A stretch of DNA of 64,000 nt, from contig DS990263.1 of the NCBI GenBank assembly GCA_000155435.1, positions 546,300-610,299 of the forward strand. The letters run 5' to 3'. The DNA comes from Clostridiales bacterium 1_7_47FAA. Its GTDB lineage: Bacteria; Bacillota; Clostridia; Lachnospirales; Lachnospiraceae. Each line of letters opens with the position of its first letter. Positions within the stretch are counted from its first letter, which is position 1. Shown here piece by piece: positions 1-64,000 of the stretch. A program made the translations under genes and the position numbers. The notes below the pieces were generated by a model. It was not told where the DNA came from and did no database searches. It saw nothing but the letters and a program-made list of their open reading frames with translations.

Positions 1-424
1 TTAGAATGAATAAATATGGAATGATCTTTATATTTTTATCCTCTCTGGGGCAATAAAAGTCTGTTATATCATTCGGGTTATAGTAAATATCCACCTCGTC
101 CCCAGGCTTTCCAACTGAAAGAAATGCATAAGGAACCCTTGAATCCATACCATTACACTCCTGATTCCCAATGCTGAACTTATATATTGTGAAACGATGT
201 GGTATGGATGGCGCTGTAATATACCTGTTATGAGTGCGTTTAAGATACTCAACATAGACACCCGTAGATAGATAATCAATCTGCCCTATGGTTTTCTTAA
301 TACATCTGCGTATTACATCCATATTCTTTTCCTTAATTGTGCTATATGCATTGAAAAGTATTATGATAATAGATATATAGATTGCAGTAAGCATGATTAA
401 CAATCCAATGGAACGATCCATCAT
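1..424 (-). CDS. DUF3592-like membrane-anchored protein, C-terminal part beyond the window
   Basis: The frame opens with ATG at 424 behind a GGAG site 8-9 bases upstream and runs 141 codons off the window edge without a stop. The N-terminus (MMDRSIGLLIMLTAIYISII) is a single membrane segment. The later part, with GKPGDEVDIYYNPNDITDFY, resembles the end of DUF3592 domains (a GD.V.V.Y.P.D pattern). The family has no known biochemical role. It is AT-rich compared with the genes after 1 kb. The similarity is read by eye, so the family call is tentative; the reading frame itself is well supported. Confidence 0.55.
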   Translation of the reverse strand, partial: MMDRSIGLLIMLTAIYISIIIILFNAYSTIKEKNMDVIRRCIKKTIGQIDYLSTGVYVEYLKRTHNRYITAPSIPHRFTIYKFSIGNQECNGMDSRVPYAFLSVGKPGDEVDIYYNPNDITDFYCPREDKNIKIIPYLFIL

Positions 425-456
425 GATATCTCCGTTCATATGTTGAGGATAAGTGA

Positions 457-945
457 TTAAACATAGTTTATTTTCCTTAAAAAACTTAGTACGGTCTTTT
501 TGTGTTCATATGGAACTTTTGCAAAAACATAAGTATTATCAATCTGGATTACCAGTTCATAAGTATCATCCTTATTTCTTCTTGAATATTTATAATACCG
601 GCCCACACTTAATGTGTAGTTTTTCCCTCCTGTCTGTTCCCTGATTTTTTCTTCCATGTTTTCCCTTAACATACGGGCATGTTCAGTTGAGTCTGTTTCA
701 GCATATTCTATATTGATGCCATCATCTATATATACTTTTCCGGAATGCAAGATGAAATTGTCCTTCGCTTCACTTGTATCAATCCATTCATATCCATTCA
801 TTTCCGCTATTCTTTTTAATTCTGCAAACTCCATAGGCGATTGTGGAGTTATGTTTTTCAGAATAACATAACCAATTGACAAGATTATTAATATGATTAA
901 AAAAAATGGAATAACGAATCTTTTCCGTCCATAAATTAGATACAC
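457..945 (-). CDS. Membrane-anchored protein of unknown function
   Basis: I do not recognise a family. A hydrophobic segment near the N-terminus (FVIPFFLIILIILSIGYVIL) is followed by about 125 mostly polar residues, so it is probably a bitopic protein with an extracellular domain. The frame can open at 1002, but no ribosome-binding site precedes that ATG. A GGGGGG run lies 10 bases before a GTG at 945, which I take as the start; an ATG at 954 is too close to that run. It lies 32 bases upstream of the DUF3592-like gene and shares its low GC, so the two may form one unit. Function unknown. Confidence 0.5.
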   Translation of the reverse strand: MYLIYGRKRFVIPFFLIILIILSIGYVILKNITPQSPMEFAELKRIAEMNGYEWIDTSEAKDNFILHSGKVYIDDGINIEYAETDSTEHARMLRENMEEKIREQTGGKNYTLSVGRYYKYSRRNKDDTYELVIQIDNTYVFAKVPYEHKKTVLSFLRKINYV

Positions 946-1087
946 GTTTACCATTCCCCCCTTTTTAATACTTACAATATAATAAATTCCGTGTATTTTC
1001 AATGGATTTGCATGAAAAGCCTGTTTTCTGCATGAATAGACGTGATGGCATGCTTAAACTTCTGAAAGGATTTTTTTGAATCCTTCT

Positions 1088-1945
1088 TCAATTTATTCCG
1101 CGGGCAATCGTTCCTGCCTCTCCCGCGCCAAATACCTCCTCAAACGCCCGCAGGCACTCCCCTTTCCTGGAGCGGTCCATGACAGCAAACACCACGGTAT
1201 CGAAGGTATCTGCAAAGTATCCTGTCAGCAGTTCCTTCCACCAGCTGGCTATCTTGTACGGGTCATTGCGGAATACGCCGCATCCGTAAGCCCCGAGGAT
1301 GAGATGACGGTGATTCATCTGCACGAACAGGGACAGGGCCACCTTCATGCGTTCATACATGGCTGTTTCCGCCTTATGTATATCCTCCCCCTTCTGCATC
1401 ACCTGCCCCATGTTGACAGCAGGCAGGGTAAGTACGGAAGCTGTCACAGGCTCCTCTAAAAGTTCAAACCGGCCATCACGGAAAAATACGACTTCAGGGG
1501 AATAGATGGCATGGTTGGTATATATCATGGACGGGCAGTTCCGGTTGTTCTGATAGTACTCCGGGTGTCTGGTCAGGGTCTGGTAGAGTCCGCTGGAAGC
1601 AGCTATGCTCTCCTCCTGTGCCATGGCACCGTTTAAGAACCCTCCTCCGGGATTCTTGGCGCTGGCAAAGTTCAGTACCCCGGGATCCGCCACCCCATCC
1701 CCTGACAGCCTAAGGATGGCATCCACGGTAGAACAGTTCATGGTCTTCATTACAGGTAACATACCGGAAGGTTCCCCTTTGACGTATGTTGCGGCCAGTG
1801 TCTCTGCCTGTTCCGGTGTGAATAAAAGGCTGTTGTCCACAGATGCCCTGTGCTGTTTCCTTATATCAATTATCCTGCCATGGATTTCGTAGGTTCCACG
1901 TCTCATGATTTCCAGTGTTTCTCTGGCAGTTGCTTTTCTATCCAT
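1088..1945 (-). CDS. TIGR02452-family macrodomain protein, bacterial-type poly(ADP-ribose) glycohydrolase
   Basis: Residues around 100-112 of the reading frame contain NPGGGFLNGAMAQEE, the PARG signature GGG-X6-8-QEE with seven residues between GGG and QEE; the glutamates are catalytic in bacterial PARGs. A further glycine loop, LGAYGCGVFRNDP, is the conserved C-terminal part of the fold. Family knowledge: these enzymes hydrolyse ADP-ribose chains or O-linked ADP-ribose. I start at the ATG at 1945, behind GGAG, 2 bases after the stop of the Nudix gene; the longer frame to 1963 would overlap that gene. It is the third gene of a NADAR-Nudix-PARG operon. Targets are unknown; no ADP-ribosyltransferase toxin is visible nearby. 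Confidence 0.85.
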   Translation of the reverse strand: MDRKATARETLEIMRRGTYEIHGRIIDIRKQHRASVDNSLLFTPEQAETLAATYVKGEPSGMLPVMKTMNCSTVDAILRLSGDGVADPGVLNFASAKNPGGGFLNGAMAQEESIAASSGLYQTLTRHPEYYQNNRNCPSMIYTNHAIYSPEVVFFRDGRFELLEEPVTASVLTLPAVNMGQVMQKGEDIHKAETAMYERMKVALSLFVQMNHRHLILGAYGCGVFRNDPYKIASWWKELLTGYFADTFDTVVFAVMDRSRKGECLRAFEEVFGAGEAGTIARGIN

Positions 1946-1947
1946 AC

Positions 1948-2868
1948 TTAAAACTCCTTCCATTTTTTACGGTACAGCCTGGATGGACGATGGCCCTCGT
2001 TCCCTGTGTAGGAATCTGTCTCCTCCACAAGGGATGCTGCCTTCCTGCGGAAAGCTGCCTTTAAAAGGCGTTTTCCCAGAATCACCTCATATACCTGCTG
2101 CAGCTGTGTCAATGTGAATTCAGAAGGCATCAGGTGAAGGGCCAGTCCGCTGTACTCAACCTTGCCCCGGAGCCGTTCCAGGGCATAGGTGATGATTCTG
2201 GCATGGTCAAAAGCCAGGCCATTGTTTTCCGTTATCTCATATTCTGTAAATGTGCCGTTTTCTGTTTTGGTCATGGATTTCTCAATGACAGAGGAAAGGC
2301 AGATGTTGTCCGAGGTTAATTCAAGCTTATAATGCTGGATACGGACAACCTTTGGTTCCTCTCCGTCCGTGGGAACAGGATAATCCGTGTGTTCATCCAT
2401 CAGGTAGAAGGAAATGTGGAACCAGCGGGCGTTATCCGCGTCATCCCCTGCTTTTATCCGGACTTTGGAACTGTCAATAAGCGCCATATAAGAACAACTC
2501 ATGACCCAGGTGCGTGGGTCGCGGTCTGGGTCGCTGAAGGTATACAGCTGTTCCATGTATACATGGTTAAGCCCGGTTTCTTCCATGAGTTCCCTTCTGG
2601 CTGCCTGTTCCGTGGTTTCGTCCGGCCGTACAAAGCCGCCGGGCAGGGCCCAGGAACCCAGATAGGGATGAACCCCTCTTTGGATTAACAGTATGCCCAG
2701 TTCCTTTTCAGGCAGCTTCCTGTAATTATCTTCTGTTTCCTCCAAAACCGTGAAAATAGCCATGTCGGCAGCCATCGAGGGCCGCTCATAGTGGCCGGGA
2801 TCATAGGATTGTAAATACTCGGCTTCAGTCAGGCCATTCCGGTCAAGTATCCTGGTGTCCCTGTCCAT
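1948..2868 (-). CDS. NrtR-like Nudix protein: ADP-ribose-type Nudix domain plus C-terminal winged helix
   Basis: Counting from the ATG at 2868, residues 78-100 form a complete Nudix box GX5EX7REUXEEXGU (GFVRPDE...RRELMEETGL), so catalytic residues are intact. The C-terminal third (ALERLRGKVEYSGLALHLMP onward) resembles the winged-helix DNA-binding domain of NrtR regulators, which sense ADP-ribose and control NAD genes. The protein may therefore be a hydrolase, a regulator, or both. The start at 2868 has GGAGG 10 bases upstream; an ATG at 2877 overlaps the previous stop but sits too close to the same site. It lies between NADAR and PARG genes with only a few bases at each junction. The nested palindrome at 3491-3531 is a candidate operator (inference). 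Confidence 0.8.
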   Translation of the reverse strand: MDRDTRILDRNGLTEAEYLQSYDPGHYERPSMAADMAIFTVLEETEDNYRKLPEKELGILLIQRGVHPYLGSWALPGGFVRPDETTEQAARRELMEETGLNHVYMEQLYTFSDPDRDPRTWVMSCSYMALIDSSKVRIKAGDDADNARWFHISFYLMDEHTDYPVPTDGEEPKVVRIQHYKLELTSDNICLSSVIEKSMTKTENGTFTEYEITENNGLAFDHARIITYALERLRGKVEYSGLALHLMPSEFTLTQLQQVYEVILGKRLLKAAFRRKAASLVEETDSYTGNEGHRPSRLYRKKWKEF

Positions 2869-2873
2869 CCCTG

Positions 2874-3437
2874 TCATGCCTCCTTTTCCTGTTCTATAAG
2901 GATATCCCTGGCCTCGGTCAGGGCAAATCCCAAAAGATTCGTGCCTTTCCACTTTACCGGGCATTGCACATCCGGATTACTCTTTCCCATACCAATTCCC
3001 CAGATGCGGTCCCTTGGGCTTGCCTCCACCAATATCCTGTTCTTAGTGGAACGCAGGAATTCCCACAATTCCGGATTCTGGGAAAACTTTGCCATGCTGG
3101 CTTGTTTGACAATGCCATAGCATGCATTGTCCCATGTCTCTTTATCAAAATTACGGACACTCCGGCCATATGCCTTCATGGCCTTTGGCTGCTTTGCCTC
3201 CAAAATCAGTGAAAGCATCTCCTGGTCATGGAACATCCTTGCCTTTTCCGCCATCATGAACTGCTCTGCGCAGGAATATGTAATCCCATCTATTTCAAAG
3301 CAGGCCATCCACCACTGGCTCAGGCAGGTTTCGGTTATACGCCCGCTGGAATCCGGTGTGTGGCCCCAAAAGAACAGGAATTTATAATGTTGTCCTTTGT
3401 TATATGCCTTTTTCAAATCTTCCAATGAATAAACCAT
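2874..3437 (-). CDS. NADAR-family protein (YbiA-like N-glycosidase fold)
   Basis: 187 residues of typical NADAR (DUF1768) length. Recognisable features are YKFLFFWGH near the start, SQWWMACFEIDGITYSCAEQFMMAEKA in the middle, and LRSTKNRILVEASPRDRIWGIG plus WKGTNLLGFALTEARD near the end. Members cleave N-glycosidic bonds: YbiA acts on toxic riboflavin intermediates, and other members remove ADP-ribose from guanine in DNA. As first gene of an operon with an ADP-ribose Nudix and a PARG-type hydrolase, an ADP-ribose substrate is the more likely reading here (inference). A GGAGGAG site lies close to the ATG, and the promoter at 3530-3558 drives the unit. Confidence 0.85.
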   Translation of the reverse strand: MVYSLEDLKKAYNKGQHYKFLFFWGHTPDSSGRITETCLSQWWMACFEIDGITYSCAEQFMMAEKARMFHDQEMLSLILEAKQPKAMKAYGRSVRNFDKETWDNACYGIVKQASMAKFSQNPELWEFLRSTKNRILVEASPRDRIWGIGMGKSNPDVQCPVKWKGTNLLGFALTEARDILIEQEKEA

Positions 3438-3490
3438 GCCACTCTCCTCCTTATGGTATCATGCTGGATGTTTGCATCAATCGTATTGCA

Positions 3491-3531
3491 ATGATAGTAA
3501 TATATTGTTAATAACAACTTGATACTATCAT
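3491..3531. promoter_or_regulatory. Nested palindromic operator of the NADAR-Nudix-PARG operon
   Basis: An outer inverted repeat ATGATAGT (3491-3498) and ACTATCAT (3524-3531) encloses a perfect inner palindrome TTGTTA-A-TAACAA (3505-3517). The outer arm touches the -10 box of the operon promoter, so a bound protein would block transcription initiation. The NrtR-like protein encoded in the operon is the obvious candidate ligand, but this is inference; another repressor is possible. Confidence 0.6.
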
Positions 3532-3558
3532 GATATATGATTGTGGATTGATTGTCAA
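3530..3558 (-). promoter_or_regulatory. Sigma-A promoter of the NADAR-Nudix-PARG operon
   Basis: On the minus strand TTGACA (3558-3553) is separated by exactly 17 bases from TATCAT (3535-3530), a near-consensus housekeeping promoter. The leader of about 90 bases to the NADAR start carries the nested palindromes. Confidence 0.75.
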
Positions 3559-3559
3559 G

Positions 3560-3881
3560 GGGATTTGGTATATATGACAGGATTAAAAAATGAATTTAAA
3601 AATAATGAGGTTTAAGAGAAATAGTAAATGTAAGTGAATATAGTTAAAAAATGTCACAAGATTAAGAATGTAATAGAATTTAAGAATGTTGTAGGACAGG
3701 GATGGAAATAAAATATAATTACCCTAAATAAGCCTAAAAAGCAGAAATGAACGCAAAAAAACCATTTAAGTTTACATAAAAATATTATGTTAACATATTG
3801 CCATGGCAAAGCTGATTTTACAGAGATTTTTCACACATTCCATTATGCAGACCACTCTCCCATCCTATGCATCCGGAATCA
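3560..3881. other. AT-rich intergenic stretch with no recognisable gene
   Basis: Very AT-rich sequence with many short A and T runs. No frame has a convincing start and ribosome-binding site together with a protein-like composition. The 60-codon plus-strand frame beginning at 3803 crosses the vat terminator and runs antisense into vat. I see no tRNA-like or riboswitch-like structure. Confidence 0.5.
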
Positions 3882-3923
3882 TAAAAACCGGCAGACAACT
3901 GCAATCCACAGCTGCCTGCCGGT
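3882..3923 (-). terminator. Intrinsic terminator of the vat gene
   Basis: Minus-strand hairpin with stem CCGGCAG/CTGCCGG (arms at 3916-3922 and 3888-3894) followed by a T5 run at 3887-3883. It lies 16 bases after the vat stop. Confidence 0.8.
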
Positions 3924-3938
3924 ATAAACCCATCCTAT

Positions 3939-4580
3939 CTACAGATGAAGCCTCTTTAATGAATCAATATCCCCTGCCTGTATGAACGGTATGGCAGATG
4001 AAATCTTCTCCACCGGCCAGTCCCACCACTTTATCTCCTGTAATGTTTTGACATCTTCATCTGAAAAACGTTTCCGTATCATCCTGGCCGGGACACCTCC
4101 TACGATTGTATAAGGCGGCACATCCTTGGTGACAACGGCCCTGGTTCCGATGATGGCCCCGTCGCCAATGGTGACCCCTGCTAAAATAACAGCCTCATAT
4201 CCAATCCACACATCGCTGCCAATGACAATATCACCCTTATTGTCCCACGCCATGTCCGGTCTCATGCCATGTCCCCACTCTTCATAAAACAAGGGGAATG
4301 TATAGGTGGCGAGGGAACCCATGGTGTGGTTCGCACTGTTGAACAGGAATCTGGCGCCGCATGCAATGGAACAGAATTTCCCGATGATAAGCCTGTCCTT
4401 ATTGATTGGATAATGGTAAAGGACATTATTTTTTTGAAAATCCCTTGGGTCATGGACAAAATCGTTATAAATGGTAAATTCCCCTATTTCAATATTGGGA
4501 TTCCCAATTACATTCTTCAAATATACAATCTGCGCATCTCCCGTTCTGGGATAAATCCTGCTGCTGTCTGGAATAGTCAT
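3939..4580 (-). CDS. vat: Vat-family streptogramin A O-acetyltransferase (xenobiotic acyltransferase, left-handed beta helix)
   Basis: 213 residues starting MTIPDSSRIYP, like known Vat proteins. Conserved Vat features are NPNIEIGEFTIYND (about 28-40), LIIGKFCSIACGARF (64-78), the catalytic His85 in NSANHTMG, hexapeptide repeats of the left-handed beta helix (GDIVIGSDVWIGYEAVILAGVTIG), TRAVVTKDVPPYTIVGGVPA, and a C-terminal KWWDWP. Family activity: acetyl-CoA-dependent O-acetylation of group A streptogramins such as virginiamycin M, giving resistance. Close relatives in the wider CatB-like xenobiotic acyltransferase group can have other substrates, so resistance is a prediction. It is a single-gene unit with a strong GGAGG site, a leader ORF upstream (4603-4647) and a terminator downstream. 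Confidence 0.8.
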   Translation of the reverse strand: MTIPDSSRIYPRTGDAQIVYLKNVIGNPNIEIGEFTIYNDFVHDPRDFQKNNVLYHYPINKDRLIIGKFCSIACGARFLFNSANHTMGSLATYTFPLFYEEWGHGMRPDMAWDNKGDIVIGSDVWIGYEAVILAGVTIGDGAIIGTRAVVTKDVPPYTIVGGVPARMIRKRFSDEDVKTLQEIKWWDWPVEKISSAIPFIQAGDIDSLKRLHL

Positions 4581-4625
4581 TATAATCCTCCTGATTCATC
4601 AATTATTGTTTTGGGACTATTCCAG
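4568..4625 (-). promoter_or_regulatory. Candidate attenuator hairpin pairing the leader ORF with the vat start
   Basis: On the minus strand CTGGAATAGTC inside the leader ORF (4625-4615) is the exact reverse complement of GACTATTCCAG (4578-4568), which begins at the G of the vat ATG. The 11-bp stem would trap the start codon in the stem and the GGAGG site in the 36-base loop. A ribosome stalled on the leader would expose the site, as in translational attenuation of erm and cat genes. The pairing is seen in the sequence; the mechanism is inference. Confidence 0.65.
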
Positions 4626-4647
4626 TTAATGCAATGCAGAGTTTCAT
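4603..4647 (-). CDS. 14-residue leader peptide upstream of vat
   Basis: ATG at 4647 preceded by a strong AAGGAGGC site, then MKLCIALTGIVPKQ and TAA at 4605-4603, 22 bases before the vat start. Its last third encodes the strand that pairs with the vat start codon region. Short leader ORFs with perfect ribosome-binding sites are the hallmark of antibiotic-induced, ribosome-mediated attenuation. Too short to recognise by homology; supported by position, ribosome-binding site and pairing. Confidence 0.65.
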   Translation of the reverse strand: MKLCIALTGIVPKQ

Positions 4648-4745
4648 ATAACCCGCCTCCTTTTCTGTCTTATATCAAATATATTACAGGAACAAAAGAA
4701 AGAATGGAATACCAAATAAAAAAATATCCAGACATCCAGGCAACC

Positions 4746-5618
4746 TCATTCAATGGGCGCCTGATAAAACCCGCCATAAAAATTCTCCGTCTTAATCATG
4801 TTCACAATCACATGCGGATCCTGTTCCCGCATCAAATGGACGATATCATTCACCTCATAGGAGGAAACCACTGTGTGCAGCAGGTACATTTTCCTGTGGC
4901 TGTAGCCGCCCATGGCGTCCACACAGGATATCCCATGCCTGTACTCGTTCACGTAAGCCTTAATCACGTCCTCTGCATTGGTGGTGGTAATCTGCAGCGT
5001 GACCCGCTCATACCTGTGGTGGAAGGCAGATATGGCCTTGGTGGAAACAAACTGGAATAAGATGGAGTACCCAGCATAAAGCCATCCGAACATATATCCG
5101 AAAATACAAAGGATGACACAGTTGCCTGCAAACACATATTCCCATATGGATTTCCCGGTCTTGTTGGACACATACAGCGCAATGAAGTCAGTGCCGCCTG
5201 TGGAGGCATTTCCGCGCAGCGCGATGGCGATGGCAATGCCGTACAGGAATCCGCCGAACACCACATCCAGAAGCACGTCATTGAACAGCGGCTGGAAATG
5301 GAACACCTTCAGGAAAAAGCTGGCAAGGAATACCTGCAGCATGGAATAAAAGGTAAAACGCATGCTGATGCTTTTACTGCACAGGATGGCCACAGGTATG
5401 TTGAGGACCAGCATTCCCAGGGACGTGGAGATATTATGTCCATATAAAGAGGCAATCCTGTCAATCAGGATTGCCACGCCCGTGAAACCGCTGGACAATA
5501 GGTTGGCTGGCCGGATGAATGCCTGGATTACATAGGTCTGGAGCAGTGCGGAGGCGATGACCGCTGCAATGGTTATGAGCCTGCGCACCATGATATTCTT
5601 CTTGTATTTGGCAATCAT
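4746..5618 (-). CDS. YitT-family membrane protein (DUF161 plus C-terminal DUF2179)
   Basis: 290 residues. About five hydrophobic segments occupy residues 10-200, with the YitT landmarks QAFIRPANLLSSGFTGVAILI and ALRGNASTGGTDFIALYVS. The soluble C-terminal domain (RYERVTLQITTTNAEDVIKAYVN...VVSSYEVNDIVHLMREQDPHVIVNM) is DUF2179, a PII-like fold. Family function is unsettled. The start overlaps the cutC stop by ATGA, so translation is probably coupled. It is the last gene of a long minus-strand series; no clear terminator follows. Confidence 0.85.
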   Translation of the reverse strand: MIAKYKKNIMVRRLITIAAVIASALLQTYVIQAFIRPANLLSSGFTGVAILIDRIASLYGHNISTSLGMLVLNIPVAILCSKSISMRFTFYSMLQVFLASFFLKVFHFQPLFNDVLLDVVFGGFLYGIAIAIALRGNASTGGTDFIALYVSNKTGKSIWEYVFAGNCVILCIFGYMFGWLYAGYSILFQFVSTKAISAFHHRYERVTLQITTTNAEDVIKAYVNEYRHGISCVDAMGGYSHRKMYLLHTVVSSYEVNDIVHLMREQDPHVIVNMIKTENFYGGFYQAPIE

Positions 5619-6370
5619 AGCCCTGTCTCCCCTGCTTCCCCGATACTTATGAGAAGTTTGCGCACCAGCTCCTCCGAGACCACATCATAAGCACGTTCAT
5701 TGGGAGCAGCCCCAAAGGCATAGGAAACGCTGTTTACAATGGTGGTTGGGTCCTCCACCCAGTCCTTGCAGGAACTGTGCACCTGGGTAAGGCCGGTGTC
5801 ATCCATCAGCTTCCTGGCATTACCGGCGTTAATGCCGCTTCCTGCCAGAATCTCAATCCTGTCCCCATACATGGCCTGAAGTTCCTTTAAAAGAGCCGTG
5901 CCTTCTACTGCCTTGGCCTTCAGTCCGCTGGTCAGCACCCGGTCAACCCCCATGTCAATCAGGATTTCCATGGACCTGTAAGGATTGTCCGTGCAGTCAA
6001 ATGCCCGGTGGAATACGGCTTCCTTCCCATATTCATGGATGATGGAAACCAGCCTTTCATTCTGCTCACGGTTAATGGTGGCATCCGGGTTCAGGCAGCC
6101 AAAGGCAATTCCGTCCGCGCCATGGCTGACCAGGATCCTGGTATCCATCTCCATCACCTCAAAATCCTCCTTGCAGTAACAGAAGCCGCCGCCCCTGGGA
6201 CGGACCATTGCCACTGTCCTGATACCGCAGTGTTCCTTCACAAGCTCAAGGGTGCCCAGGGAGGGGGTAAGCCCTCCCAGATGCAGCCCGCTGTTTAACT
6301 CTATCCTTTTGGCACCCCCGGACGCGGCCTGGACCGCATCATAGTAGCTGCCGCAGCATATTTCCAACAT
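5615..6370 (-). CDS. cutC: CutC-family TIM-barrel protein
   Basis: About 251 residues. CutC hallmarks are MLEICCGSYYDAVQAASGGAKRIELNSGL at the N-terminus, VAMVRPRGGGFCY, FHRAFDC, and VLTSG...ILAGSGINAGNA near the C-terminus. The family was named for copper homeostasis in Escherichia coli, but the direct role is disputed and an enzymatic role is likely. I start at the ATG at 6370, 9 bases after GGAGG, rather than at 6397. It follows the M20 dipeptidase gene by 59 bases and overlaps yitT by ATGA. Confidence 0.85.
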   Translation of the reverse strand: MLEICCGSYYDAVQAASGGAKRIELNSGLHLGGLTPSLGTLELVKEHCGIRTVAMVRPRGGGFCYCKEDFEVMEMDTRILVSHGADGIAFGCLNPDATINREQNERLVSIIHEYGKEAVFHRAFDCTDNPYRSMEILIDMGVDRVLTSGLKAKAVEGTALLKELQAMYGDRIEILAGSGINAGNARKLMDDTGLTQVHSSCKDWVEDPTTIVNSVSYAFGAAPNERAYDVVSEELVRKLLISIGEAGETGL

Positions 6371-6429
6371 AGTTCCATTCCTCCATATCTGATTCACAGG
6401 CCTGGCCGCCAGCCGTTCCCCGCTGTCTG

Positions 6430-7599
6430 CTACAGCTGCCCCAGCCGGTACAAAGCCAAAGCATATATCCGTGCGTTTGTCATCAGGTCATCCACTGTCA
6501 TCCATTCATTGGGATTATGTCCAATCCCCTTCTGTCCCGGAAAACTTGGCCCAAAGGGCACGATTCCCGGCATCCCCTTGGCATAGGTCCCTCCTGTGGT
6601 GGTAACCGGCGTCCCGTCCTGTCCCGTTACAATCTCATAGCTTTCCTGAAGCGCCTTTACCATGGGGCTGTCCTTTTCAAATATGACCGGGTCATAATTC
6701 ATGACCAGTTCTGCACGAAGCCCTGATTCCAAAGCCTTCCCCTGAACCTTATCCATAATCTGCTGGATGGAGAATCCGCCCGGATAGCTTAGGGTCACAT
6801 CAAAACTGACCATTCCGTCCACGCATCCCAGTTTATATCCCCGCATCTCCATGGTCCCGTATTCCTCATGGAAAAAGTCAATCCCCAGGCGGTCGCCTGT
6901 ATTCCTGGCCCCGATAAAATACTGGTTCACAAATTCAAAAAATGGTTCCAGCTTTTCTTTATCCCCAAGAATCCGCACAACGGCCCGTCCTCTCTCACTG
7001 TACACCACCGGATACTTACAATCCGGCGTAAACCCGTATACAGGGGGATTCTCCTTTGTGAGATAATAGTTCAGATCCTCAAAGCCTGTTTCTTCGTCAC
7101 AGCCAAAGATGATCCTGACCGGGCGCCTTAACCCAAGGCCCAGCTTCTTAAGGGCCGCCAGCCCGTAAAGACAGGCCAGCACAGGCCCTTTATTGTCCAA
7201 TACTCCCCTGCTGTAAATGACCCCGTTCTCCATATATCCGCTAAAGGGTGGCTGTTTCCAGCCCTCCCCCACCGGCACCACATCCACATGCCCGATGGCG
7301 CAGACGTATCCGTCTTCTCCCCTGCCATACTGGGCATAGCCGATGTAGTTGTCAAGATTCACCGTGTCAAAACCAAGGCGTCCGCTGATATCCAGCGCGC
7401 TTAAAAGAGCCTGCTTCACGCCCGGGCCGAACGGGGCGTCCTCTGACCCAGCCCCCTCCACGCTGTCAATCCGCACCAGCTCAAGGATGCTGTCAATCAT
7501 CTCATCCTTTAAACTGTCCACGGCCTCTATGATACGCTGATCTAAACCCATATCTAAACCTATATCCGAACCCATATCAAAGTCCCTATTTAAGCCCAT
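6430..7599 (-). CDS. M20-family metallodipeptidase (PepV/Sapep-like, short form)
   Basis: 389 residues with all expected dinuclear metal ligands: H104 and D106 in AIGHVDVVP, D135 in RGVLDNKGP, E169-E170 in GCDEETG, D193 in TPDCKYP, and the C-terminal His in GIGHNPNEW. PepV/Sapep dipeptidases are usually about 450-470 residues, so this one is trimmed in the lid/dimerisation region. The start at 7599 has GAGG 8 bases upstream, within the end of the glycosylasparaginase gene, 3 bases after its stop. The first 20 residues come from a short 12-base DNA repeat (GATATGGGTTTA-like). In context it could cleave aspartyl or other dipeptides released from glycopeptides (inference). Confidence 0.8.
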   Translation of the reverse strand: MGLNRDFDMGSDIGLDMGLDQRIIEAVDSLKDEMIDSILELVRIDSVEGAGSEDAPFGPGVKQALLSALDISGRLGFDTVNLDNYIGYAQYGRGEDGYVCAIGHVDVVPVGEGWKQPPFSGYMENGVIYSRGVLDNKGPVLACLYGLAALKKLGLGLRRPVRIIFGCDEETGFEDLNYYLTKENPPVYGFTPDCKYPVVYSERGRAVVRILGDKEKLEPFFEFVNQYFIGARNTGDRLGIDFFHEEYGTMEMRGYKLGCVDGMVSFDVTLSYPGGFSIQQIMDKVQGKALESGLRAELVMNYDPVIFEKDSPMVKALQESYEIVTGQDGTPVTTTGGTYAKGMPGIVPFGPSFPGQKGIGHNPNEWMTVDDLMTNARIYALALYRLGQL

Positions 7600-7602
7600 G
7601 AA

Positions 7603-8559
7603 TCATTCCTCGATAGGCGCCATACGCGTCTTCATGTAGTTTTCCATCCACTCCTCTGAAGCAACCTCAAAGGTACAGTGTCCGTCCTCTCCCCGGGTTA
7701 CCAGATAAACCGTGGGTTCCTGGTTTTCCGTGACAACTGCGAAGGAAAACCCTTCAATGTTGGTGGCAACGCCCCATTCACCCTTTGGGTTCATGGCTAT
7801 CAGGGAAAGGTCCCCGGCCTGGCCCCTTCTCTCCTTCAGCTGTGCGTCCAGCTTATTCACGGCTGTCTCACATGCCTCCTGGGGATGCATGCCCTCCCCC
7901 ATGAGTCTTACGATTTCATAGGAAATGCACCCTTTCATCAAATCCTCACCCAGCCCGGTGGCGCTGGCGGCGCCGCGCTTGCTGTCCGCATAAAAACCGG
8001 AACCTGAGATAGGCGAATCACCCACCCGTCCCTTTTTCTTCATGAAAAGCCCGCTGGTGGATGTGGCGGCAGTCATTTTACCTGTCATGTCCAGGCATGC
8101 CATGCCAACCGTGTCATGGCCGGAGTATGGCTTGATTTCCTGGGCAGCCACTTCCTTCACCCGCTTGCGGTAATGTGCCTTGGCCCGGTCCGTCAGCATG
8201 TTCTTGCGCTCAAATCCTTCCTTATGTGCAAACTTCTCAGCGCCCTCGGCCACCAGCAGGCTGTTGACCTTTTCATGGCTCAAGCGCCTTGCAATGGAAA
8301 CCGGGTTGGCAAAATCCTTAATGGCCGCAACAGCCCCGATATCCAGCGTATCCCCGTCCATGAACGCGGCGTCCATTTCCACTTCCATCTCTTCATTTGG
8401 AAGTCCGCCGTATCCCACGGATTTGTAGTATGGAAAATCCTCCACCTCACGGATGGCTGTCTCAATGGCATCCCCCGCGTCCTTTCCTGCCTTTAAAAGC
8501 TCAGAACCCTTTGTAATCCCTTCCACGGCCATACGCCAGGTTGCAATCATTCCCCACAT
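7603..8559 (-). CDS. N4-(beta-N-acetylglucosaminyl)-L-asparaginase (glycosylasparaginase), Ntn hydrolase
   Basis: About 318 residues. The autoproteolysis and catalytic site is GHDTVGMACLD, where the Thr becomes the N-terminal nucleophile (T157 counted from the longest frame). Flanking family features are GYGGLPNEEMEVEMDAAFMDG, the substrate loop GRVGDSPISGSGFYAD, and the GAASATGLGEDLMKG segment. The enzyme cleaves the GlcNAc-Asn bond of N-glycosylated asparagine, giving aspartate and amino-GlcNAc. No signal peptide, so the substrate must be imported. Start at 8559 behind GAGGA; the upstream ATG at 8580 has no site. It sits in a PTS operon, which suggests an imported GlcNAc-Asn-like compound. 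Confidence 0.85.
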   Translation of the reverse strand: MWGMIATWRMAVEGITKGSELLKAGKDAGDAIETAIREVEDFPYYKSVGYGGLPNEEMEVEMDAAFMDGDTLDIGAVAAIKDFANPVSIARRLSHEKVNSLLVAEGAEKFAHKEGFERKNMLTDRAKAHYRKRVKEVAAQEIKPYSGHDTVGMACLDMTGKMTAATSTSGLFMKKKGRVGDSPISGSGFYADSKRGAASATGLGEDLMKGCISYEIVRLMGEGMHPQEACETAVNKLDAQLKERRGQAGDLSLIAMNPKGEWGVATNIEGFSFAVVTENQEPTVYLVTRGEDGHCTFEVASEEWMENYMKTRMAPIEE

Positions 8560-8584
8560 GGCAGATTCCTCCTCATCCAATGAA

Positions 8585-9109
8585 TTATTTAAAACAGAAT
8601 GTATTCTTAAGTCCGGTTATGTCTTCTCCGTCAGCCAGTGCCTTGGCCATGGTGCACATGTTCTTAAGGGCGTCGTTCAATCCCATTCCGCCCTTCTTCG
8701 GGGTTTCCACAATGGCTACCTTATCCTTGTAGGCCACGATTGTCTCCGCATTTTCCACGGACATGGCTGCAAATGCCTTTGCATCGGTGGTTGCGTTGAT
8801 ATCACAGGCAACCTTTGCGCACATGGCTGCATAGTCCGCAAAGTTAAAGGCCGGTCCGCACATGACCACATCCGGCTGAAGCTTCTTAACCATGGCGCAG
8901 AGCTTGCGGCTTACTTCCTCCGGGTCTGCGAGATAGGTCCCGTTGCCGCAGCACAGGCATGCTGCCACGTGCCCATCCACCTGTTTTAAGAAGGGTTCCA
9001 TCATGACCGCGGGACCGATAGGCTCCTTTTTTCCTGTAAGGGGAACCATGGTATCGTCCTTTGTGCCAAGTCCTGACTGAATCTGGTCATATATCATAAT
9101 TATCTTCAT
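8585..9109 (-). CDS. Short GrdB-like (glycine/sarcosine/betaine reductase component B family) protein
   Basis: About 174 residues resembling only the N-terminal half of GrdB-type subunits: MKIIMIYDQIQSGLGTKDD at the start, EPIGPAVMMEPFLK, then VVMCGPAFNFADYAAMCAKVACD and VENAETIVAYKDKVAIVET. Full GrdB is about 430 residues with a selenocysteine in the second half, which is absent here; the stop is TAA, so no hidden selenocysteine read-through. A CLCCGNG motif may be a redox or metal site (inference). Start at 9109, with GAGG 8 bases upstream. It lies between the PTS EIIC and glycosylasparaginase genes, 25 bases before the latter. It cannot act as a classical glycine reductase alone. Confidence 0.65.
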   Translation of the reverse strand: MKIIMIYDQIQSGLGTKDDTMVPLTGKKEPIGPAVMMEPFLKQVDGHVAACLCCGNGTYLADPEEVSRKLCAMVKKLQPDVVMCGPAFNFADYAAMCAKVACDINATTDAKAFAAMSVENAETIVAYKDKVAIVETPKKGGMGLNDALKNMCTMAKALADGEDITGLKNTFCFK

Positions 9110-9133
9110 ATCATACACCTCTTGTTTTTATAA

Positions 9134-9160
9134 CGGGCCTGCACAAAAGGTACAGGCCCG
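9134..9160. other. Intercistronic hairpin between EIIC and the GrdB-like gene
   Basis: Perfect 8-bp stem CGGGCCTG/CAGGCCCG with an 11-base loop. On the coding strand it is followed by TTATAAAAAC rather than a T-run, so it is more likely an mRNA-stability or partial attenuation element than a full terminator. Confidence 0.5.
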
Positions 9161-9224
9161 GCATGTTAATGGAGTCACAGGTTTACTTGTTACATTCATT
9201 TATCAATTCATGATGGACTGCTTC

Positions 9225-10556
9225 CTACAGGTCATCAAAGGAAAGGTCATCGAAGTCGATGTCATCGTCATCCTTGCTGTCAGCGGCCTTGGCTTCGTCC
9301 GCCAGATACTGCTTATCCATCATCTTGATGAATGGCATGTAGATGAACACACCCAGGATCAGGAGCAGCAGCTGGAGCACGGCGCCCTGCCACCCTGTTG
9401 CCAGGAAACCGGAAAGCACGACCGGCATGGTCCATGGAATCGCAACGCCGGAACACAGGGGAACCAGGCCGATGCTCATGCATACATAGGAAATAACAAT
9501 GTTGATGGTGGGCACCAGCATGAATGGAATCAGGATCATCGGGTTCAGCACGATGGGAAGGCCGAATACGATAGGTTCATTGATACCGAACACGCCTGGA
9601 ATCAATGCCAGCTTGCCAAGTTCCTTAATACGTTTGGAATGGCAGAATAACAGCATGGCAATTAACAGTGACAAGGTGGAACCGCAGCCGCCGAAGGTGG
9701 CAAACAGGTCCTGGAACTGCTGTGAGATGATGTTTGGCAGCGCCTGGCCGGCCTGGAATGCAGCCAGGTTGTCGGCGGACAGTGTCTGCAGGATTGGGTT
9801 GAACACCGCGCCCACCACGGAACCGCCATTTACCCCGAAGAACCAGAAGAAGTGCAGGAATATATAAGCGATTACCATGGCCGGAAGCGTGTTGCCCAGC
9901 TTTAACAGCGGTGTCTGAAGGATGGTGAAGATAAAGGTAAATGCATCCCTATATGGAGTCATGGCAAATACGATGTTGATCACAAAGAACACCAGCACTG
10001 CCACGCCTGCGGGAATCAGGGCTGAGAAGGATTTGGATACGGTGGGCGGCACGCCGTCAGGCATCTTGATGACCCATCCCTTTTTATTCACCCATGCATA
10101 GATATGCACGGACAGGAACGCCACGATGATACCGACGAAGATTCCCTTGGAACCAACCCATCCCAGGGGGATGCCGGTTACGGTTGTGTCGCCGGATATG
10201 ATTTCATACGGCATGATCAGGAACCAGCATACCATGGCGATTGCGGCGCCGAACAGTTTATCCACGTCCATCTGCTCTGCAAAGGAATAACCGATTCCGA
10301 TAACGGCCAGGATTGCCATGATGGTGAAGGTGGCGTCTGTTGGTTTGGAGAAGTAGGAGGTCCAGTTCTCACCAAAGAACCTTGCCCAGAAATTGCTCCA
10401 TCCCGGAATCGGGAAGTTGGCAATCAGCAGGAAGAAGGAACCTACAATCAACAGTGGCATGGATAAAAGGAAACCGTCACGGACAGCTATCAGATACTTA
10501 TTCTTACCGATTTTCTCTGCCAGCGGCATGAGTACGGACTCTAACTTACTTAACAT
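9225..10556 (-). CDS. PTS EIIC component, lactose/cellobiose (CelB-like) family
   Basis: 443 residues, about ten hydrophobic segments. Typical features: MLSKLESVLMPLAEKIGKNKYL(I)AVRDGF at the N-terminus, FWFFGVNGGSVVGAVFNPI, the ISQQFQDLFATFGGCGSTLSL region, and GVFGINEPIVFGLPIVLNP, the conserved EIIC sugar-site motif. The C-terminal tail is strikingly acidic (KDDDDIDFDDLSFDDL), which is not general in the family. It forms one transporter with the EIIB and EIIA encoded just upstream. Family substrates are beta-linked disaccharides or chitobiose-like sugars; the neighbouring hydrolases point to a GlcNAc- or MurNAc-containing substrate (inference). Confidence 0.9.
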   Translation of the reverse strand: MLSKLESVLMPLAEKIGKNKYLIAVRDGFLLSMPLLIVGSFFLLIANFPIPGWSNFWARFFGENWTSYFSKPTDATFTIMAILAVIGIGYSFAEQMDVDKLFGAAIAMVCWFLIMPYEIISGDTTVTGIPLGWVGSKGIFVGIIVAFLSVHIYAWVNKKGWVIKMPDGVPPTVSKSFSALIPAGVAVLVFFVINIVFAMTPYRDAFTFIFTILQTPLLKLGNTLPAMVIAYIFLHFFWFFGVNGGSVVGAVFNPILQTLSADNLAAFQAGQALPNIISQQFQDLFATFGGCGSTLSLLIAMLLFCHSKRIKELGKLALIPGVFGINEPIVFGLPIVLNPMILIPFMLVPTINIVISYVCMSIGLVPLCSGVAIPWTMPVVLSGFLATGWQGAVLQLLLLILGVFIYMPFIKMMDKQYLADEAKAADSKDDDDIDFDDLSFDDL

Positions 10557-10612
10557 TTTCTATTCCCCCATATCAGATATTTTTATTGTGCGCCTTGGCG
10601 CCGGATGGTTCT

Positions 10613-10933
10613 TTATTTCGCTGACTTCATCAGCTTGATGGCTGATTTGAGGACTTTTTCGCCGTTCATCATACCATAGTCGGTCTGGTCAATTACCTGA
10701 ATCGGGATACCTGTGCTGCCGTACTTTTCAACAATCTCGGCATAGCGGTATTTAACCTGGGGCCCTAACAGGATGACATCCGGATGCTTCTCATCGATGA
10801 TCTGACCAATCTTGCCGTCCGGAAATGCCTCTACTTCGATGGGAAGGTCATGGGAGTTGGCAACACCCTGCATCTTGCTTGCCAGCATACTGGTTGACAT
10901 ACCTGCGCTACAGAATAAATATACACGTTTCAT
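10613..10933 (-). CDS. PTS EIIB component, lactose/cellobiose family
   Basis: 106 residues starting MKRVYLFCSAGMSTSMLASKM; Cys8 in the LFCSAGMSTS P-loop is the phosphorylation site. ILLGPQVKYRYAEI is the second conserved stretch. Typical family length. A strong AAGGAGG site precedes it. It takes phosphate from the EIIA at 10992 and passes it to the sugar bound to the EIIC at 9225. Confidence 0.92.
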   Translation of the reverse strand: MKRVYLFCSAGMSTSMLASKMQGVANSHDLPIEVEAFPDGKIGQIIDEKHPDVILLGPQVKYRYAEIVEKYGSTGIPIQVIDQTDYGMMNGEKVLKSAIKLMKSAK

Positions 10934-10991
10934 TATAAAATCCTCCTTATGTCCTCATTCTTTATTATGGTTGTTTTTTTATTTTTAATGA

Positions 10992-11330
10992 TTATTTATT
11001 TTCCAGCTTCTGTTCCAGTTCAATGATACGTTCATAGCTGGCAATCATTTCCTCGGCAATGATCTTAAAACTTTCCGCGCTCATCAGCTGGTCTTCCGCG
11101 TGTACCAGGATAAGGGAGCCGCCTACCTCAACGCCCTGTGCTTCCTTTTGGATCAGCTCAAAGTGTGCCTCATGCCCGACTAAGAACAGCTTCTGTCCTT
11201 CCTCGATGCATTTTCTTGCCCCGTCAAAATCCCCTGTCTTTGCCTTCTGGATTCCTTCAATGTAGCTGGAACGCGCAGCGCCTACATTGGAAATGATCTG
11301 AAAGCATGTCATCTCTAATCCCTCTACCAT
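10992..11330 (-). CDS. PTS EIIA component, lactose/cellobiose family
   Basis: 112 residues of the helical, trimeric LacA/ChbA type. The phosphorylated histidine is His77 or His78 in LILVHAEDQLMSAESF. GGAGG lies 7 bases before the ATG at 11330. First gene of the EIIA-EIIB-EIIC unit, preceded by a -10 box and by the 21-bp operator at 11462-11482. Confidence 0.9.
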   Translation of the reverse strand: MVEGLEMTCFQIISNVGAARSSYIEGIQKAKTGDFDGARKCIEEGQKLFLVGHEAHFELIQKEAQGVEVGGSLILVHAEDQLMSAESFKIIAEEMIASYERIIELEQKLENK

Positions 11331-11424
11331 AATGCTACCTCCTGTTTGCTGTTTTGCTTAAAATCGTAAATGAGAAAATGCAACAAAACCGTCTGTTTGC
11401 TGCATCTCTTATTAAGTTGCCTTT

Positions 11425-11430
11425 ATTATA
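11425..11430 (-). promoter_or_regulatory. -10 box of the EIIA-EIIB-EIIC promoter
   Basis: Perfect TATAAT on the minus strand, about 95 bases before the EIIA start. The -35 region (TGAAAA at 17 bases) is poor, as expected for an activator-dependent promoter. The 21-bp palindrome ends exactly 31 bases upstream. Confidence 0.65.
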
Positions 11431-11461
11431 AGGCCTTTATTCAGTTTTTTTCATTAATCGG

Positions 11462-11482
11462 ATTTCCTAGCTGTTAGGAAAT
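11462..11482. promoter_or_regulatory. Palindromic operator, copy 1 (LicR-type activator site candidate)
   Basis: ATTTCCTA-N5-TAGGAAAT, directly after the stop of the activator gene. An identical 21-bp sequence in the opposite orientation occurs at 14627-14647. Both sit exactly 31 bp upstream of a -10 box, centring near -53, a place for an activator. Binding by the LicR-type protein encoded between them is inference. Confidence 0.7.
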
Positions 11483-13405
11483 TCAACCCATTATCCTGTC
11501 AATAAATTCCTCATAGGTGCAGGACGACACTAATTTTGCCAGCTCCTCAGGCCGGTTCACCACATTGCTGACCCAGTCAAAGAAAATCTTAATCATCCGC
11601 TCATCCCCTTCATTGATGGCAAAGAGCATGACCAGGCCCACATCGAAGTTCCCCCAGCGGACCGGGCTTTTCAGCTGGGCCACAGCAATGGTGGAATGGC
11701 TGGCAAAGGCCCCGAAGGCATGGGGAATCGCAAATGCATTCACAAAGGAGGTGGGCGACATCTGCTCCCTTTTAAGTACGATATCCTTGAAGTCCGGCTC
11801 CACGATGCCTTCCTTTTCAAGGCCGCGGCACAGCAGGCGTATGATTTCCTCCGGCGTCCCAAGGGTCACGTTTTCATGGAAATGCTCCTTGCGTATCAGG
11901 CTGCCGATATGGGAGGTGAATTCCAGCTGGAACTGTTTCTTGTCCAGCTTATTGACCGCCTGGAGGATGCCTGACTCTGTCTCTGAATCCACAAACAGGT
12001 TGATTGGGACCGTCGGCACATCCAGCTTGTGTTCCAGGGGAAATGTGGTCAGTATCAGATCCGGATCCAGGGAGGAAACCGTCTCCTCCTCGAAATAGCG
12101 GAAAATCCCAACCACCTCCACCCTCTCACGGAACATTTCCGATATCTTCTTCACACACATATCGGAAAATGTCTGGTTATGGGGGATGATCATGATGGTC
12201 CTGTACTTCCTGACACTGTTGATGCGCTCGCTGGCAGCGCCCAGATGGAGGGCAATGTAGCAGGATTCCACCTCGGATATGGAAGCCTCCAGTTTTTCCT
12301 CCAGAAGCTCCACCACATAGATGCCCATATCGAACACCAGAGGGTATTTGCGCTTGATTTCCTCCACGAATACATCCTGCATATGGGCTTTGGCCTTGAC
12401 GCGGTCTATGAGGCCGTGGATGTGCATCTTAAGCCCGGCAATCAGGTCCCCGTCCTCCCGGAAATCCAGTCCGAACAGGGAATAGATCCCATCCAGGGCT
12501 TCGGCAACCAGCTTTTTCGTGTTCAGCCATTTCCCTTCAAAATTCACAAAATCACTTGTATAGTTGGAGGCCCGCTTGCCCATGATGACCAGGGCGAACA
12601 TCCCCACCTCGCCGTCATGGACCTCGATGTGGAGGCGTTTTGAGATACGGTCGAAAAAGGTCATGGAGATCTGGTATTCAATGGTATCCTCAAGGCCCTG
12701 GGAGCCGTTATCCATATTCACATAATTGGCGCAGTTCATCCGCTCAATGCTTGTGCCTGCGTGAAGGATGACCATGGGGAACATGGACTCGTGGATGGAG
12801 TAATCATATTCCTCCAGCACATCCACAAAGATATCCTTGACCGCAATCAGGTCAAAGCTTTTATAAAGGCCCGCAAGCAGGTTCATGTTGAGGAAATTCT
12901 CCTGTACCTCAGCCACAAGCAGGTCCCTGTAAAAACGCCGTTTGCTGGCCTCATCCCCTTTTAGGGAAATACATTCCCTGTTGCGTACCAGTTTCAGGTT
13001 GGTGTAAGGCTCCAGCATCCTGCGTATGCGCTTGAGATCATTGTCAATGGAATAACCGCTGACAAAAATCTGATCCTGAAGAGAGACCAGGTTCAGCTCC
13101 CTGGTCTCAAACAAAAGCTTCTGTATAATGTATATACACCGGCCCCCCGGGGTCTGGGGGACCTCCGGCCCAAGGTTCTTTTTCTCCGGCGCAGGAATAC
13201 TTGTCCTGGCGTCCTCCATAACACGATAACCCTGGCGCACATTGGATTCAATGGGCGCCGGGGTTATCCGTTTGTTGATAGCCTCCACATCAGAGCGGAT
13301 GGTCCTGTCTGATACTCCAAGGAGGCCGGCCAGCTGCCTGCTGGTCATCCAGTCCCCTCTTTCTGAAAGTATGGCAAGCAGCTGTTCCTGTCTCACGTTC
13401 TGCAT
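11483..13405 (-). CDS. LicR/CelR-type PTS-controlled transcriptional activator (HTH, two PRDs, EIIB-like, EIIA)
   Basis: 640 residues in the order expected for DNA-binding PRD activators: N-terminal HTH (RQEQLLAILSERGDWMTSRQLAGLLGVSDRTIRSDVEAIN, 5-45), a second HTH-like region (to about 170), PRD1 (about 180-290, with SIHESMFPMVILHAGTSIERM), PRD2 (about 300-400), a GatB-like EIIB fold (about 405-480) and a C-terminal fructose-type EIIA (about 500-640, with AIPHAFG). The EIIB-like segment reads MIIPHNQTFSD where a phospho-cysteine is usual, so that site appears lost. It presumably activates the locus when sugar drains phosphate from the PTS. Transcribed with mupG 24 bases upstream. Confidence 0.88.
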   Translation of the reverse strand: MQNVRQEQLLAILSERGDWMTSRQLAGLLGVSDRTIRSDVEAINKRITPAPIESNVRQGYRVMEDARTSIPAPEKKNLGPEVPQTPGGRCIYIIQKLLFETRELNLVSLQDQIFVSGYSIDNDLKRIRRMLEPYTNLKLVRNRECISLKGDEASKRRFYRDLLVAEVQENFLNMNLLAGLYKSFDLIAVKDIFVDVLEEYDYSIHESMFPMVILHAGTSIERMNCANYVNMDNGSQGLEDTIEYQISMTFFDRISKRLHIEVHDGEVGMFALVIMGKRASNYTSDFVNFEGKWLNTKKLVAEALDGIYSLFGLDFREDGDLIAGLKMHIHGLIDRVKAKAHMQDVFVEEIKRKYPLVFDMGIYVVELLEEKLEASISEVESCYIALHLGAASERINSVRKYRTIMIIPHNQTFSDMCVKKISEMFRERVEVVGIFRYFEEETVSSLDPDLILTTFPLEHKLDVPTVPINLFVDSETESGILQAVNKLDKKQFQLEFTSHIGSLIRKEHFHENVTLGTPEEIIRLLCRGLEKEGIVEPDFKDIVLKREQMSPTSFVNAFAIPHAFGAFASHSTIAVAQLKSPVRWGNFDVGLVMLFAINEGDERMIKIFFDWVSNVVNRPEELAKLVSSCTYEEFIDRIMG

Positions 13406-13429
13406 GGTTAGACTCCTTATCTCTTTTGC

Positions 13430-14524
13430 TTATGCTTTGCAGAAGGCAAATACCTTCCACGGTTCTACATAATTTAACAGCACATGCTCGTATTCCGGCA
13501 GATGTCCGATGACGTTCTTGCGTCCGTCATTGGGCATATCCTTAAGGACAATGTGCAGTTCACCTTTGTACTTCAGATATCCGTCATTTAAGATGACCAC
13601 GTCCCCGCGCTTTAAGTCACGTGTGTTGGCAGCGGGAACCGGTTCATCTGCAAAGGTAACCCTTGGCCATGTGGACCGGATCATGTACTCGCTCATATCG
13701 CCCCGTACCACGTGCCTTGGTCCATAATCCAGGATTTTCTGCTCTGTTTCAGTCAGTTCCTTCTCAAGGACCAGCCCAAAGGTCAGTATGCTTGGGTTCA
13801 CGGCCGCACAGGCCTCCAGCTCCTCGTCGGAAGCATAGGCATTGGCCACCAGCACATCATCCACCATTCCTGTGGCAAACAGGTGGCGCGCCTGGAAGTC
13901 CATGGGCAGGCCACGATGCATCTCAAGGGTGCAGAGGCCTTCGTTAACCGGCCATGGGCCGTAGGTTCCCTGGTTGTTGCTGGATATGAATGCAGCCACC
14001 GGCAGGTGCATGGACTTCATCTTCATGTTGCATTTGTTGAAATGCTCCAGGCTCAGGCCCGTATACTGCTGCGGATAAAAGTTATGGCAGGTAACAAGTT
14101 TGGACCGGTCCGGGTGATGGTCCATGATATTCTCCACATAGACTAACTGTGTGCTGGCATTCAGTTCTATCTTAAGCCCCTGTGGATTATAGGTCATCAG
14201 GCTTTCCTTCATGCCGTCAAAGCCCTCGTCCAGACGGATGCCGTCCACGTGCATCTCTTTAAAAATGGACAGATCCTCATAGGAAATCCCCATCCTGGAA
14301 AATACGGCCGGGCTTACATCCGGGATGATTTCCATGCCGCACCCATGGGCCGTGTCTGCCAGCTGGCGGAACTCTCCTACCACGTCTTCCCTGCTCTTAT
14401 CCCCCACGCTCAGCAGGCAGGTAAAGACACGCTTGTATCCAAGGCTTCCTGCCTTCCTTATATATTCCTGGTCGCGCTGGGCAGTAGAATGCTCCGGATA
14501 AATGGAAATACCTAATCTTGCCAT
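13430..14524 (-). CDS. MupG-family (DUF871) TIM-barrel protein, 6-phospho-N-acetylmuramidase-like
   Basis: 364 residues. Family features: MARLGISIYPEHS at the start, EIIPDVSP, HVDGIRLDEGF, KIELNASTQ, LVTCHNFYPQQYTGLS, and a small C-terminal barrel with RGDVVILNDGYLKYKGELHIV. MupG of Staphylococcus aureus splits MurNAc-6P-GlcNAc taken up by a PTS; other DUF871 members are paired with PTS transporters but uncharacterised. Here it starts the mupG-activator transcription unit of a lactose/cellobiose-type PTS locus, so its substrate is probably the phosphorylated imported sugar. Ribosome-binding site GAGGGG. Confidence 0.82.
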   Translation of the reverse strand: MARLGISIYPEHSTAQRDQEYIRKAGSLGYKRVFTCLLSVGDKSREDVVGEFRQLADTAHGCGMEIIPDVSPAVFSRMGISYEDLSIFKEMHVDGIRLDEGFDGMKESLMTYNPQGLKIELNASTQLVYVENIMDHHPDRSKLVTCHNFYPQQYTGLSLEHFNKCNMKMKSMHLPVAAFISSNNQGTYGPWPVNEGLCTLEMHRGLPMDFQARHLFATGMVDDVLVANAYASDEELEACAAVNPSILTFGLVLEKELTETEQKILDYGPRHVVRGDMSEYMIRSTWPRVTFADEPVPAANTRDLKRGDVVILNDGYLKYKGELHIVLKDMPNDGRKNVIGHLPEYEHVLLNYVEPWKVFAFCKA

Positions 14525-14589
14525 AATAAATACCCCTCTTTCTTAATAAGACTGTTTCCCAGTCCTGTTCTGTCTGGTATGCTATATAT

Positions 14590-14595
14590 AATATA
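14590..14595 (-). promoter_or_regulatory. -10 box of the mupG-activator promoter
   Basis: TATATT on the minus strand, about 66 bases before the mupG start. It lies exactly 31 bases below the operator copy at 14627-14647, the same spacing as in the EIIA promoter. No good -35 box is visible. Confidence 0.55.
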
Positions 14596-14626
14596 ACCAA
14601 TTACCAGAAAAAAGAGAGGTAAATAT

Positions 14627-14647
14627 ATTTCCTAACAGCTAGGAAAT
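14627..14647. promoter_or_regulatory. Palindromic operator, copy 2
   Basis: ATTTCCTA-N5-TAGGAAAT in the minus-strand reading, the same 21 bp as at 11462-11482. Its last base belongs to the stop codon of the HPr-like gene. It is the only other copy that I found in this window. Confidence 0.7.
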
Positions 14648-14904
14648 CATAAAATTGTGCGAAGCAGGCCCTGTAGGAATCCGGCTGCCTGTCCCTCGTC
14701 CGGTCCTTCCACCTGCAGTTCCAGGCTCTCGCCCTGGCGTGCGCCCAGGCTCATGAGGGACAGCACATTCTTACAGTCAGCTGTCTTTGTTCCGCTTTTC
14801 AGGTAAATGCTGCTTTCATAACCGGAAGCCGCGCGGCACAGGCTCATGGCATTGGTTGCATGAAGGCCCTGTCTGTCTGAAATAACATATTTGTAAGTAA
14901 TCAT
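14647..14904 (-). CDS. HPr-family phosphocarrier with Asn at position 46
   Basis: 85 residues from the ATG at 14904. His15 lies in RQGLHATNAM, so the EI-dependent phosphorylation site is present, but the usual Arg17-Pro18 are Thr-Asn. Position 46, the HPr kinase serine of Firmicutes, is Asn (DCKNVLSLMSLGA). It could thus carry phosphate but not take part in CcpA-dependent repression through Ser46-P. The frame could extend to 14997, but homology begins at 14904. It has its own promoter (14936-14964) and lies just upstream of the mupG unit, suggesting a PTS protein dedicated to this locus (inference). Confidence 0.82.
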   Translation of the reverse strand: MITYKYVISDRQGLHATNAMSLCRAASGYESSIYLKSGTKTADCKNVLSLMSLGARQGESLELQVEGPDEGQAAGFLQGLLRTIL

Positions 14905-14935
14905 CGTATCATCATCCTTTGTTTTTCCTCCCCTC

Positions 14936-14964
14936 ATTTTAACATAGTTGGGGAAAGTGCACAA
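14936..14964 (-). promoter_or_regulatory. Promoter of the HPr-like gene
   Basis: Minus-strand TTGTGC (14964-14959), 17-base spacer, TAAAAT (14941-14936), 31 bases before the HPr-like start. Moderate match. Confidence 0.5.
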
Positions 14965-15015
14965 GGGTTTATGGGATGGGGTGGAATCACCCCACAATGA
15001 TTGGAATAGGATTTC

Positions 15016-15045
15016 TTGACAAGATGACGGGTATGTATGTAGAAT
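15016..15045 (+). promoter_or_regulatory. Promoter of the TtcA-like gene
   Basis: TTGACA (15016-15021), 18-base spacer, TAGAAT (15040-15045). It is divergent from the HPr-like promoter. Confidence 0.65.
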
Positions 15046-15114
15046 AGAGGGGTTAGTATATGCGGAATTACGGAATTGTCTGGAAAGAAAACAGTTGGAA
15101 GGAAAAATGACAGG

Positions 15115-15840
15115 ATGAAACTTCAGAGACTATTAAGCCTGACGAGACAGGCGCTAGATAAGTATGATTTGATTGAGGACGGGGACAGGATTGCAGTGGG
15201 GGTGTCCGGGGGAAAGGACAGCCTGGCGCTGCTGTATGCGCTGCATCATCTGCAGCGGTTTTATCCCAGGAAGTATGAACTGTGTGCGGTTACGGTGGAT
15301 CTGGGATTAGGGAACATGGACCTGGAACCGGTCAGGGAGCTGTGCGGGGAGTTTGGCGTGCCCTATACGGTAATCCCCACTGAGATTGGAAAGGTCCTAT
15401 TTGATATCCGCAAAGAATCCAATCCCTGCTCCCTCTGCGCCAAGATGCGTAAGGGCGCGCTGAATGAAAAGGTAAAGGAACTGGGATGTAATAAGATAGC
15501 CTATGCCCATCACAGGGATGATGTGATTGAAACCATGCTGATGTCCCTGTTTTATGAGGGAAGGTTCTATTCGTTCTCACCTTACACCTACCTGGACCGC
15601 ATGGACCTGACGGTCATACGCCCCTTCCTGTTTGTGACAGAGGCGGATATCGTTGGATTCAAGAATAAATATCAGCTGCCCGTGTGCAAGAATCCATGTC
15701 CAATGGACGGATATACCAAGAGACAGTATATTAAGGATCTGATCAAAGAGCTTCAGAAGGATAATCCCCATCTGAAGGACTGCATGTTCCATGCAATCCT
15801 GGATGGGAATATAAAGGGATGGCCCCAGGCGGTTAAGTAA
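15115..15840 (+). CDS. TtcA-family tRNA 2-thiolation PP-loop protein
   Basis: 241 residues from the ATG at 15115 (GGAAGG 12 bases upstream); a TTG at 15076 would add 13 residues. The ATP-pyrophosphatase loop is GVSGGKDSLALLY. CSLCAKMRKG holds the CXXC pair and KNPCPMDGYTKR a further cysteine, matching the iron-sulfur ligands of TtcA-like enzymes that thiolate tRNA bases. AYAHHRDDVIETMLMSLFYEGR is the conserved HHXDD-type block. Shorter than Escherichia coli TtcA (about 310), typical of Clostridia. Single-gene unit with its own promoter and terminator; the exact tRNA base modified cannot be told. Confidence 0.85.
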   Translation: MKLQRLLSLTRQALDKYDLIEDGDRIAVGVSGGKDSLALLYALHHLQRFYPRKYELCAVTVDLGLGNMDLEPVRELCGEFGVPYTVIPTEIGKVLFDIRKESNPCSLCAKMRKGALNEKVKELGCNKIAYAHHRDDVIETMLMSLFYEGRFYSFSPYTYLDRMDLTVIRPFLFVTEADIVGFKNKYQLPVCKNPCPMDGYTKRQYIKDLIKELQKDNPHLKDCMFHAILDGNIKGWPQAVK

Positions 15841-15857
15841 CGCCTGAGGCCATTTTT
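15821..15857 (+). terminator. Terminator of the TtcA-like gene
   Basis: Stem GGCCCCAGGCG/CGCCTGAGGCC with one mismatch, beginning inside the last codons, followed by ATTTTTA. The T-run is present only in the plus direction. Confidence 0.75.
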
Positions 15858-15899
15858 ACAATGTATTCTGTTCTGGATCATACAGGATATACGGTTGTG

Positions 15900-17867
15900 T
15901 CATGCTCCTGGTCCGGCTTCGCCTGGTCCGCCGGAATTGTTTTCTGAGCCTCCAGGACCTCCAGGACCCGTGGTTCCTGTTTCCGGCGGCTGTGTGGATG
16001 TCTCTTTTGACGGCGGCTGGGTTGGCTTCGCAGCGGGCTTTGTATCGCCCTGTGCGCCTGGGCCGCCTTCTTCCGGAGCAGTGGTTCCTTCTTCCGGTTT
16101 ATCCGGTTCCTTGGAAGGCTTTGTCACACCTGGGCCTACCTCTTCTGTTTCCTCTGGCTCCGTTGTCTCTGCCTCTGTTGTTTCAGGCGCTTTTGTTGTC
16201 TCTTCCTGGGTACTCTCTTCCACGGTTGTTTCCGGCACTGTTTCAGGAGGGGCGGTCTGGACCGGCGCCTGGCCTCCGCCGGACGCGCCGCCGGATGATC
16301 CGCCGGAGGAACCTCCCCCGGAAGGAGCTGCCTTGCCCTCCTCATATAAGCCTGTTTCTTCTGAGATATGGGCACTGATCTTCTTTACGGCTGAGGATGG
16401 ACGGTAGCTTGTATCCTCCCCATACAGGAACTGGTGAAGCATCACCACATTGCTCTCCAGGGTGGTGGGGATGACGCAGTCCATTCTTCCCACACGCATG
16501 GTCTGTCTGGAGAAGGGGAACCCGGCCGTGTCGCCGATGTGGTATTTCTTAATGTCCTTTACCAGCGGGATTACATCATTTACCCCAACGCTGGTGGAAA
16601 TCTGCGGGATCATATAGGTGGCCAGTGAGGTCAGTGTGGCTGCATCCGCCTGTTTTGCTTTCTCAAGCGCCAGCATGACAACCTTTCTCTGACGTTCTGT
16701 TCTCTGGAAGTCCGTATCCATGAGCCGGAGACGGCTGTAGGCCACTGCCTGTACCCCGTCCAGGTGGTTGGGGCCTGCCTGGGCCAGCTGGACGGAACCG
16801 ATTCCCGTGGAGTTGACGGTTTCCGTAATAAATGCATTGATGTATTTAAATTCAGCCGGGGTAATATCAATATCGATACCGCCCAGGATATTGATTGCCT
16901 CAGCAACGGATTTCCAGTTGAAGGTGGCATAGTCGTCAATTTTTATATCCAGGTTCTCTTCCAGGGCGGCAACCCCCTGTTTCTGTCCGCCTTTAAAGTA
17001 TGCCTCGTTAATCTTGTGGTAGGTTCCCTCTGAATTGATTTTCAGATAGGTGTCCCTGTATACGCTGACCAGCTTGATTTCACCGGTTGAACGGTCTATG
17101 CTGCATATCATCTGTACGTCAGCCAGTGCATTCTTCGTATTGCCGTCCCTGCTATCCACGCCAAACACAGCTATGTTCCATATCCCGGTAGGCCTGTGGA
17201 TGAACAGCCATGCCCCATATGCAATGAAGGCCGCCAGCAATATCAATAAAATGCTTTTTAACCCTCTCTTCTTCCTTTTTTTTGCCATCTGTCCCTGTCC
17301 CCGCCTTCCTGAGGCGTTGCGGCTCCTTCCATTGCTGTCTGCATGAATGTCGTCATATTGCCTGCGCTGCCCTGTTTCTGCCGTGTACGCTGTCTGGCGT
17401 GCAGAACCTTTACCCTTGTAAGCGCTGCTGCCTGCAGCGGTCCTGGCAGTCTTACCGGTGCGGGAAGTATGGGCGGATGACGGGATGCGTCCGTTGGGCT
17501 GTCTGTATTCCTGTTCATCCTCCAGGATGATGCCCCCGGACCCATCCCCGTAACCATACTCATCCCTATAACCTTCCCTGTTCCGGTAACCATAATCGTT
17601 CCCGTAATCATAACCGGCCTGGTCATGGCGGTTCTGGCGGCGTTCTCCGTGGCTGTAAGCATCGCGCCCGTATTCCTCCTGCCCGAACTCCTCATCATAA
17701 TAGTATTCCTCATCGTAATGGCTGCGGCTGCCGTACCCCTGTTTCCCATTCCTGGGAGGAGGTACCTGCCTGCCCGCTACCGGGCTGGAAGCTGAAGGGC
17801 CGCGTCTTGTCCCTCTTCTGTTCCTGGCACGCATACGTTCCAGCTCATCATCATCATTGTAATTCAT
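15900..17867 (-). CDS. LytR-CpsA-Psr (LCP) family cell-wall polymer ligase
   Basis: 655 residues from the ATG at 17867, behind GAGGTG. About 200 charged, low-complexity cytoplasmic residues (rich in D, E, Y, R, G) precede one transmembrane segment (SILLILLAAFIAYGAWLFI). The LCP domain follows: FGVDSRDGNTKNALADVQMICSID, VYRDTYLKI, INILGGIDIDI, LDGVQAVAYSRLR, and TERQRKVVMLALEKAKQ; the arginines are catalytic or pyrophosphate ligands in the family. The last 130 residues are a Pro/Thr/Glu/Gly-rich extracellular tail. LCP enzymes transfer polyprenyl-linked glycopolymers to peptidoglycan. Both disordered ends are unusually long. It follows the NlpC/P60 gene by 41 bases. Confidence 0.88.
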   Translation of the reverse strand: MNYNDDDELERMRARNRRGTRRGPSASSPVAGRQVPPPRNGKQGYGSRSHYDEEYYYDEEFGQEEYGRDAYSHGERRQNRHDQAGYDYGNDYGYRNREGYRDEYGYGDGSGGIILEDEQEYRQPNGRIPSSAHTSRTGKTARTAAGSSAYKGKGSARQTAYTAETGQRRQYDDIHADSNGRSRNASGRRGQGQMAKKRKKRGLKSILLILLAAFIAYGAWLFIHRPTGIWNIAVFGVDSRDGNTKNALADVQMICSIDRSTGEIKLVSVYRDTYLKINSEGTYHKINEAYFKGGQKQGVAALEENLDIKIDDYATFNWKSVAEAINILGGIDIDITPAEFKYINAFITETVNSTGIGSVQLAQAGPNHLDGVQAVAYSRLRLMDTDFQRTERQRKVVMLALEKAKQADAATLTSLATYMIPQISTSVGVNDVIPLVKDIKKYHIGDTAGFPFSRQTMRVGRMDCVIPTTLESNVVMLHQFLYGEDTSYRPSSAVKKISAHISEETGLYEEGKAAPSGGGSSGGSSGGASGGGQAPVQTAPPETVPETTVEESTQEETTKAPETTEAETTEPEETEEVGPGVTKPSKEPDKPEEGTTAPEEGGPGAQGDTKPAAKPTQPPSKETSTQPPETGTTGPGGPGGSENNSGGPGEAGPGA

Positions 17868-17908
17868 GACACACACCTCATCTATCTTTCTCGTTATGTT
17901 TATCCGGC

Positions 17909-19729
17909 CTACTCAAGGATGCGCCGGTAGCTTTGCCAATCCGATGCAGCAATCCCAACTTCCACGTTGTTCACATTGCCGCTGGTTTCCTGGATACACA
18001 GCATCTGTCCGTCTGCCGCCCATCCAAGGAAGATGACCACATGGGCGGAGGGGCCTGTGCGGATACAGATATCGCCCGGAACCAACTGATTCTTTGTAAT
18101 GGCCCTGCCGCTGGAAATCAGGGTACCTGTGCTTGCAGCTCCCAGTCCCCTGCCAGTAACGGACCAGTATACCCAGTTAATCCACCCGGAACAATCCAGG
18201 CCTTTCAGGAAACGTCCGTCCTCATCCTGCGCTGTGACGGAACCAAAGTCATTGCCCGTGTACCCTGGTGAACTGGGCTTACCGCCCCAGTAGTAAGGGA
18301 TTTTCCCGACAGAGGAAAGGGCGTAGCGGATAAAATCCTTCTTCTGCTGGCTGGTATTTTCAGGAACCATGGTCATGTAAATGTCTATTTCGGCAGATGT
18401 CAGTGGATTGCGCACAAACAGGTCCGTGGTATTGATACCGTATGTCTGGTACCAGTCCTGTCCGCTCAGATAGCGGACCTGTTCCATCGCGGGTTCATCC
18501 CAGCCCTTCCAGCTCCCCTGTCCTGCTGCGCTGCCAGCCTGTTGGTCAGATTGGAAGAGTCCGTTGGCTTCTGTAATCCCTTTGACCATGATGTTGATGG
18601 AAAAGTCTATATGACCGGGGCATGGATTCACCGGGATTCCTGTTCCATCCGTGGTGTCCGGCACGGCTTCTGCCTCCGCGCTGATTGTTTCACCCGGCCC
18701 TTTGCTGTTGTTGTTGGAATCTGATGCCGCAGTTGCCGCATGATCGGTCGTCTGCCCTGATGCCGCAGTTGCCGCATTGTTGGTCGTCTGTCCTGATGCT
18801 GCAGTTGCCGCATGATTGGTCATCTCTCCTGCTCCGTCAGCTGATCCGGCATCACTGGCCGTCTGTTCTGCCCCGGCGCCCTCCTCTGCTTCCGGTGATG
18901 GGGACGGTTCATCAGCTGACGGTTCATAATCCGCTGCCTCCCCGCTTTCTGAAGCAGCCGGAACCATGGAGGTGTCGGATGCCGCCGCTACATCAGTGGA
19001 TATTTCCTCATGTTCCAGACAGCTTCCGTCACAGTAATAGATTTCCCCCATATGTACCGAATAGCCGTGGGAGGCTTCCCATATATCTGAGACATATGCT
19101 TTCAGCTGCCCTGCATCATTGAGGATACCATGATAATAAAGGATGTTTGCCATGGAAACAATGCTTTTGGCATTGGAAATACTGCCGCAGGCCTGTCCGT
19201 CCCCGTTCAGGAACTGCAGGTTCACATTTTTAAATTCAGGAATCACCCCGGAAGGGGTTGTCACTGTCTCAACCGGAAGTCCTAACAGCGCTGCCAGACG
19301 TTCCGGTGTATAGTGATATAAATCATATATTCCGGAGGACCACTTGGCATCCAGTCCGGCCAGCTGGTCATAAAGCCGGCCAGCATAACTGTAGGAGGGC
19401 TGGGAAGTATCAGCCCCATCCTCATAAAGATAAGCCAGGTTTAAAATGTCCGGGCTCATCAGGACGGCATTGGAAGGGGTGGCATCTGAATAGGATGCGG
19501 ATGGCGGAAATTCAAAATGTGGGGTACCATTCAGTGTCTCCGCCGTGGAAGGGGTACCTATGGCCGAAGGCTCTGGGGCAGGCGGCAGGCTGCGCTGCCC
19601 AAGACGCCTGCCCATTGTAAATGACAGGAAGCAGCCTGCCAGGAACACAAGGGCCAGGGCACATATTTTATATATGCTTTGTTTATATGTATGAAATAGT
19701 TTCAGGAAATTCTGTATTATATCTCGCAT
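17909..19729 (-). CDS. Secreted or membrane-anchored NlpC/P60-family peptidoglycan hydrolase
   Basis: About 606 residues from the ATG at 19729. An N-terminal hydrophobic segment (ICALALVFLAGCFLSFTMG) anchors or exports the protein. The C-terminal NlpC/P60 domain has the nucleophile in LKGLDCSGWINWVYW and the histidine in GPSAHVVIFLGW; preceding KIPYYWGG is also typical. The middle is a Ser/Ala/Glu/Thr-rich linker with three 12-residue repeats (GQTTxxAATAAS). Expected activity: cleavage of the D-Glu to diamino-acid bond in stem peptides. It is probably co-transcribed with the LCP gene downstream. The frame can be extended to 19816, but AAGGA supports 19729. Confidence 0.82.
   Translation of the reverse strand: MRDIIQNFLKLFHTYKQSIYKICALALVFLAGCFLSFTMGRRLGQRSLPPAPEPSAIGTPSTAETLNGTPHFEFPPSASYSDATPSNAVLMSPDILNLAYLYEDGADTSQPSYSYAGRLYDQLAGLDAKWSSGIYDLYHYTPERLAALLGLPVETVTTPSGVIPEFKNVNLQFLNGDGQACGSISNAKSIVSMANILYYHGILNDAGQLKAYVSDIWEASHGYSVHMGEIYYCDGSCLEHEEISTDVAAASDTSMVPAASESGEAADYEPSADEPSPSPEAEEGAGAEQTASDAGSADGAGEMTNHAATAASGQTTNNAATAASGQTTDHAATAASDSNNNSKGPGETISAEAEAVPDTTDGTGIPVNPCPGHIDFSINIMVKGITEANGLFQSDQQAGSAAGQGSWKGWDEPAMEQVRYLSGQDWYQTYGINTTDLFVRNPLTSAEIDIYMTMVPENTSQQKKDFIRYALSSVGKIPYYWGGKPSSPGYTGNDFGSVTAQDEDGRFLKGLDCSGWINWVYWSVTGRGLGAASTGTLISSGRAITKNQLVPGDICIRTGPSAHVVIFLGWAADGQMLCIQETSGNVNNVEVGIAASDWQSYRRILE
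18723..18830. repeat. Three tandem 36-bp repeats in the NlpC/P60 linker
   Basis: Units at 18723-18758, 18759-18794 and 18795-18830, each beginning GATGCYGCAGTTGCCGCAT on the plus strand. They keep frame and encode 12-residue Ala/Thr-rich repeats, so the copy number could vary between strains. Confidence 0.85.
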
Positions 19730-19882
19730 TGTTTTATAATCCTTACCGTCACAGGTATCATATGCAATTACACCGTTCCCCATTATATCATACGGACAAA
19801 AGAAAAAATAGAACAAAACTCTTAAAGAATCATTAATTAAAGTACCTTAATAAGACAACCATTTAATGATATCCGCTGCATC

Positions 19883-20269
19883 TCACCTCAATCTGAAAAT
19901 CCTTCTTCTTGGTGCATACGACCTCATTTTATATTTTTCCGAATATCGGATGGTCAGGTCCAATGCTTCCGCTTTCGCGCTTTCCATATCGCCCCTGCTT
20001 ATAAAGCTGTCTATTTTCTTCATTTCCATCCTCAATCCTTCATCCGCATATAGATTACATAGCATATAACACGCTTCGTACGCTTCCCTGTTCTCCTCTT
20101 TTGGATTTTCAATGCATTTTCCTAAAGCCAGCATATACTCTTCCATGGCCCACAGGGAACGCCTGATCCTGTCCTGGTTATCTATCCGGTTTACCTTTAT
20201 CAATGCCACTGCTGATATGACTGCCGCCAGGACTGTGGCCGCACTCTTTAAAAGTTCAACATGATCCAT
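19883..20269 (-). CDS. Small membrane-anchored protein of unknown function
   Basis: 128 residues; a strong GGAGGGGG site precedes the ATG at 20269. A single N-terminal hydrophobic segment (SAATVLAAVISAVALIKV) is followed by a helical, charged region and a basic C-terminus (APRRRIFRLR). I do not recognise a family. It stands alone between the NlpC/P60 gene and the divergent glmS unit. Confidence 0.6.
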   Translation of the reverse strand: MDHVELLKSAATVLAAVISAVALIKVNRIDNQDRIRRSLWAMEEYMLALGKCIENPKEENREAYEACYMLCNLYADEGLRMEMKKIDSFISRGDMESAKAEALDLTIRYSEKYKMRSYAPRRRIFRLR

Positions 20270-20411
20270 AACATCCCCCTCCTTATATTGTTTCTATCAT
20301 ACACCGTATTTCGACAAAATAAAAGCCGTATTTCCTCAGGAGGAGGTCCAAAAGGAGCACAGATTGGAATAACCATCTTTACCCTGGTCCCGCATAACAC
20401 CCAAAATATGG

Positions 20412-20440
20412 TTGACGCATAAAATAGAGTGAGATATAAT
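20412..20440 (+). promoter_or_regulatory. Promoter of glmS
   Basis: TTGACG (20412-20417), 17-base spacer, perfect TATAAT (20435-20440). Transcription would start about 35 bases before the ribozyme cleavage site. Confidence 0.8.
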
Positions 20441-20477
20441 AATCCCAATCTATTTAGGAGGAATAGGGACCCATAGC

Positions 20478-20655
20478 AAAGCTAAGCGCCATGCACCTTT
20501 TACCGGGACCGTGAACAGCAGGACAAATGCTGCCGGTAAGAAGGTTAACGAGGTGGAGAGATTATCGAGATATTCGGCGGGTACTCTCCCATGCCGTCCG
20601 GGCGTGTGATATGCTGTTAAATATGCGGGTAACCGCAAAACAGAGGCAGCATAAC
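20478..20655 (+). ncRNA. glmS ribozyme: glmS ribozyme (GlcN6P-activated self-cleaving riboswitch)
   Basis: The conserved core AAGCGCC is at 20484-20490, with the expected cleavage between A20485 and G20486. AACGAGGTGGAG, then TTATCGA, ATTCGGCGGGTACTCTCCC and a 3' helical part follow in the correct order. Position, about 160 bases before glmS on the same strand, fits. Known mechanism: glucosamine-6-phosphate acts as coenzyme, self-cleavage exposes a 5'-OH and the mRNA is degraded, giving product feedback on GlmS. The 3' boundary is approximate. Confidence 0.93.
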
Positions 20656-20813
20656 CGGAAAAATTTTTCAAAAACAGAATGACGGATACGAAAGAACTGT
20701 CCTGCGGTGACAGCTTATTTTTGTGCGGCCTTTTTGTGCCGCGCCATGTATCATTCACGTCTATGTGACATTTACTTGTAAACTAATTGAGAAAAGAAAG
20801 GCGGAATCATATT

Positions 20814-22640
20814 ATGTGTGGAATCATTGGATATACAGGACCATTAGAGGCCAGGGACCTGCTTTTAAACGGTCTGGCAGGGCTGGAATACAGAGGCTAT
20901 GACAGCGCCGGGATTGCTTATTTTAATACTGCTTCCCAGGTCAGGATCATTAAGAACGTGGGCAAGGTGGCTGCCCTCAGGGAATGTGTCAAAAAGACCG
21001 CGGAGGTGTCACACTGCGGCATCGGCCACACGCGCTGGGCAACCCACGGCGGTGTGACGGATAAGAATGCCCATCCCCACAGGGCTGGCCAGGTAACCCT
21101 GATTCATAACGGTATCATAGAGAATTACCACCAGCTTACAGAAGAATATGGACTTGGGGATAAACTGGTATCCCAGACCGACAGCGAGGTGGCTGCCTGG
21201 GTTCTGGACGCGGTGTACAGGGACTGCCGCCACGACCCGTTAGCTGCCATCGGGGCATTTGTAAAGAAACTGGCTGGTTCTTACGGCTTCTGCATCCTTT
21301 TTGATGACCGGCCAGGGGAAATATATGCAGTCCGCAATGTAAGCCCGCTGGTGGCCGCCTACACCCGTTCCGGGGCCATCATTGCCTCCGACCTGACAGC
21401 GCTTATCTCCTACACAAAGGAATATTTTGTAGTGCCCGAGGGACATATTGTCCGTCTGACCCCTTATAAGGTAAGGGTATATGACATGGATTACAACCGG
21501 ATTGAGCCGGAAATGCTGGAGGTCAGCTGGAACATGGACGCGGCCATGAAGAACGGCTTCCCCCATTTCATGCTGAAGGAAATCCATGAACAGCCGGAGG
21601 CCCTGAGGAACACCATCCTTCCACGCCTGGCAGGGAACCTGCCGGACTTTACCGCGGACGGTATTCCGGATGAGCTGTTCCTGGATTGTAACCAGATACG
21701 CATCATTGCGTGCGGAACAGCCATGCACGCCGGGATTGTGGCTAAGGCGCTGATGGAACCCCTTCTGAGGATTCCGGTCACGGTGTCCATTGCATCGGAA
21801 TTCCGGTATGAGGACCCTCTGGTGGACGGGAAAACCTTGGCAATCGTCATTTCCCAGTCCGGCGAAACCATTGATACGCTGGCTGCCATGCGGCTGGCAC
21901 AGTCCCTTGGGGCGCCTGTACTGTCAATTGTCAATGTGAAAGGCTCCACCATTGCCAGGGAAAGTGATCATGTATTTTATACCCACGCCGGTCCGGAGAT
22001 AGCGGTTGCCAGCACAAAAGCCTACTCCGTCCAGCTGGCCGCCCTCTACATGCTCTGCTGCCGCATGGCCCTTACCAGGGGACGCTGCACCAAAGCTCAG
22101 GCCGGGCAGTTCATGGAGGACCTTCTGGCGGTGATTCCGGCCATGGAGGCAATGATTGGCCAGTCGGACCATATCAGATCCTTTGTACGCCACCTGATCC
22201 GTGAAAGGGACACCTTCTTTATCGGAAGGGGACTGGACTATGCCTTTTCCCTGGAAGGCGCACTGAAGCTGAAGGAAATATCCTATATCCATGCCGAGGC
22301 ATATGCTGCCGGTGAATTAAAACACGGGACCATTGCCCTGATTTATGACAATGTGCCTGTCATCGCAATCGCCACCCAGGACCACGTGTTTGCCAAGACC
22401 ATTTCCAATGTCAGGGAGGTGAAGGCAAGGGGGGCTTACGTAATCCTTCTCGCAAAAGAGCAGGCCCAGCTGGAGGACGGCGTTGCGGATATGGAGCTGC
22501 GGATACCGGATCTGGAGGACCGGTTCACCGTATTCCCCATTGCCGTTGCCCTTCAGCTCATTGCCTACTATGCGTCCATCGGCAAGAACCTGGATGTGGA
22601 CCAGCCAAGGAACCTGGCCAAATCAGTTACCGTGGAATGA
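20814..22640 (+). CDS. glmS: Glutamine-fructose-6-phosphate aminotransferase (isomerizing)
   Basis: 608 residues from ATG at 20814 (MCGIIGYTG), so the catalytic Cys becomes N-terminal after Met removal; the longer frame from 20787 has no homology. The glutaminase domain (1-240) shows LEYRGYDSAGIAY, HTRWATHGGVTDKNAHPH and IHNGIIENY; two SIS domains follow (SQSGETIDTLAA, SSxxE-type phosphate sites) and the C-terminus ends DQPRNLAKSVTVE. Makes glucosamine-6-phosphate, the first step of amino-sugar and peptidoglycan synthesis. Controlled by the upstream ribozyme; terminator directly downstream. Confidence 0.97.
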   Translation: MCGIIGYTGPLEARDLLLNGLAGLEYRGYDSAGIAYFNTASQVRIIKNVGKVAALRECVKKTAEVSHCGIGHTRWATHGGVTDKNAHPHRAGQVTLIHNGIIENYHQLTEEYGLGDKLVSQTDSEVAAWVLDAVYRDCRHDPLAAIGAFVKKLAGSYGFCILFDDRPGEIYAVRNVSPLVAAYTRSGAIIASDLTALISYTKEYFVVPEGHIVRLTPYKVRVYDMDYNRIEPEMLEVSWNMDAAMKNGFPHFMLKEIHEQPEALRNTILPRLAGNLPDFTADGIPDELFLDCNQIRIIACGTAMHAGIVAKALMEPLLRIPVTVSIASEFRYEDPLVDGKTLAIVISQSGETIDTLAAMRLAQSLGAPVLSIVNVKGSTIARESDHVFYTHAGPEIAVASTKAYSVQLAALYMLCCRMALTRGRCTKAQAGQFMEDLLAVIPAMEAMIGQSDHIRSFVRHLIRERDTFFIGRGLDYAFSLEGALKLKEISYIHAEAYAAGELKHGTIALIYDNVPVIAIATQDHVFAKTISNVREVKARGAYVILLAKEQAQLEDGVADMELRIPDLEDRFTVFPIAVALQLIAYYASIGKNLDVDQPRNLAKSVTVE

Positions 22641-22645
22641 TTCCA

Positions 22646-22679
22646 TTGGGGCGTTATCCCGCCCCAATCCTCTCTTTTT
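22646..22679 (+). terminator. Terminator of glmS
   Basis: Stem TTGGGGCG/CGCCCCAA (22646-22653 and 22660-22667) six bases after the glmS stop, followed by a T-rich tail TCCTCTCTTTTT. Confidence 0.8.
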
Positions 22680-22774
22680 CAGATCCATGCTGCCTTTAGA
22701 TGTGGCTTAGAGAATCATCTGCTATAGTTACAATCACAGGAAATGATTCAACTATTAATAAAGGAGAGTTAAAC

Positions 22775-23323
22775 ATGAAAAAGAGAATCGCTTTATTTTT
22801 ACTTACAGGTGCCTGCCTGATGAATACGGTGCCCTGCTTTGCATCCCAGTCCGTCAAGGTCAGTTATGTAGGTTCCCAGGGAACAGAATACTCAACGCTG
22901 CCGGACAGCGGGACCCTGCAAAGAGACGCGGGATTCAAGCCAAAGGCTCCGGCCGCACTGGCGGGAGGCTATCAGTTTGACAGCGGAAGGATTACGGAAT
23001 CATTTGATATGGACGCAGACGGCGCTCAGGTCAACAGGCAGAAAGGCATCAACTTCCAATATGTGAAACAATCCGGCAGCACTGCCAAAACGGTCACCCT
23101 GTCCGCGGAACCGGCATCCGGCCAGTCCTTTTCAAAAGATTCCACCCTTGTGGAATATGGGGAAATGAATCTGTATTACAGTACGGACCAGGCCAACTCC
23201 ATATCCTGGATGGACGGGGATGTTTACTATATGCTTATGGACATCAAAAAGTCTGTCTCAAAAGATGGGCTGACGGCAATGGCAAAACAAATGATTGACA
23301 TGGACACAACTTCTGCCCAATAA
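22775..23323 (+). CDS. Secreted protein with DUF4367-like C-terminus
   Basis: 182 residues from the ATG at 22775, 8 bases after AAGGAGAG. N-terminal signal peptide (MKKRIALFLLTGACLMNTVP, cleavage near CFASQS). The rest is soluble. The C-terminal pattern ISWMDGDVYYMLMDIKK...SKDGLTAMAKQMID resembles DUF4367, found in Gram-positive surface proteins, but the match is weak by eye. Single-gene unit between the glmS terminator and a two-way terminator. Function unknown. Confidence 0.65.
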   Translation: MKKRIALFLLTGACLMNTVPCFASQSVKVSYVGSQGTEYSTLPDSGTLQRDAGFKPKAPAALAGGYQFDSGRITESFDMDADGAQVNRQKGINFQYVKQSGSTAKTVTLSAEPASGQSFSKDSTLVEYGEMNLYYSTDQANSISWMDGDVYYMLMDIKKSVSKDGLTAMAKQMIDMDTTSAQ

Positions 23324-23343
23324 GGGTACATCATCCTGCCATC

Positions 23344-23390
23344 AAAAAGATGCTGCCGCACCAAACTGGATTGGTACGGCAGCATCCGCT
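23344..23390. terminator. Bidirectional terminator
   Basis: Long stem GATGCTGCCG...CGGCAGCATC (23349-23386; 15 of 16 pairs, loop ACTGGA). On minus it is followed by TTTTTG (23348-23344), serving the cytidylate-kinase-like gene from the other side; on plus by GCTGTTTTC, serving the secreted-protein gene. Confidence 0.75.
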
Positions 23391-23406
23391 GTTTTCATAT
23401 CTGATA

Positions 23407-24045
23407 TTACTTCTGTTTGTTCCACGTCTGTTTCACTTTTGCAAAATTCATGATTACGTCCACTGCGCCGTCTGCCCCTACCTTGCTGCTGTTAATGCAT
23501 AAATCATAGCTGCGCGGGTCGCTCCACTTTTTGTTGGAATAATAATTATAGTAGTTGGAGCGCTGCTTGTCGGTTTTAATCATGATATCCTTTGCCTTGG
23601 ATTCGTCCACCTTGTAAAGCTCCTGAAGACGTTTCAGCTTATCCTTGTCATCTCCTGTGATGAACACGCTTACCACATTGGGATAATCCTCCAGTGCGTA
23701 ATCCGCGCAGCGTCCGACGATAACGCAGGAAGCCTCGTCTGCCAGTTTCTTGATGGTATCAAACTGTGCCAGGAATATCTTGTGGTTAATGGGCATATCG
23801 GAATATCCGGATGCGGTATATCCCATGGAATAGGAATCCATTACCAGGGAATACAGGAAGCTGCTGGTGGGTCGTTCATCGTGTTTCTCAAACAATTCCT
23901 CGCAGAGGCCGCTGTGCTTGGCTGCCATGGCTAACAATTCCTTGTCATAGCACTTGACCCCCATCTTCTCAGCCAGCATCTCGCCTATTAATTTTCCTCC
24001 GCTTCCACACTGTCTGCCAATTGTGATAATAAGATTATTTGTCAT
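23407..24045 (-). CDS. Cytidylate kinase-like family protein
   Basis: About 212 residues from MTNNLIITIGRQCGSGGKLIGE; the P-loop is GRQCGSGGK. VIVGRCADYALEDYPN (lid/NMP region) and FITGDDKDKLKRL are typical of the Cytidylate_kin2 group, which differs from essential CMP kinase (Cmk). Biochemical substrate is not established for this group. AAGGGG precedes the ATG at 24045. It stands alone, with a 175-base AT-rich region upstream holding a TATAAT near 24109-24114 but no good -35. Confidence 0.82.
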   Translation of the reverse strand: MTNNLIITIGRQCGSGGKLIGEMLAEKMGVKCYDKELLAMAAKHSGLCEELFEKHDERPTSSFLYSLVMDSYSMGYTASGYSDMPINHKIFLAQFDTIKKLADEASCVIVGRCADYALEDYPNVVSVFITGDDKDKLKRLQELYKVDESKAKDIMIKTDKQRSNYYNYYSNKKWSDPRSYDLCINSSKVGADGAVDVIMNFAKVKQTWNKQK

Positions 24046-24241
24046 TCCACATTCCCCTTTCTGCACTCTATGTCATGTTATGAATGAGTCATATTTTATC
24101 TATTAAGTATTATAACTCAAAAATTCAGAAAAGTATATAGAAATGCGCAATAAAATATAAAATAACCCAAAGCTTTTCGACAAAAGTGACAACTTGTCTG
24201 CTACTGTCTCTCTTAATGAGCATTTTATCTCAAAAAGTATT

Positions 24242-25153
24242 TTATCTCAAATTCCTTAAAAGCCTTTCAAAATACTCGGGCAAAGGCGCGGTGAACTCCA
24301 TATATTCCCCTGTCCTGGGATGGACAATCCCAAGGACGCCTGCGTGAAGGGTCTGTCCCGTAAGGCCTGGCACCGGGCACTTGGCAGGGCCGTACACCTT
24401 GTCTCCTAAAAGGGGATGATGGAGGCTGGCCATGTGCACGCGGATCTGGTGGGTCCTGCCGGTTTCCAGGCGGCATTCCACGTAGGTATATTGTTCAAAC
24501 CGCCTTAACACCTGGTAGTGGGTGACGGCGTTCCTGCCGTTGTTATAATTGATGCACATTTTCTTGCGCTCTGTCTGATGGCGTCCGATGGGCGCGTCCA
24601 CTGTCCCCTCATCTTCTTTTATGACCCCGTGGACAATGGCCTGGTATCGCCGGGTGATGGAATGCTCCTTTAACTGGGCGGCAATGGAGTTGTGTGCCAT
24701 ATCATTCTTGCACACAATGAGCACGCCTGTTGTGTCCATATCAATCCTGTGTACGATGCCTGGACGCATGACCCCGTTGATACCGGACAGCTGGTTCTTG
24801 CAGTGATACATCAGGCCGTTGACCAGGGTATGGCTGTAATGCCCTGCCGCAGGATGGACAACCATCCCCTTTGGCTTATTGACCAGTATGATGTCCTGGT
24901 CCTCATAAAGGATGTCCAGATCCATGGGTTCCGCCTCAATCTCAGGCTCCACTGCCTCCGGCACATCCACCTCAATATGGTCATCCGCGGTAACCACATA
25001 GCTGGCCTTTATAAGCCTGCCGTTAACCAGAACCTGCCCTGATTTAAGGAGCTTCTGGATATAGGAGCGGCTTAATTCGGGGCAGGTTTCGGCAAGGTAT
25101 CTGTCAATACGCACATCGGACTCCAGGTCCGTGGGATAAAATTCTTGTTTCAA
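24242..25153 (-). CDS. RluA/RluD-family 23S rRNA or tRNA pseudouridine synthase
   Basis: 303 residues: N-terminal S4 domain (about 14-60, RIDRYLAETCPELSRSYIQKLLKSG), then the catalytic domain with PGIVHRIDMDTTGVLIVCKND, whose HRLD-type Asp is the catalytic residue. RLETGRTHQIRVHMA and HPLLGDKVYG complete the family pattern. RluD modifies 1911/1915/1917 of 23S rRNA, but paralogues differ, so I give no symbol. The start codon is TTG at 25153, 9 bases after GGAG. It is third in an aroB-lspA-rlu operon. Confidence 0.92.
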   Translation of the reverse strand: MKQEFYPTDLESDVRIDRYLAETCPELSRSYIQKLLKSGQVLVNGRLIKASYVVTADDHIEVDVPEAVEPEIEAEPMDLDILYEDQDIILVNKPKGMVVHPAAGHYSHTLVNGLMYHCKNQLSGINGVMRPGIVHRIDMDTTGVLIVCKNDMAHNSIAAQLKEHSITRRYQAIVHGVIKEDEGTVDAPIGRHQTERKKMCINYNNGRNAVTHYQVLRRFEQYTYVECRLETGRTHQIRVHMASLHHPLLGDKVYGPAKCPVPGLTGQTLHAGVLGIVHPRTGEYMEFTAPLPEYFERLLRNLR

Positions 25154-25158
25154 GGGTT

Positions 25159-25671
25159 TTACTCCTTCTTTTTTAATGCAAAGCAGGCCATATCCTCATC
25201 CTTGTAATAAAACATGATGAGAAGCACAAGACATGCGGCAGCAATGGTCACATAACAGTCCGCAACATTGAATATGGGAAAATTAATCAGCTTAAAATAC
25301 AGGAAATCCACCACATATCCCTGGGTCACCCGGTCAATCATATTGCCGACAGCACCTGCACTGACCATCATCAGGCATACGGACAGGGGACGGTACCTCC
25401 TGTCTGTGGGCATCCTGAGCATAAGGTAAGCCACAGCCCCCAGCACTGCCAGTGCAATCAGGAAAAAGAACAGCTGCTTTTCCTGCATCATGCCAAAGGC
25501 AGCGCCGCGGTTCTCAGAATAAAAGAATTCAAATACACCATCCCAGATAACATACGGTTTACTGCCTTTCAGATGGGCTACTACCAGCCCCTTGGTCCAC
25601 TGGTCCAGCCCCACCAGGATGATGAATCCGATGACAAAGCTGGCGAGCATGGATTTTTTCTGTTTCGTCAT
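25159..25671 (-). CDS. lspA: Signal peptidase II (lipoprotein signal peptidase)
   Basis: 170 residues, four membrane segments. Catalytic aspartates lie in VGNMIDRVTQGYVVDFL and FNVADCYVTIA, and FYSENRGAAFGM is the conserved first block. Cleaves prolipoprotein signal peptides after lipidation; substrates in this window include the BMP protein and the D-Ala carboxypeptidase. Start overlaps the aroB stop by ATGA; 5 bases precede the rlu gene. Confidence 0.96.
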   Translation of the reverse strand: MTKQKKSMLASFVIGFIILVGLDQWTKGLVVAHLKGSKPYVIWDGVFEFFYSENRGAAFGMMQEKQLFFFLIALAVLGAVAYLMLRMPTDRRYRPLSVCLMMVSAGAVGNMIDRVTQGYVVDFLYFKLINFPIFNVADCYVTIAAACLVLLIMFYYKDEDMACFALKKKE

Positions 25672-26765
25672 TCCCTGTGTCCTCCTATTATGTCAAATCC
25701 AGCCTTCATCTCATTGCCGGTAACGCTTTTGTCCACGAAAGCCTCTCCTATGGCCTTAAGAAGGATGAACTTAATGACACCGGCATCCATTTTCTTATCA
25801 CTTTTTGCTGTCAGGCTTACGTCTTCCCAGTTAAGGCCGTCCACATGGACAGGAAGGCCGAATCCGGCAAACACATCCCTTAACGCAAGGAACTCTTCCT
25901 CTGTAATCATTCCCCTTATATGGGAAATATATCCCGCCGCAATACAGCCAAGCCCCACGCAATGGCCGTGAAGCATGGTGAAATCCTTCAGTTTTTCAAC
26001 TGCATGGCCCAGGGTATGGCCAAAGTTTAAAAGGGCCCGCTCCCCCTGCTCCGTGGGATCCTTTTCAACCACATCCTTTTTAATCCGGTTACTTCCATAT
26101 ACCATGGCCTGGCACAGGTCAAGGTCGCGTTTTAATATCCCTTCACGGTTATCCACCAGCCACTGGTAGTAATCTTTATCCTTAATAAGCCCATGCTTGA
26201 TGACCTCCCCCATTCCGGAAGAGAACTGCTCCTTGGGCAGCGAAAGCAGGGTACTTAAGTTGGTGTATACAAAAAGCGGCATGTGGAATGCGCCTACCAT
26301 GTTCTTATAGGCGTCAAAATCCACACCGGTCTTGCCTCCGATGCTGGAATCCACCTGGGATAAAAGGGTGGTGGGAATCTGGAAAAAACCAATGCCCCTA
26401 AGATAAGTAGCTGCTGCAAAGCCGCACAGATCGCCTACAACGCCGCCGCCAAGGGCTGCCAGTACGTCCTTCCGGTCAAAATGTTCCAGGATCAGGTGTT
26501 CATACAGTTTCTTCACCGTATCCAGGTTCTTGTTCTCTTCTCCTGCCGGGAATGTGAAAACAGAAACCTGCCTGCAGCAGCCGGACAGGATGGTTTTCAC
26601 TTCCTCCAGATAAAGAGGCGCCACATTGGAATCTGTCACAATGCATATTTTATGTCCTTCTAATGAAAGACGGTCAGCCTCTTCCTTTAAGCCGGAAAAG
26701 GAGGTATCCATCACAATGTCATAAATCGGTTTTCCATCCCTGCACACGTTCATTCTGTCCGCCAT
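25668..26765 (-). CDS. aroB: 3-dehydroquinate synthase
   Basis: 365 residues. NAD-binding and active-site motifs: FPAGEENKNLDTV, ALGGGVVGDLCGFAAATYLRGI, TTLLSQVDSSIGGKTGVDF, and the metal ligands in ERALLNFGHTLGHAVE. Second step of the shikimate pathway, DAHP to 3-dehydroquinate. GGAGG ahead of the start. First gene of a unit with lspA and an rlu gene; no functional link is obvious. Confidence 0.96.
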   Translation of the reverse strand: MADRMNVCRDGKPIYDIVMDTSFSGLKEEADRLSLEGHKICIVTDSNVAPLYLEEVKTILSGCCRQVSVFTFPAGEENKNLDTVKKLYEHLILEHFDRKDVLAALGGGVVGDLCGFAAATYLRGIGFFQIPTTLLSQVDSSIGGKTGVDFDAYKNMVGAFHMPLFVYTNLSTLLSLPKEQFSSGMGEVIKHGLIKDKDYYQWLVDNREGILKRDLDLCQAMVYGSNRIKKDVVEKDPTEQGERALLNFGHTLGHAVEKLKDFTMLHGHCVGLGCIAAGYISHIRGMITEEEFLALRDVFAGFGLPVHVDGLNWEDVSLTAKSDKKMDAGVIKFILLKAIGEAFVDKSVTGNEMKAGFDIIGGHRE

Positions 26766-26820
26766 ATCAGTTTCCTCCTAAAAGCCTGCCCGCGCGCCCT
26801 TTGGCAGCGTGCAGGACAAC

Positions 26821-26850
26821 ATAAAATCGGCAGACTCCCATGGTCTGCCG
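26821..26850 (-). terminator. Terminator of sepF
   Basis: Minus-strand stem CGGCAGAC/GTCTGCCG (26850-26843 and 26835-26828) followed by ATTTTAT. 32 bases after the sepF stop, separating it from aroB. Confidence 0.7.
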
Positions 26851-26882
26851 CGTTCACGTCCATATCGTCTTCTTATCCTATC

Positions 26883-27392
26883 TTATAAACGGATATTAAG
26901 TCCTGACACGTCCATACCCATGGCGCCGCCGGCAGCCAGGATATCCTGGAAATCTCCGGATAACTCAACGGAATCAGGGGTTGCAATAAAGATATAATTG
27001 GATATCTTCTGCAGGTTGCCGTTCATGGAATAGGTTGCCCCGGAAGTGAAATCAATTATCCTCTGAGCTACCTCTGTATGTATACCCTCCATATTAAGTA
27101 CCACTGCCTTGCCGGCCAGGAGATAATCACATATATCCCTGGAGTCTTCCATTGAGGTCGGCTTAATCATTGTGACCTCCATGCTGCGTCTCATAGGCAC
27201 TACTTTGGGATTGGATCTTCCTAAAAATCGTGGCTTGTCCGGTTCCTCTTCGTCATCATATTCCGTACTCTTCTTTGTAAACAGCCCCTTGCGAGGAGCT
27301 TCCTCTTCAAAGTCATCGTCCAGGTAGTAATCATCCTCTTCCTCTTCAGGACTTAATCTCATGGTATCCATTAACTTACCTAACAGACTCAT
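26883..27392 (-). CDS. sepF: Cell division protein SepF
   Basis: 169 residues: N-terminal amphipathic membrane-binding helix (MSLLGKLMDTMRLS), an acidic linker, then the SepF domain (about 80-165) with TMIKPTSMEDSRDICDYLLAGKAVVLNMEGI and IFIATPDSVELSG. SepF anchors and bundles FtsZ filaments in Gram-positives. It follows yggS, as in the Bacillus ylmE-ylmF arrangement. Confidence 0.93.
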   Translation of the reverse strand: MSLLGKLMDTMRLSPEEEEDDYYLDDDFEEEAPRKGLFTKKSTEYDDEEEPDKPRFLGRSNPKVVPMRRSMEVTMIKPTSMEDSRDICDYLLAGKAVVLNMEGIHTEVAQRIIDFTSGATYSMNGNLQKISNYIFIATPDSVELSGDFQDILAAGGAMGMDVSGLNIRL

Positions 27393-27477
27393 TTTACACT
27401 CTCCAATCTCTATATGAAGTGTCTACAGGACATATGGCTGGTTTGCGTATCAAAACAGCATGTCCTGGCCAAACACC

Positions 27478-28158
27478 TTATCGTACACCAAAAATCCCGG
27501 TGCCGACCCTAACCATGGTGGCGCCTTCCTCAACAGCGACTTCATAATCCCCAGTCATTCCCATTGAGAGCACATCCATAGTAACATTATCAATGTTTTT
27601 CTTATCTATGTCAACAGCAAATTCAAATAATTTTTTAAAAATTCCGCGATTTTCTTCTGGATTCTCTACAAATGGCGCAATTGTCATAAGGCCCTTGATA
27701 TGAACATGGGGAAAATCCTTAATTGTCATAATTGCATCTTCTACTTCTTCCAGCATGAAGCCATATTTGCTTTCTTCCCTTGCAACATTGACTTCCAGAA
27801 GGATATCCACGTCCAGACCTGCTTTGGCTGCATCGGTTTCAATCTGCTGTGCCAGCCGCAGGGAATCCACGGAGTGGATCAGCACTGCCTTCCCAAGGAC
27901 CTGGCTCACCTTGTTGCGCTGCAGATGGCCAATCATATGCCAGCGTATATCCTCAGGAAGTTCCGGCTTCTTGGCCACGATTTCCTGTACTTTGTTTTCA
28001 CCGAAATCCCTGGCTCCTGCGGCATATGCTTCCTCCAGCATGGGCACGGGCTTGGTCTTGCTGACAGCAATCAGCGTGACCGCCTTTGGGTCCCTGCCTG
28101 ACCGGATGCAGGCCTGTTCAATCCGTCTGTTTACTTCGATTAAATGTTCTTTTATCAT
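27478..28158 (-). CDS. yggS: YggS-family pyridoxal phosphate homeostasis protein
   Basis: 226 residues. The PLP-binding Lys lies in TLIAVSKTKPV; DFGENKVQEI, WHMIGHLQRNKV and SMGMTGDYEVAVEEGATMVRVGTGIFG are the other conserved blocks. Regulates vitamin B6 and amino/keto-acid balance. Between the HlyD-like gene and sepF. Confidence 0.95.
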   Translation of the reverse strand: MIKEHLIEVNRRIEQACIRSGRDPKAVTLIAVSKTKPVPMLEEAYAAGARDFGENKVQEIVAKKPELPEDIRWHMIGHLQRNKVSQVLGKAVLIHSVDSLRLAQQIETDAAKAGLDVDILLEVNVAREESKYGFMLEEVEDAIMTIKDFPHVHIKGLMTIAPFVENPEENRGIFKKLFEFAVDIDKKNIDNVTMDVLSMGMTGDYEVAVEEGATMVRVGTGIFGVR

Positions 28159-28190
28159 AATCCTATCCCTCCGTGTAAAGTTCAGTCTTA

Positions 28191-29591
28191 TTATTGGTAT
28201 AACAGCTGCCCCTCTTCCACCATGGAAGCATCCAGCACAATATGGTCATAAACAGAAAGGCCATAGGTTGAATTGCGGCGCACCGTATAAAATTCATTGT
28301 TGGAATCCAGTATCTCAATCCGTTTAAAAACAGTGTATCCCTTATTGATATTATAAACGCCTTTTAAGGATGCGGTACGTCCGATCTGGTAACGGTCCGG
28401 TGAGTCGGGTTTCACAATATAGTCCCCTGCCTTGAAGCCATTTTCCTCACCCATGTCCACGTAATAGAATTCCTCGTCAGAAGAATATATATCCGCAGGG
28501 ACAAATACCACCGAAGGCCCGTTTTCCGTGTAAACCTCCTTATTGAAACCATTTTCCGAGGTATCCCCGCCCTGGGTGAGATACTCCAGCGGCACCAGGT
28601 AAAAGCTTTTTTCCGTCACAGCGCTGACCGGTATCTTTAACCCGTCAGACTGCTCCGTCACAATCTCGAAATTGATGAAACGGTCTGATATGAACTGTTC
28701 CATATATTTTGTGAAATCCAGCCTGCCATAGGTGGCGCCGTCCTTTCCGGTAAAGGTGGAATAGGCGGCCGGCGTGTTCATGGAATAATCGCTGAACACC
28801 ACCCTCAGCCTGTCCTTGCCCGCATACAGGCCTGCATCCTCCTCGGTCAGGGGGAATACGATGGACCAGTTCTCCGAGGTTACGATCTTGTAGGCCGGCA
28901 TGCCGCTGTCAATCAGGTCACCGGACTTTTTAAGTGTCTTGCTGTACGTTTCCCGGTTAAAGCTTTCGGCTTCAATATCAGCCGTGGTCATGTCCTCGTA
29001 GGAGTCAAATCCATAGGAGACCACACCTGATACATCCGTGCGCACCTGCTCAAAGACAGCGCCTGATTCCTGGGCCAGCTTGTCTAACTGGTCCAGAGCG
29101 CTGAAACTGGAATACTCCATCACCGCTGCCTCCAGGGAATATCTTGCATCATAAATGGAGGAAAAGTCCTGGTCCTTAAATGAAAGCACAAAGGATGTAA
29201 GCTGTTTTTTCAGGTCGGACAGGCTCTCATCCGTAAGTCCGTTACCGTCCTCGGCTTTATCTTTTAATAACTCCTCCAGATTACCTGTCTCATCCAGGGA
29301 ATATATCCTGCTTCCCACGGAGGCCCGCTTTCCTTCCCTCAGATAATAGTTAATATATCCTGAACGGTCCGCTGTCTTTACCTGCTCTTCCCTGAGGATC
29401 AGACCGTTATATGTCCTGTTGTTAACAATTCCTCCGTCTACCACTTCATAGAATTGTATCTTCTCCCTTTTCAAATATGTATATACACTGAATATCAGAT
29501 AGAGGAAAATGATTGCAAAGATAATCATACCCACATTGATATTAAGCGGCCGCCTGTAGCGGACAACCTTCTTGTTCTTTTTTTTAGCCAT
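28191..29591 (-). CDS. HlyD-like membrane-anchored protein (periplasmic-adaptor type)
   Basis: 466 residues: basic start (MAKKKNKKVVRYRRP), one transmembrane segment (about 18-38), then an extracellular part with EVVDGGIVNNRTYNGLILREEQV, lipoyl-like halves (SGYINYYLREGKRASVGSRIY and VSGVVSYGFDSYEDM) flanking a helical hairpin region, and a beta-rich C-terminus. In Clostridia a gene of this kind commonly sits before yggS-sepF, with no efflux pump next to it. Its role is unknown, possibly envelope or division related (inference). Confidence 0.7.
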   Translation of the reverse strand: MAKKKNKKVVRYRRPLNINVGMIIFAIIFLYLIFSVYTYLKREKIQFYEVVDGGIVNNRTYNGLILREEQVKTADRSGYINYYLREGKRASVGSRIYSLDETGNLEELLKDKAEDGNGLTDESLSDLKKQLTSFVLSFKDQDFSSIYDARYSLEAAVMEYSSFSALDQLDKLAQESGAVFEQVRTDVSGVVSYGFDSYEDMTTADIEAESFNRETYSKTLKKSGDLIDSGMPAYKIVTSENWSIVFPLTEEDAGLYAGKDRLRVVFSDYSMNTPAAYSTFTGKDGATYGRLDFTKYMEQFISDRFINFEIVTEQSDGLKIPVSAVTEKSFYLVPLEYLTQGGDTSENGFNKEVYTENGPSVVFVPADIYSSDEEFYYVDMGEENGFKAGDYIVKPDSPDRYQIGRTASLKGVYNINKGYTVFKRIEILDSNNEFYTVRRNSTYGLSVYDHIVLDASMVEEGQLLYQ

Positions 29592-29673
29592 GGAACAAGG
29601 CCTCTCCTTTTACTGAAATGGAACGATAAACCGGCAGATCTTCCTGCAGGTCCAAATAGCAGCCAACAAATAA

Positions 29674-29716
29674 CTGCCCGCCGCGCCAGGCATCCAAATC
29701 CCGGCACGGCAGGCAG
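29674..29716 (-). terminator. Stem-loop between the P-loop gene and the HlyD-like gene
   Basis: 14-bp stem (CTGCCTGCCGTGCC with GGCGCGGCGGGCAG, two G-U pairs) followed on minus by TTATTTG. The T-run is weak, so termination may be partial, letting the operon continue. Confidence 0.55.
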
Positions 29717-29759
29717 CCCTATCACTCCTGTCACCTATCTTATCACAAAAAATGTATCA

Positions 29760-30179
29760 TTACAATGAAATAATCACATCGCCCTTCGCGCAGTCCGGAA
29801 GCTCGGCGGCATCCATGGAAATACTCAGGACAAAGGTTACATGATACTTTTCACCGATATTTTTCAATGTCATATATGTATCGGAAATCTCTTCGCCTTC
29901 CAGGCATGACAGCTTTAAAAAGCTATCCAGGTACATTGTCTCCAGATCGTGATCCTGGGAAATGATACCACAGATAAATCCTAAAAATCCTTCACTGCTT
30001 TTAATTGGGAATTCATTGACATTAATGAGACGGATCTTATTATTTAACTCATACATATGCTGGGCACTCTTATCCAGATATACGACAGTGCCGTTGGCCC
30101 CCTTGATTGCTGCATTGGCCATATCTAACAGATGTTTGGTCTTGCCCTTACCCTTTTTTCCCGCAATAATCTGAACCAT
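29760..30179 (-). CDS. Small P-loop ATPase-like protein of unknown function
   Basis: 139 residues with a textbook Walker A, GKKGKGKT at 7-14 (GXXGXGKT), near an MVQII start, and VVYLDKSAQ a little later. No Walker B of a known family is obvious. Some databases label such short clostridial proteins PilT-like, but no pilus gene is near, and I do not support that name. AAGGAGGAG precedes it, with its own promoter at 30237-30265. Confidence 0.65.
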   Translation of the reverse strand: MVQIIAGKKGKGKTKHLLDMANAAIKGANGTVVYLDKSAQHMYELNNKIRLINVNEFPIKSSEGFLGFICGIISQDHDLETMYLDSFLKLSCLEGEEISDTYMTLKNIGEKYHVTFVLSISMDAAELPDCAKGDVIISL

Positions 30180-30236
30180 ATGAATCTCCTCCTTGAGTTA
30201 TATATGTTGTATAAAAAATCAATTAAGATTACTCTA

Positions 30237-30265
30237 ATTATAGTATAACTTCATAGAAAGCGCAA
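30237..30265 (-). promoter_or_regulatory. Promoter of the small P-loop protein gene
   Basis: Minus-strand TTGCGC (30265-30260), 17-base spacer, perfect TATAAT (30242-30237), about 57 bases before the start. Confidence 0.65.
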
Positions 30266-30268
30266 TCA

Positions 30269-31261
30269 CTATTTGACGATTTTAGAAATTATATTTGTCA
30301 TATTGTCATAGAGATGGGGACGGCTGTCTGCCTTCAATACAACCGATATATACTCCTTATCAGAGTCATCCCTGGAAGCCATGATCAGACAATAGCCCGC
30401 CGCCTTGGTGGTGCCTGTCTTGCCTCCGAATACCTTTAAGCCATCCGGGGTCTCCCTTTCCCCTGTCATGAACCAGTTGCTGCCCTTCCAGGTCTTTGAC
30501 ACCGGTTCACTGTTTTTGTTGTGGTAATTGGCAGTGTACGCCGTTGTCCCCACAATCTGGCGGAATACAGGATACTTAAGGGCCTCATTGAATATAAGGT
30601 ATAAGTCATAAGCCGTGGTATAATGGTCCGGATCATTCAAACCATGAGGATTCATAAAATGGGTGCCGGTAGCGCCCAGTCTGAGGGCCTCTTCGTTCAT
30701 CATATCCGCAAACGCGTCAACACTGCCTGCTATATGGACTGCGATGGCAGCCCCCGCATCATTGCCCGAAGGAAGCATGAGACCATAAAGAAGCTGCTCC
30801 AGTGTCAGCGTGTCTCCTGGTTCAATACCGCACAGCGTTGCGCCCGGTTCCGTGATGACAGCATCATCCGTCACAAGGACACGGGACTTAAGGTCCCCTT
30901 CCCTGATGGCTACCAGGGCAGTCATTATCTTTGTGATGCTGGCCGGATACATACGCTCAAACGCATCCTTGCTGTAAAGGACTTCCCTGTCATCCAAGTC
31001 AAAAAGCGCTGCTGCTTCCGATGTGGCAAAACCAGGGTCAAATGAAGCCTCATCCGTGACAACGCACAGATCAGAGGCAAAGGCATCTGAAAAACGTGTG
31101 GTTGCGGCCTCCTCTTCCAGCGCCGGAATCCGCTCCGCGGCAACATAGGCATCCTTAAGACCGCCGGAACATCCGGTCAGGCCAACGGACGCAGTGATTA
31201 AAAGAGCACACAAAAGGGCAGATGCCCGTTTCATGCCCTTCACTCTGCCCCTGACAGCCAT
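30269..31261 (-). CDS. D-alanyl-D-alanine carboxypeptidase family protein (S11), predicted lipoprotein
   Basis: About 330 residues. Penicillin-binding active-site motifs in order: SITKIMTALVAI (SxxK), LPSGNDAGAAIAVH (SxN), and FGGKTGTTKAAGY (KTG). The N-terminus ALLITASVGLTGCSGG is a lipobox, so it is likely lipid-anchored rather than held by the C-terminal amphipathic helix usual in PBP5-type enzymes. Trims the terminal D-Ala of stem peptides. Start at 31261 (TAATG overlap with the mgsA stop, GGGAGG upstream). Confidence 0.88.
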   Translation of the reverse strand: MAVRGRVKGMKRASALLCALLITASVGLTGCSGGLKDAYVAAERIPALEEEAATTRFSDAFASDLCVVTDEASFDPGFATSEAAALFDLDDREVLYSKDAFERMYPASITKIMTALVAIREGDLKSRVLVTDDAVITEPGATLCGIEPGDTLTLEQLLYGLMLPSGNDAGAAIAVHIAGSVDAFADMMNEEALRLGATGTHFMNPHGLNDPDHYTTAYDLYLIFNEALKYPVFRQIVGTTAYTANYHNKNSEPVSKTWKGSNWFMTGERETPDGLKVFGGKTGTTKAAGYCLIMASRDDSDKEYISVVLKADSRPHLYDNMTNIISKIVK

Positions 31262-31656
31262 TATCTGGCAACCTCCCGCCATTCCATATCGCCTCTGTCC
31301 AGAGCCTTGATTAAAAGCTCTGCAGAAGCCAGATTGGTGGCCAGCGGTATATTATAGATATCACACAGACGGACCACATTGTTCACATCCGGCTCATGTG
31401 GCTTGGGATTGTTGGGATCCCTTAAGAAGATGACCAGATCCATCTCATTGTGCTCAATCTGGGCAGCCATCTGCTGCATTCCGCCAAGATGGCCGGCCAG
31501 ATACTTGTGGATGTTCAGGTTGGCAACCTCCTCAATCAGGCGTCCCGTTGTCCCTGTAGCATACAGGGTATTCTTGCTCAGGATTCCCCTGTATGCGATG
31601 CAGAAGTTCTGCATCAGCTTTTTCTTTGCGTCATGTGCAATCAAACCAATTGTCAT
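31261..31656 (-). CDS. mgsA: Methylglyoxal synthase
   Basis: 131 residues from MTIGLIAHDAKKKLM; the frame extends to 31914 but that part overlaps rodA and lacks homology, while AGGAGG lies 10 bases before the ATG at 31656. Family motifs: LYATGTTGRLIEE (phosphate binding), HLGGMQQMAAQI, VIFLRDPNNPKPHEPDVNNVVRLCDIYNIPLATN. Converts dihydroxyacetone phosphate to methylglyoxal, a glycolytic bypass releasing phosphate. Between rodA and the carboxypeptidase. Confidence 0.95.
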   Translation of the reverse strand: MTIGLIAHDAKKKLMQNFCIAYRGILSKNTLYATGTTGRLIEEVANLNIHKYLAGHLGGMQQMAAQIEHNEMDLVIFLRDPNNPKPHEPDVNNVVRLCDIYNIPLATNLASAELLIKALDRGDMEWREVAR

Positions 31657-31676
31657 ATTATATAACCCTCCTTGGA

Positions 31677-32798
31677 TTAGAAATGTCTTGTCTCTCTTTG
31701 AAGTCCTACGTTCAGCACCAGCCCCATCCCAATGAAAATACTGATCAGGGAACTGCTTCCGAAACTGATGAAAGGAAGCGGAAGACCCGTATTGGGGAAA
31801 ATACCCGTGGCAACCGCGATATTGGCAAAAGACTGGAACGCTACCAGGGTAGCCATGCCAACACACAGGAGCCTGCCGGACAGATCCCTGGCCCGGGCAG
31901 CCATCATAAGACATTCATATACTATCAGTAAAAACAGTGTAATCACCACCACACAGCCGATAAAACCCAACTCCTCGCCAATAACGGCAAAGATGAAATC
32001 GGTCTGCTCCTCGGATAGGAAATTACCGTTTTTTACAGAAGCAATCGTAGTGTTGAACAACCCCTTGCCCTTTAACTGGCCGGAGCCAATGGCTATGATG
32101 GAGTTATTCTGCTGGTAGCGGGCCTCTCCGTACTGTTCCGGATAAAACCATGCCAGGATACGGCCTGCCTGGTATTCCTTGATAAAAGGAATCATACCAT
32201 GGAGCAGCAGGTAGACGAATGTGGTAACGACCGGTATTGTAACAGCCAGGGTACCCATGATCCATCTGTAACTGATGCCGCTGGCAAACACGATTCCAAG
32301 GACCATTACCATGATGACGAGACAGGTGGACAGATTCGGCTGCTCAAATATCAGGGCGGCCGGAGCTGCGAACAGGGCAGCTGCAATTGCTACCGTGCTG
32401 ACCTGATTGATTCTTTCCTGATACTTCATGAAATACCAGGAAAAAGTCACAATCAGGCCAATCTTTACAAATTCGGACGGCTGAAGCTGTCCGATTACCG
32501 GCACCTCAATCCAGCGTTTCGCATTATTGACCACATTCCCCCATATCAGCACGGCCACCAGACTGGCGATACATACGCCGTATATGACCATGCTGAAGTT
32601 AAGGATCCTGTGATAATCAATAAGTGACAACCCTATCGCCACTGCGAGTCCAACTAAAACACCCAAGAGCTGTTTGTTGACTGCATCCGCATTCATGTTG
32701 GTGGCGCTTCTGATGACCAGTACACCGATGATGTTGAGTGCAATCATATAAAAAACCAGCCGGAAGTTAAAATGTCTAAAATCATAATCCAAAAACAT
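31677..32798 (-). CDS. rodA: Rod-shape SEDS glycosyltransferase RodA
   Basis: 373 residues, about ten membrane segments. SEDS features: RWIEVPVIGQLQPSEFVKIGLIV, EQPNLSTCLVIMVM, NNSIIAIGSGQLKGKGLFN, EEQTDFIFAVIGEELGFIG and the C-terminal TGLPLPFISFGSSSLIS. Polymerises peptidoglycan strands with the PBP2 encoded at 34656. The start follows minE immediately. Confidence 0.94.
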   Translation of the reverse strand: MFLDYDFRHFNFRLVFYMIALNIIGVLVIRSATNMNADAVNKQLLGVLVGLAVAIGLSLIDYHRILNFSMVIYGVCIASLVAVLIWGNVVNNAKRWIEVPVIGQLQPSEFVKIGLIVTFSWYFMKYQERINQVSTVAIAAALFAAPAALIFEQPNLSTCLVIMVMVLGIVFASGISYRWIMGTLAVTIPVVTTFVYLLLHGMIPFIKEYQAGRILAWFYPEQYGEARYQQNNSIIAIGSGQLKGKGLFNTTIASVKNGNFLSEEQTDFIFAVIGEELGFIGCVVVITLFLLIVYECLMMAARARDLSGRLLCVGMATLVAFQSFANIAVATGIFPNTGLPLPFISFGSSSLISIFIGMGLVLNVGLQRETRHF

Positions 32799-33080
32799 TT
32801 AATATAGCCCCTTGTTCGATATGGAACGAATCGGTATGTTGGCATGAAGCACAGGCAGGGCCCGGCTGTTGCCGGATAAAGGACTGTCTGTTTCCATCTG
32901 TATCTGGACCTTGTCCTTTTCTATCTCCATGTATTTTGAAATGGCATGAATCATGTCATCCCTTATCATCAGTATCATCTCCGGTGAGCAGCCTGCCTTG
33001 TCGGATACCAGCAAAAGTTTAAGCCGCATCTTAGCTGTCTCTCCGGAACGCCGGGTATGAAACCTTAAAAACCATCTCAC
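32799..33080 (-). CDS. minE: Cell division topological specificity factor MinE
   Basis: 93 residues if started at the GTG at 33080 (AAGGG about 11 bases upstream), 16 bases after the minD stop; longer frames overlap minD and lack homology. AKMRLKLLLVSDKAGCSPEMILMIRDDMIHAISKYMEIEKDKV is the MinD-binding and topology region. Drives MinCD oscillation. A MinE rather than a DivIVA-only system is used. Confidence 0.9.
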   Translation of the reverse strand: MRWFLRFHTRRSGETAKMRLKLLLVSDKAGCSPEMILMIRDDMIHAISKYMEIEKDKVQIQMETDSPLSGNSRALPVLHANIPIRSISNKGLY

Positions 33081-33096
33081 CTTGACACCATCCCTT

Positions 33097-33888
33097 CTAA
33101 GCACGCCGTAATATGCTGCGCAGCCTGGCGAACAGAGTCTCAGACTGTCCGGGATTAGCCATGGGAACACTCTCCCCTAACAGCCTCCGGCAGATGTCCA
33201 GGTAAGCCTGTCCAGCCGGGGAACCCATACCCACTAACGGTTCACCCTGGTTGGTAGATACGACGATGTACTCGTCATCGGGGACTGCTCCGATAATGTT
33301 TACTGCCAGAATGTCCGTGACGTCGCTGAGGGACATCATGTCTCCCCTGCGCACCATGTCGGCCCGGATACGGTTAACGATAAGGTCCACTTCGTCAATC
33401 TCCGCATGTTCCAGAAGCCCGATGATACGGTCCGCGTCCCGGATGGCCGAAACCTCAGGTGTGGTAACCACCAGGGCACGGTCTGCCCCGGCAATGGCAT
33501 TGTAAAATCCCTGTTCAATGCCTGCAGGGCAATCCAGCAGTATGTAGTCAAATTCTTCCCGTAAATCCTCTACCAGCTTCACCATCTGTTCCGGATTCAC
33601 GGCAGTCTTGTCCCGCGTCTGTGCAGACGGCAGTAAATAAAGGTTCGGATATCTTTTGTCTCTTATCAGGGCCTGCTTCATACGGCAGTTGCCTTCCACC
33701 ACGTCCACAAGATTGTAGACAATGCGGTTCTCCAGTCCCATGACCACATCCAGGTTGCGCAGGCCGATATCCGTATCAATCAGCACTACACGTTTACCCA
33801 GTATAGCCAGTCCTGTTCCCACATTGGCAGAAGTAGTCGTTTTGCCTACCCCGCCTTTTCCAGAAGTAACCACAATGACCTCACTCAT
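33097..33888 (-). CDS. minD: Septum site-determining ATPase MinD
   Basis: 263 residues with the deviant Walker A KGGVGKTT at 11-18, DTDIGLRNLDVVMGLENRIVYNL, the DCPAGIEQGF switch region, and a C-terminal amphipathic segment (ETLFARLRSILRR) for membrane binding. Partner of MinC and MinE. Confidence 0.96.
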   Translation of the reverse strand: MSEVIVVTSGKGGVGKTTTSANVGTGLAILGKRVVLIDTDIGLRNLDVVMGLENRIVYNLVDVVEGNCRMKQALIRDKRYPNLYLLPSAQTRDKTAVNPEQMVKLVEDLREEFDYILLDCPAGIEQGFYNAIAGADRALVVTTPEVSAIRDADRIIGLLEHAEIDEVDLIVNRIRADMVRRGDMMSLSDVTDILAVNIIGAVPDDEYIVVSTNQGEPLVGMGSPAGQAYLDICRRLLGESVPMANPGQSETLFARLRSILRRA

Positions 33889-33965
33889 AATGAAATCCTC
33901 CTGAAAAATACTTTACCTTCCTATTGTACATTAAATTTCGTAAATTTACCAGTATTTTTTTGGCA

Positions 33966-34634
33966 TTAAGCAAAATTTAACATATTGTTTAGGAATGTTT
34001 TTTTGAGCGGGCGAACCTGGATTTCTCCATCCTCCACAAAAGCAAGCATGGGACCACGTCCCAGACGCTTGTTCCGCTCATTGAACCGGCTGCTCCTGCT
34101 GCCGATCCGGATCTGCAGCGGGGCCATCTCAAAGGCCATGATGACCGCATCCATGTTGCCGGCAACGCCGGCTGTCACGGTCCCCTTAAGGTCCCCCAGT
34201 ATGATGACATTGCCTTTGGCCGTCACCCTGGCCCCATGCTCCACATCCCCTATGATGATGATACTGGCCTCCGACTCCAGGCAGTCCCCCCGCCGGAGCG
34301 TCCCGCGGTAAAACTGCCCTGTCTGGGAGCTTAGTTCCATCAGCTTATCATTCAGTGCTTTTTCACAGCGCTCAATCCGCTCTGCATCCGTGTCAAGGAG
34401 ACAGAGGATCTCAATCTGTGAGTTCCTCGTAATCGTATCAACAATCTCGAATTCCTCGGCTGCAGTAAGGCTCCGTCCTTCCAAGGTAAGGGTCATCTGT
34501 ACGGATCCCCAGAACCTGGCGCTTTCACTGAACTTCTTGGCAATGGCCTCCAGGAGTTCTTCAAAGGGAAGCCCAGGGTCCAGGATTACGGTCATTCCCG
34601 CTTTACTGCTTTTGATTACTACCGCATTGTGCAT
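33966..34634 (-). CDS. minC: Septum site-determining protein MinC
   Basis: 222 residues: N-terminal FtsZ-inhibitory domain (1-100) and C-terminal beta-helix (about 115-205) with GDCLESEASIIIIGDVEHGARVTAKGNVIILGDLKGTVTAG and APLQIRIGS. GAGGTGAT precedes the ATG. Downstream of mrdA by 21 bases. Confidence 0.94.
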   Translation of the reverse strand: MHNAVVIKSSKAGMTVILDPGLPFEELLEAIAKKFSESARFWGSVQMTLTLEGRSLTAAEEFEIVDTITRNSQIEILCLLDTDAERIERCEKALNDKLMELSSQTGQFYRGTLRRGDCLESEASIIIIGDVEHGARVTAKGNVIILGDLKGTVTAGVAGNMDAVIMAFEMAPLQIRIGSRSSRFNERNKRLGRGPMLAFVEDGEIQVRPLKKTFLNNMLNFA

Positions 34635-34655
34635 ACAATCACCTCTTTTGCTGGT

Positions 34656-37574
34656 TTAATCACCAATAGTTACATTTGATACACCTAAGGCGCCGGAACC
34701 CATGATCTGCTCCAGTGTCGTATATCCATAATAATACTCATATACCTTTTTGCCAAGGGTAGCCGCGTTAGTACCCGCATAACCGTAAGGTATGTTCACG
34801 GTAACGGCAACCTCCGGATGGCTGTAGGGCGCAAAGGATATGAAAAAGGCATGGTTGGCACGGTTCCTGTTCTCCTGTGCCGTACCTGTCTTGCCTGCCA
34901 CTTCCACCGGCAGGTCTGAGAAAATCTTTTTGGCCGAGCTGTCTGTAATCACACGGCGCATACCGGTCTGCACCGCATTCCATGTGGTGTCGGCCGCTTC
35001 GATATGGGAACTGGCTGCAGGCGAGTAATCGGTTATCAGATTGCCGTCCGAGTCAGTAAGTTTGTCTAAAAGGCTCAGTTCGAATACGGTTCCCCGGTTG
35101 GCAAGGGCCGCCACGTAGCGGGAAAGCTGTACATTGGTATAGGAATGGGTACCCTGTCCCATGGCGGAACGCTCCGGGTCCTCCGATGAAATCTGGGGAT
35201 CGTTTTCAGGAATCTCCACCCCTGAGGTGTGGTCCAGTCCAAACATGGCCGCATATTTGCGAAGGGTGGTAAGACCCTGATCCGGTGAATAGGTACCATC
35301 AGGCTTGATGCACAGCCTGTGGGCCAGTTCCGCAAAAAAGTAGTTACAGGAATTCTGTATGCCTTCCTCTATGTTCTCGGCGTTATGGCGTCCGGGCCAT
35401 ATCCAGCACTTAATCGGATTGGATACCTGGTCATAGATACCGGTACATTCAATGGTGTCCGTAAGGCCGATTACCCCCTCTTCCAGCGCTGCCACGGCAG
35501 TGATTGGCTTAAAGGTGGAACCAGGCGCTTTTAATGCCTGGGTGGCATTGTTGTATAACGGTCTTGAAAGGTCATCCTGAAGCTGGGCAAAGTAGGCCGC
35601 GTCCACGCTTCCGGACATCTGGTTATTATCATAGCTTGGATAGGTCACAAGGGCTCTTACCTCGCCTGTGCGGATATCTGTCACCACCACGCCTGCCGTA
35701 CATGGATCCAGGGCCAGCTGCGCAGGTGTCAGTTCCAGGTTGGATATCTTTTCACGGATGAACTGGAACGCATAAGCGCTGCCTCCTGTCCTGAGGGCGG
35801 CAATCTCCTGGGGATTATCATCCAGGACCCCCTGGGCAAACAGGGCCAGGCACAGCTGGTTCCCGGTAATGACCTCGTCATTCACCAGATAGCGGAACAT
35901 ACGCTTGGTAAACTTATTGTCATTCTTAAGGGATTCTATCACATAATCCACCAGCTGTCCGAATATATCATCCGCATCCGAATACTTACTGGACACATCC
36001 AGCCGTGTGGTATCCACCCAGTTGCCCGCAATCCCGCTGTAAATGTAATCCCTCAGGCTGATGGTACCATCCCGCCATGCCTGGTACTGGGGGGAGGACT
36101 GGTCAATCTTATCCTTCTGGATGATACCAATGGAGGATTCTGATAAAAAGCTATAGATATAATTCATATAGGTAGACATATCATCCGGCAGGTCGTTCAT
36201 GGCCATGGCATGTCCGCTCATAAGTTCGTTGCGGATGGAATTAAGGATCTGTTCCCTGGAGGCCATATAGGTGCCGTATATCTCCTTTTCAATGTCCGAG
36301 GCATCCTCCCTGGCCATGTCCGCCAGGGACAGGACATTGTTGTTGATCAGCTGGTAATAGGCGTCCTTGACCGGAATCGGGATTTTGGAGGAGTCATAGG
36401 TCTTATCGGGATCCAGGTCGTCTATCTGAAGGTTATAGCTTATGATGCCGGCCAGCTGCTGTTCTATCAGCTTATATATGGCAATCTGCAGGTCATGGTC
36501 AATGGTAAGGTACACATCATCCCCTGCCCTGGCATCCGTCTTTTCAATGATTTCACGGGGACGCCCCATATTATCCACATACATCCTGGAATGGCCCTTT
36601 TCACCCTGAAGCTCCAGCTCCATGGACTTCTCAATGCCGGTGCGGCCCACGATGTCGTTCAGGTCATATTTCCTGGCATCCTCGGGAAGGCCTGCGGCTT
36701 CTTCTGTATCACGCCACTGGTCATTGAGTTCGTCCAGCTGGTCCTCCTGGACCTTGCCCGTATAGCCGATGATGGGGGCAAAATACAGACTGTCCGCATA
36801 TTCCCGGATATAGGACTGTTCCACGGACACACCCTTCAGATAGGCCAGGTTCTCGTTGATTTCAGTCATGGTCACATCGCTGACATTGGAGGACACCGTA
36901 GTGGTTTCATACTTCTGGTATTCGGTCAGCTTCATGGTGAAGATGATATTGACCATGTCAAGGGCAATGTTATCCGGAAGTACAAGGGGATTCCCCTTGT
37001 CATCCTTCATCTCATCCAGCTTATAGCTGTGCTTTTTGATTTCAAATGCCTCCCTGGCCGTGATGTTGGTTGGGTATCTGCCCTTGGGGTCATCCAGTTC
37101 ACTGGAGGAGGAACGGCCGTAAAAGTTCAGGAAAAACCTTGTCCTTGCCGCGTCCGAGGTAAAGGTGTAGAACATTTCCCCATTCTGGTCCATGGCTATC
37201 TCAAGCTTGCCTTCCACCTTCTCACCGCGCCGCTCCAGGATGGTGACCAGCCTGTGGAGCATCTGGTTGCGGTCGGCTGTCTTGGGGTAATCCCCGGTAT
37301 CCTGGATTACCACGGAATAAGCCAGTTTATTGTAGGCCAGTTCAAAACCGTTGCAGTCATATATCTTGCCCCTGGTTCCCGGCGTGTCCACGCTGCGCTC
37401 TGTCTTCTGCATGTACTTTTCCTGATAATCACTGCCGTCCAGGATCTGCATGCGGAACAGCTTGCCCACAAGGCCCGCGAACATCAGGGTAAACATGACA
37501 GAAAGGGCAAAAAGCCGGGAACTGAACAGTTTTTTGAAAAATTCTCGTACTATCTCTAAAAGCTCATCAAACAA
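34656..37574 (-). CDS. mrdA: Penicillin-binding protein 2, elongasome transpeptidase
   Basis: 972 residues with one N-terminal membrane segment (about 20-40), the PBP dimer domain (TPGTRGKIYDCNGFELAYNKLAYSVV) and a C-terminal transpeptidase: active serine in APGSTFKPI (about 683), SCN in QNSCNYFFAEL (about 741), KTG in AGKTGTAQE (about 896). Cross-links peptidoglycan with RodA. It is roughly 300 residues longer than typical PBP2, with extra sequence between the dimer and catalytic domains (about 370-620). Overlaps the mreD stop by 8 bases. Confidence 0.93.
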   Translation of the reverse strand: MFDELLEIVREFFKKLFSSRLFALSVMFTLMFAGLVGKLFRMQILDGSDYQEKYMQKTERSVDTPGTRGKIYDCNGFELAYNKLAYSVVIQDTGDYPKTADRNQMLHRLVTILERRGEKVEGKLEIAMDQNGEMFYTFTSDAARTRFFLNFYGRSSSSELDDPKGRYPTNITAREAFEIKKHSYKLDEMKDDKGNPLVLPDNIALDMVNIIFTMKLTEYQKYETTTVSSNVSDVTMTEINENLAYLKGVSVEQSYIREYADSLYFAPIIGYTGKVQEDQLDELNDQWRDTEEAAGLPEDARKYDLNDIVGRTGIEKSMELELQGEKGHSRMYVDNMGRPREIIEKTDARAGDDVYLTIDHDLQIAIYKLIEQQLAGIISYNLQIDDLDPDKTYDSSKIPIPVKDAYYQLINNNVLSLADMAREDASDIEKEIYGTYMASREQILNSIRNELMSGHAMAMNDLPDDMSTYMNYIYSFLSESSIGIIQKDKIDQSSPQYQAWRDGTISLRDYIYSGIAGNWVDTTRLDVSSKYSDADDIFGQLVDYVIESLKNDNKFTKRMFRYLVNDEVITGNQLCLALFAQGVLDDNPQEIAALRTGGSAYAFQFIREKISNLELTPAQLALDPCTAGVVVTDIRTGEVRALVTYPSYDNNQMSGSVDAAYFAQLQDDLSRPLYNNATQALKAPGSTFKPITAVAALEEGVIGLTDTIECTGIYDQVSNPIKCWIWPGRHNAENIEEGIQNSCNYFFAELAHRLCIKPDGTYSPDQGLTTLRKYAAMFGLDHTSGVEIPENDPQISSEDPERSAMGQGTHSYTNVQLSRYVAALANRGTVFELSLLDKLTDSDGNLITDYSPAASSHIEAADTTWNAVQTGMRRVITDSSAKKIFSDLPVEVAGKTGTAQENRNRANHAFFISFAPYSHPEVAVTVNIPYGYAGTNAATLGKKVYEYYYGYTTLEQIMGSGALGVSNVTIGD

Positions 37575-38100
37575 GGTTCTTGTCTCTCCTTTTCCCTATA
37601 TCCTCCACACGTCTGCTGGCGGATAAGAACAGCCGGTAAATCAGAAGGGTTGTCACTGCCGTAAAAATGATTTCCGGTAGGATGATATTCCTGAAATAGT
37701 ATGGAAGGTTCAGCCTTCCACGGATCAGGAACCGGAATACATAGACATACAGGCTGTACCACAATCCGTTGACAATGCTCAGGATCAGGGGCAGCGTGAT
37801 GTAGTCCTCATAGTAATATTTGGTGAATATGCCGTTGACATATCCGATGTATACATAAATCAGGGTATAAAACCCAAAGGGTCCGCTGTAGAACAGGTCC
37901 AGCAGCAGCCCGGATAAAATCCCATAAAGCATCCCCGCATTCTTCCCATGGATGAATCCGAAGGAGAACGTAAGGATTAAAAGCAGATTGGGCGTTGCTG
38001 ACAGAAAGGGCAGTAAAGGGAATACGCAGTTCTGCACCGTAAATGCCAGTACGATGAACAATATATTGATAAGAACCTGTTTTACCTTTGCTTGAATCAC
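37567..38100 (-). CDS. mreD: Rod shape-determining protein MreD
   Basis: 177 residues, about five to six membrane segments; TPNLLLILTFSFGFIHGKNAGMLYGILSGLLLDLFYSGPFGFYTLIYVYIGY is the MreD signature block. ATGA overlap with mreC. Confidence 0.92.
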   Translation of the reverse strand: MIQAKVKQVLINILFIVLAFTVQNCVFPLLPFLSATPNLLLILTFSFGFIHGKNAGMLYGILSGLLLDLFYSGPFGFYTLIYVYIGYVNGIFTKYYYEDYITLPLILSIVNGLWYSLYVYVFRFLIRGRLNLPYYFRNIILPEIIFTAVTTLLIYRLFLSASRRVEDIGKRRDKNLV

Positions 38101-38942
38101 TGGGCAGCCGCCTCTCCTGTATCTTTGATATCCGTGATGATGAGTACCTCCTGCAGGTTATCAAAATCCGCAATGGGTATCAGGTACCCGGATTGGGTCA
38201 GATGGTCCGGGTCAATGGTCACATCCGACGCATATCCGATTAAAATGCCGGGCAGGAACTTGGTGCTGATGTTGGAGGTGACAATCTGATCCCCGTCCCG
38301 TATCTGGGCATCCTTTGAAAAATCAGTAAGCTTAAGCCTTCCCTCCTCATAGAGGGTCAGGTCCCCTGCCACGATGCAGGTGTAGGAAGAATCCAGCTTC
38401 ATGGCGCCTACGCGGTTGGAGTCATCGATGATGGAGCGGACCGTTGCATAGTTGGCGCCCACATCGGTCACGATACCCACCAGGCCCCCGTCAGCCACCA
38501 CGTTCATGTCCACAGCCACCCCGTCCGCGGAGCCTTTGTTGATCCGGAATACCTGGAACCACTTTTCAGAGTCCCTGGCAATGACACGGGCCCCTATCTT
38601 GTTGTACTGCATATATTCCTGGTCCAGCTCATACAGCTGTCTGAGACGGTCCAGTTCAAACTGTTCGGCCTGGAGACGGTTATTATCCTCGGTCAGCTGG
38701 GCAATCTGGTCTTTCAGCTCCTCGTTCTGGGCAAGGGCATCCTTCAGGGTGCCGTAATTTTTCATCTCGTTGTAGATACCGGTACCCACCGCGTTGACCC
38801 CGGACTGGATTGGAATAAGGAAATATCCCACTCCGGTGCGCAGCGGATCCATGACGCCGTCTTTCAGGGAGGTGATGCAGATTAACAGTACGCACAGTAC
38901 CGTAAGGCCTGTAAGTATATATTTGCTGTGTTTAGATTCCAT
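38097..38942 (-). CDS. mreC: Rod shape-determining protein MreC
   Basis: 281 residues: membrane segment (about 8-26), coiled coil (about 60-100), and the beta-rich domain with GARVIARDSEKWFQVFRINKGSADGV, MNVVADGGLVGIVTDVGANYATVRSIIDD and GDQIVTSNISTKFLPGILIGYA. Elongasome scaffold. In most Firmicutes mreB lies directly upstream; here radC does. Confidence 0.94.
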   Translation of the reverse strand: MESKHSKYILTGLTVLCVLLICITSLKDGVMDPLRTGVGYFLIPIQSGVNAVGTGIYNEMKNYGTLKDALAQNEELKDQIAQLTEDNNRLQAEQFELDRLRQLYELDQEYMQYNKIGARVIARDSEKWFQVFRINKGSADGVAVDMNVVADGGLVGIVTDVGANYATVRSIIDDSNRVGAMKLDSSYTCIVAGDLTLYEEGRLKLTDFSKDAQIRDGDQIVTSNISTKFLPGILIGYASDVTIDPDHLTQSGYLIPIADFDNLQEVLIITDIKDTGEAAAQ

Positions 38943-38956
38943 GGATTGACTTCCTC

Positions 38957-39652
38957 TTACAATATTTTCTGTTCACGGAAACTGAGATACCGTCTGTCCC
39001 CGATGATGATATGGTCGATGAGGGTGATGCCGATAAGCACGCCCGCTTCCTTTACACGTTCCGTGAGCATAAGGTCTGCACGGCTGGGGCTGGGGTCACC
39101 GCTGGGGTGGTTGTGCACCAGCACCATGGACACGGCGCAGCACCTGAGGGCCTCTATCAGTATCTCCCTGGGCGTCATCACGGAAGCATTGACCGTTCCT
39201 CTGGATATGAGCAGATCCTTTATCAGTCCCTGCTTTGTATTCAGGAACATGACCCGTATCTCCTCCTGCTCCAGATGACGCATATCTTCCATATAATAGT
39301 CAGATATCTGGCTGGGATGTTCAAAGGAAATGCGGTTGATGCCTGTCTGCTTCTTCCAGATGCGCCGGGACAGCTCACCGATGCAAAGGAGCTGTACACC
39401 TTTCACCTTACCCACCCCTTTGATTTTCATGAAATCATTCAGGGAATGGTGTAAAAGCCCCAGCAGACCGTCACCCGGGCTGCCAAGGGCCAGAAGCTTT
39501 CCTGCCAGGTCCAGGGAGGAATGATCCCTGCTGCCTGTACGTATGATGACCGCCAGAAGTTCCGCGTCCGTCAGGACGCCCGGACCAAAACAGAGACACT
39601 TCTCATAAGGGCGGTCCACACTTGGTAAATCCTTCATTCTTATTCTTTCCAT
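38957..39652 (-). CDS. radC: RadC-family JAB-domain protein
   Basis: About 231 residues from the ATG at 39652 (AGGAG 4-5 bases upstream). HhH-like segment FMKIKGVGKVKGVQLLCIGELSRR and the JAB metal motif LVHNHPSGDPSPSRADLMLTERV are present. Named for DNA repair, though the role is disputed. Adjacent to mreC as in many Clostridia. Confidence 0.92.
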   Translation of the reverse strand: MERIRMKDLPSVDRPYEKCLCFGPGVLTDAELLAVIIRTGSRDHSSLDLAGKLLALGSPGDGLLGLLHHSLNDFMKIKGVGKVKGVQLLCIGELSRRIWKKQTGINRISFEHPSQISDYYMEDMRHLEQEEIRVMFLNTKQGLIKDLLISRGTVNASVMTPREILIEALRCCAVSMVLVHNHPSGDPSPSRADLMLTERVKEAGVLIGITLIDHIIIGDRRYLSFREQKIL

Positions 39653-39704
39653 CTCTCTCCTAACTACGCACCTCTCCAAGCACAAAGTTAAGAAAATCAG
39701 GAAA

Positions 39705-39956
39705 TCAGATAAACCGGTAAATAATCAGGGCAATGGCCACTCCGATGATACTGGCCATGGTGATTTTAATCGTAAGCCCAAAGGTGATGACCAGGATACC
39801 GAAATTAATGACAAGAGGCGAATCCAGTCCAAAGGATTGTCCAAAATTCAGCCAGCCAAGCCATGAAATCCCCTCAGCCATCTGTCCCATGAAGCCGCCC
39901 AGGACAATACCTGCCAGCAGCATGATTAAAAGTATCCAGAAATTCCTGTAATGCAT
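39705..39956 (-). CDS. DUF4321 membrane protein
   Basis: 83 residues, two to three hydrophobic segments: NFWILLIMLLAGIVLGGFMGQ, SPLVINFGILVITFGLTIKI and SIIGVAIALIIYRFI. DUF4321 genes sit by radC/mre clusters in Clostridia. Function unknown. Confidence 0.85.
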   Translation of the reverse strand: MHYRNFWILLIMLLAGIVLGGFMGQMAEGISWLGWLNFGQSFGLDSPLVINFGILVITFGLTIKITMASIIGVAIALIIYRFI

Positions 39957-40115
39957 ATGCCTTGTCCTCCGGTCCCACCAGCAGGACAGCAGAGTGTACG
40001 CACTCCCCTGCCGGATTAGTATATATTACCATAAGTTATCTGAGGTGTCATCTTAAAATTTTCGTAACAATCCAGACTGCGCGAAAATCAGCACACATCC
40101 CTTCAGGATGACGCC

Positions 40116-41417
40116 CTACGGACAGTTATGGATATTCACGACACCGTCATCCAAAAGCTGCTGCAAAGACTTAAGGATTCCAAGCTTTGCATGGTACCAG
40201 GTAAGCCCGCCCTGGAAATAAACAGCATACGGCGGCTTAATCGGCCCGTCCGCAGACAGTTCAATGGATGATCCCTGTACAAAAGCCCCTGCCGCCATGA
40301 TGACCGGGCTGTCATATCCCGGCATGTCCCAAGGCTCCGGCGTCACGAAGCTGTCCACAGGCGCAGCCGCCTGAATCCCCTTACAGAACGCAATCACGCC
40401 CTCAGGCGTGCCAAAGGTAATGGCCTGTATGATATCATGGCGTGACTCCCTTCCATCGGGAACAACCCCAAAGCCCAGCCGTTCATAAACATTCGCCGCA
40501 AAAATAGCCCCCTTCAACGCTCCAGCCACAACCGTCGGTGAAAGGAACAGCCCCTGATAGAGCTGCTGGTTAATCCCCAGGCTGGCCCCCACCTCCTTGC
40601 CAAGGCCCGGCGCGCTAAGCCGGTAGGAAGCCTTATCCACGCACTCCTTCTTCCCCACAATATACCCGCCGATGGGAGCCAGGCCGCCGCCCGGATTCTT
40701 AATCAGCGATCCCACAATCATATCCGCCCCCACATCCGTAGGCTCCAGCTTCTCCACAAACTCGCCGTAGCAGTTATCCACCATACAGATAACCTCCGGC
40801 TTCCTGCTCTTAATAAAAGCAATCAGCTCCCCAATCCGTTCCACCGAAAGGGTAGGCCGTGTAGCATACCCTTTGGAGCGCTGGATTGTAACCAGCCTGG
40901 TCCTCTCATTCAGCGCCTTCTCAATACCCTCAAAATCAAATCCCCCATCCTCAAGCAGGTCCACCTGCCTGTAAGTCACCCCATACTCCTTAAGTGACCC
41001 AACGGAATCCCGGATTCCAATGACTTCCTCCAATGTATCATAAGGCTTCCCCACCGGGGAAAGCAGTTCATCCCCCGGCCTGAGGTTCCCCGACAACGCC
41101 ACATGCAGCGCATGTGTCCCGCTGATCAGCTGCGGCCTCACAAGGGCGCTCTCCCCGTGAAACACGCTGGCATACACATCCTCCAGCGTATCCCTTCCCA
41201 GATCATTATATCCATACCCCGTAGTAGCGGCAAAATGTATATCACTGACCCTGTTAACCTGCATCCCCCGTATAACCTTCATCTGATTATACTCCGCAAC
41301 CGCATCAATCCCCGCAAACCGTTCCCGAAGCCCCTCTTCTATCTCAGCGCCAAACCCCAGCACCTCATCCCCAATCCCCAATTCCCTATACATATCCTTT
41401 AACTCAATATTCTCCAT
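40116..41417 (-). CDS. YnbB-type methionine gamma-lyase-family PLP protein (aluminium-resistance family)
   Basis: 433 residues of fold-type I PLP enzyme. Landmarks: ATTGYGYNDLGRDTLEDVYASVFHGESALVRPQLISGTHAL, VTIQRSKGYATRPTLS, MVDNCYGEFVEKLEP, and the PLP lysine in GSLIKNPGGGLAPIGGYIVG (about K239). The family is annotated as aluminium-resistance or cystathionine beta-lyase-like; substrate unproven. Near miaA, as in other Firmicutes. A TTGTTA-17-TATATA pair lies upstream in an AT-rich leader (weak). GGAAGGG precedes the ATG. Confidence 0.9.
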   Translation of the reverse strand: MENIELKDMYRELGIGDEVLGFGAEIEEGLRERFAGIDAVAEYNQMKVIRGMQVNRVSDIHFAATTGYGYNDLGRDTLEDVYASVFHGESALVRPQLISGTHALHVALSGNLRPGDELLSPVGKPYDTLEEVIGIRDSVGSLKEYGVTYRQVDLLEDGGFDFEGIEKALNERTRLVTIQRSKGYATRPTLSVERIGELIAFIKSRKPEVICMVDNCYGEFVEKLEPTDVGADMIVGSLIKNPGGGLAPIGGYIVGKKECVDKASYRLSAPGLGKEVGASLGINQQLYQGLFLSPTVVAGALKGAIFAANVYERLGFGVVPDGRESRHDIIQAITFGTPEGVIAFCKGIQAAAPVDSFVTPEPWDMPGYDSPVIMAAGAFVQGSSIELSADGPIKPPYAVYFQGGLTWYHAKLGILKSLQQLLDDGVVNIHNCP

Positions 41418-41660
41418 ATCCCTTCCGTATCTCCATTCCCATTCATCTACTTAATAACGCAAACCTAACATCCCAAACACAAACTATAAATCCAATATCT
41501 ATATAATCCTTAATATGATTACTAACAAAACACCATGATTAACAAAATATCATTCCCCAACATCCTAATCACTATATCCCAGACATAAACCACCCATATC
41601 AAACCATATATCTCCCATCCAAATCAGGGCATACAGATGGAGGAACTAAATCTGCAAACA

Positions 41661-41732
41661 GGCCCCGGTACTGCCTTATGCAATTAACGTTGAAAACAGC
41701 ACCCATTAATTACGCAAGGCAGAACCAGGCCC
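41661..41732. repeat. Imperfect long inverted repeat, hairpin A
   Basis: Arms 41661-41688 and 41705-41732, about 28 bp with a few mismatches. Both arms contain CTGCCTT (directly or as complement), GGCCC at the base and AATTAA at the loop end; the loop is about 16 bases. No T-run follows in either direction, so it is not a simple terminator. It may be part of one element with hairpin B. Confidence 0.7.
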
Positions 41733-41757
41733 TTCACGACACATCCATTTCCCCTTG

Positions 41758-41916
41758 CGAATGCCCAGCGCCGGATGGTCCATACACCCTGTGAAGACCA
41801 TTTTTGTACGCCGGCACTTAGGCGCGGTCCCTCACGCGCCTTAGTACCGCTGCGTACAAAACCGAGCGCGAGCGTGTCTGAACAGGGTGTATGGACCATC
41901 CGGTGCGGACCTTCGC
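41758..41916. repeat. Long inverted repeat element, hairpin B
   Basis: Perfect 22-bp outer arms at 41771-41792 (begins CCGGATGGTCCATACACC) and 41882-41903, partly extended outward to 41758 and 41916. Inner arms TTTTGTACG/CGTACAAAA and AGGCGCG/CGCGCCT close on the 8-base loop GTCCCTCA. One side carries an asymmetric insert of about 20 bases (ACCGAGCGCGAGCGTGTCTG). No protein coding: the two opposing frames both begin MVHTPC only because of the symmetry. Looks like a MITE-like or structured intergenic element. Confidence 0.75.
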
Positions 41917-41923
41917 CGACTCA

Positions 41924-42907
41924 CTATTGTAGCACAATCCCCGCCCCAACGCAATCCTCTATTATCCGTTCCACAACCAACGCTGCATCATTCCCAAAAT
42001 CAGGCAGGTTCAGCCAGCGCACATCCCGTTCCCGTTTAAACCAGGTCAGCTGCCGCTTGGCAAAATGCCGGGTATCCCGTTTGAGGATATAGACCGCCTC
42101 ATCCAGGGTGCATCTGCCATCCAGGTAATCCAGGATTTCCTTATATCCAAGGCCCTGCATGGAGGTCTGTCCACGATGGCAGCCCATTGCCTTTAAGGCC
42201 TGCACTTCCTCCACCAGGCCGTTTTCCATCATCTGGTCCACGCGCCGGTCAATCCGTCCATAGAGGACAGGGCGCTGCGTGTTCACCACGTAATATAGGA
42301 AATTATATGGGGATTCCTTTACCCGCTCTTCCTGATTATGGACCGATATCCTCTCACCTGTCAGGCGGTAATATTCAATGGCGCGGATGACCCTTTTTAC
42401 ATTATTGGCATGGATCCGTGCAGCGGATTCCGGGTCGATTTCCTCCAGCATGGCGTGCAGCACAGCAGGGGCAGCCTCACCTTCCCTGGCAGCCAGTTCC
42501 TCCAGTTCCCGGCGCACAAGGCTCTCATCGTCATTCTCCTTAAAATCAATGTCATAGAGAAGGGCCTGTATATAGAAGCCGGTACCTCCTGCAATGATAG
42601 GGATGCGGTGATGGCTGTAAATCTCCTCCAGCGCCTCCTTTGCCATATGCTGGAATGTGACAACATTAAAATCCTGATCCGGTTCCAGCACATCGATGAG
42701 ATGATGGGGGACTCCCTCCATCTCATGGGCCGTAATCTTGGCCGAACCGATATCCATGTGCCGGTATACCTGCATGGAATCGGCGCTGATGATTTCACCT
42801 CCTATGGCCTTGGCCAGTTTGATGGACAAGGATGTTTTTCCGACTGCCGTTGGGCCGGTCAGTACAATAAGCGGCTGCTTCATATGCGGGCTGCTCCTTT
42901 CAGTCAT
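41924..42907 (-). CDS. miaA: tRNA dimethylallyltransferase
   Basis: 327 residues: P-loop GPTAVGKTSLS, GGEIISADSMQVYRHMDIGSAKIT, GVPHHLIDVLEPDQDFNV, IAGGTGFYIQALLYDIDF and the KRDTRHFAKRQLTWFKRE block. Adds dimethylallyl to A37 of UNN-reading tRNAs. Start may be 42907 (AGGA, 11 bases) or 42883 (GGAG, 11 bases). Follows mutL by 50 bases. Confidence 0.95.
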   Translation of the reverse strand: MTERSSPHMKQPLIVLTGPTAVGKTSLSIKLAKAIGGEIISADSMQVYRHMDIGSAKITAHEMEGVPHHLIDVLEPDQDFNVVTFQHMAKEALEEIYSHHRIPIIAGGTGFYIQALLYDIDFKENDDESLVRRELEELAAREGEAAPAVLHAMLEEIDPESAARIHANNVKRVIRAIEYYRLTGERISVHNQEERVKESPYNFLYYVVNTQRPVLYGRIDRRVDQMMENGLVEEVQALKAMGCHRGQTSMQGLGYKEILDYLDGRCTLDEAVYILKRDTRHFAKRQLTWFKRERDVRWLNLPDFGNDAALVVERIIEDCVGAGIVLQ

Positions 42908-42957
42908 ATCTTGGTCGTTCCTATTGGGTCATGTCCAGGTCATGTCTAAACCATGCC

Positions 42958-45318
42958 TTACACAATCCGTTTGAATTTCTTTTCCAATTCATATTTGCTC
43001 ATGGAAATGATGGTGGGCCGGCCATGGGGGCAGGCATATGGGTTGTCCAGCCCCAGCAGCTGGTCAATCAGTTCATTGGCCTCCGAGAAGGACATGGAAT
43101 GATGGCCCTTAACCGCTGCCTTACAGGACATGGAAGCCACCTTCTCATAAATGATATCCGGGTTATGTACCGACATATCATCGGACAGCCCGTCTAACAT
43201 CTCAATGAGCAGGTCCTTCTTGGCAATGGAAAACAGGTTTGCAGGAACCCCGCGCACCGCATATTCCCTGCCGCCAAAAGGCTCTATCTCGAATCCCATT
43301 CCGGTAAAGTATTCCATGTATTTATTTAACAGCAGTTCCTCGTTCATATTCAGGGTAAGGATGATGGGAGGTTCTACCATCTGTGTGTCATACTGCCGTG
43401 TCTTCAGGGTTTTGATGGTCTTTTCATATAGTACTTTTTCATGTGCGGCATGCTGGTCGATGATGAACAGCTGCTCATTGTACTCCACCATCCAGTATGT
43501 ATCAAACAGCTGTCCGATGAGTTTGTGCTTCAGACGGGCTTTGGGGTCCAGCAGTTTACCATCAAAGAGATCCAGCTGCTGAGGATTTTCCTCTATTATG
43601 TCAGGATTACCTGAAGGCAAGTCTGTATCGGAAGTGGAGGAAATTCCTCTTTTAATCGCCCCGAAAGGAATGTCAGTGGAGGAAAATTCTCCAGAAACAC
43701 AGGAATCTGTTGCCGTTGTGGGGCTTGGACCGGTTATTTCCTTCTGTTCATTTTCGATGGAACTTCCCAATCCGGCTGGTCTTTCTGATGTTGTTGGCCT
43801 TCCAAGTCCAGCCGGACTTTCCGTCATCACCGCAGCCCCGGTTCCCTCTTCTGTGGATATTCCTCCATGTTCCGGCTGGCTGCCAGCCTGTCCAGTCCCG
43901 GCCTTTGCAGCGGCTTCTGCCTGTTCCCGCCTTCTCTCCTTCAGCCAGTCCGGCATCAGGTCATTTACATAGGACGGTTTGGGCGGCGGGGTCTGGCTGT
44001 AGGATACTGCCTGGCTGCCGGATTGTGGTGTCGATGGTACGCCCCCCGGTGCCGCGGCTTGGGATGGCCTGGCTCCCAGCGCCATGGCCCCCGGCGCTGC
44101 GGACTGGGATGGCCTGGCTCCCAAGGGCATGGTCTCCGGTGCCGCGGACTGGGATGGCCTGGCTCCCAAGGGCCTGTCCCCCGTCGCTGCATTTTCAAGG
44201 GGTCGGTCCCCTGGCGCCATGGCCTGGCGCCTGCGCACTTCGAAGGGTTCCGGTCTGGGGGCCAGACGTTCCGCCAGTTTGGCGGCCTCTTTTTCCCTTT
44301 TTTCAGTCAGGCTTACCTCGGGAATCAGTTCCTTATGCGCAAGGGCATCGCCCACCGCCTTTACCACCGATTTATATACGCTTTCCCCGTCGCTGAAACG
44401 CAGTTCCATCTTGGTGGGATGGACATTCACGTCCAGGGTATCCGGCTGTATGGTAAAATGCAGCATGGTGAACGGGTATTTGTGCTGCATCATGAATGGC
44501 TTGTACGCCTCTTCTATGGCCTTTGATATGATGTTGCTCCTTATATAACGCCCGTTGATGAAATAGTTTTCATAATTGCGGTTGGAACGGGCGATTACGG
44601 GCTTACCGATGAATCCGGTTACCTGCATGCCCGGCTGTTCAAAGTCCACGGACAGAAGGTTGGCTGCGATTTCCCTTCCGAACACGGTATAGATTAAATC
44701 CTTCAGGTTATGGTTGCCTGAGGTGTAAAGCTTATTCTGGTTGTTCTGGATAAAGCGGATGGAGATGTCAGGATGGGACAAGGCAATCTTTTCCACCAGC
44801 GCAGCCACATGGGCGCCCTCTGTCATGGGCGTTTTGAGGAATTTCTTCCTGGCTGGGGTGTTATAAAACAGATTCCTGGCAATGATGGTGGTGCCTTCCG
44901 GGGCGCCAATCTCCTCCAGCCCCTTTTCCATACCGCCTTCTATCTGATACCGGGTGCCAGTGAGGCTGTCCGATGTCTTGGTAATCAGTTCCACCTGGGC
45001 AACTGCCGCGATGCTTGCCAGCGCCTCACCCCGGAACCCCAGTGAGGATACGGTGAAAAGGTCTTCCACGGATTTAATCTTACTGGTTGCATGGCGCAGG
45101 AATGCCAGGGCAATCTGGTCTTTTGCTATGCCGCTGCCATTATCCGTAACCCTGATCATACTGCAGCCGCCGTCCTTAATCTCAATGGTCACCGCGGTTG
45201 CCTGGGCATCGATGGCATTTTCAAGAAGCTCCTTGACAACGGAAGCCGGGCGCTCGATTACCTCCCCTGCTGCTATCTTGTTGATTGTATTCTGATCTAA
45301 TACGGTTATATTGGCCAT
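42958..45318 (-). CDS. mutL: DNA mismatch repair protein MutL (endonuclease type)
   Basis: 786 residues. N-terminal GHKL ATPase: IDAQATAVTIEIKDGG, DNGSGI, and TSKIKSVEDLFTVSSLGFRGEALASI. C-terminal dimerisation/endonuclease domain: DQHAAHEKVLYE matches DQHAX2EX4E, and ACPHGRPT gives the CPHGRP metal site, so nicking activity is expected. The linker (about 345-570) is long and Pro/Ser/Gly-rich with three 15-residue repeats. mutS, the usual upstream partner, is not in the window. Confidence 0.95.
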   Translation of the reverse strand: MANITVLDQNTINKIAAGEVIERPASVVKELLENAIDAQATAVTIEIKDGGCSMIRVTDNGSGIAKDQIALAFLRHATSKIKSVEDLFTVSSLGFRGEALASIAAVAQVELITKTSDSLTGTRYQIEGGMEKGLEEIGAPEGTTIIARNLFYNTPARKKFLKTPMTEGAHVAALVEKIALSHPDISIRFIQNNQNKLYTSGNHNLKDLIYTVFGREIAANLLSVDFEQPGMQVTGFIGKPVIARSNRNYENYFINGRYIRSNIISKAIEEAYKPFMMQHKYPFTMLHFTIQPDTLDVNVHPTKMELRFSDGESVYKSVVKAVGDALAHKELIPEVSLTEKREKEAAKLAERLAPRPEPFEVRRRQAMAPGDRPLENAATGDRPLGARPSQSAAPETMPLGARPSQSAAPGAMALGARPSQAAAPGGVPSTPQSGSQAVSYSQTPPPKPSYVNDLMPDWLKERRREQAEAAAKAGTGQAGSQPEHGGISTEEGTGAAVMTESPAGLGRPTTSERPAGLGSSIENEQKEITGPSPTTATDSCVSGEFSSTDIPFGAIKRGISSTSDTDLPSGNPDIIEENPQQLDLFDGKLLDPKARLKHKLIGQLFDTYWMVEYNEQLFIIDQHAAHEKVLYEKTIKTLKTRQYDTQMVEPPIILTLNMNEELLLNKYMEYFTGMGFEIEPFGGREYAVRGVPANLFSIAKKDLLIEMLDGLSDDMSVHNPDIIYEKVASMSCKAAVKGHHSMSFSEANELIDQLLGLDNPYACPHGRPTIISMSKYELEKKFKRIV
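44040..44190. repeat. Three tandem 45-bp repeats in the mutL linker
   Basis: Units share GCNGCGGMYTGGGATGGCCT then GGCTCCCA on the plus strand. They encode 15-residue units of the type LGARPSQSAAPGAM. In frame, so copy number can change without breaking mutL. Confidence 0.8.
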
Positions 45319-45353
45319 AAATGCTTCCTTTCTGTATGTGGCTTGCCAACTCC

Positions 45354-45388
45354 AAAAACGCCGGCCCCAAACCTTTGCCAGGGCCGGC
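45354..45388 (-). terminator. Terminator of the YcxB-like gene
   Basis: Minus-strand stem GCCGGCCC/GGGCCGGC (45388-45381 and 45367-45360) followed by GTTTTTGG. It separates the YcxB-like gene from mutL. On plus the same hairpin is followed by TTTTATT. Confidence 0.7.
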
Positions 45389-45393
45389 TTTTA

Positions 45394-46050
45394 TTAATTG
45401 TTCTTCTCTGGGGTAAATTCCCTGACCTGCACCCACTTAACCGTCTTGCCTGAGCGTTCCGTAAGTAAGGTGCGCAGGCCGCTTAAACAGGCTGCGCCTA
45501 TCTGCTTCTTATCCAGCAGATAGCCTCCATGGTCCCTTGTATAAAGCACAAGGCACTGGTTTGTCTCGCAGATGCGCGATATCTGGCTGTACTCAAGGGT
45601 CCCTCGGCCGCTGGAGGTACTGAAATAATTCCGGTAAAACTCATAGGTCACCGTGCGGGGCTCCCCGTTCTTGATGAGGAACCGCCTCCATGCCGTATCC
45701 AGCTGCATCCGGTTGGAACGGTCCGAGTTAAAGAGTCCGCTGCGGATGAACCGCGGGCCAAGGGTGCGGATGAAAAAAGTAAGGCTTAGGAATACGGAGG
45801 CCGCCATCAGGCTGCCGCGTATCCTGTATTCACCCATGGATACCTTGATAACACACATGATAAGGGCTGCCAGAAAGCATATAAAGCATAGACAAAGCAG
45901 AAAACCGAATGTGGTCCACACCCTGAGCGGGGCGGAGGGGTTCAGCTGCTTTTCCACTGATACCATGTGGTACAGTGATTCCTGGGTCATCTTCATGTCA
46001 ATGGTATAACAGGCCGGATGATTTCTGTCCAGCATTCCTTCTGCACTCAT
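45394..46050 (-). CDS. YcxB-like membrane protein
   Basis: 218 residues: two membrane segments (about 48-70 and 78-95) and a C-terminal domain with NGEPRTVTYEFYRNYFSTSSGRGTLEYSQISRICETNQCLVLYTRDHGGYLLDKKQI, the YcxB-like pattern (last residues G..F). AAGGAA precedes the ATG. Function unknown. It sits where trmD is usual, after rimM. Confidence 0.75.
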   Translation of the reverse strand: MSAEGMLDRNHPACYTIDMKMTQESLYHMVSVEKQLNPSAPLRVWTTFGFLLCLCFICFLAALIMCVIKVSMGEYRIRGSLMAASVFLSLTFFIRTLGPRFIRSGLFNSDRSNRMQLDTAWRRFLIKNGEPRTVTYEFYRNYFSTSSGRGTLEYSQISRICETNQCLVLYTRDHGGYLLDKKQIGAACLSGLRTLLTERSGKTVKWVQVREFTPEKNN

Positions 46051-46145
46051 ACAGGCTTCCTTTTCCTTGCCACACAGGCGGCCTTCCGCCTGACAAATCC
46101 CCCTTCTTTATATACAACAAAACCACGTAAAAAACAAGCCCTTTT

Positions 46146-46658
46146 TTAAAGATCCATCAAACCGTCCAGGATGTGCACCGTCATGACCCCCTGCTCCAGG
46201 TCCACATTGAGGATGCAGTCGCCGATGGCCGGAAGGAGGAGTTCCTTCCCGTCCTTCATCTGGACCACATACACATCGTTGGCCCCTGTCTCGAGGACAT
46301 CCTTCATGGTGCCCAGGATTTCCCCGTCCTCCGTGCGTACTTCAAGACCAATCAGGTCCGTGATGAAGTATTCATCCGGCTCCAGCTCCACTGCCTGGTC
46401 CCTGGGGATTAACAGGTCTTTGGACTTGTATTTTTCGATGTCATTTATATTATCATAGCCCTTGAATTTAAGGATTACCATGTTCTTAAAGAATTTTACC
46501 TGTTGGATTTCAAGGGGCAGATGCTCTTTTCCCGTGTCAAGAATTACCTCTTTTAACTGTTTAAAACGGCTGGGGTCATCGGTGGTGGGGAACACCTTCA
46601 CTTCTCCACGGACCCCGTGGGTAGATGCGATGACGCCTACTCTCAGCATGTCTTCCAT
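46146..46658 (-). CDS. rimM: 16S rRNA processing protein RimM
   Basis: 170 residues: [27 protein letters not shown]-terminal domain, then the PRC-barrel with [37 protein letters not shown] and [27 protein letters not shown]. 30S head maturation. End of ylxM-ffh-rpsP-khpA-rimM; no strong terminator follows. Confidence 0.96.
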
Positions 46659-46742
46659 ATATTATAACCTTTCCCTGTGAAATGTGTGAAAAAACCTCAA
46701 GTAAGAAACAAACCGCCAGCCTTGGGGCCAGCGGTCTATCAA

Positions 46743-46970
46743 TTACTGAATCTCAACAATTACTTTCTTGTCTTCTTTGGATGCAGCGGCCTTGACTACG
46801 GAACGGATTGCTTTTGCTATCCTGCCCTGTTTGCCAATGACCTTGCCCATATCGGCAGGAGACACCTTTAGTTCAATCAATGTATCTTCGCCTTTCATTG
46901 ATTCGGTAACGACAACTTCTTCCGGGTTATCGACCAGTGCTTTTGCAATCACTTCGACTAATTCCTTCAT
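46743..46970 (-). CDS. khpA: KH-domain RNA-binding protein KhpA
   Basis: 75 residues: MKELVEVIAKALVDNPEEVVV, then the KH motif VSPADMGKVIGKQGRIAKAIRSVVKA. Partner of KhpB/EloR in Gram-positives, affecting cell elongation. Between rpsP and rimM, the usual place. Confidence 0.94.
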   Translation of the reverse strand: MKELVEVIAKALVDNPEEVVVTESMKGEDTLIELKVSPADMGKVIGKQGRIAKAIRSVVKAAASKEDKKVIVEIQ

Positions 46971-46990
46971 CTCTCCACCTCATTTGCGTC

Positions 46991-47233
46991 TTACTGAATG
47001 CCGGCGATCTTTAAGAGCTTTCCAACAGTCTCAGTGGGCTGTGCGCCTGTTGCTAACCACTTCTTAGCTGCTTCCTCGTCGAATTTGATTACGCTTGGTT
47101 CCCTGGTGGGGTCATAGTAACCAACTTCTTCGATGAATCTTCCATCTCTCGGGGATTTGGAATCAGCAACTACGATTCTATAGAAAGGAGCCTTCTTCTG
47201 TCCCATTCTTCTTAATCTCATCTTTACTGCCAT
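46991..47233 (-). CDS. rpsP: 30S ribosomal protein S16
   Basis: 80 residues: [41 protein letters not shown] and [26 protein letters not shown] precedes the start. Confidence 0.98.
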
Positions 47234-47309
47234 GTGATTTTCACCTCCTTGTGATTGTTCTTATATTAGACATACAGGATAACCTGTTTGACTAGCTTAA
47301 CCATACCGG

Positions 47310-48686
47310 CTAGAATGGCAGTTTCATCTTGCCGCCCATAAGGCCGCCCAGACCGCCGAATCCGCCCCGCTTCTTACCGCCGCCCATAAGTCCGGGCATC
47401 TGCTTCATCATTTTCTTCATCTGGTCAAACTGCTTGACCAGACGGTTAACCTCGCTGATTTCAACGCCTGCGCCCCTGGCAATGCGCTGCTTCCTGGAGG
47501 GGTTCATCAGGTTGGGATTGGCCCGCTCCTCCTTGGTCATGGAAAGGATGATGGATTCCACCCTGTGCATGGACTTTTCGCCCTCATCCATATCAACGCC
47601 GGAGAGCTGGCTGCCCATCCCCGGCATCATGGAGAGAATGCTTCCCATGCCGCCCATCTTCTTAATCTGCTGCATCTGGGTCAGGAAATCGTTGTAGTCG
47701 AATTCCGCCTTGCGCAGCTTCTGGCTCAGTTCCCTGGCCTGTTCCTCATCCACTTCAGCCGCGGCCTTCTCAATCAGGGACTGGATATCCCCCATCCCCA
47801 AGATCCTGGAAGCCATACGGTCCGGATAGAACTGTTCCAAATCGGACAATTTCTCGCCCATACCAACATATAGGATCGGTTTGCCTGTGACTGCGCGGAT
47901 GGAAAGGGCTGCACCGCCACGGGTATCGCCATCCAGTTTTGTAAGGATGACACCGTCAATACCAACTTTATCATTAAATGAACCGGATACATTAACCGCA
48001 TCCTGGCCCGTCATGGCATCAACCACAAGAATGGTCTGATGCACATCCACATTGCTCTTGATCTCAATCAGCTCTTCCATCATATCTTCATCAATATGAA
48101 GGCGGCCGGCCGTATCAAGGATAACCACGTTCATGCCGTTCTTGGCCGCATGTTCCACCGCTGCCTTGGCAATGTCCACTGGTTTGTTCTTATCACCCAT
48201 GGAAAAAACCGGGATTCCCACCTTTTCCCCGTTGACCTGCAGCTGTTTAATGGCCGCGGGACGGTATACGTCACAAGCTGCCAGCAACGGTTTCCTGCCT
48301 TTGGCCTTAAGCTTGGCTGCAATCTTGGCAGTGGTCGTGGTCTTACCGGCGCCCTGAAGACCAGCCATCATGATGATGGTAATCTCATTACCTGGCTTAA
48401 GGGCAATCTCTGTTGTCTCGGACCCCATAAGCTTGACCAGTTCCTCGGTTACAATCTTGACCACGGTCTGTCCCGGTGTCAGGCTGCCGAACACGTCCTC
48501 GCCAACCGCCCGCTTCTGAAGGTCGCTGATGAACTGTTTCACCACACGGAAGCTTACGTCCGCTTCCAGAAGGGCCATCTTGACTTCCTTCAGGGCTGCC
48601 TTGACATCTGCCTCGGTCAGCCTTCCCTTGCTGCGCAGGTTCTTAAATACATTCTGTAATTTATCAGATAAGCTTTCAAAAGCCAT
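47310..48686 (-). CDS. ffh: Signal recognition particle protein Ffh
   Basis: 458 residues: NG domain with GLQGAGKTTTTAKIA, DVYRPAAIKQL, DTAGRLHID and TKLDGDTRGGAALS, followed by the Met-rich M domain (MPGMGSQLSG...QRIARGAG...MKKMMKQMPGLMGGG). Binds signal peptides and 4.5S RNA. Between ylxM and rpsP. Confidence 0.97.
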   Translation of the reverse strand: MAFESLSDKLQNVFKNLRSKGRLTEADVKAALKEVKMALLEADVSFRVVKQFISDLQKRAVGEDVFGSLTPGQTVVKIVTEELVKLMGSETTEIALKPGNEITIIMMAGLQGAGKTTTTAKIAAKLKAKGRKPLLAACDVYRPAAIKQLQVNGEKVGIPVFSMGDKNKPVDIAKAAVEHAAKNGMNVVILDTAGRLHIDEDMMEELIEIKSNVDVHQTILVVDAMTGQDAVNVSGSFNDKVGIDGVILTKLDGDTRGGAALSIRAVTGKPILYVGMGEKLSDLEQFYPDRMASRILGMGDIQSLIEKAAAEVDEEQARELSQKLRKAEFDYNDFLTQMQQIKKMGGMGSILSMMPGMGSQLSGVDMDEGEKSMHRVESIILSMTKEERANPNLMNPSRKQRIARGAGVEISEVNRLVKQFDQMKKMMKQMPGLMGGGKKRGGFGGLGGLMGGKMKLPF

Positions 48687-48718
48687 GGATAACCTCCTAA
48701 GGGCGCACCTCTGTCAAC

Positions 48719-49063
48719 TTACAGGGTGCCGGTGATTTTTCCCGCCAGGCCATGAATCTGCTCTATAAGAGCCATATCCCTGGTCCGGGCGCATTCGTCT
48801 GCCAGCTGCTCTACTTCCCTGGCCATATCACGGATTTTCACAAACTTGGCCACCAGATGAAGCTTGGCCTCGTACTCTTCCAGTATCTTGTCGCACCGTT
48901 TCATCAGATCATGGACACCCTGACGGCTGATTCCCAGCTCCCCGGCTATCTCGCTGGGGGAAAGGTCATTGAACACCACGTCTTCATATACCTTGCGCTG
49001 GTGCGCTGTCAGCAGTTCCCCATAAAAATCATACAACAAACCTTGTTCCACAATCTTTTCCAT
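48719..49063 (-). CDS. ylxM: YlxM/p13-like HTH protein
   Basis: 114 residues from the ATG at 49063 (AGGTGG upstream). LLTAHQRKVYEDVVFNDLSPSEIAGELGISRQGVHDLMKRCDKIL is a sigma-70 region 4-like HTH. Almost always precedes ffh in Firmicutes; thought to work with the SRP pathway. Confidence 0.92.
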   Translation of the reverse strand: MEKIVEQGLLYDFYGELLTAHQRKVYEDVVFNDLSPSEIAGELGISRQGVHDLMKRCDKILEEYEAKLHLVAKFVKIRDMAREVEQLADECARTRDMALIEQIHGLAGKITGTL

Positions 49064-49079
49064 TTCAACCACCTGTGAT

Positions 49080-49108
49080 ATCATACACGATGACGGGATG
49101 AATGTCAA
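49080..49108 (-). promoter_or_regulatory. Promoter of the ylxM-ffh-rpsP-khpA-rimM operon
   Basis: Minus-strand TTGACA (49108-49103), 17-base spacer, TATGAT (49085-49080), with the start 17 bases downstream of the -10. Confidence 0.8.
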
Positions 49109-49153
49109 GCATTTTTACTTGACAATAAAAAATATTTGTATGATGGTGCTGCT

Positions 49154-50017
49154 TTAATCGTGGTAACGGATATTCCTGCTGCTGGAAACCAGGAAGAAGG
49201 AACCCACGAAACAGGCCATGGGCACGAACTGGTACAGGTGCGGATGTCCTGGGAAATATGTGTTCCCAAGGATATTGAATGCAATCCCGCCCATGATAAG
49301 CAGCATGGGCAGGATACTTAAAAAGATGAACTTCCCCAGGGAAACCCGTTCCTTTGGCGGCTTGCACCTGGTCAGCTTCACCATGGGTATCTTGGCAAAG
49401 CGGAAACGGATGCATGTATAGGATGCCAGATATTGGATTCCCTCCAGCTTTACAATGGCATACGTCTGGTCCAGGCGCACCGTTTCATAGGCCATATGGT
49501 GTTTCTGGGCATAAATTGCAGTCTCCCTCGCAAAATCATGGGGGTTCAGCAGCTCTCCCTCCGCTTCAATATAAATGAAGGTCTCATGGAGTTCCTTATT
49601 ATAATTGGTCCAGTCCCTCCGGATGTTCTGGAACAGGGACCCCTTTTTCTCCTCTTCACTGATTTCCTTCAGGCATTGTTCCACATTGCCGGGATCCAGT
49701 TCCGGCTCATCCTCCAGGCGGAGGCACAGCTGTCCCATTTTCCTCAACTGTTCCAATTCCTGGTCAATCTGGGACCGCCGTCTGGCCATGATTTCCCTCA
49801 ATCCAAGGGAACCTTCAAAATATTCCCGTATGTCCCTGATGGGGATGCCCAGCTGCCGTAACAGCTTTATCTTCAGGAGGCGGCTTATATCTTCCTCGCT
49901 GTAATTGCGGTATCGGTTCCCCTCTTCACGTCCAGGCGTCAGAAGTTCCTCGCTTTCATAGTACCGGATGTTTTTCCGGACCAGCCCGGTACGGGTTTCC
50001 ACTTCCTTTATCTTCAT
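49154..50017 (-). CDS. MerR-family regulator with a C-terminal membrane tail
   Basis: 287 residues. MerR winged helix at 1-70 (MKIKEVETRTGLVRKNIRYYESEELLTPGR...YRNYSEEDISRLLKIKLLRQLGIPIRDIREY), a helical linker (about 75-125), a middle domain of unknown type, and two hydrophobic segments near the C-terminus (FIFLSILPMLLIMGGIAFNIL and FVPMACFVGSFFLVSS). The DNA-binding domain would thus be membrane-tethered, unusual for MerR proteins. The promoter at 50050-50080 has the 19-base spacer typical of MerR targets, so autoregulation is likely (inference). Confidence 0.8.
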   Translation of the reverse strand: MKIKEVETRTGLVRKNIRYYESEELLTPGREEGNRYRNYSEEDISRLLKIKLLRQLGIPIRDIREYFEGSLGLREIMARRRSQIDQELEQLRKMGQLCLRLEDEPELDPGNVEQCLKEISEEEKKGSLFQNIRRDWTNYNKELHETFIYIEAEGELLNPHDFARETAIYAQKHHMAYETVRLDQTYAIVKLEGIQYLASYTCIRFRFAKIPMVKLTRCKPPKERVSLGKFIFLSILPMLLIMGGIAFNILGNTYFPGHPHLYQFVPMACFVGSFFLVSSSRNIRYHD

Positions 50018-50049
50018 AAGGAATACCTCCTATCTCTTTCTGTACCTCC

Positions 50050-50080
50050 ATTTTAAACCATACAGGAACTGGACAGTCAA
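50050..50080 (-). promoter_or_regulatory. MerR-type promoter with 19-base spacer
   Basis: Minus-strand TTGACT (50080-50075), 19-base spacer, TAAAAT (50055-50050). The long spacer is the mark of promoters remodelled by MerR proteins. A TTTAAA at 17 bases is an alternative -10. Confidence 0.55.
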
Positions 50081-50112
50081 GGAAATACCAGGATATTAAG
50101 AAAAATGTCAGC

Positions 50113-50150
50113 AAAAAAGCAGTCCCGGGGAAGTAAATACCTTCCGGGAC
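50113..50150 (-). terminator. Terminator of the BMP transporter operon
   Basis: Minus-strand stem GTCCCGG/CCGGGAC (50150-50122) followed by TGCTTTTTTGC. 53 bases after the BMP gene stop. Confidence 0.75.
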
Positions 50151-50202
50151 CGCGTCTGTGTCCGGCATGCCTTTTTGGGCAGTGTCCGGTTTTATCTGAC
50201 TG

Positions 50203-51285
50203 CTAGTTGCTGTTATAGTTCGGTGTCAGGACAATCTCACCGCTTATGATTTTTTCCCTGGCCTCATCCGCAGCCGCGGCGGCGGCTTCCGTTACCTTGC
50301 TGCTGTATGGCGCGATGCTGATGACGCCTTCCTTTAAACCGGGATTCTCAAGTCCGCCGAATTCACCGGATTTGATGATGTCAATCTGGGAGGTAATCAT
50401 GGTTGGGATGCTGACCATAAGGGAGGTCAGGCAAAGGTCATCCTTTACAAGGGATGCCTGGTCGGAGGTATATCCGATACAGAATACACCCTTTTCCTCA
50501 CATGCCTCAAACGCGCCCAGCCCGGTTTCATCACAGGTCTGGAGGATTACATCCACACCCTGTTCAATCATTGCCAGGGCAGTCTCCTTGCCCTTGGATG
50601 AGTCGTTAAAGGTTCCGGTTATGACTGTCTTCACCTCCACGTCAGGCCTTGCTGCCTTGGCGCCCTCGACAAATGCGTTCTTGTCAGATGCCTGGGTGGT
50701 ATTGTCGCCGCCTCCGATATAGCCGATGACCCCGCTCTCACTCTGGATGGCTGCCAGGACACCGCACACATATGCGCCTTCATATTCCTTATAGTCATAG
50801 AATGCAATGTTTCCAGGGGTCTCCTCGCCCTCCGGCGGGTTGCCTGTGATGAAGAAATATTTCTCAGGATAATCTTCCGCCACCCGGACGCATGCATCCC
50901 CGTACTGCACACCGTGACCAATCACGAAATCATAGTCCTCCTCACAGTAGCTTCTGAAGGTGGATTCCATGTCGGCGGCCTGTACGTCCTCGGTATATGC
51001 AATCCCATAGCCCTGGGCCTCCAGTTCCTTTAATCCCTCATAAGCGCCCTGGTTCCAGGATTTGTCCGTGATAAAGCCCGGAAGGAGGATGGCAATCCTG
51101 GACACTTCCCCTGCAGGAGCCTTTTCCCCTGTGGTGTCAGCGCCGGCACCGGCTGCCTCTGACTGCTCTGTTTTGGCAGCGTCCGCTGCCTTGGTCCCCT
51201 CTGTCTTGGAACCGCAGCCTGTCATGGCGGATACGGTCATGGCTGCGCACAGAAGGAATGATAATACGCGTGTAGACTTTTTCAT
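50203..51285 (-). CDS. BMP-family substrate-binding lipoprotein
   Basis: 360 residues. Lipobox SAMTGCGSK with the lipidated Cys24. BMP landmarks: LLPGFITDKSWNQGAYEGLKELEAQG, YDFVIGHGVQYGDACVRVAEDYPEKYFFITG, YEGAYVCGVLAAI and VDVILQTCDETGLGAFEACEEKGVFCIGYTSDQ. The family binds nucleosides or purines, sometimes other small molecules. It ends the operon instead of leading it, next to two permeases and an ATPase. Confidence 0.9.
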   Translation of the reverse strand: MKKSTRVLSFLLCAAMTVSAMTGCGSKTEGTKAADAAKTEQSEAAGAGADTTGEKAPAGEVSRIAILLPGFITDKSWNQGAYEGLKELEAQGYGIAYTEDVQAADMESTFRSYCEEDYDFVIGHGVQYGDACVRVAEDYPEKYFFITGNPPEGEETPGNIAFYDYKEYEGAYVCGVLAAIQSESGVIGYIGGGDNTTQASDKNAFVEGAKAARPDVEVKTVITGTFNDSSKGKETALAMIEQGVDVILQTCDETGLGAFEACEEKGVFCIGYTSDQASLVKDDLCLTSLMVSIPTMITSQIDIIKSGEFGGLENPGLKEGVISIAPYSSKVTEAAAAAADEAREKIISGEIVLTPNYNSN

Positions 51286-51313
51286 AACTGTTTTCTCCTT
51301 TTAGAATATATTG

Positions 51314-52255
51314 TTATCTGCTCTCCTTATTGTATATCTGGCCCAGATATCCGGGGGCGTGGATGTTGCGCCCGAATATGACGAGGCTGAGCAGGGTTAC
51401 TGCATAGGGCAGGGCCACGAAAAACTGGTATGGAAGGGTTGAACCAAGGGCCTGAAGCCGCAGCTGCAGGGCTTCCACTGTTCCGAACATAAAGGCCGCA
51501 CACACGGCAAATACAGGATTCCATCTGGCAAGGATGGTAATGGCCAGGCAGATGAAGCCGCGGCCCGAGGACATGTTTTCCGTAAATGTGCCCACAATGC
51601 CGCAGGACAGGAAGGCGCCGCCGATGCCGGCCATGAAGCCGCTGAACATATATGTCTTATATCTGATTTTCACAACATCAATACCTGCTGCCGCTGCTGC
51701 TTTGGGATTCTCCCCTGCCGCGTCCACCTTTAATCCCAGGTTGGTATACTTTAACAGGAACCATACCACGGCGGCAGCTATGAGGGCACAGTACACAAGG
51801 GCATTGTGCTTAAAGAAAATATCGCCGATGAACGGTATTTTTGAAAGCACGGGGATTTCTATGTTCTTAAGGATATCCACCTTAATCTTATCCGTGCTGA
51901 CGCCGTACACGGCGCGGTACAGGAAGTTGGTGAAACCAAGGGCAAATATGTTGAACATGATTCCCACCACGGACTGGTCCTGCTTCCTGCTGACACCCCA
52001 GAACGCGATGAGAAGGGCGCCTGCAAGCCCGGCCATGCCTCCGGCCAGGATACCGAGGAAAAGACTGCCCGTGTGATAGGCTGCCATGAAGGATATGAGG
52101 GCGCTGACTAACATTTCCCCTTCCAGTCCGATGTTCATGACGCCGGAACGCTCAGACACCACATCTCCCACCGAGCCGAATATCAGGGGTACGCTCATGC
52201 GCACGCCTGCCGTAAAAAGAGGAACTAAAAATGCGGCTGTTAAAATCTCACTCAT
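51314..52255 (-). CDS. ABC transporter permease, nucleoside-type (NupQ-like)
   Basis: 313 residues, about eight to nine membrane segments; ERSGVMNIGLEGEMLVSALISF and GRGFICLAITILARWNPVFAV are the permease signatures of the BPD-transp-2 family. ATGA overlap with the preceding permease. Confidence 0.9.
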   Translation of the reverse strand: MSEILTAAFLVPLFTAGVRMSVPLIFGSVGDVVSERSGVMNIGLEGEMLVSALISFMAAYHTGSLFLGILAGGMAGLAGALLIAFWGVSRKQDQSVVGIMFNIFALGFTNFLYRAVYGVSTDKIKVDILKNIEIPVLSKIPFIGDIFFKHNALVYCALIAAAVVWFLLKYTNLGLKVDAAGENPKAAAAAGIDVVKIRYKTYMFSGFMAGIGGAFLSCGIVGTFTENMSSGRGFICLAITILARWNPVFAVCAAFMFGTVEALQLRLQALGSTLPYQFFVALPYAVTLLSLVIFGRNIHAPGYLGQIYNKESR

Positions 52256-53325
52256 TTTTTCACCTCTCTTTTGTCAGGGCGTTTCTTTTTGCCTGCGGTT
52301 CCGAAAAAGCTGAAGCCCAGCAGGATGAACAGCACGATCAGGGCCTGCAGGACGTTGAGGAACAGGGAGGACACACCTGTCTTCACCTGCATGGTCTCGG
52401 CTCCCGAGGACAGGGCCGCCAAAAGGATGGAGGACACCAGGACACCAACGGGATGGAGCATGCCGAGAAGGGCTGCCACCACACCGTCAAAACCATAGGA
52501 ACCCGCCAAGCCCTCCAGAAGACGTGTCTGGGTGCCTGCAATCTCCACCGCCCCTGCAATGCCTGCAAACGCGCCGCTGACAAGCATGGCGGACAGATAG
52601 TATTTCTTTTCACTGATGCCGCCAAAGGCCGCTGCCCGGATGCTGCCGCCAAGGACCCGGAGACGGTACCCGAAGCTGGTCTTACGGATGACGATCCAGT
52701 AGATGAGGAGTCCGGCCAGGGCAATCAGGATGCCTGCGTTCATCCGGGAACCTTCAAACAGCTTGGGAAGGGTGGACGCCACCTTTGCGGACTGCGGGAT
52801 GTTGCCTTTGGAGTCCCGCAGGGGATAATAAACACAGTAACTCAGGAACTGGACCGCTATGTAGTTTAAGAGCAGTGTGGTGATGATCTCGCTGGCCTTG
52901 AACTGTGTTTTAAAAAAGCCTGCAATCCCGGCCCACAATGCGCCGGACAAGGCTGCCACAAGAAGCCCCGGGAAAATCCACGCCGGACCCATGGCCCTGG
53001 CAAAGGGCGAGATGCCCACAACGGTCATTCCGATGGCGCCCAGGCATATCTGCCCCTCTCCGCCCAGGTTGCTGAGCTTTGCCTGGAAGGTAAAGGATAC
53101 TCCCAGGCCCACAATCAGGATGGGCACCAGTTTTACGGATATTTCCCCAATGCTCCGGAAGGAACGGAAGGGGCGGATCAGAAGGTAATAATAGGCTTCC
53201 AGGGGATTGACATGGAGGATGCTGATGAAGATGCCTCCTATTAAAAGGGCTGCCGCCACGGCAATCAGTGTAATGAGGCATTTAGCAGCCGCCCCTGCTT
53301 CATGGATGGAATCAAGTAGTTTCAT
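52252..53325 (-). CDS. ABC transporter permease, nucleoside-type (NupP-like)
   Basis: 357 residues, about eight to nine membrane segments, with KLSNLGGEGQICLGAIGMTVVG and GSYGFDGVVAALLGMLHPVGVLVSS. Pairs with the permease at 51314. The start overlaps the ATPase gene end by 14 bases. Confidence 0.9.
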   Translation of the reverse strand: MKLLDSIHEAGAAAKCLITLIAVAAALLIGGIFISILHVNPLEAYYYLLIRPFRSFRSIGEISVKLVPILIVGLGVSFTFQAKLSNLGGEGQICLGAIGMTVVGISPFARAMGPAWIFPGLLVAALSGALWAGIAGFFKTQFKASEIITTLLLNYIAVQFLSYCVYYPLRDSKGNIPQSAKVASTLPKLFEGSRMNAGILIALAGLLIYWIVIRKTSFGYRLRVLGGSIRAAAFGGISEKKYYLSAMLVSGAFAGIAGAVEIAGTQTRLLEGLAGSYGFDGVVAALLGMLHPVGVLVSSILLAALSSGAETMQVKTGVSSLFLNVLQALIVLFILLGFSFFGTAGKKKRPDKREVKK

Positions 53326-54844
53326 TGGCAGTCACCCCCATCATCATCATTCCCACTTCACGCACCGTTGTTTCCTCGGGAAGGACCTCCCCCACGATCC
53401 TGCCCCGGTAGAGCACCACAATCCGGTCGGAAAGGGCGAACAGTTCTTCAAAATCACCGGACAGCAGGAGCAGTCCCATTCCTTCATCCCTGGCCTTAAT
53501 GATTTTTTCACGTATGAACCAGGTGGCCTTGATATCCAGTCCCCTGGTGGGATAGGCGCATATCATGGCCTTTGGATGTTTGCTCAGCGCCCTGGCCAGT
53601 ATGAACTTCTGGAGGTTACCGCCGGAAAGGTTGGCGCTTCTGTCCGTGATTCCCCTGGCCCTTACGTCAAAGTCAAACATGGCCTTTGCTGCCTGGGTCT
53701 TAATAAAACGGTAATCCAGGAAACATCCCTTTTTCGGCGGCCTGCGGTTGCGCAGTATCCAGTTTTCATAAAGAGGGAAGTCCGGCACGCTGCCAACGTG
53801 ATTCCGGTCCGCAGGCACGTAGGAAATCCCCCGGTCAATGAAATCCTTGGCATTCCTGGTGGAAACCTCGGCGCCGTCAATCAGGACCCGGCCCCCGGCC
53901 GCCCTTCTTACCCCGGCCAGTACTTCGGCCAGCTCCATCTGTCCATTTCCTTCCACGCTGGCAATCCCGACCACTTCGCCGGGATACACGGACAGGGACA
54001 CGCCGTTTAAGGTCATGACCCTGCGGTCGTCCTCCGCCTTCAGGTCCTGGGCGCAGAGCACGGGCACCCTGTCCCTGTGGTCACCGCGGATCTTGTCAAA
54101 TTCCGGGGGCGTTACTTCCTCCCCCACCATCATCCTTACAATGGTGGACTTGTCCGCATCCTTTGTGTCAATCTGGCCCGTTACCCTTCCTTTGGTAAGG
54201 ACCGTGATGCGGCGGCTGATTTTCAGCACCTCATCCAGCTTATGGCTGATGAAGATGACGCCTTTGCCTTCACTGACCAGATTGGCTATGATTTCAAACA
54301 GGCCGTCGCATTCCTGGGGAAGCAGGACCGCTGTGGGTTCGTCAAAAATCAGCACATCCGCGCCAGTATACAGAAGCTTTAATATCTCCACCTTCTGCTG
54401 CATGCCGATGCTCAGCTGTTCCACCGGGCTGTGCAGGTCCACGTCAATGCCGTATTTCTGCTTCAGCTGTTCCAGCGTGTCCTCAATCTTCCTGCGGTTT
54501 GTGATGGAAAATGTCTTCACATCCCCCATCAGGCCGATATTCTCAATGGCCGAGAACACATCCACCAGCATGAAGTGCTGGTGGACCATACCGATGCCAT
54601 GGCGGAGGGCATCCTTGGGAGAGTGGATCCGGACCGGTTTCCCGGAAAGGAATACCTCTCCCCTGTCCGGCTTATAGATACCGTAGATTACATTCATCAG
54701 CGTGCTTTTACCGGCGCCGTTCTCCCCCAGCAGGGCATGGACTTCTCCAGGATACACGGTAAGGTTGATATCCTCATTGGCAGTAAAGCTGCCGAAGGTC
54801 TTTGTTATTCCTTTTAATTCAAGTAACGGAGTCTGGTTGTCCAT
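53312..54844 (-). CDS. ABC transporter ATP-binding protein, double cassette (NupO-like)
   Basis: About 510 residues from the ATG at 54844 (GGAGG upstream). Cassette 1: GENGAGKSTLMN, LSIGMQQKVEILKLLYTGADVLIFDEPTAVL. Cassette 2: ASVEGNGQMELAEVLAG (degenerate Walker A), LSGGNLQKFILARALSKHPKAMICAYPTRGLD. This asymmetry is normal for sugar/nucleoside double ATPases. Energises the two permeases. Confidence 0.92.
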   Translation of the reverse strand: MDNQTPLLELKGITKTFGSFTANEDINLTVYPGEVHALLGENGAGKSTLMNVIYGIYKPDRGEVFLSGKPVRIHSPKDALRHGIGMVHQHFMLVDVFSAIENIGLMGDVKTFSITNRRKIEDTLEQLKQKYGIDVDLHSPVEQLSIGMQQKVEILKLLYTGADVLIFDEPTAVLLPQECDGLFEIIANLVSEGKGVIFISHKLDEVLKISRRITVLTKGRVTGQIDTKDADKSTIVRMMVGEEVTPPEFDKIRGDHRDRVPVLCAQDLKAEDDRRVMTLNGVSLSVYPGEVVGIASVEGNGQMELAEVLAGVRRAAGGRVLIDGAEVSTRNAKDFIDRGISYVPADRNHVGSVPDFPLYENWILRNRRPPKKGCFLDYRFIKTQAAKAMFDFDVRARGITDRSANLSGGNLQKFILARALSKHPKAMICAYPTRGLDIKATWFIREKIIKARDEGMGLLLLSGDFEELFALSDRIVVLYRGRIVGEVLPEETTVREVGMMMMGVTANETT

Positions 54845-54858
54845 GTATGCCCTCCTGC

Positions 54859-55605
54859 TTATTTGCAATGTACCTTACACCACAGTTCCTGTACCGGAGG
54901 AATCTGCTCCCTCATGCCCGGGGCAAGGCGGCACCAGATGATTCCCTTGGTGGGCCTTGGGAACTCATGGCGCGTCTCGATGATGCGCGTAGGTGTCACG
55001 ATGTAGTCAATGGCGGTGTCATACTCTTCCACCGTAACGTCCACGTCAGCCACCTGGCAGTCATGGCCGGCCCCCACAATCACAGAGGTTTCATCTACAA
55101 TGCCCATGGTATATAACATGGCCCATTCCAGATCAAAGTACCCATGTCCCTTGCCGAAACGGATGCCGCTGGGCGTGATGGCAGATGCGCCGGTCACCAG
55201 CATATCGATGTGGCCCACGGACTCTTTTAACTGCTCCAGGGTCTGGTGCTTCCAGTAACGGGAGACCCCGTCAAGCAGGGAGGCAACCTCTTCCTTCCCT
55301 TCCGGGATGTACTCAGGACGGATGAGGAAAAATCCCCTGGTAATCCCGTAGTTGGTCATGACAACTGTCTTCCTGTCACGGAATGCTGTTTCACGCAGCG
55401 TTTCCAGGTTATTGTCCGGCGTTATGAAAATCACCTTGGCGTTCTTATACATATCCGTGGACGCCAGCAGTGCGGCGCCCTTGTCACTGCCTTCATAATC
55501 CGCGATAAACTCTGAAAACTGCCAGCTGAATTTGGAATCCGGCCTTGCCACCTTAAGTAACTCTTCCCAGATTTTTACCCTTGCTGTTTTTGCATCCATT
55601 TTCAT
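54859..55605 (-). CDS. 5-formyltetrahydrofolate cyclo-ligase-like protein
   Basis: 248 residues. The MTHFS-fold signature is SGIRFGKGHGYFDLEWAMLY with GHDCQV nearby; the N-terminal half (KVIFITPDNNLETLRETAFRDRKTVVMTNYG) is also as in the family. Family members ligate formyl-THF or act on other folate-like or unknown substrates. It leads a BMP-transporter operon: its stop is within 15 bases of the ATPase start, which suggests that the imported compound is its substrate or a relative (inference). Confidence 0.82.
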   Translation of the reverse strand: MKMDAKTARVKIWEELLKVARPDSKFSWQFSEFIADYEGSDKGAALLASTDMYKNAKVIFITPDNNLETLRETAFRDRKTVVMTNYGITRGFFLIRPEYIPEGKEEVASLLDGVSRYWKHQTLEQLKESVGHIDMLVTGASAITPSGIRFGKGHGYFDLEWAMLYTMGIVDETSVIVGAGHDCQVADVDVTVEEYDTAIDYIVTPTRIIETRHEFPRPTKGIIWCRLAPGMREQIPPVQELWCKVHCK

Positions 55606-55675
55606 GCCCCTCTCTTCTCCTTTGTGTACTTATTCTTTTTTCTCATATTTTTCACGTTTATTATTAACACAGCTA

Positions 55676-55704
55676 ATATTAGTATGTTTTTTATTGTTTG
55701 TCAA
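55676..55704 (-). promoter_or_regulatory. Promoter of the cyclo-ligase/BMP transporter operon
   Basis: Minus-strand TTGACA (55704-55699), 17-base spacer, TAATAT (55681-55676). A palindrome CTAATATTAG (55673-55682) covers the -10 and could be an operator. Confidence 0.7.
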
Positions 55705-55763
55705 TCATTAATTAAGAGGATTGCAAAATGTCCCTGGGAGGGGGAGATATGGTCCCATGGGAA

Positions 55764-55801
55764 ATAAAAAACGGAGTCCCCGGACATATACAGGACCCCG
55801 T
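55764..55801 (-). terminator. Terminator of the PH/GRAM-like protein gene
   Basis: Minus-strand 9-bp stem (ACGGGGTCC/GGACTCCGT, one G-U pair; 55801-55771) followed by a T6 run. Confidence 0.75.
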
Positions 55802-55820
55802 CAATAAATGCGGCTTATTC

Positions 55821-56144
55821 TTAAAGTTTGGACTGAATCAGTTCAAGTACTTCCTTCCTCTTAAGGACAGACAGCTTATATGTTTTCCCGTCCTTCATGG
55901 AAACCTTGATTCCGGTGGGAAGGAACTGAAGAAGCGGTCCGACCTTGCAAAGGCCTGCGGATTCCATCTCTGAATATGGAAGGTCCAGGGCCGCCACAAA
56001 CCCGCCCCTAAAGATGATCCGTTCATTCGTGAACCAATATTTACCGGATTTCTGGCTGTAAAAACAAAGGGTTTTTTCCCAATAATCACCTTTCAGTTCT
56101 TTTTCAATCTGTTCACCTTCATGTAAATCCAATGCATCTGCCAT
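55821..56144 (-). CDS. Bacterial PH/GRAM-like domain protein
   Basis: 107 residues. EKELKGDYWEKTLCFYSQKSGKYWFTNERIIFRGGFVAALDLPYSEMESAGLCKVGPLLQFLPTGIKV fits a small bacterial PH/GRAM fold (W-x-T..R-I-I-F-x-G). No membrane segment. Probably a single gene; a TATAAT lies at about 56181-56186. Function unknown. Confidence 0.7.
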   Translation of the reverse strand: MADALDLHEGEQIEKELKGDYWEKTLCFYSQKSGKYWFTNERIIFRGGFVAALDLPYSEMESAGLCKVGPLLQFLPTGIKVSMKDGKTYKLSVLKRKEVLELIQSKL

Positions 56145-56213
56145 GATTCGGCCTCCTTTGTATGTTGTGATAACGCTAATCCATTATACACTAGGTATAC
56201 CGGAAATGGAATA

Positions 56214-56242
56214 CAAAAAAAGGAAAACCTCCTCAGTTTTCC
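56214..56242 (-). terminator. Terminator of the DUF4177 gene
   Basis: Minus-strand stem GGAAAAC/GTTTTCC (56242-56222), overlapping the last codons, followed by TTTTTTT. Confidence 0.75.
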
Positions 56243-56439
56243 TTTTCCAATACAATTTCATAACTGCCGCCGCTTATCATCCTGCGCTCGCCGGCCGGGC
56301 TGATGATCTGTATCAGCCGCCATCCCTGGGCAGCCTCGCTCATGATGATTTCCTTACACCGCTCCAGAGTCTCCATATTGCCATTTTTCAAGTTTCCGTC
56401 TAAGGGAACTTCCACGAATTTATAATCAAATTTTCCCAT
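56233..56439 (-). CDS. DUF4177-family small protein
   Basis: 68 residues: MGKFDYKFVEVPLDGN...AAQGWRLIQIISPAGERRMISGGSYEIVLEKEN, the DUF4177 pattern (YKFV...GW.LI.I). The frame extends to 56613 but that part is non-homologous. Upstream, an inverted repeat AATGGTAT/ATACCATT overlaps a TATAAT. Confidence 0.8.
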   Translation of the reverse strand: MGKFDYKFVEVPLDGNLKNGNMETLERCKEIIMSEAAQGWRLIQIISPAGERRMISGGSYEIVLEKEN

Positions 56440-56473
56440 AACAACAACTCTTTCTCTTATGATATTTGCCTTC

Positions 56474-56505
56474 ATTATAATGGTATTGCTCATAAAGATA
56501 CCATT
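56474..56505 (-). promoter_or_regulatory. -10 box with overlapping 8-bp inverted repeat before the DUF4177 gene
   Basis: TATAAT at 56479-56474 on minus; AATGGTAT (56505-56498) and ATACCATT (56486-56479) form a dyad in the spacer region. Could be an operator or a small hairpin. Confidence 0.45.
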
Positions 56506-56566
56506 GGAATTTGCAGGGCGGGTATAAAGATTGTATATAGATTCAGGAATGATTCCTGTTTTTATG

Positions 56567-56609
56567 TAAAAAAATGGGGATATGGAACGTCCGGCGCCCA
56601 AATCCCCAT
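56567..56609 (-). terminator. Terminator of citrate synthase
   Basis: Minus-strand stem ATGGGGAT/ATCCCCAT (56609-56602 and 56581-56574) followed by TTTTTTTAC. 97 bases after the citrate synthase stop. Confidence 0.7.
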
Positions 56610-56705
56610 CCATGCCCCGTTCCGCCCACAGGACAGACGGACCTCTTCTTATTTACTTTTTACAACGGATAACCGCACCCTATTACAGAGCATGATATAC
56701 TATGC

Positions 56706-58064
56706 TCACCGCTCTGACAATGGCTTATAAACTTCTTCCTGCATTACGCTGGTATATGCGGGACGGATAATCTTATCCATATTGATTAACTCTTCGATGC
56801 GGTGTGCGCTCCAGCCCACAATCCTTGCAATTGCAAAGATAGGTGTGAACATCTCTTCCGGGATATCCAGCATGCTGTAAACAAAACCGCTATAGAAATC
56901 AACGTTGGCGCTGACGCCTTTGTAGATTTTACGCTCTTCGGTGATGACCTTTGGACCCAGCTCCTCAATCATGGAGTACAGTTCAAAATCATCCTCACGG
57001 CCTTTTTCCTCTGAGAGCTGCCTTACGAAGCGTTTGAAGATTTCAGCTCTTGGGTCCGACTTGGAGTATACGGCGTGGCCCATTCCGTAGATAAGGCCTT
57101 TTTTATCAAATGCCTCCTTGTGGAGAAGCTTCTTCAGGTAATCTTCCACTTCCTCCCTGTCCTTTAAATCCTTTACATTCTTCCTTAAGTCAGCCATCAT
57201 CTCCACTACCTTGATGTTGGCGCCGCCGTGCTTTGGTCCCTTTAAGGAGGCCAGGGCCGCGGAGACAACGGAATATGTATCGGTTCCGGAAGAGGTGACC
57301 ACGTGGGTGGTGAAGGTGGAGTTATTACCGCCGCCATGCTCCATATGAAGGATCAGTGCAAGATCCAGCACATGTGCCTCCACTTCGGAGTACTTCATAT
57401 CCGGGCGCAGCAGCCTTAACAGGTTCTCTGCCGTGGACAGGTTCTCGTCCGGACGGTGGATATACATGCTGGCATCCCTCTCATAGTGGTTGTAAGCATG
57501 GTAGCCGTAAACGGCCAGCATGGGCATGACACTGATTAACATCATGCTCTGCCTGAGCACATTGGGGATGGAGATATCCCATGCCTTGTCATCATAGCTT
57601 GCCAGGGTCAGGATACTCTTGCTTAAGGATATCATCATATCCCTGGATGGGGCCTTCATCACAACGTCCCTGACAAAATTCGTGGGAAGGGTGCGGCTGA
57701 ATGCCAGGCTTTCCCTGAACTTTGTGAGCTGGCTGTCACCGGGCAACTCACCAAAAAGAAGCAGATACGCAATCTCTTCAAACCCATACCGGTTGTCTCT
57801 CACCACTCCGCCTATTAAATCATAAATGTTATAACCCCGGTAGAATAGTTTTCCTTCACAGGGCACCTTTACCCCGTCCACAACCTTGTTGGACTCAATT
57901 TTGGACACTTTCGTCAGTCCTGCCACAACACCGTTACCATTCTTGTCGCGGAGCCCCCGTTTCACCTCGTACTTCTCGTAGAGCCCCAAATCAATCCTCT
58001 CATCATTCAGGCAGATATCTGCCCACTGACTTACATTGTCCATAAATTCCTTTGTCTGAATCAT
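56706..58064 (-). CDS. Citrate synthase
   Basis: 452 residues. Catalytic histidines in LHMEHGGGNNSTFTTHV and GMGHAVYSKSDPRA and the aspartate in VDFYSGFVYSMLDIP; KLFYRGYNIYDLIGG is the N-terminal block. Condenses oxaloacetate and acetyl-CoA; 2-methylcitrate activity cannot be excluded. Single gene with its own promoter and terminator. Confidence 0.93.
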   Translation of the reverse strand: MIQTKEFMDNVSQWADICLNDERIDLGLYEKYEVKRGLRDKNGNGVVAGLTKVSKIESNKVVDGVKVPCEGKLFYRGYNIYDLIGGVVRDNRYGFEEIAYLLLFGELPGDSQLTKFRESLAFSRTLPTNFVRDVVMKAPSRDMMISLSKSILTLASYDDKAWDISIPNVLRQSMMLISVMPMLAVYGYHAYNHYERDASMYIHRPDENLSTAENLLRLLRPDMKYSEVEAHVLDLALILHMEHGGGNNSTFTTHVVTSSGTDTYSVVSAALASLKGPKHGGANIKVVEMMADLRKNVKDLKDREEVEDYLKKLLHKEAFDKKGLIYGMGHAVYSKSDPRAEIFKRFVRQLSEEKGREDDFELYSMIEELGPKVITEERKIYKGVSANVDFYSGFVYSMLDIPEEMFTPIFAIARIVGWSAHRIEELINMDKIIRPAYTSVMQEEVYKPLSER

Positions 58065-58123
58065 GCAAATCTCTCCTTTCCGTTTTCGATATAGTTTCCT
58101 CCTATGAAATCAGTAATGGTACT

Positions 58124-58152
58124 ATTTTAATATATTTTACCGATTATTGCAA
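58124..58152 (-). promoter_or_regulatory. Promoter of citrate synthase
   Basis: Minus-strand TTGCAA (58152-58147), 17-base spacer, TAAAAT (58129-58124). Confidence 0.6.
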
Positions 58153-58159
58153 TACTTTC

Positions 58160-61100
58160 CTATTCTTCTTCCAAATCTTTTACCAGTTCCTGGAAACGGT
58201 CCCGTTCAAATTCCTGAATGGAAATGGACTTTTTATTGGGATTTGCAAACACGAATGTCTTGTCCACGTTCTCCACATAGTTCTGTATCTTATCATTGGT
58301 GGCGCTGATGATGGCCTGGAACCCAAGGCCGCGGATCAGCTCGATGCAGCTTGCCACCTTTTCGGCATCCATTTTGGAAAATGCCTCGTCCAGCACCACC
58401 AGGCGGATGGTGGGATTGCGCTCCATCCTGGGGGATAGGTTGATGCGGTATGCCTGGGCGAAGCTGGCCAAAAGGGCCACATACAGGGGATTCTGGCCCT
58501 CCCCTCCTGAATTTTTCTTAATCATCCGGCTCAGGCGGATTTTAATCACCTCATCCTCATTCCGGATCAGCTGCTGCATGTCAAAGGACAGATAGGTGCG
58601 GTAATCCGCATATTTATCCATATTGCGCTTCGCCTCCTCCAGCTCCTGGGGCGTGGCGTTTTCCGGCGGTATGAAGATGCCGATCAGGTCATTGATTAAA
58701 ACCCCGTACTGGTTTTCGTGCTGGGTGGTGAAAAGGTCCAGCTGGTTGTCGAAGGAATCCGTCAGCTGGGACGGGTTTACTTCCAGGGATTCGTCCATGA
58801 ACATATCATAGTACCTGCCGTCCGCACCCTTGTTGCGCCCGATGACAAACTGGTATTTGTCCTTTCCGAAATCCAGGCGGCTGATGATGCGGTTCAGCTC
58901 GTCCCCGCGGAGCATGGCTTCCCGTATGGCGCTGCGGATTTTATACATGAAGTCATTTTTAAAATGCTCCACGGCGGCCCGGGCCTGGTCAGCTGCCTTC
59001 TGCCTGTATTCCTCCAGATGGTCGCAGGACAGGCTTTTAAGGAGGTGGTCATATGCCTGGTTATCCTTATGGTTCACCGGGAAATTCCGGTTGGGATAAC
59101 GGCGCAGGTAGTCGGTCCTTGCGGTCATCAGGTCCTGGAAGGCCGTGTCACGGCTTTCTGAAATCCGGCTGCACCTTGTGCTGTAGCTTTCCTTTTCCCG
59201 GTCATACCTTGGATGGTCCTTGGCCGACAGGTATCCGGCCAGTTCCGTGTCCAGCCCGCTGTTGCTTACCCAGCCCCGTTCCTGATCCGTCAGGGCCGCA
59301 TTCAGGCTGATGGCTGTATTCTGGTACCGGCTGATTTCATTTTCCTTGTCCCGGATCAGGTTCATCAGCCCGTCCCGCTCCCGCTTCTTGCCGTCGCAAA
59401 GGCTTACCACCGCCTTCCTCTCCTGCTCCAGCTGGTCCACGTCCTGGGTCTTCAGCTTCTCAAGCTTTGACAGAAGCTGCTTCTTTTCACGCTGCTTTTC
59501 ATTCCAGGCGCCCATATCCCTTAACCATTCCAGATATTCCTCCGGCTCACCGCCAAGGCGCTCAAGGCTGAGGATGCGCTGGCACTCACGTACGATTTCC
59601 TCCAGAGGCTTTTTCTGTTCCTCCATGGACTTAAGCTCCTGCTCCAGAAGCCGGATGCGCTTCCTCACACTGTCCTTGCCGATGTAAGCAAACTTACTGT
59701 AGTTTTCAGGATTGATGTGCTGGAGCCGGAAGCTGTGGTAGAGCAGGCAGCTGTCGGTGATGCCGATCCGGCACTGGCGGAGTTCCTGGGTGGTGGCGCA
59801 TTTGATTACTTTTCCCAGCAAAAGGTCGATGTAGGGCTGGATATAGGACTCACGCACCGACACCTCTTCGGATAGGGCGCCCGCAAGGACCGTGGGCTGG
59901 CTTTGGGACAGTTTTTCCGTGTCCAGGACAGCTGCGTTATAATACTCTTTTTTATCTAGTTCCCCATATATTTCCAGGGCAATACGGGCATATTTAGGAG
60001 GGACCACAAGGCTCAGCTTCTGGCTGCCAAGATACCCCTCCACCGCATTGCGCCACTGGTCCTTTTTGATATCCAGCAGGTCGGCAAGGATATGGACGTC
60101 CACGCCCTTTCCGGTTTCTTCCAGCAGGCGGCGCTGCAGGAAGCTTCTGGCATGCTCCAGGTATTTAGGATATGCCTTGTTGCCGGAACGCAGCTTTTCC
60201 AGTTCGTCTTTTGTCTGTTTTTCCCTGTTTTTCAGGTCCCTGATCTCAGCGGCAGCCTCCTGGCGCTGCTTTTCCGTGTCCGCGCACATGGAGGCAATGG
60301 ATTCCTTCAGGCGGCAAAGGGTTTTATTGTCAATGGTGCGGTTTTCAAATTCCTCAATATCCCAGAGGGTCTGGTTGGAGGTGATATCCTCGTCTTCCCA
60401 TGCCTTGAGGGACTGGGTGGTCTGCTGCCACCTGGCCTCGCTTTTGCCCAGGCGCTCCAGAAGCTGGTTCAGGGCCTCCGCCTGCTTTTTCAGGTCCTCA
60501 TAGCCGGTTGAGGCAATGCGGCGCAGCAGATCGTCCCCCTGTTCGGTCAGGTCCGCAATCTGGGTTTCCACTGCTGTTCGCGTATCCTCCTGGCGTTTCA
60601 GGTCCTCCTTTGCCAAGGACAGCCGGTCGGCCAGTGTCCTGACCTGGGACTGAAGGTCCAGGATTTCCAGCTTTTTCACGAAGTAGGCATATTTCTCCAG
60701 CTCCTGTTCCTTTTCCTGGTAAACGCCGTATGCCTGCCGGATACGGTTCAGTTCCTCTATCTCCGCGCAGGTGTCCTCTATCTTTTTGCGCATGCGTCCA
60801 TACTGCATGACGCTTTCCTGCATGTCCTCAATGTGGATGTCCTGCTCCATGCAGATGTATTCTTTTACAAAATCTTCCAGTTTTATGTTCATGCGGAAGG
60901 GGATGGCCCGTTTGAACAGCAGGGGGAATTTCTCAGAATCCAGTCCGCCCAGGTAAGTGTCATACAGCACCCTGCGGAACCGTTCATTGTGGGAGGTGGC
61001 AAAGCATTCCTCCTTGTTGAAATGTTCCTGGAGATAGGATTCCACCTCCGCTATGGACATGGTGCGCTTCCCTGTGCGGTATGCATTGTCCCACATAGGG

Positions 61101-61687
61101 CCTTTGTGCCAGAAAAAGCGGCGGGAAATGTCGTTGGCGGATGTCTCCACGTCAAACACGATTCCCACGCACTGGCATTCCCCTGTGTCGCTGCGCTTCA
61201 GTTCCAGGACAATGGTGGAGGAAAAATTCTGGTTCCTGAGATAGGAAAATTCGTTATTCTCCCCAATGTTCACCATGCCCCGCAGGTATTCAATCAGGCT
61301 CCGGTCCGAGTCATCGGCCGCTGCCTTGTTAAAGAATCCCCTGCCGTCCGTGTTGGCGTACAGAAGGATCTGCATGGCGTCAATCACAGTGGATTTCCCG
61401 CTGCCGGAATGTCCGGTAAAGAAATTGATGTCCTCATTAAACGAAAGGATACGTTTATTGATATAGTGCCAGTTGTTCAGGCAAATCCTGGAGAGGGCCA
61501 GAAAACGGCCTTTATTCTCCGTCCGCTTCCGGGGCATTTCCGTCTGGGGCATTTCCATCTGATTCATCTTCGTCTGGTTCAGTTCAATCTGGTTCATTTT
61601 CGTCTGGTTCATTTTCATCTGGCTCATTTCCGCCTGGTTCGGTTCCAACTGATTCATATTCATCTGACCCATATTCATCTGTTCCAT
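58160..61687 (-). CDS. jetC: JetC-like condensin ATPase (MukB/MksB-type) of a Wadjet-like system
   Basis: About 1175 residues. Walker A FFTGHSGSGKST (about 95-103), long coiled coils (about 300-540 and 640-860) around a central hinge, and the C-terminal signature FGGEG-type KNSGGEGQNPLYVALLAS plus Walker B LVVLDEAFSKMD (about 1097). SMC-like motor that extrudes DNA loops. The ATG at 61687 has AGAGGAG 9 bases upstream, inside jetB, so about 100 bases are shared with jetB. A start at 61567 after the jetB stop is possible but lacks a ribosome-binding site. The first 60 residues are a Met/Asn/Gln repeat unlike any JetC. Confidence 0.88.
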   Translation of the reverse strand: MEQMNMGQMNMNQLEPNQAEMSQMKMNQTKMNQIELNQTKMNQMEMPQTEMPRKRTENKGRFLALSRICLNNWHYINKRILSFNEDINFFTGHSGSGKSTVIDAMQILLYANTDGRGFFNKAAADDSDRSLIEYLRGMVNIGENNEFSYLRNQNFSSTIVLELKRSDTGECQCVGIVFDVETSANDISRRFFWHKGPMWDNAYRTGKRTMSIAEVESYLQEHFNKEECFATSHNERFRRVLYDTYLGGLDSEKFPLLFKRAIPFRMNIKLEDFVKEYICMEQDIHIEDMQESVMQYGRMRKKIEDTCAEIEELNRIRQAYGVYQEKEQELEKYAYFVKKLEILDLQSQVRTLADRLSLAKEDLKRQEDTRTAVETQIADLTEQGDDLLRRIASTGYEDLKKQAEALNQLLERLGKSEARWQQTTQSLKAWEDEDITSNQTLWDIEEFENRTIDNKTLCRLKESIASMCADTEKQRQEAAAEIRDLKNREKQTKDELEKLRSGNKAYPKYLEHARSFLQRRLLEETGKGVDVHILADLLDIKKDQWRNAVEGYLGSQKLSLVVPPKYARIALEIYGELDKKEYYNAAVLDTEKLSQSQPTVLAGALSEEVSVRESYIQPYIDLLLGKVIKCATTQELRQCRIGITDSCLLYHSFRLQHINPENYSKFAYIGKDSVRKRIRLLEQELKSMEEQKKPLEEIVRECQRILSLERLGGEPEEYLEWLRDMGAWNEKQREKKQLLSKLEKLKTQDVDQLEQERKAVVSLCDGKKRERDGLMNLIRDKENEISRYQNTAISLNAALTDQERGWVSNSGLDTELAGYLSAKDHPRYDREKESYSTRCSRISESRDTAFQDLMTARTDYLRRYPNRNFPVNHKDNQAYDHLLKSLSCDHLEEYRQKAADQARAAVEHFKNDFMYKIRSAIREAMLRGDELNRIISRLDFGKDKYQFVIGRNKGADGRYYDMFMDESLEVNPSQLTDSFDNQLDLFTTQHENQYGVLINDLIGIFIPPENATPQELEEAKRNMDKYADYRTYLSFDMQQLIRNEDEVIKIRLSRMIKKNSGGEGQNPLYVALLASFAQAYRINLSPRMERNPTIRLVVLDEAFSKMDAEKVASCIELIRGLGFQAIISATNDKIQNYVENVDKTFVFANPNKKSISIQEFERDRFQELVKDLEEE

Positions 61688-61690
61688 CGT
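61560..61690. repeat. Tandem 15-bp repeat read in two frames (jetB tail and jetC head)
   Basis: Units close to CTGGTTCATTTTCGT on the plus strand. In the jetB frame they give acidic NEPDE units; in the jetC frame MNQTK-type units. Both genes read across the array. Confidence 0.8.
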
Positions 61691-62390
61691 CCTCATCTCC
61701 TCTGTCGTCCAGTCCGGGGGGCTGTATCAGACGTTCCCGGTCCACCTCATCCAAATCCGCCTTTACCTGTACGCCCTCATCCTCCGCGCTTTCGTCAAAG
61801 AAAGCCAGCAGCTGCCGGGCGTCATCGCCCATCAGGACCACGTTGATGCAGGGATAGATAATCATGCGGCTCTCGCTGTTTAAATCCTCCAGCAGATCCA
61901 GGGGTTCCAGTATCTGGTACTTTTTCAGCAGTGTCACGGCCCGCCTGATATCCGTGGGCGAGGGCTGTTTCTTAAAAAGGCGGTAATTCCCCAGCTTTTC
62001 GTGTATCTCCCTGAGGGTGGTATACACATTCACGCTGGTGGACACACTTTCCATCTGTTCATCATAAATCAGCTTCAATACCAGCAGGTACAGGGTTGCC
62101 AGCTTGGGCAGCTTATCCCCCATCAGGTTCCCGCCCTGGATATAGATGATTCCTGTCTGGGTATTTTCCATGACCTCAATCCCGCTGACAGCAAAGTAAC
62201 TGCGGATGAATTCCAGATGCTTGTTGCAGTCCCTGAAATCCGGGTTATACTGGAACCTCCCGGAACGGCGGTCAAATTTGTGTTCCAGGATAAAGGTCTG
62301 GTGAAGCAGGAGGCGTATGGACGCGGTGAGCCGCGCCTGTTCCTCCTGCAGCAACGTATCATAATAGGCAATGCCTTCTTCAAGGGCCAT
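61584..62390 (-). CDS. jetB: JetB-like (DUF4194) condensin subunit
   Basis: 268 residues. FILEHKFDRRSGRFQYNPDFRDCNKHLEFIRSYFAVSGIEVMENTQTGIIYIQG and the winged-helix part TLREIHEKLGNYRLFKKQPSPTDIRRAVTLLKKYQILEPLD fit the MksE/JetB kleisin-associated group. The last 45 residues are an acidic low-complexity tail (NEPDENEPDENEPD) from the repeat array. TAATG overlap with jetA. Confidence 0.87.
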   Translation of the reverse strand: MALEEGIAYYDTLLQEEQARLTASIRLLLHQTFILEHKFDRRSGRFQYNPDFRDCNKHLEFIRSYFAVSGIEVMENTQTGIIYIQGGNLMGDKLPKLATLYLLVLKLIYDEQMESVSTSVNVYTTLREIHEKLGNYRLFKKQPSPTDIRRAVTLLKKYQILEPLDLLEDLNSESRMIIYPCINVVLMGDDARQLLAFFDESAEDEGVQVKADLDEVDRERLIQPPGLDDRGDEDDGTDEYGSDEYESVGTEPGGNEPDENEPDENEPD

Positions 62391-63769
62391 TATCTCTTCC
62401 TCCTTGCAAATACAAACCTGGGATAGCTGTACCTGCCGTTATGTATCATCTCAGGCTCCGGGTTTTCCACCGTGTACGGGCTTTTCTGCCTGGTGGAATA
62501 ATCATAGGCCAGGATCAGCTTCTCAAACTCCTCATCGCTGCGCGCCGTGTCCTTGTCAACTTCCATGATCCCGTTTTCCATCCTGTCCTCGATGAAGTCC
62601 TCGATTTCCTTTTTGCTGTAACGGTTCCTTACCTTGTTCAGGTTCAGCACCTCTTCCATGGACAGTTCCTCAGACACGTCCTCGTCCTTTAGATGTTCCT
62701 TAAAATCTGATTTTGTCCTGCGTTTCTTATACAGGGATTTCTCCGACAGGATGTTTAGCTGGGACAGGTTCATTTTCCCGCCTATTACCTGTACATCCTG
62801 GTCCGTGCAGTCATATTCAGAAAGGTGGTTCAGCAGCTGGATCACAAGGCCCTTCATGTTGTCCTCCTGGTTCAGGAGGTAATTAAGCCGTGTAACCGTG
62901 GCGCGCACATACCGGGTATGCTCCTTGTCCATATTGGCGATGCGGTGTTCAATATCATCAAAGCCCCGCTCCAGCTGGTCCAGCTTCTCCATGACCTGGG
63001 CCTCCGTCACATCGGGCGGCCTGCGGCCAAAGAAACCCGTGGCCCTGGAACACATGTGCCTGGTCCATTCCTCGTCCTGGCGCATGGCGGTGATCCAGCG
63101 CTTAATATCTGTTTTGTACAGATAGAAATTGTCCGAGGTTTTCAGGATGTGGTATTTTTTATTGACGATTTCCTCCACATAACGGTCCAGATGCTCCTTT
63201 AACAGACTGCTGTAATTCTTCTGCTCCAGCAGGCTTCCAAAGAACTTATCCATATTGTGCAGCATGTCCTGAAGGGATTTGTTCAGCTTCTTGGTATTGA
63301 CAAGGGCTGTATTCAGGAGGGTTATACTGGAACGGGGGTCATTTTTAAGAGAAAAAAGAATGGCATAGACATTCTGGATGTATACTTCAGTCTCATCTTC
63401 CTCATCGCTTGCCAGCCTTGCAAATGCTTCAATCATCACGGCCGCGTAATCGGGTATGACGATGTTCACGGTCATATTGGCATAATCGTCCACCTTCCTG
63501 AGCCAGCCGTTCCTCAAAAGCCAGTTGAGGACGCGTGTGGCGGGCGGTTCCAGGGTGTCCCAGTCATCCTCGGTCTCGTCCTGCCAGAGCACATACTTCT
63601 TCCTGGAAAAATATTCGCCCAGAAGCTGGATACACATTTCCCTGCTCAGGAAATAGTTGCTGTACTCGTATTCCTCGTTGATTTTCAACAGTGCCTCAAT
63701 ATAAGTAGACCGGTTAATGGAGCGGAATAAGCTCCAAAACCGGTCCGGTATCTCATTCATAAGTATCAT
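62390..63769 (-). CDS. jetA: JetA-like condensin kleisin subunit
   Basis: 459 residues resembling JetA/MksF-type subunits: IPDRFWSLFRSINRSTYIEALLKINEEYEYSNYFLSREMCIQLL at the start, ATRVLNWLLRNGWLRKVDDYANMTVNIVIPDYA, helical middle, and RNRYSKKEIEDFIEDRMENG near the end. GGAGG 6 bases before the ATG at 63769. First gene of jetABC. Confidence 0.87.
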   Translation of the reverse strand: MILMNEIPDRFWSLFRSINRSTYIEALLKINEEYEYSNYFLSREMCIQLLGEYFSRKKYVLWQDETEDDWDTLEPPATRVLNWLLRNGWLRKVDDYANMTVNIVIPDYAAVMIEAFARLASDEEDETEVYIQNVYAILFSLKNDPRSSITLLNTALVNTKKLNKSLQDMLHNMDKFFGSLLEQKNYSSLLKEHLDRYVEEIVNKKYHILKTSDNFYLYKTDIKRWITAMRQDEEWTRHMCSRATGFFGRRPPDVTEAQVMEKLDQLERGFDDIEHRIANMDKEHTRYVRATVTRLNYLLNQEDNMKGLVIQLLNHLSEYDCTDQDVQVIGGKMNLSQLNILSEKSLYKKRRTKSDFKEHLKDEDVSEELSMEEVLNLNKVRNRYSKKEIEDFIEDRMENGIMEVDKDTARSDEEFEKLILAYDYSTRQKSPYTVENPEPEMIHNGRYSYPRFVFARRKR

Positions 63770-63816
63770 CCTAAGCCTCCGGAAACAACCTGCTTTTGGC
63801 AGCGGTTTTCCGTACT

Positions 63817-63845
63817 ATTATAACAGGAATCAGGAAATGTGACAA
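63817..63845 (-). promoter_or_regulatory. Promoter of the jetABC operon
   Basis: Minus-strand TTGTCA (63845-63840), 17-base spacer, perfect TATAAT (63822-63817). A short hairpin (CTGC/GCAG) lies in the leader. Confidence 0.75.
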
Positions 63846-63852
63846 TCAGAAA

Positions 63853-64000
63853 TCAAAATCCTCCCCAGCGTTTCAGGCTTCCCTCCTGGAACACGTATTC
63901 CGGGGTGAGGAAGGGGTAGGATAGGTCTTTGGTAAAATACCAGGGATTCCCCTCGCTGTCCGGGTTCTTCAGGACATGGAATTCCTGGGCAGGCATATAG
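63853..64000 (-). CDS. C-terminal end of an unidentified protein (starts beyond the window)
   Basis: 49 codons of open frame entering from the window edge and ending at TGA 63853-63855. The end reads YPFLTPEYVFQEGSLKRWGGF. I do not recognise it, and it does not look like the C-terminus of JetD. It ends just before the jetABC promoter. Confidence 0.5.
   Translation of the reverse strand, partial: YMPAQEFHVLKNPDSEGNPWYFTKDLSYPFLTPEYVFQEGSLKRWGGF

Follow-up and report, generated by a model that had tools for sequence, protein, structure and literature searches.

The question raised by this locus is whether a Vat-like resistance gene in Clostridiales bacterium 1_7_47FAA is controlled by a translational attenuator of the kind known from erm and cat genes, where, in the textbook picture, the Shine-Dalgarno (SD) sequence of the resistance gene is paired. 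We looked for five features of such a system: a short ORF with its own SD directly upstream of the gene, a helix between leader and initiation region kept by compensatory change, an SD inside that helix, a leader peptide conserved up to a stall site, and opening of the helix by a stalled ribosome. Coordinates refer to the window, meaning the whole 64,000-nucleotide stretch of DNA that was analysed.

A leader ORF and an 11-bp stem before a Vat-like gene

The gene, a vat-like xenobiotic acetyltransferase of 213 aa with its ATG at 4580 (4580-3939, minus strand), was identified by profile match and structure alignment. Its best NCBIfam match was Vat_ABCDEFH (NF000311), which at 241.7 bits led the 32 NCBIfam families matched (CatB, 185.3 bits) but fell short of the curated cut-off of 300. 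The protein aligned over nearly the whole of the VatA and VatD structures, including the ANH-x-M stretch, whose His we take to be the catalytic residue. In a 90-row tree built by a quick method, its clade of 81 rows stood clearly apart from vat(E), the S. suis vat genes and proteobacterial relatives, and the nearest plasmid and phage matches had 69.1% and 70.7% identity. An M-K/R-x-C leader was found neither before vat(E) (L113) nor before two phage-borne vat genes of S. suis (L114, L115), nor at two other loci, L116 and L117. The gene is best named Vat-like, with acetylation of streptogramin A inferred. Elsewhere in the window (1948-3437, minus strand), a NADAR-domain gene lies beside a NUDIX gene with an NrtR-type DNA-binding domain, their ORFs overlapping as listed.

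The first-pass annotation had placed a 14-codon ORF with a strong SD 22 bases before vat, and these coordinates were correct. The ORF, MKLCIALTGIVPKQ (14 codons plus TAA; 4647..4603, minus strand), and its SD, AGGAGG (4661-4656, minus strand), can both be read directly, and the leader stop is separated from the vat ATG by 22 nt. The first of the five features is thus present, with translation of the ORF itself inferred. A possible extended -10 promoter element, TGATATAAG (4669..4677, minus strand), was recognised by eye only and is absent from the promoter predictions for the window. After vat, terminator prediction returned an intrinsic terminator-like hairpin of 17 pairs (3923-3887, minus strand).

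Leader nt 23-33 within codons 8-11, CTGGAATAGTC (4625-4615, minus strand), are perfectly complementary over 11 bp to vat nt 3-13, GACTATTCCAG (4578-4568, minus strand), which run from the last base of the vat start codon to the first base of codon 5. In predicted folds these arms enclose a 36-nt loop (4614-4579, minus strand) that holds the leader stop codon and, unpaired, the vat SD, AGGAGG, which is read directly at 4592-4587 (minus strand). Sequence and fold therefore bear out the earlier description of a leader arm exactly complementary to a segment starting inside the vat ATG, with the vat GGAGG in the loop. They also mean that an SD inside the helix, as looked for above, is not found here: the stem takes the G of the ATG, codons 2 to 4 and the first base of codon 5. 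In the RNA model, the vat initiation region as a whole is nevertheless hard to open.

When the leader stretch was shuffled with its dinucleotides kept, 4 of 20,000 sequences gave a perfect match of at least 11 bp; among the 2,871 ATGs in the window 2 have one, presumably including vat itself. The fold of a 110-nt stretch had z = -2.5 (3/200 shuffles equally stable) and that of a 221-nt stretch z = -1.37 (19/200). No Rfam match was obtained (4227 models, E up to 1, window 3900-5000). An 11-bp complementarity in a single sequence is uncommon and not conclusive; it is conservation that decides.

Conservation of the leader, the stem and the peptide

Orthologues were taken in by script at ≥60% identity (90 loci), and 17 loci under 60% were left out. 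A leader was recognised by a regular expression requiring any start, K/R, any residue and Cys. Five loci could not be assessed by the script (L015, L033, L034, L061, L122); in L122 a leader and a stem of 11 pairs are nonetheless present, and in L061 a leader can be made out by eye. L118 and L120 were dropped as copies of L080 and L083, and L029 with its copy L077 (both MRICRA, 4/11 pairs) and L044 (5/11 pairs) were reassigned to the group without a leader. L140-L142, found by leader pattern and all with 11 pairs, stand outside the counts. This gave 82 distinct assessable orthologues, the window included, of which 43 have the leader and 39 do not. The compared bacteria come mostly from the gut, and by record title the leader carriers include Anaerostipes hominis, many Oscillospiraceae MAGs, an Erysipelotrichaceae MAG and Enterococcus asini. 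A peptide MKPCIVAF in L065 and L066 sits, by eye, inside another gene.

The first-pass annotation held that orthologues keeping vat and losing the leader or the complementarity would refute the proposal. Orthologues that keep vat without the leader do exist (39/82), but in these the complementarity is absent along with it. On the tree the leader label needs 12 changes, at least 4 of them on starred branches, so that leader and stem were apparently lost or gained together several times. The surroundings of the two groups were also recorded. The script found an upstream ORF in 38 of the 43 leader loci, in every case ending at least 81 nt before vat; these ORFs are varied, with some common to near relatives. 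At 14 of the 39 leaderless loci the end of the upstream ORF falls between -25 and +4 relative to vat and thus abuts it, which makes vat look like a later operon gene there; the abutting ORF is ABC-F-like by eye in two of the 14. In L149 (1445-5142), a leaderless vat appears to follow a MATE-like and an ABC-F-like gene in one operon, the gene names being assigned by eye. In leaderless L009-L012, L042, L043, L047, L051 and others, vat directly follows one conserved gene whose product ends ...WATRVSFVYS...TVYYVENN.

The stem is retained in 42 of the 43 leader loci, where 9-11 of the 11 pairs form in one common register (11/11 in 34 loci, 10 in four and 9 in four); the exception, L014, has 7/11 pairs in the fixed register and 9 in another. 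The 5' arm is best placed 22 nt after the leader start in 42/43 loci. The distance from leader start to vat start ranges from 58 to 79 nt, so that the loop varies in length and both arms keep their register. Third codon positions face third positions (24-12, 27-9, 30-6, 33-3), and with the two coding arms paired in this way much change is silent in both proteins. Pair 24-12, for example, is T-A in 22/43 loci and C-G in 21/43; pair 27-9 is kept in 43/43 and pair 30-6 in 41/43. Changes in amino acid are matched as well, the leader GIV becoming DIV, EIV or LIA where the vat TIP becomes TIS or TIR (L046, L084, L057).

Over the alignment, 96.6% of 473 cells are paired, against 85.5% (sd 0.9) on shuffling (0/500 as high), and sliding the arms by 1-3 columns leaves only 22-46% paired. 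The covariation score was 0.403 vs 0.189. Changes on both sides of a pair account for 54/473 cells, over 6 of the 11 pairs, and RNAalifold, with no structure supplied, returned exactly these 11 pairs. Among the 28 distinct combinations of arms the mean is 10.46 of 11 pairs, compared with 9.10 (sd 0.15; 0/20,000 as high) when the arms are re-dealt. A tree-based comparison on the starred branches gave 9 independent contrasts over four pairs (3, 2, 1, 3), where the partner moved in the same direction in 8.8 of 9 on average and in the opposite direction in none; in the remaining 0.2 (of 3, at one pair) the partner did not differ. No single pair is significant alone in this test, there being too few contrasts. 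The alignment of orthologues that had been proposed as a check has thus turned up the compensatory changes it was meant to reveal, with the helix recovered unprompted, and the helix between leader and initiation region is kept by compensatory change.

Upstream of the 5' arm it is the peptide that is conserved. Codons 1-6 (4630..4647, minus strand) follow the pattern M-K/R-R/L-C-I-A/V across orthologues with synonymous changes: K/R2 and C4 occur in 43/43 leaders, I5 and A/V6 in 41/43 and R/L3 in 40/43, positions 2, 3, 4 and 6 each using several synonymous codons. The conservation of K/R2 and Cys4 is partly by construction, because the regular expression fixes both; I5, A/V6 and R/L3 were free. 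Arg3 predominates (31/43), and the leader in the window has Leu3. Codon 7 is not conserved and is a stop in 5/43 leaders. We conclude that the peptide is conserved up to the predicted stall site (residues 2-6, with the reservation just given), and by their patterns of change codons 1-6 look selected as peptide and codons 8-11 as RNA. The Ile5 codon (4633-4635 in the window) is ATT in 40 of 41 vat leaders, vs 19.1 (sd 2.9) expected from the Ile usage of the vat genes; in L141, outside the counts, it is ATA. This preference would point to a codon-level constraint at the predicted P-site codon, for which we have no explanation.

Modelled ribosomes on vat and Mef-like leaders

To place the stall site, the leaders were folded in ViennaRNA with a ribosome masking 15 nt on either side of the first base of the P-site codon, and the start site taken as -14 to +12 for vat and -16 to +4 for the Mef-like genes described below. 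The median energy needed to open the vat start site was 14.4 kcal/mol without a ribosome, 14.8-15.6 with the P site at codons 1-3, falling to 8.5 at codon 4, to 6.7 at codon 5 and to about 6 at later codons; in leaderless orthologues the median was 7.3 kcal/mol (n = 37). At codon 5 the energy falls by more than 0.5 kcal/mol in 42/43 loci, and in the window it goes from 16.5 to 5.1 kcal/mol with the modelled ribosome. The mean unpaired probability shows a smaller effect (median 0.34 to 0.50), with values in the window of 0.45 free, 0.60 at codon 5 and 0.43-0.47 at codons 7-8. Opening of the helix by a stalled ribosome is thus supported, by the RNA model only. According to the same model, the stem would stay closed if the ribosome stopped at codons 1-3 and would open if it stopped at codon 4-5 or later.

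The same leader pattern also occurs before another resistance-like gene. Searches with it found 8 places in 195 genomes (4 vat, 2 Mef-like and 2 chance matches, L110 and L112), 10 places in 9 of 392 genomes (5 vat, 2 Mef-like and 3 chance, L121, L123 and L124), and 11 places in 10 of 391 genomes (4 vat, one of them the window, 2 Mef-like and 5 chance, L123, L143, L146, L147 and L148). A reversed-pattern control matched 0, 2 and 4 genomes of these sets, respectively, and a further 58 genomes yielded only two loci, both already known. The Mef-like gene encodes an MFS protein for which Mef(A) is the best named resistance family, at a score far below its cut-off; in a class-wide search it was present in 21/381 genomes. 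By eye, 27 of 35 Mef-like loci (L105, L119, L128, L130, L131, L133, L150-L170) were assigned a leader M-x-L-C/A-I-A/V-x-A-P/L-C-K/R. The other eight lack this type: none was assigned in L129, L132 and L134, and L135-L139 have another. These five are more distant MFS relatives; their leaders, built around LCT(R/K)S and lying no more than 155 nt before the MFS start, also show inverted repeats on inspection by eye.

Leu3 is found in 21/27 of the Mef-like leaders, Ala, Ser, Met, Val or Ile stands in place of Cys in 9/27, and Ile5 is ATT in all 21 that have Ile5. The spacing leaves room for two hairpins in 24/27 (120-207 nt) and not in the other three (63-67 nt). Five long-spaced leaders were folded, and the Mef-like genes of Clostridia (L105, L119, L128, L150-L170) mostly have an apparent ermC-like four-segment attenuator. 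Over codons 1-12, the opening energy of the Mef-like start site has its minimum at codon 5 in 14/27 and at codon 4 in 8/27. In L157, whose motif lies one residue nearer the start, the minimum is at codon 3, tied with 4, and in L131, with the motif three residues further away, at codon 8; the short-spaced L164, L167 and L168 show a sharp drop by codon 5 and their lowest values at 11-12. In the 24 long-spaced leaders, a modelled ribosome beyond codon 6 mostly re-closes the start site. The Mef-like loci are related to one another and so are not 27 independent witnesses. The vat and Mef-like RNAs differ and yet agree, which points to one stall site with Ile5 in the P site, to within one codon; because the footprint size is assumed, the predicted stall codon could be off by one.

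Proposed mechanism, rival readings and known attenuators

We consider it probable that the vat locus is a translational attenuator of the erm/cat kind. The first-pass annotation had already assigned it this architecture, an assignment strengthened by the compensatory changes, the conserved peptide and the modelled opening in 42/43 loci, and qualified by the orthologues without a leader, by an SD that is not sequestered and by the modelled failure of a ribosome on codons 1-3 to open the stem, with induction by any drug remaining an inference. Our best reading is that the sensor peptide is new and that the stem occludes the start codon rather than the SD. At rest, leader nt 23-33 would be paired with the G of the vat ATG and codons 2-5, so that a 30S subunit could reach the SD in the loop and could not seat the start codon. 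A ribosome-binding drug, or something like one, may then arrest a ribosome on the leader after fMet-Lys/Arg-Arg/Leu-Cys-Ile, with Ile5 in the P site and Ala/Val6 in the A site. The leading edge of the arrested ribosome would cover most of the 5' arm, the stem would fall apart and vat would be translated. The arrest itself and a drug as its cause are inferred, as there are no expression or stalling data.

Much of the model would also suit plain translational coupling, in which any ribosome translating the leader opens the stem and vat output follows without a drug-induced arrest: the leader in the window has a good SD, and in the model the vat stem is opened by a ribosome at codon 4-5 or at any later position. 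Coupling, however, needs no conserved residues 2-6, which are kept even by the leaders stopping at codon 7, and the re-closing of most long-spaced Mef-like sites past codon 6 means that these sites need a ribosome to be held near codon 4-5. We regard coupling alone as unlikely, without dismissing it. Sensing of cysteine or charged tRNA-Cys at the Cys4 codon, as in an amino-acid starvation attenuator, could account for a Cys4 present in every vat leader, if one sets aside that the search pattern required it. A ribosome waiting at the Cys codon, though, has codon 3 in its P site, where the stem stays shut (14.8 vs 14.4 kcal/mol free), and the Mef-like leaders that replace Cys speak against it too; we think such sensing very improbable.

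That the complementarity is a mere by-product of conserved protein ends, without RNA function, might be argued from how common GIV in the leader and TIP in Vat are at these positions. This is already contradicted by the joint variation of the arms, at synonymous positions as well as where residues differ, and by their better fit as found than when re-dealt, and the argument is scarcely credible. Transcription attenuation, as in vmlR or msrD, is common among drug-induced resistance genes (PMC9226507, PMC10314930). It deserves very little credence here, because terminator prediction found no intrinsic-terminator-like site between leader and vat.

Neither a vat leader nor these peptides appeared in the titles and abstract starts of the open literature searched, subscription papers being mostly outside that scope. 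The closest layout is that of cat (cat-86 type), where the 5' arm of a hairpin lies in the leader ORF, the 3' arm covers the initiation region, and a ribosome stalled at about codon 5-6 opens it. The vat locus likewise has one hairpin so arranged; it differs in its leader peptide, in a stem that takes the G of the ATG and codons 2-5 with the SD in the loop, and in a gene that is Vat-like and not a classical cat. The ermC layout comprises four segments, as many of the Mef-like relatives appear to, whereas vat has a single stem, an unrelated leader peptide and a modelled arrest near codon 5. In ermC-type systems, a drug-stalled leader peptide is combined with an RNA switch that exposes the SD of the resistance gene (PMC10219788).

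Small ORFs also precede cplR, vmlR, vmlR2 and lsaA, genes for pleuromutilin, lincosamide and streptogramin A resistance whose drug range overlaps that of vat. As given in PMC10201436, cplR combines translational and transcriptional attenuation, and the uORF consensuses of the four genes comprise 3-4 residues (MR[I/M], MIN, MK[L/Q], MAGN) read by post-initiation inhibitors with little context. Unlike these, the ribosome on the vat leader must reach codon 4-5 in the model, and no terminator-like site was predicted between leader and gene. The six-residue msrD leader MsrDL (MYLIFM) stalls at its stop codon (PMC10314930); it resembles the vat leader as a very short arrest peptide, and its stop-codon stalling provides a precedent for vat leaders ending after six residues. 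It is unlike the vat leader in its peptide, in acting by transcriptional attenuation and in sensing macrolides. The same paper describes Leu or Ile at position 3 as critical in erythromycin-resistance pentapeptides; Leu3 is matched by most Mef-like leaders and by the leader in the window, and the vat leaders with Arg3 depart from it.

A wider reading, which we offer only tentatively and would rate as doubtful, is that M-(K/R)-(R/L)-C-I(AUU)-(A/V) is a modular drug sensor of gut Clostridia, mounted on different RNA switches before two unrelated resistance genes, and that what it senses is a tunnel-binding partner drug. Since the modelled stem withstands a ribosome on codons 1-3, such a partner may be the drug sensed; that is, a streptogramin B or a macrolide may switch on resistance to streptogramin A. 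If this were true, one half of a synergistic natural drug pair would be sensed and the other half resisted.

With an arrest motif of five residues and one A-site codon, and a predicted stall codon, drug specificity becomes directly testable. Should the attenuator hold, many Firmicutes, including some only distantly related, would have a Vat-type gene made drug-inducible by a conserved leader, and resistance that is silent until induced could, by inference, escape susceptibility tests made in the resting state.
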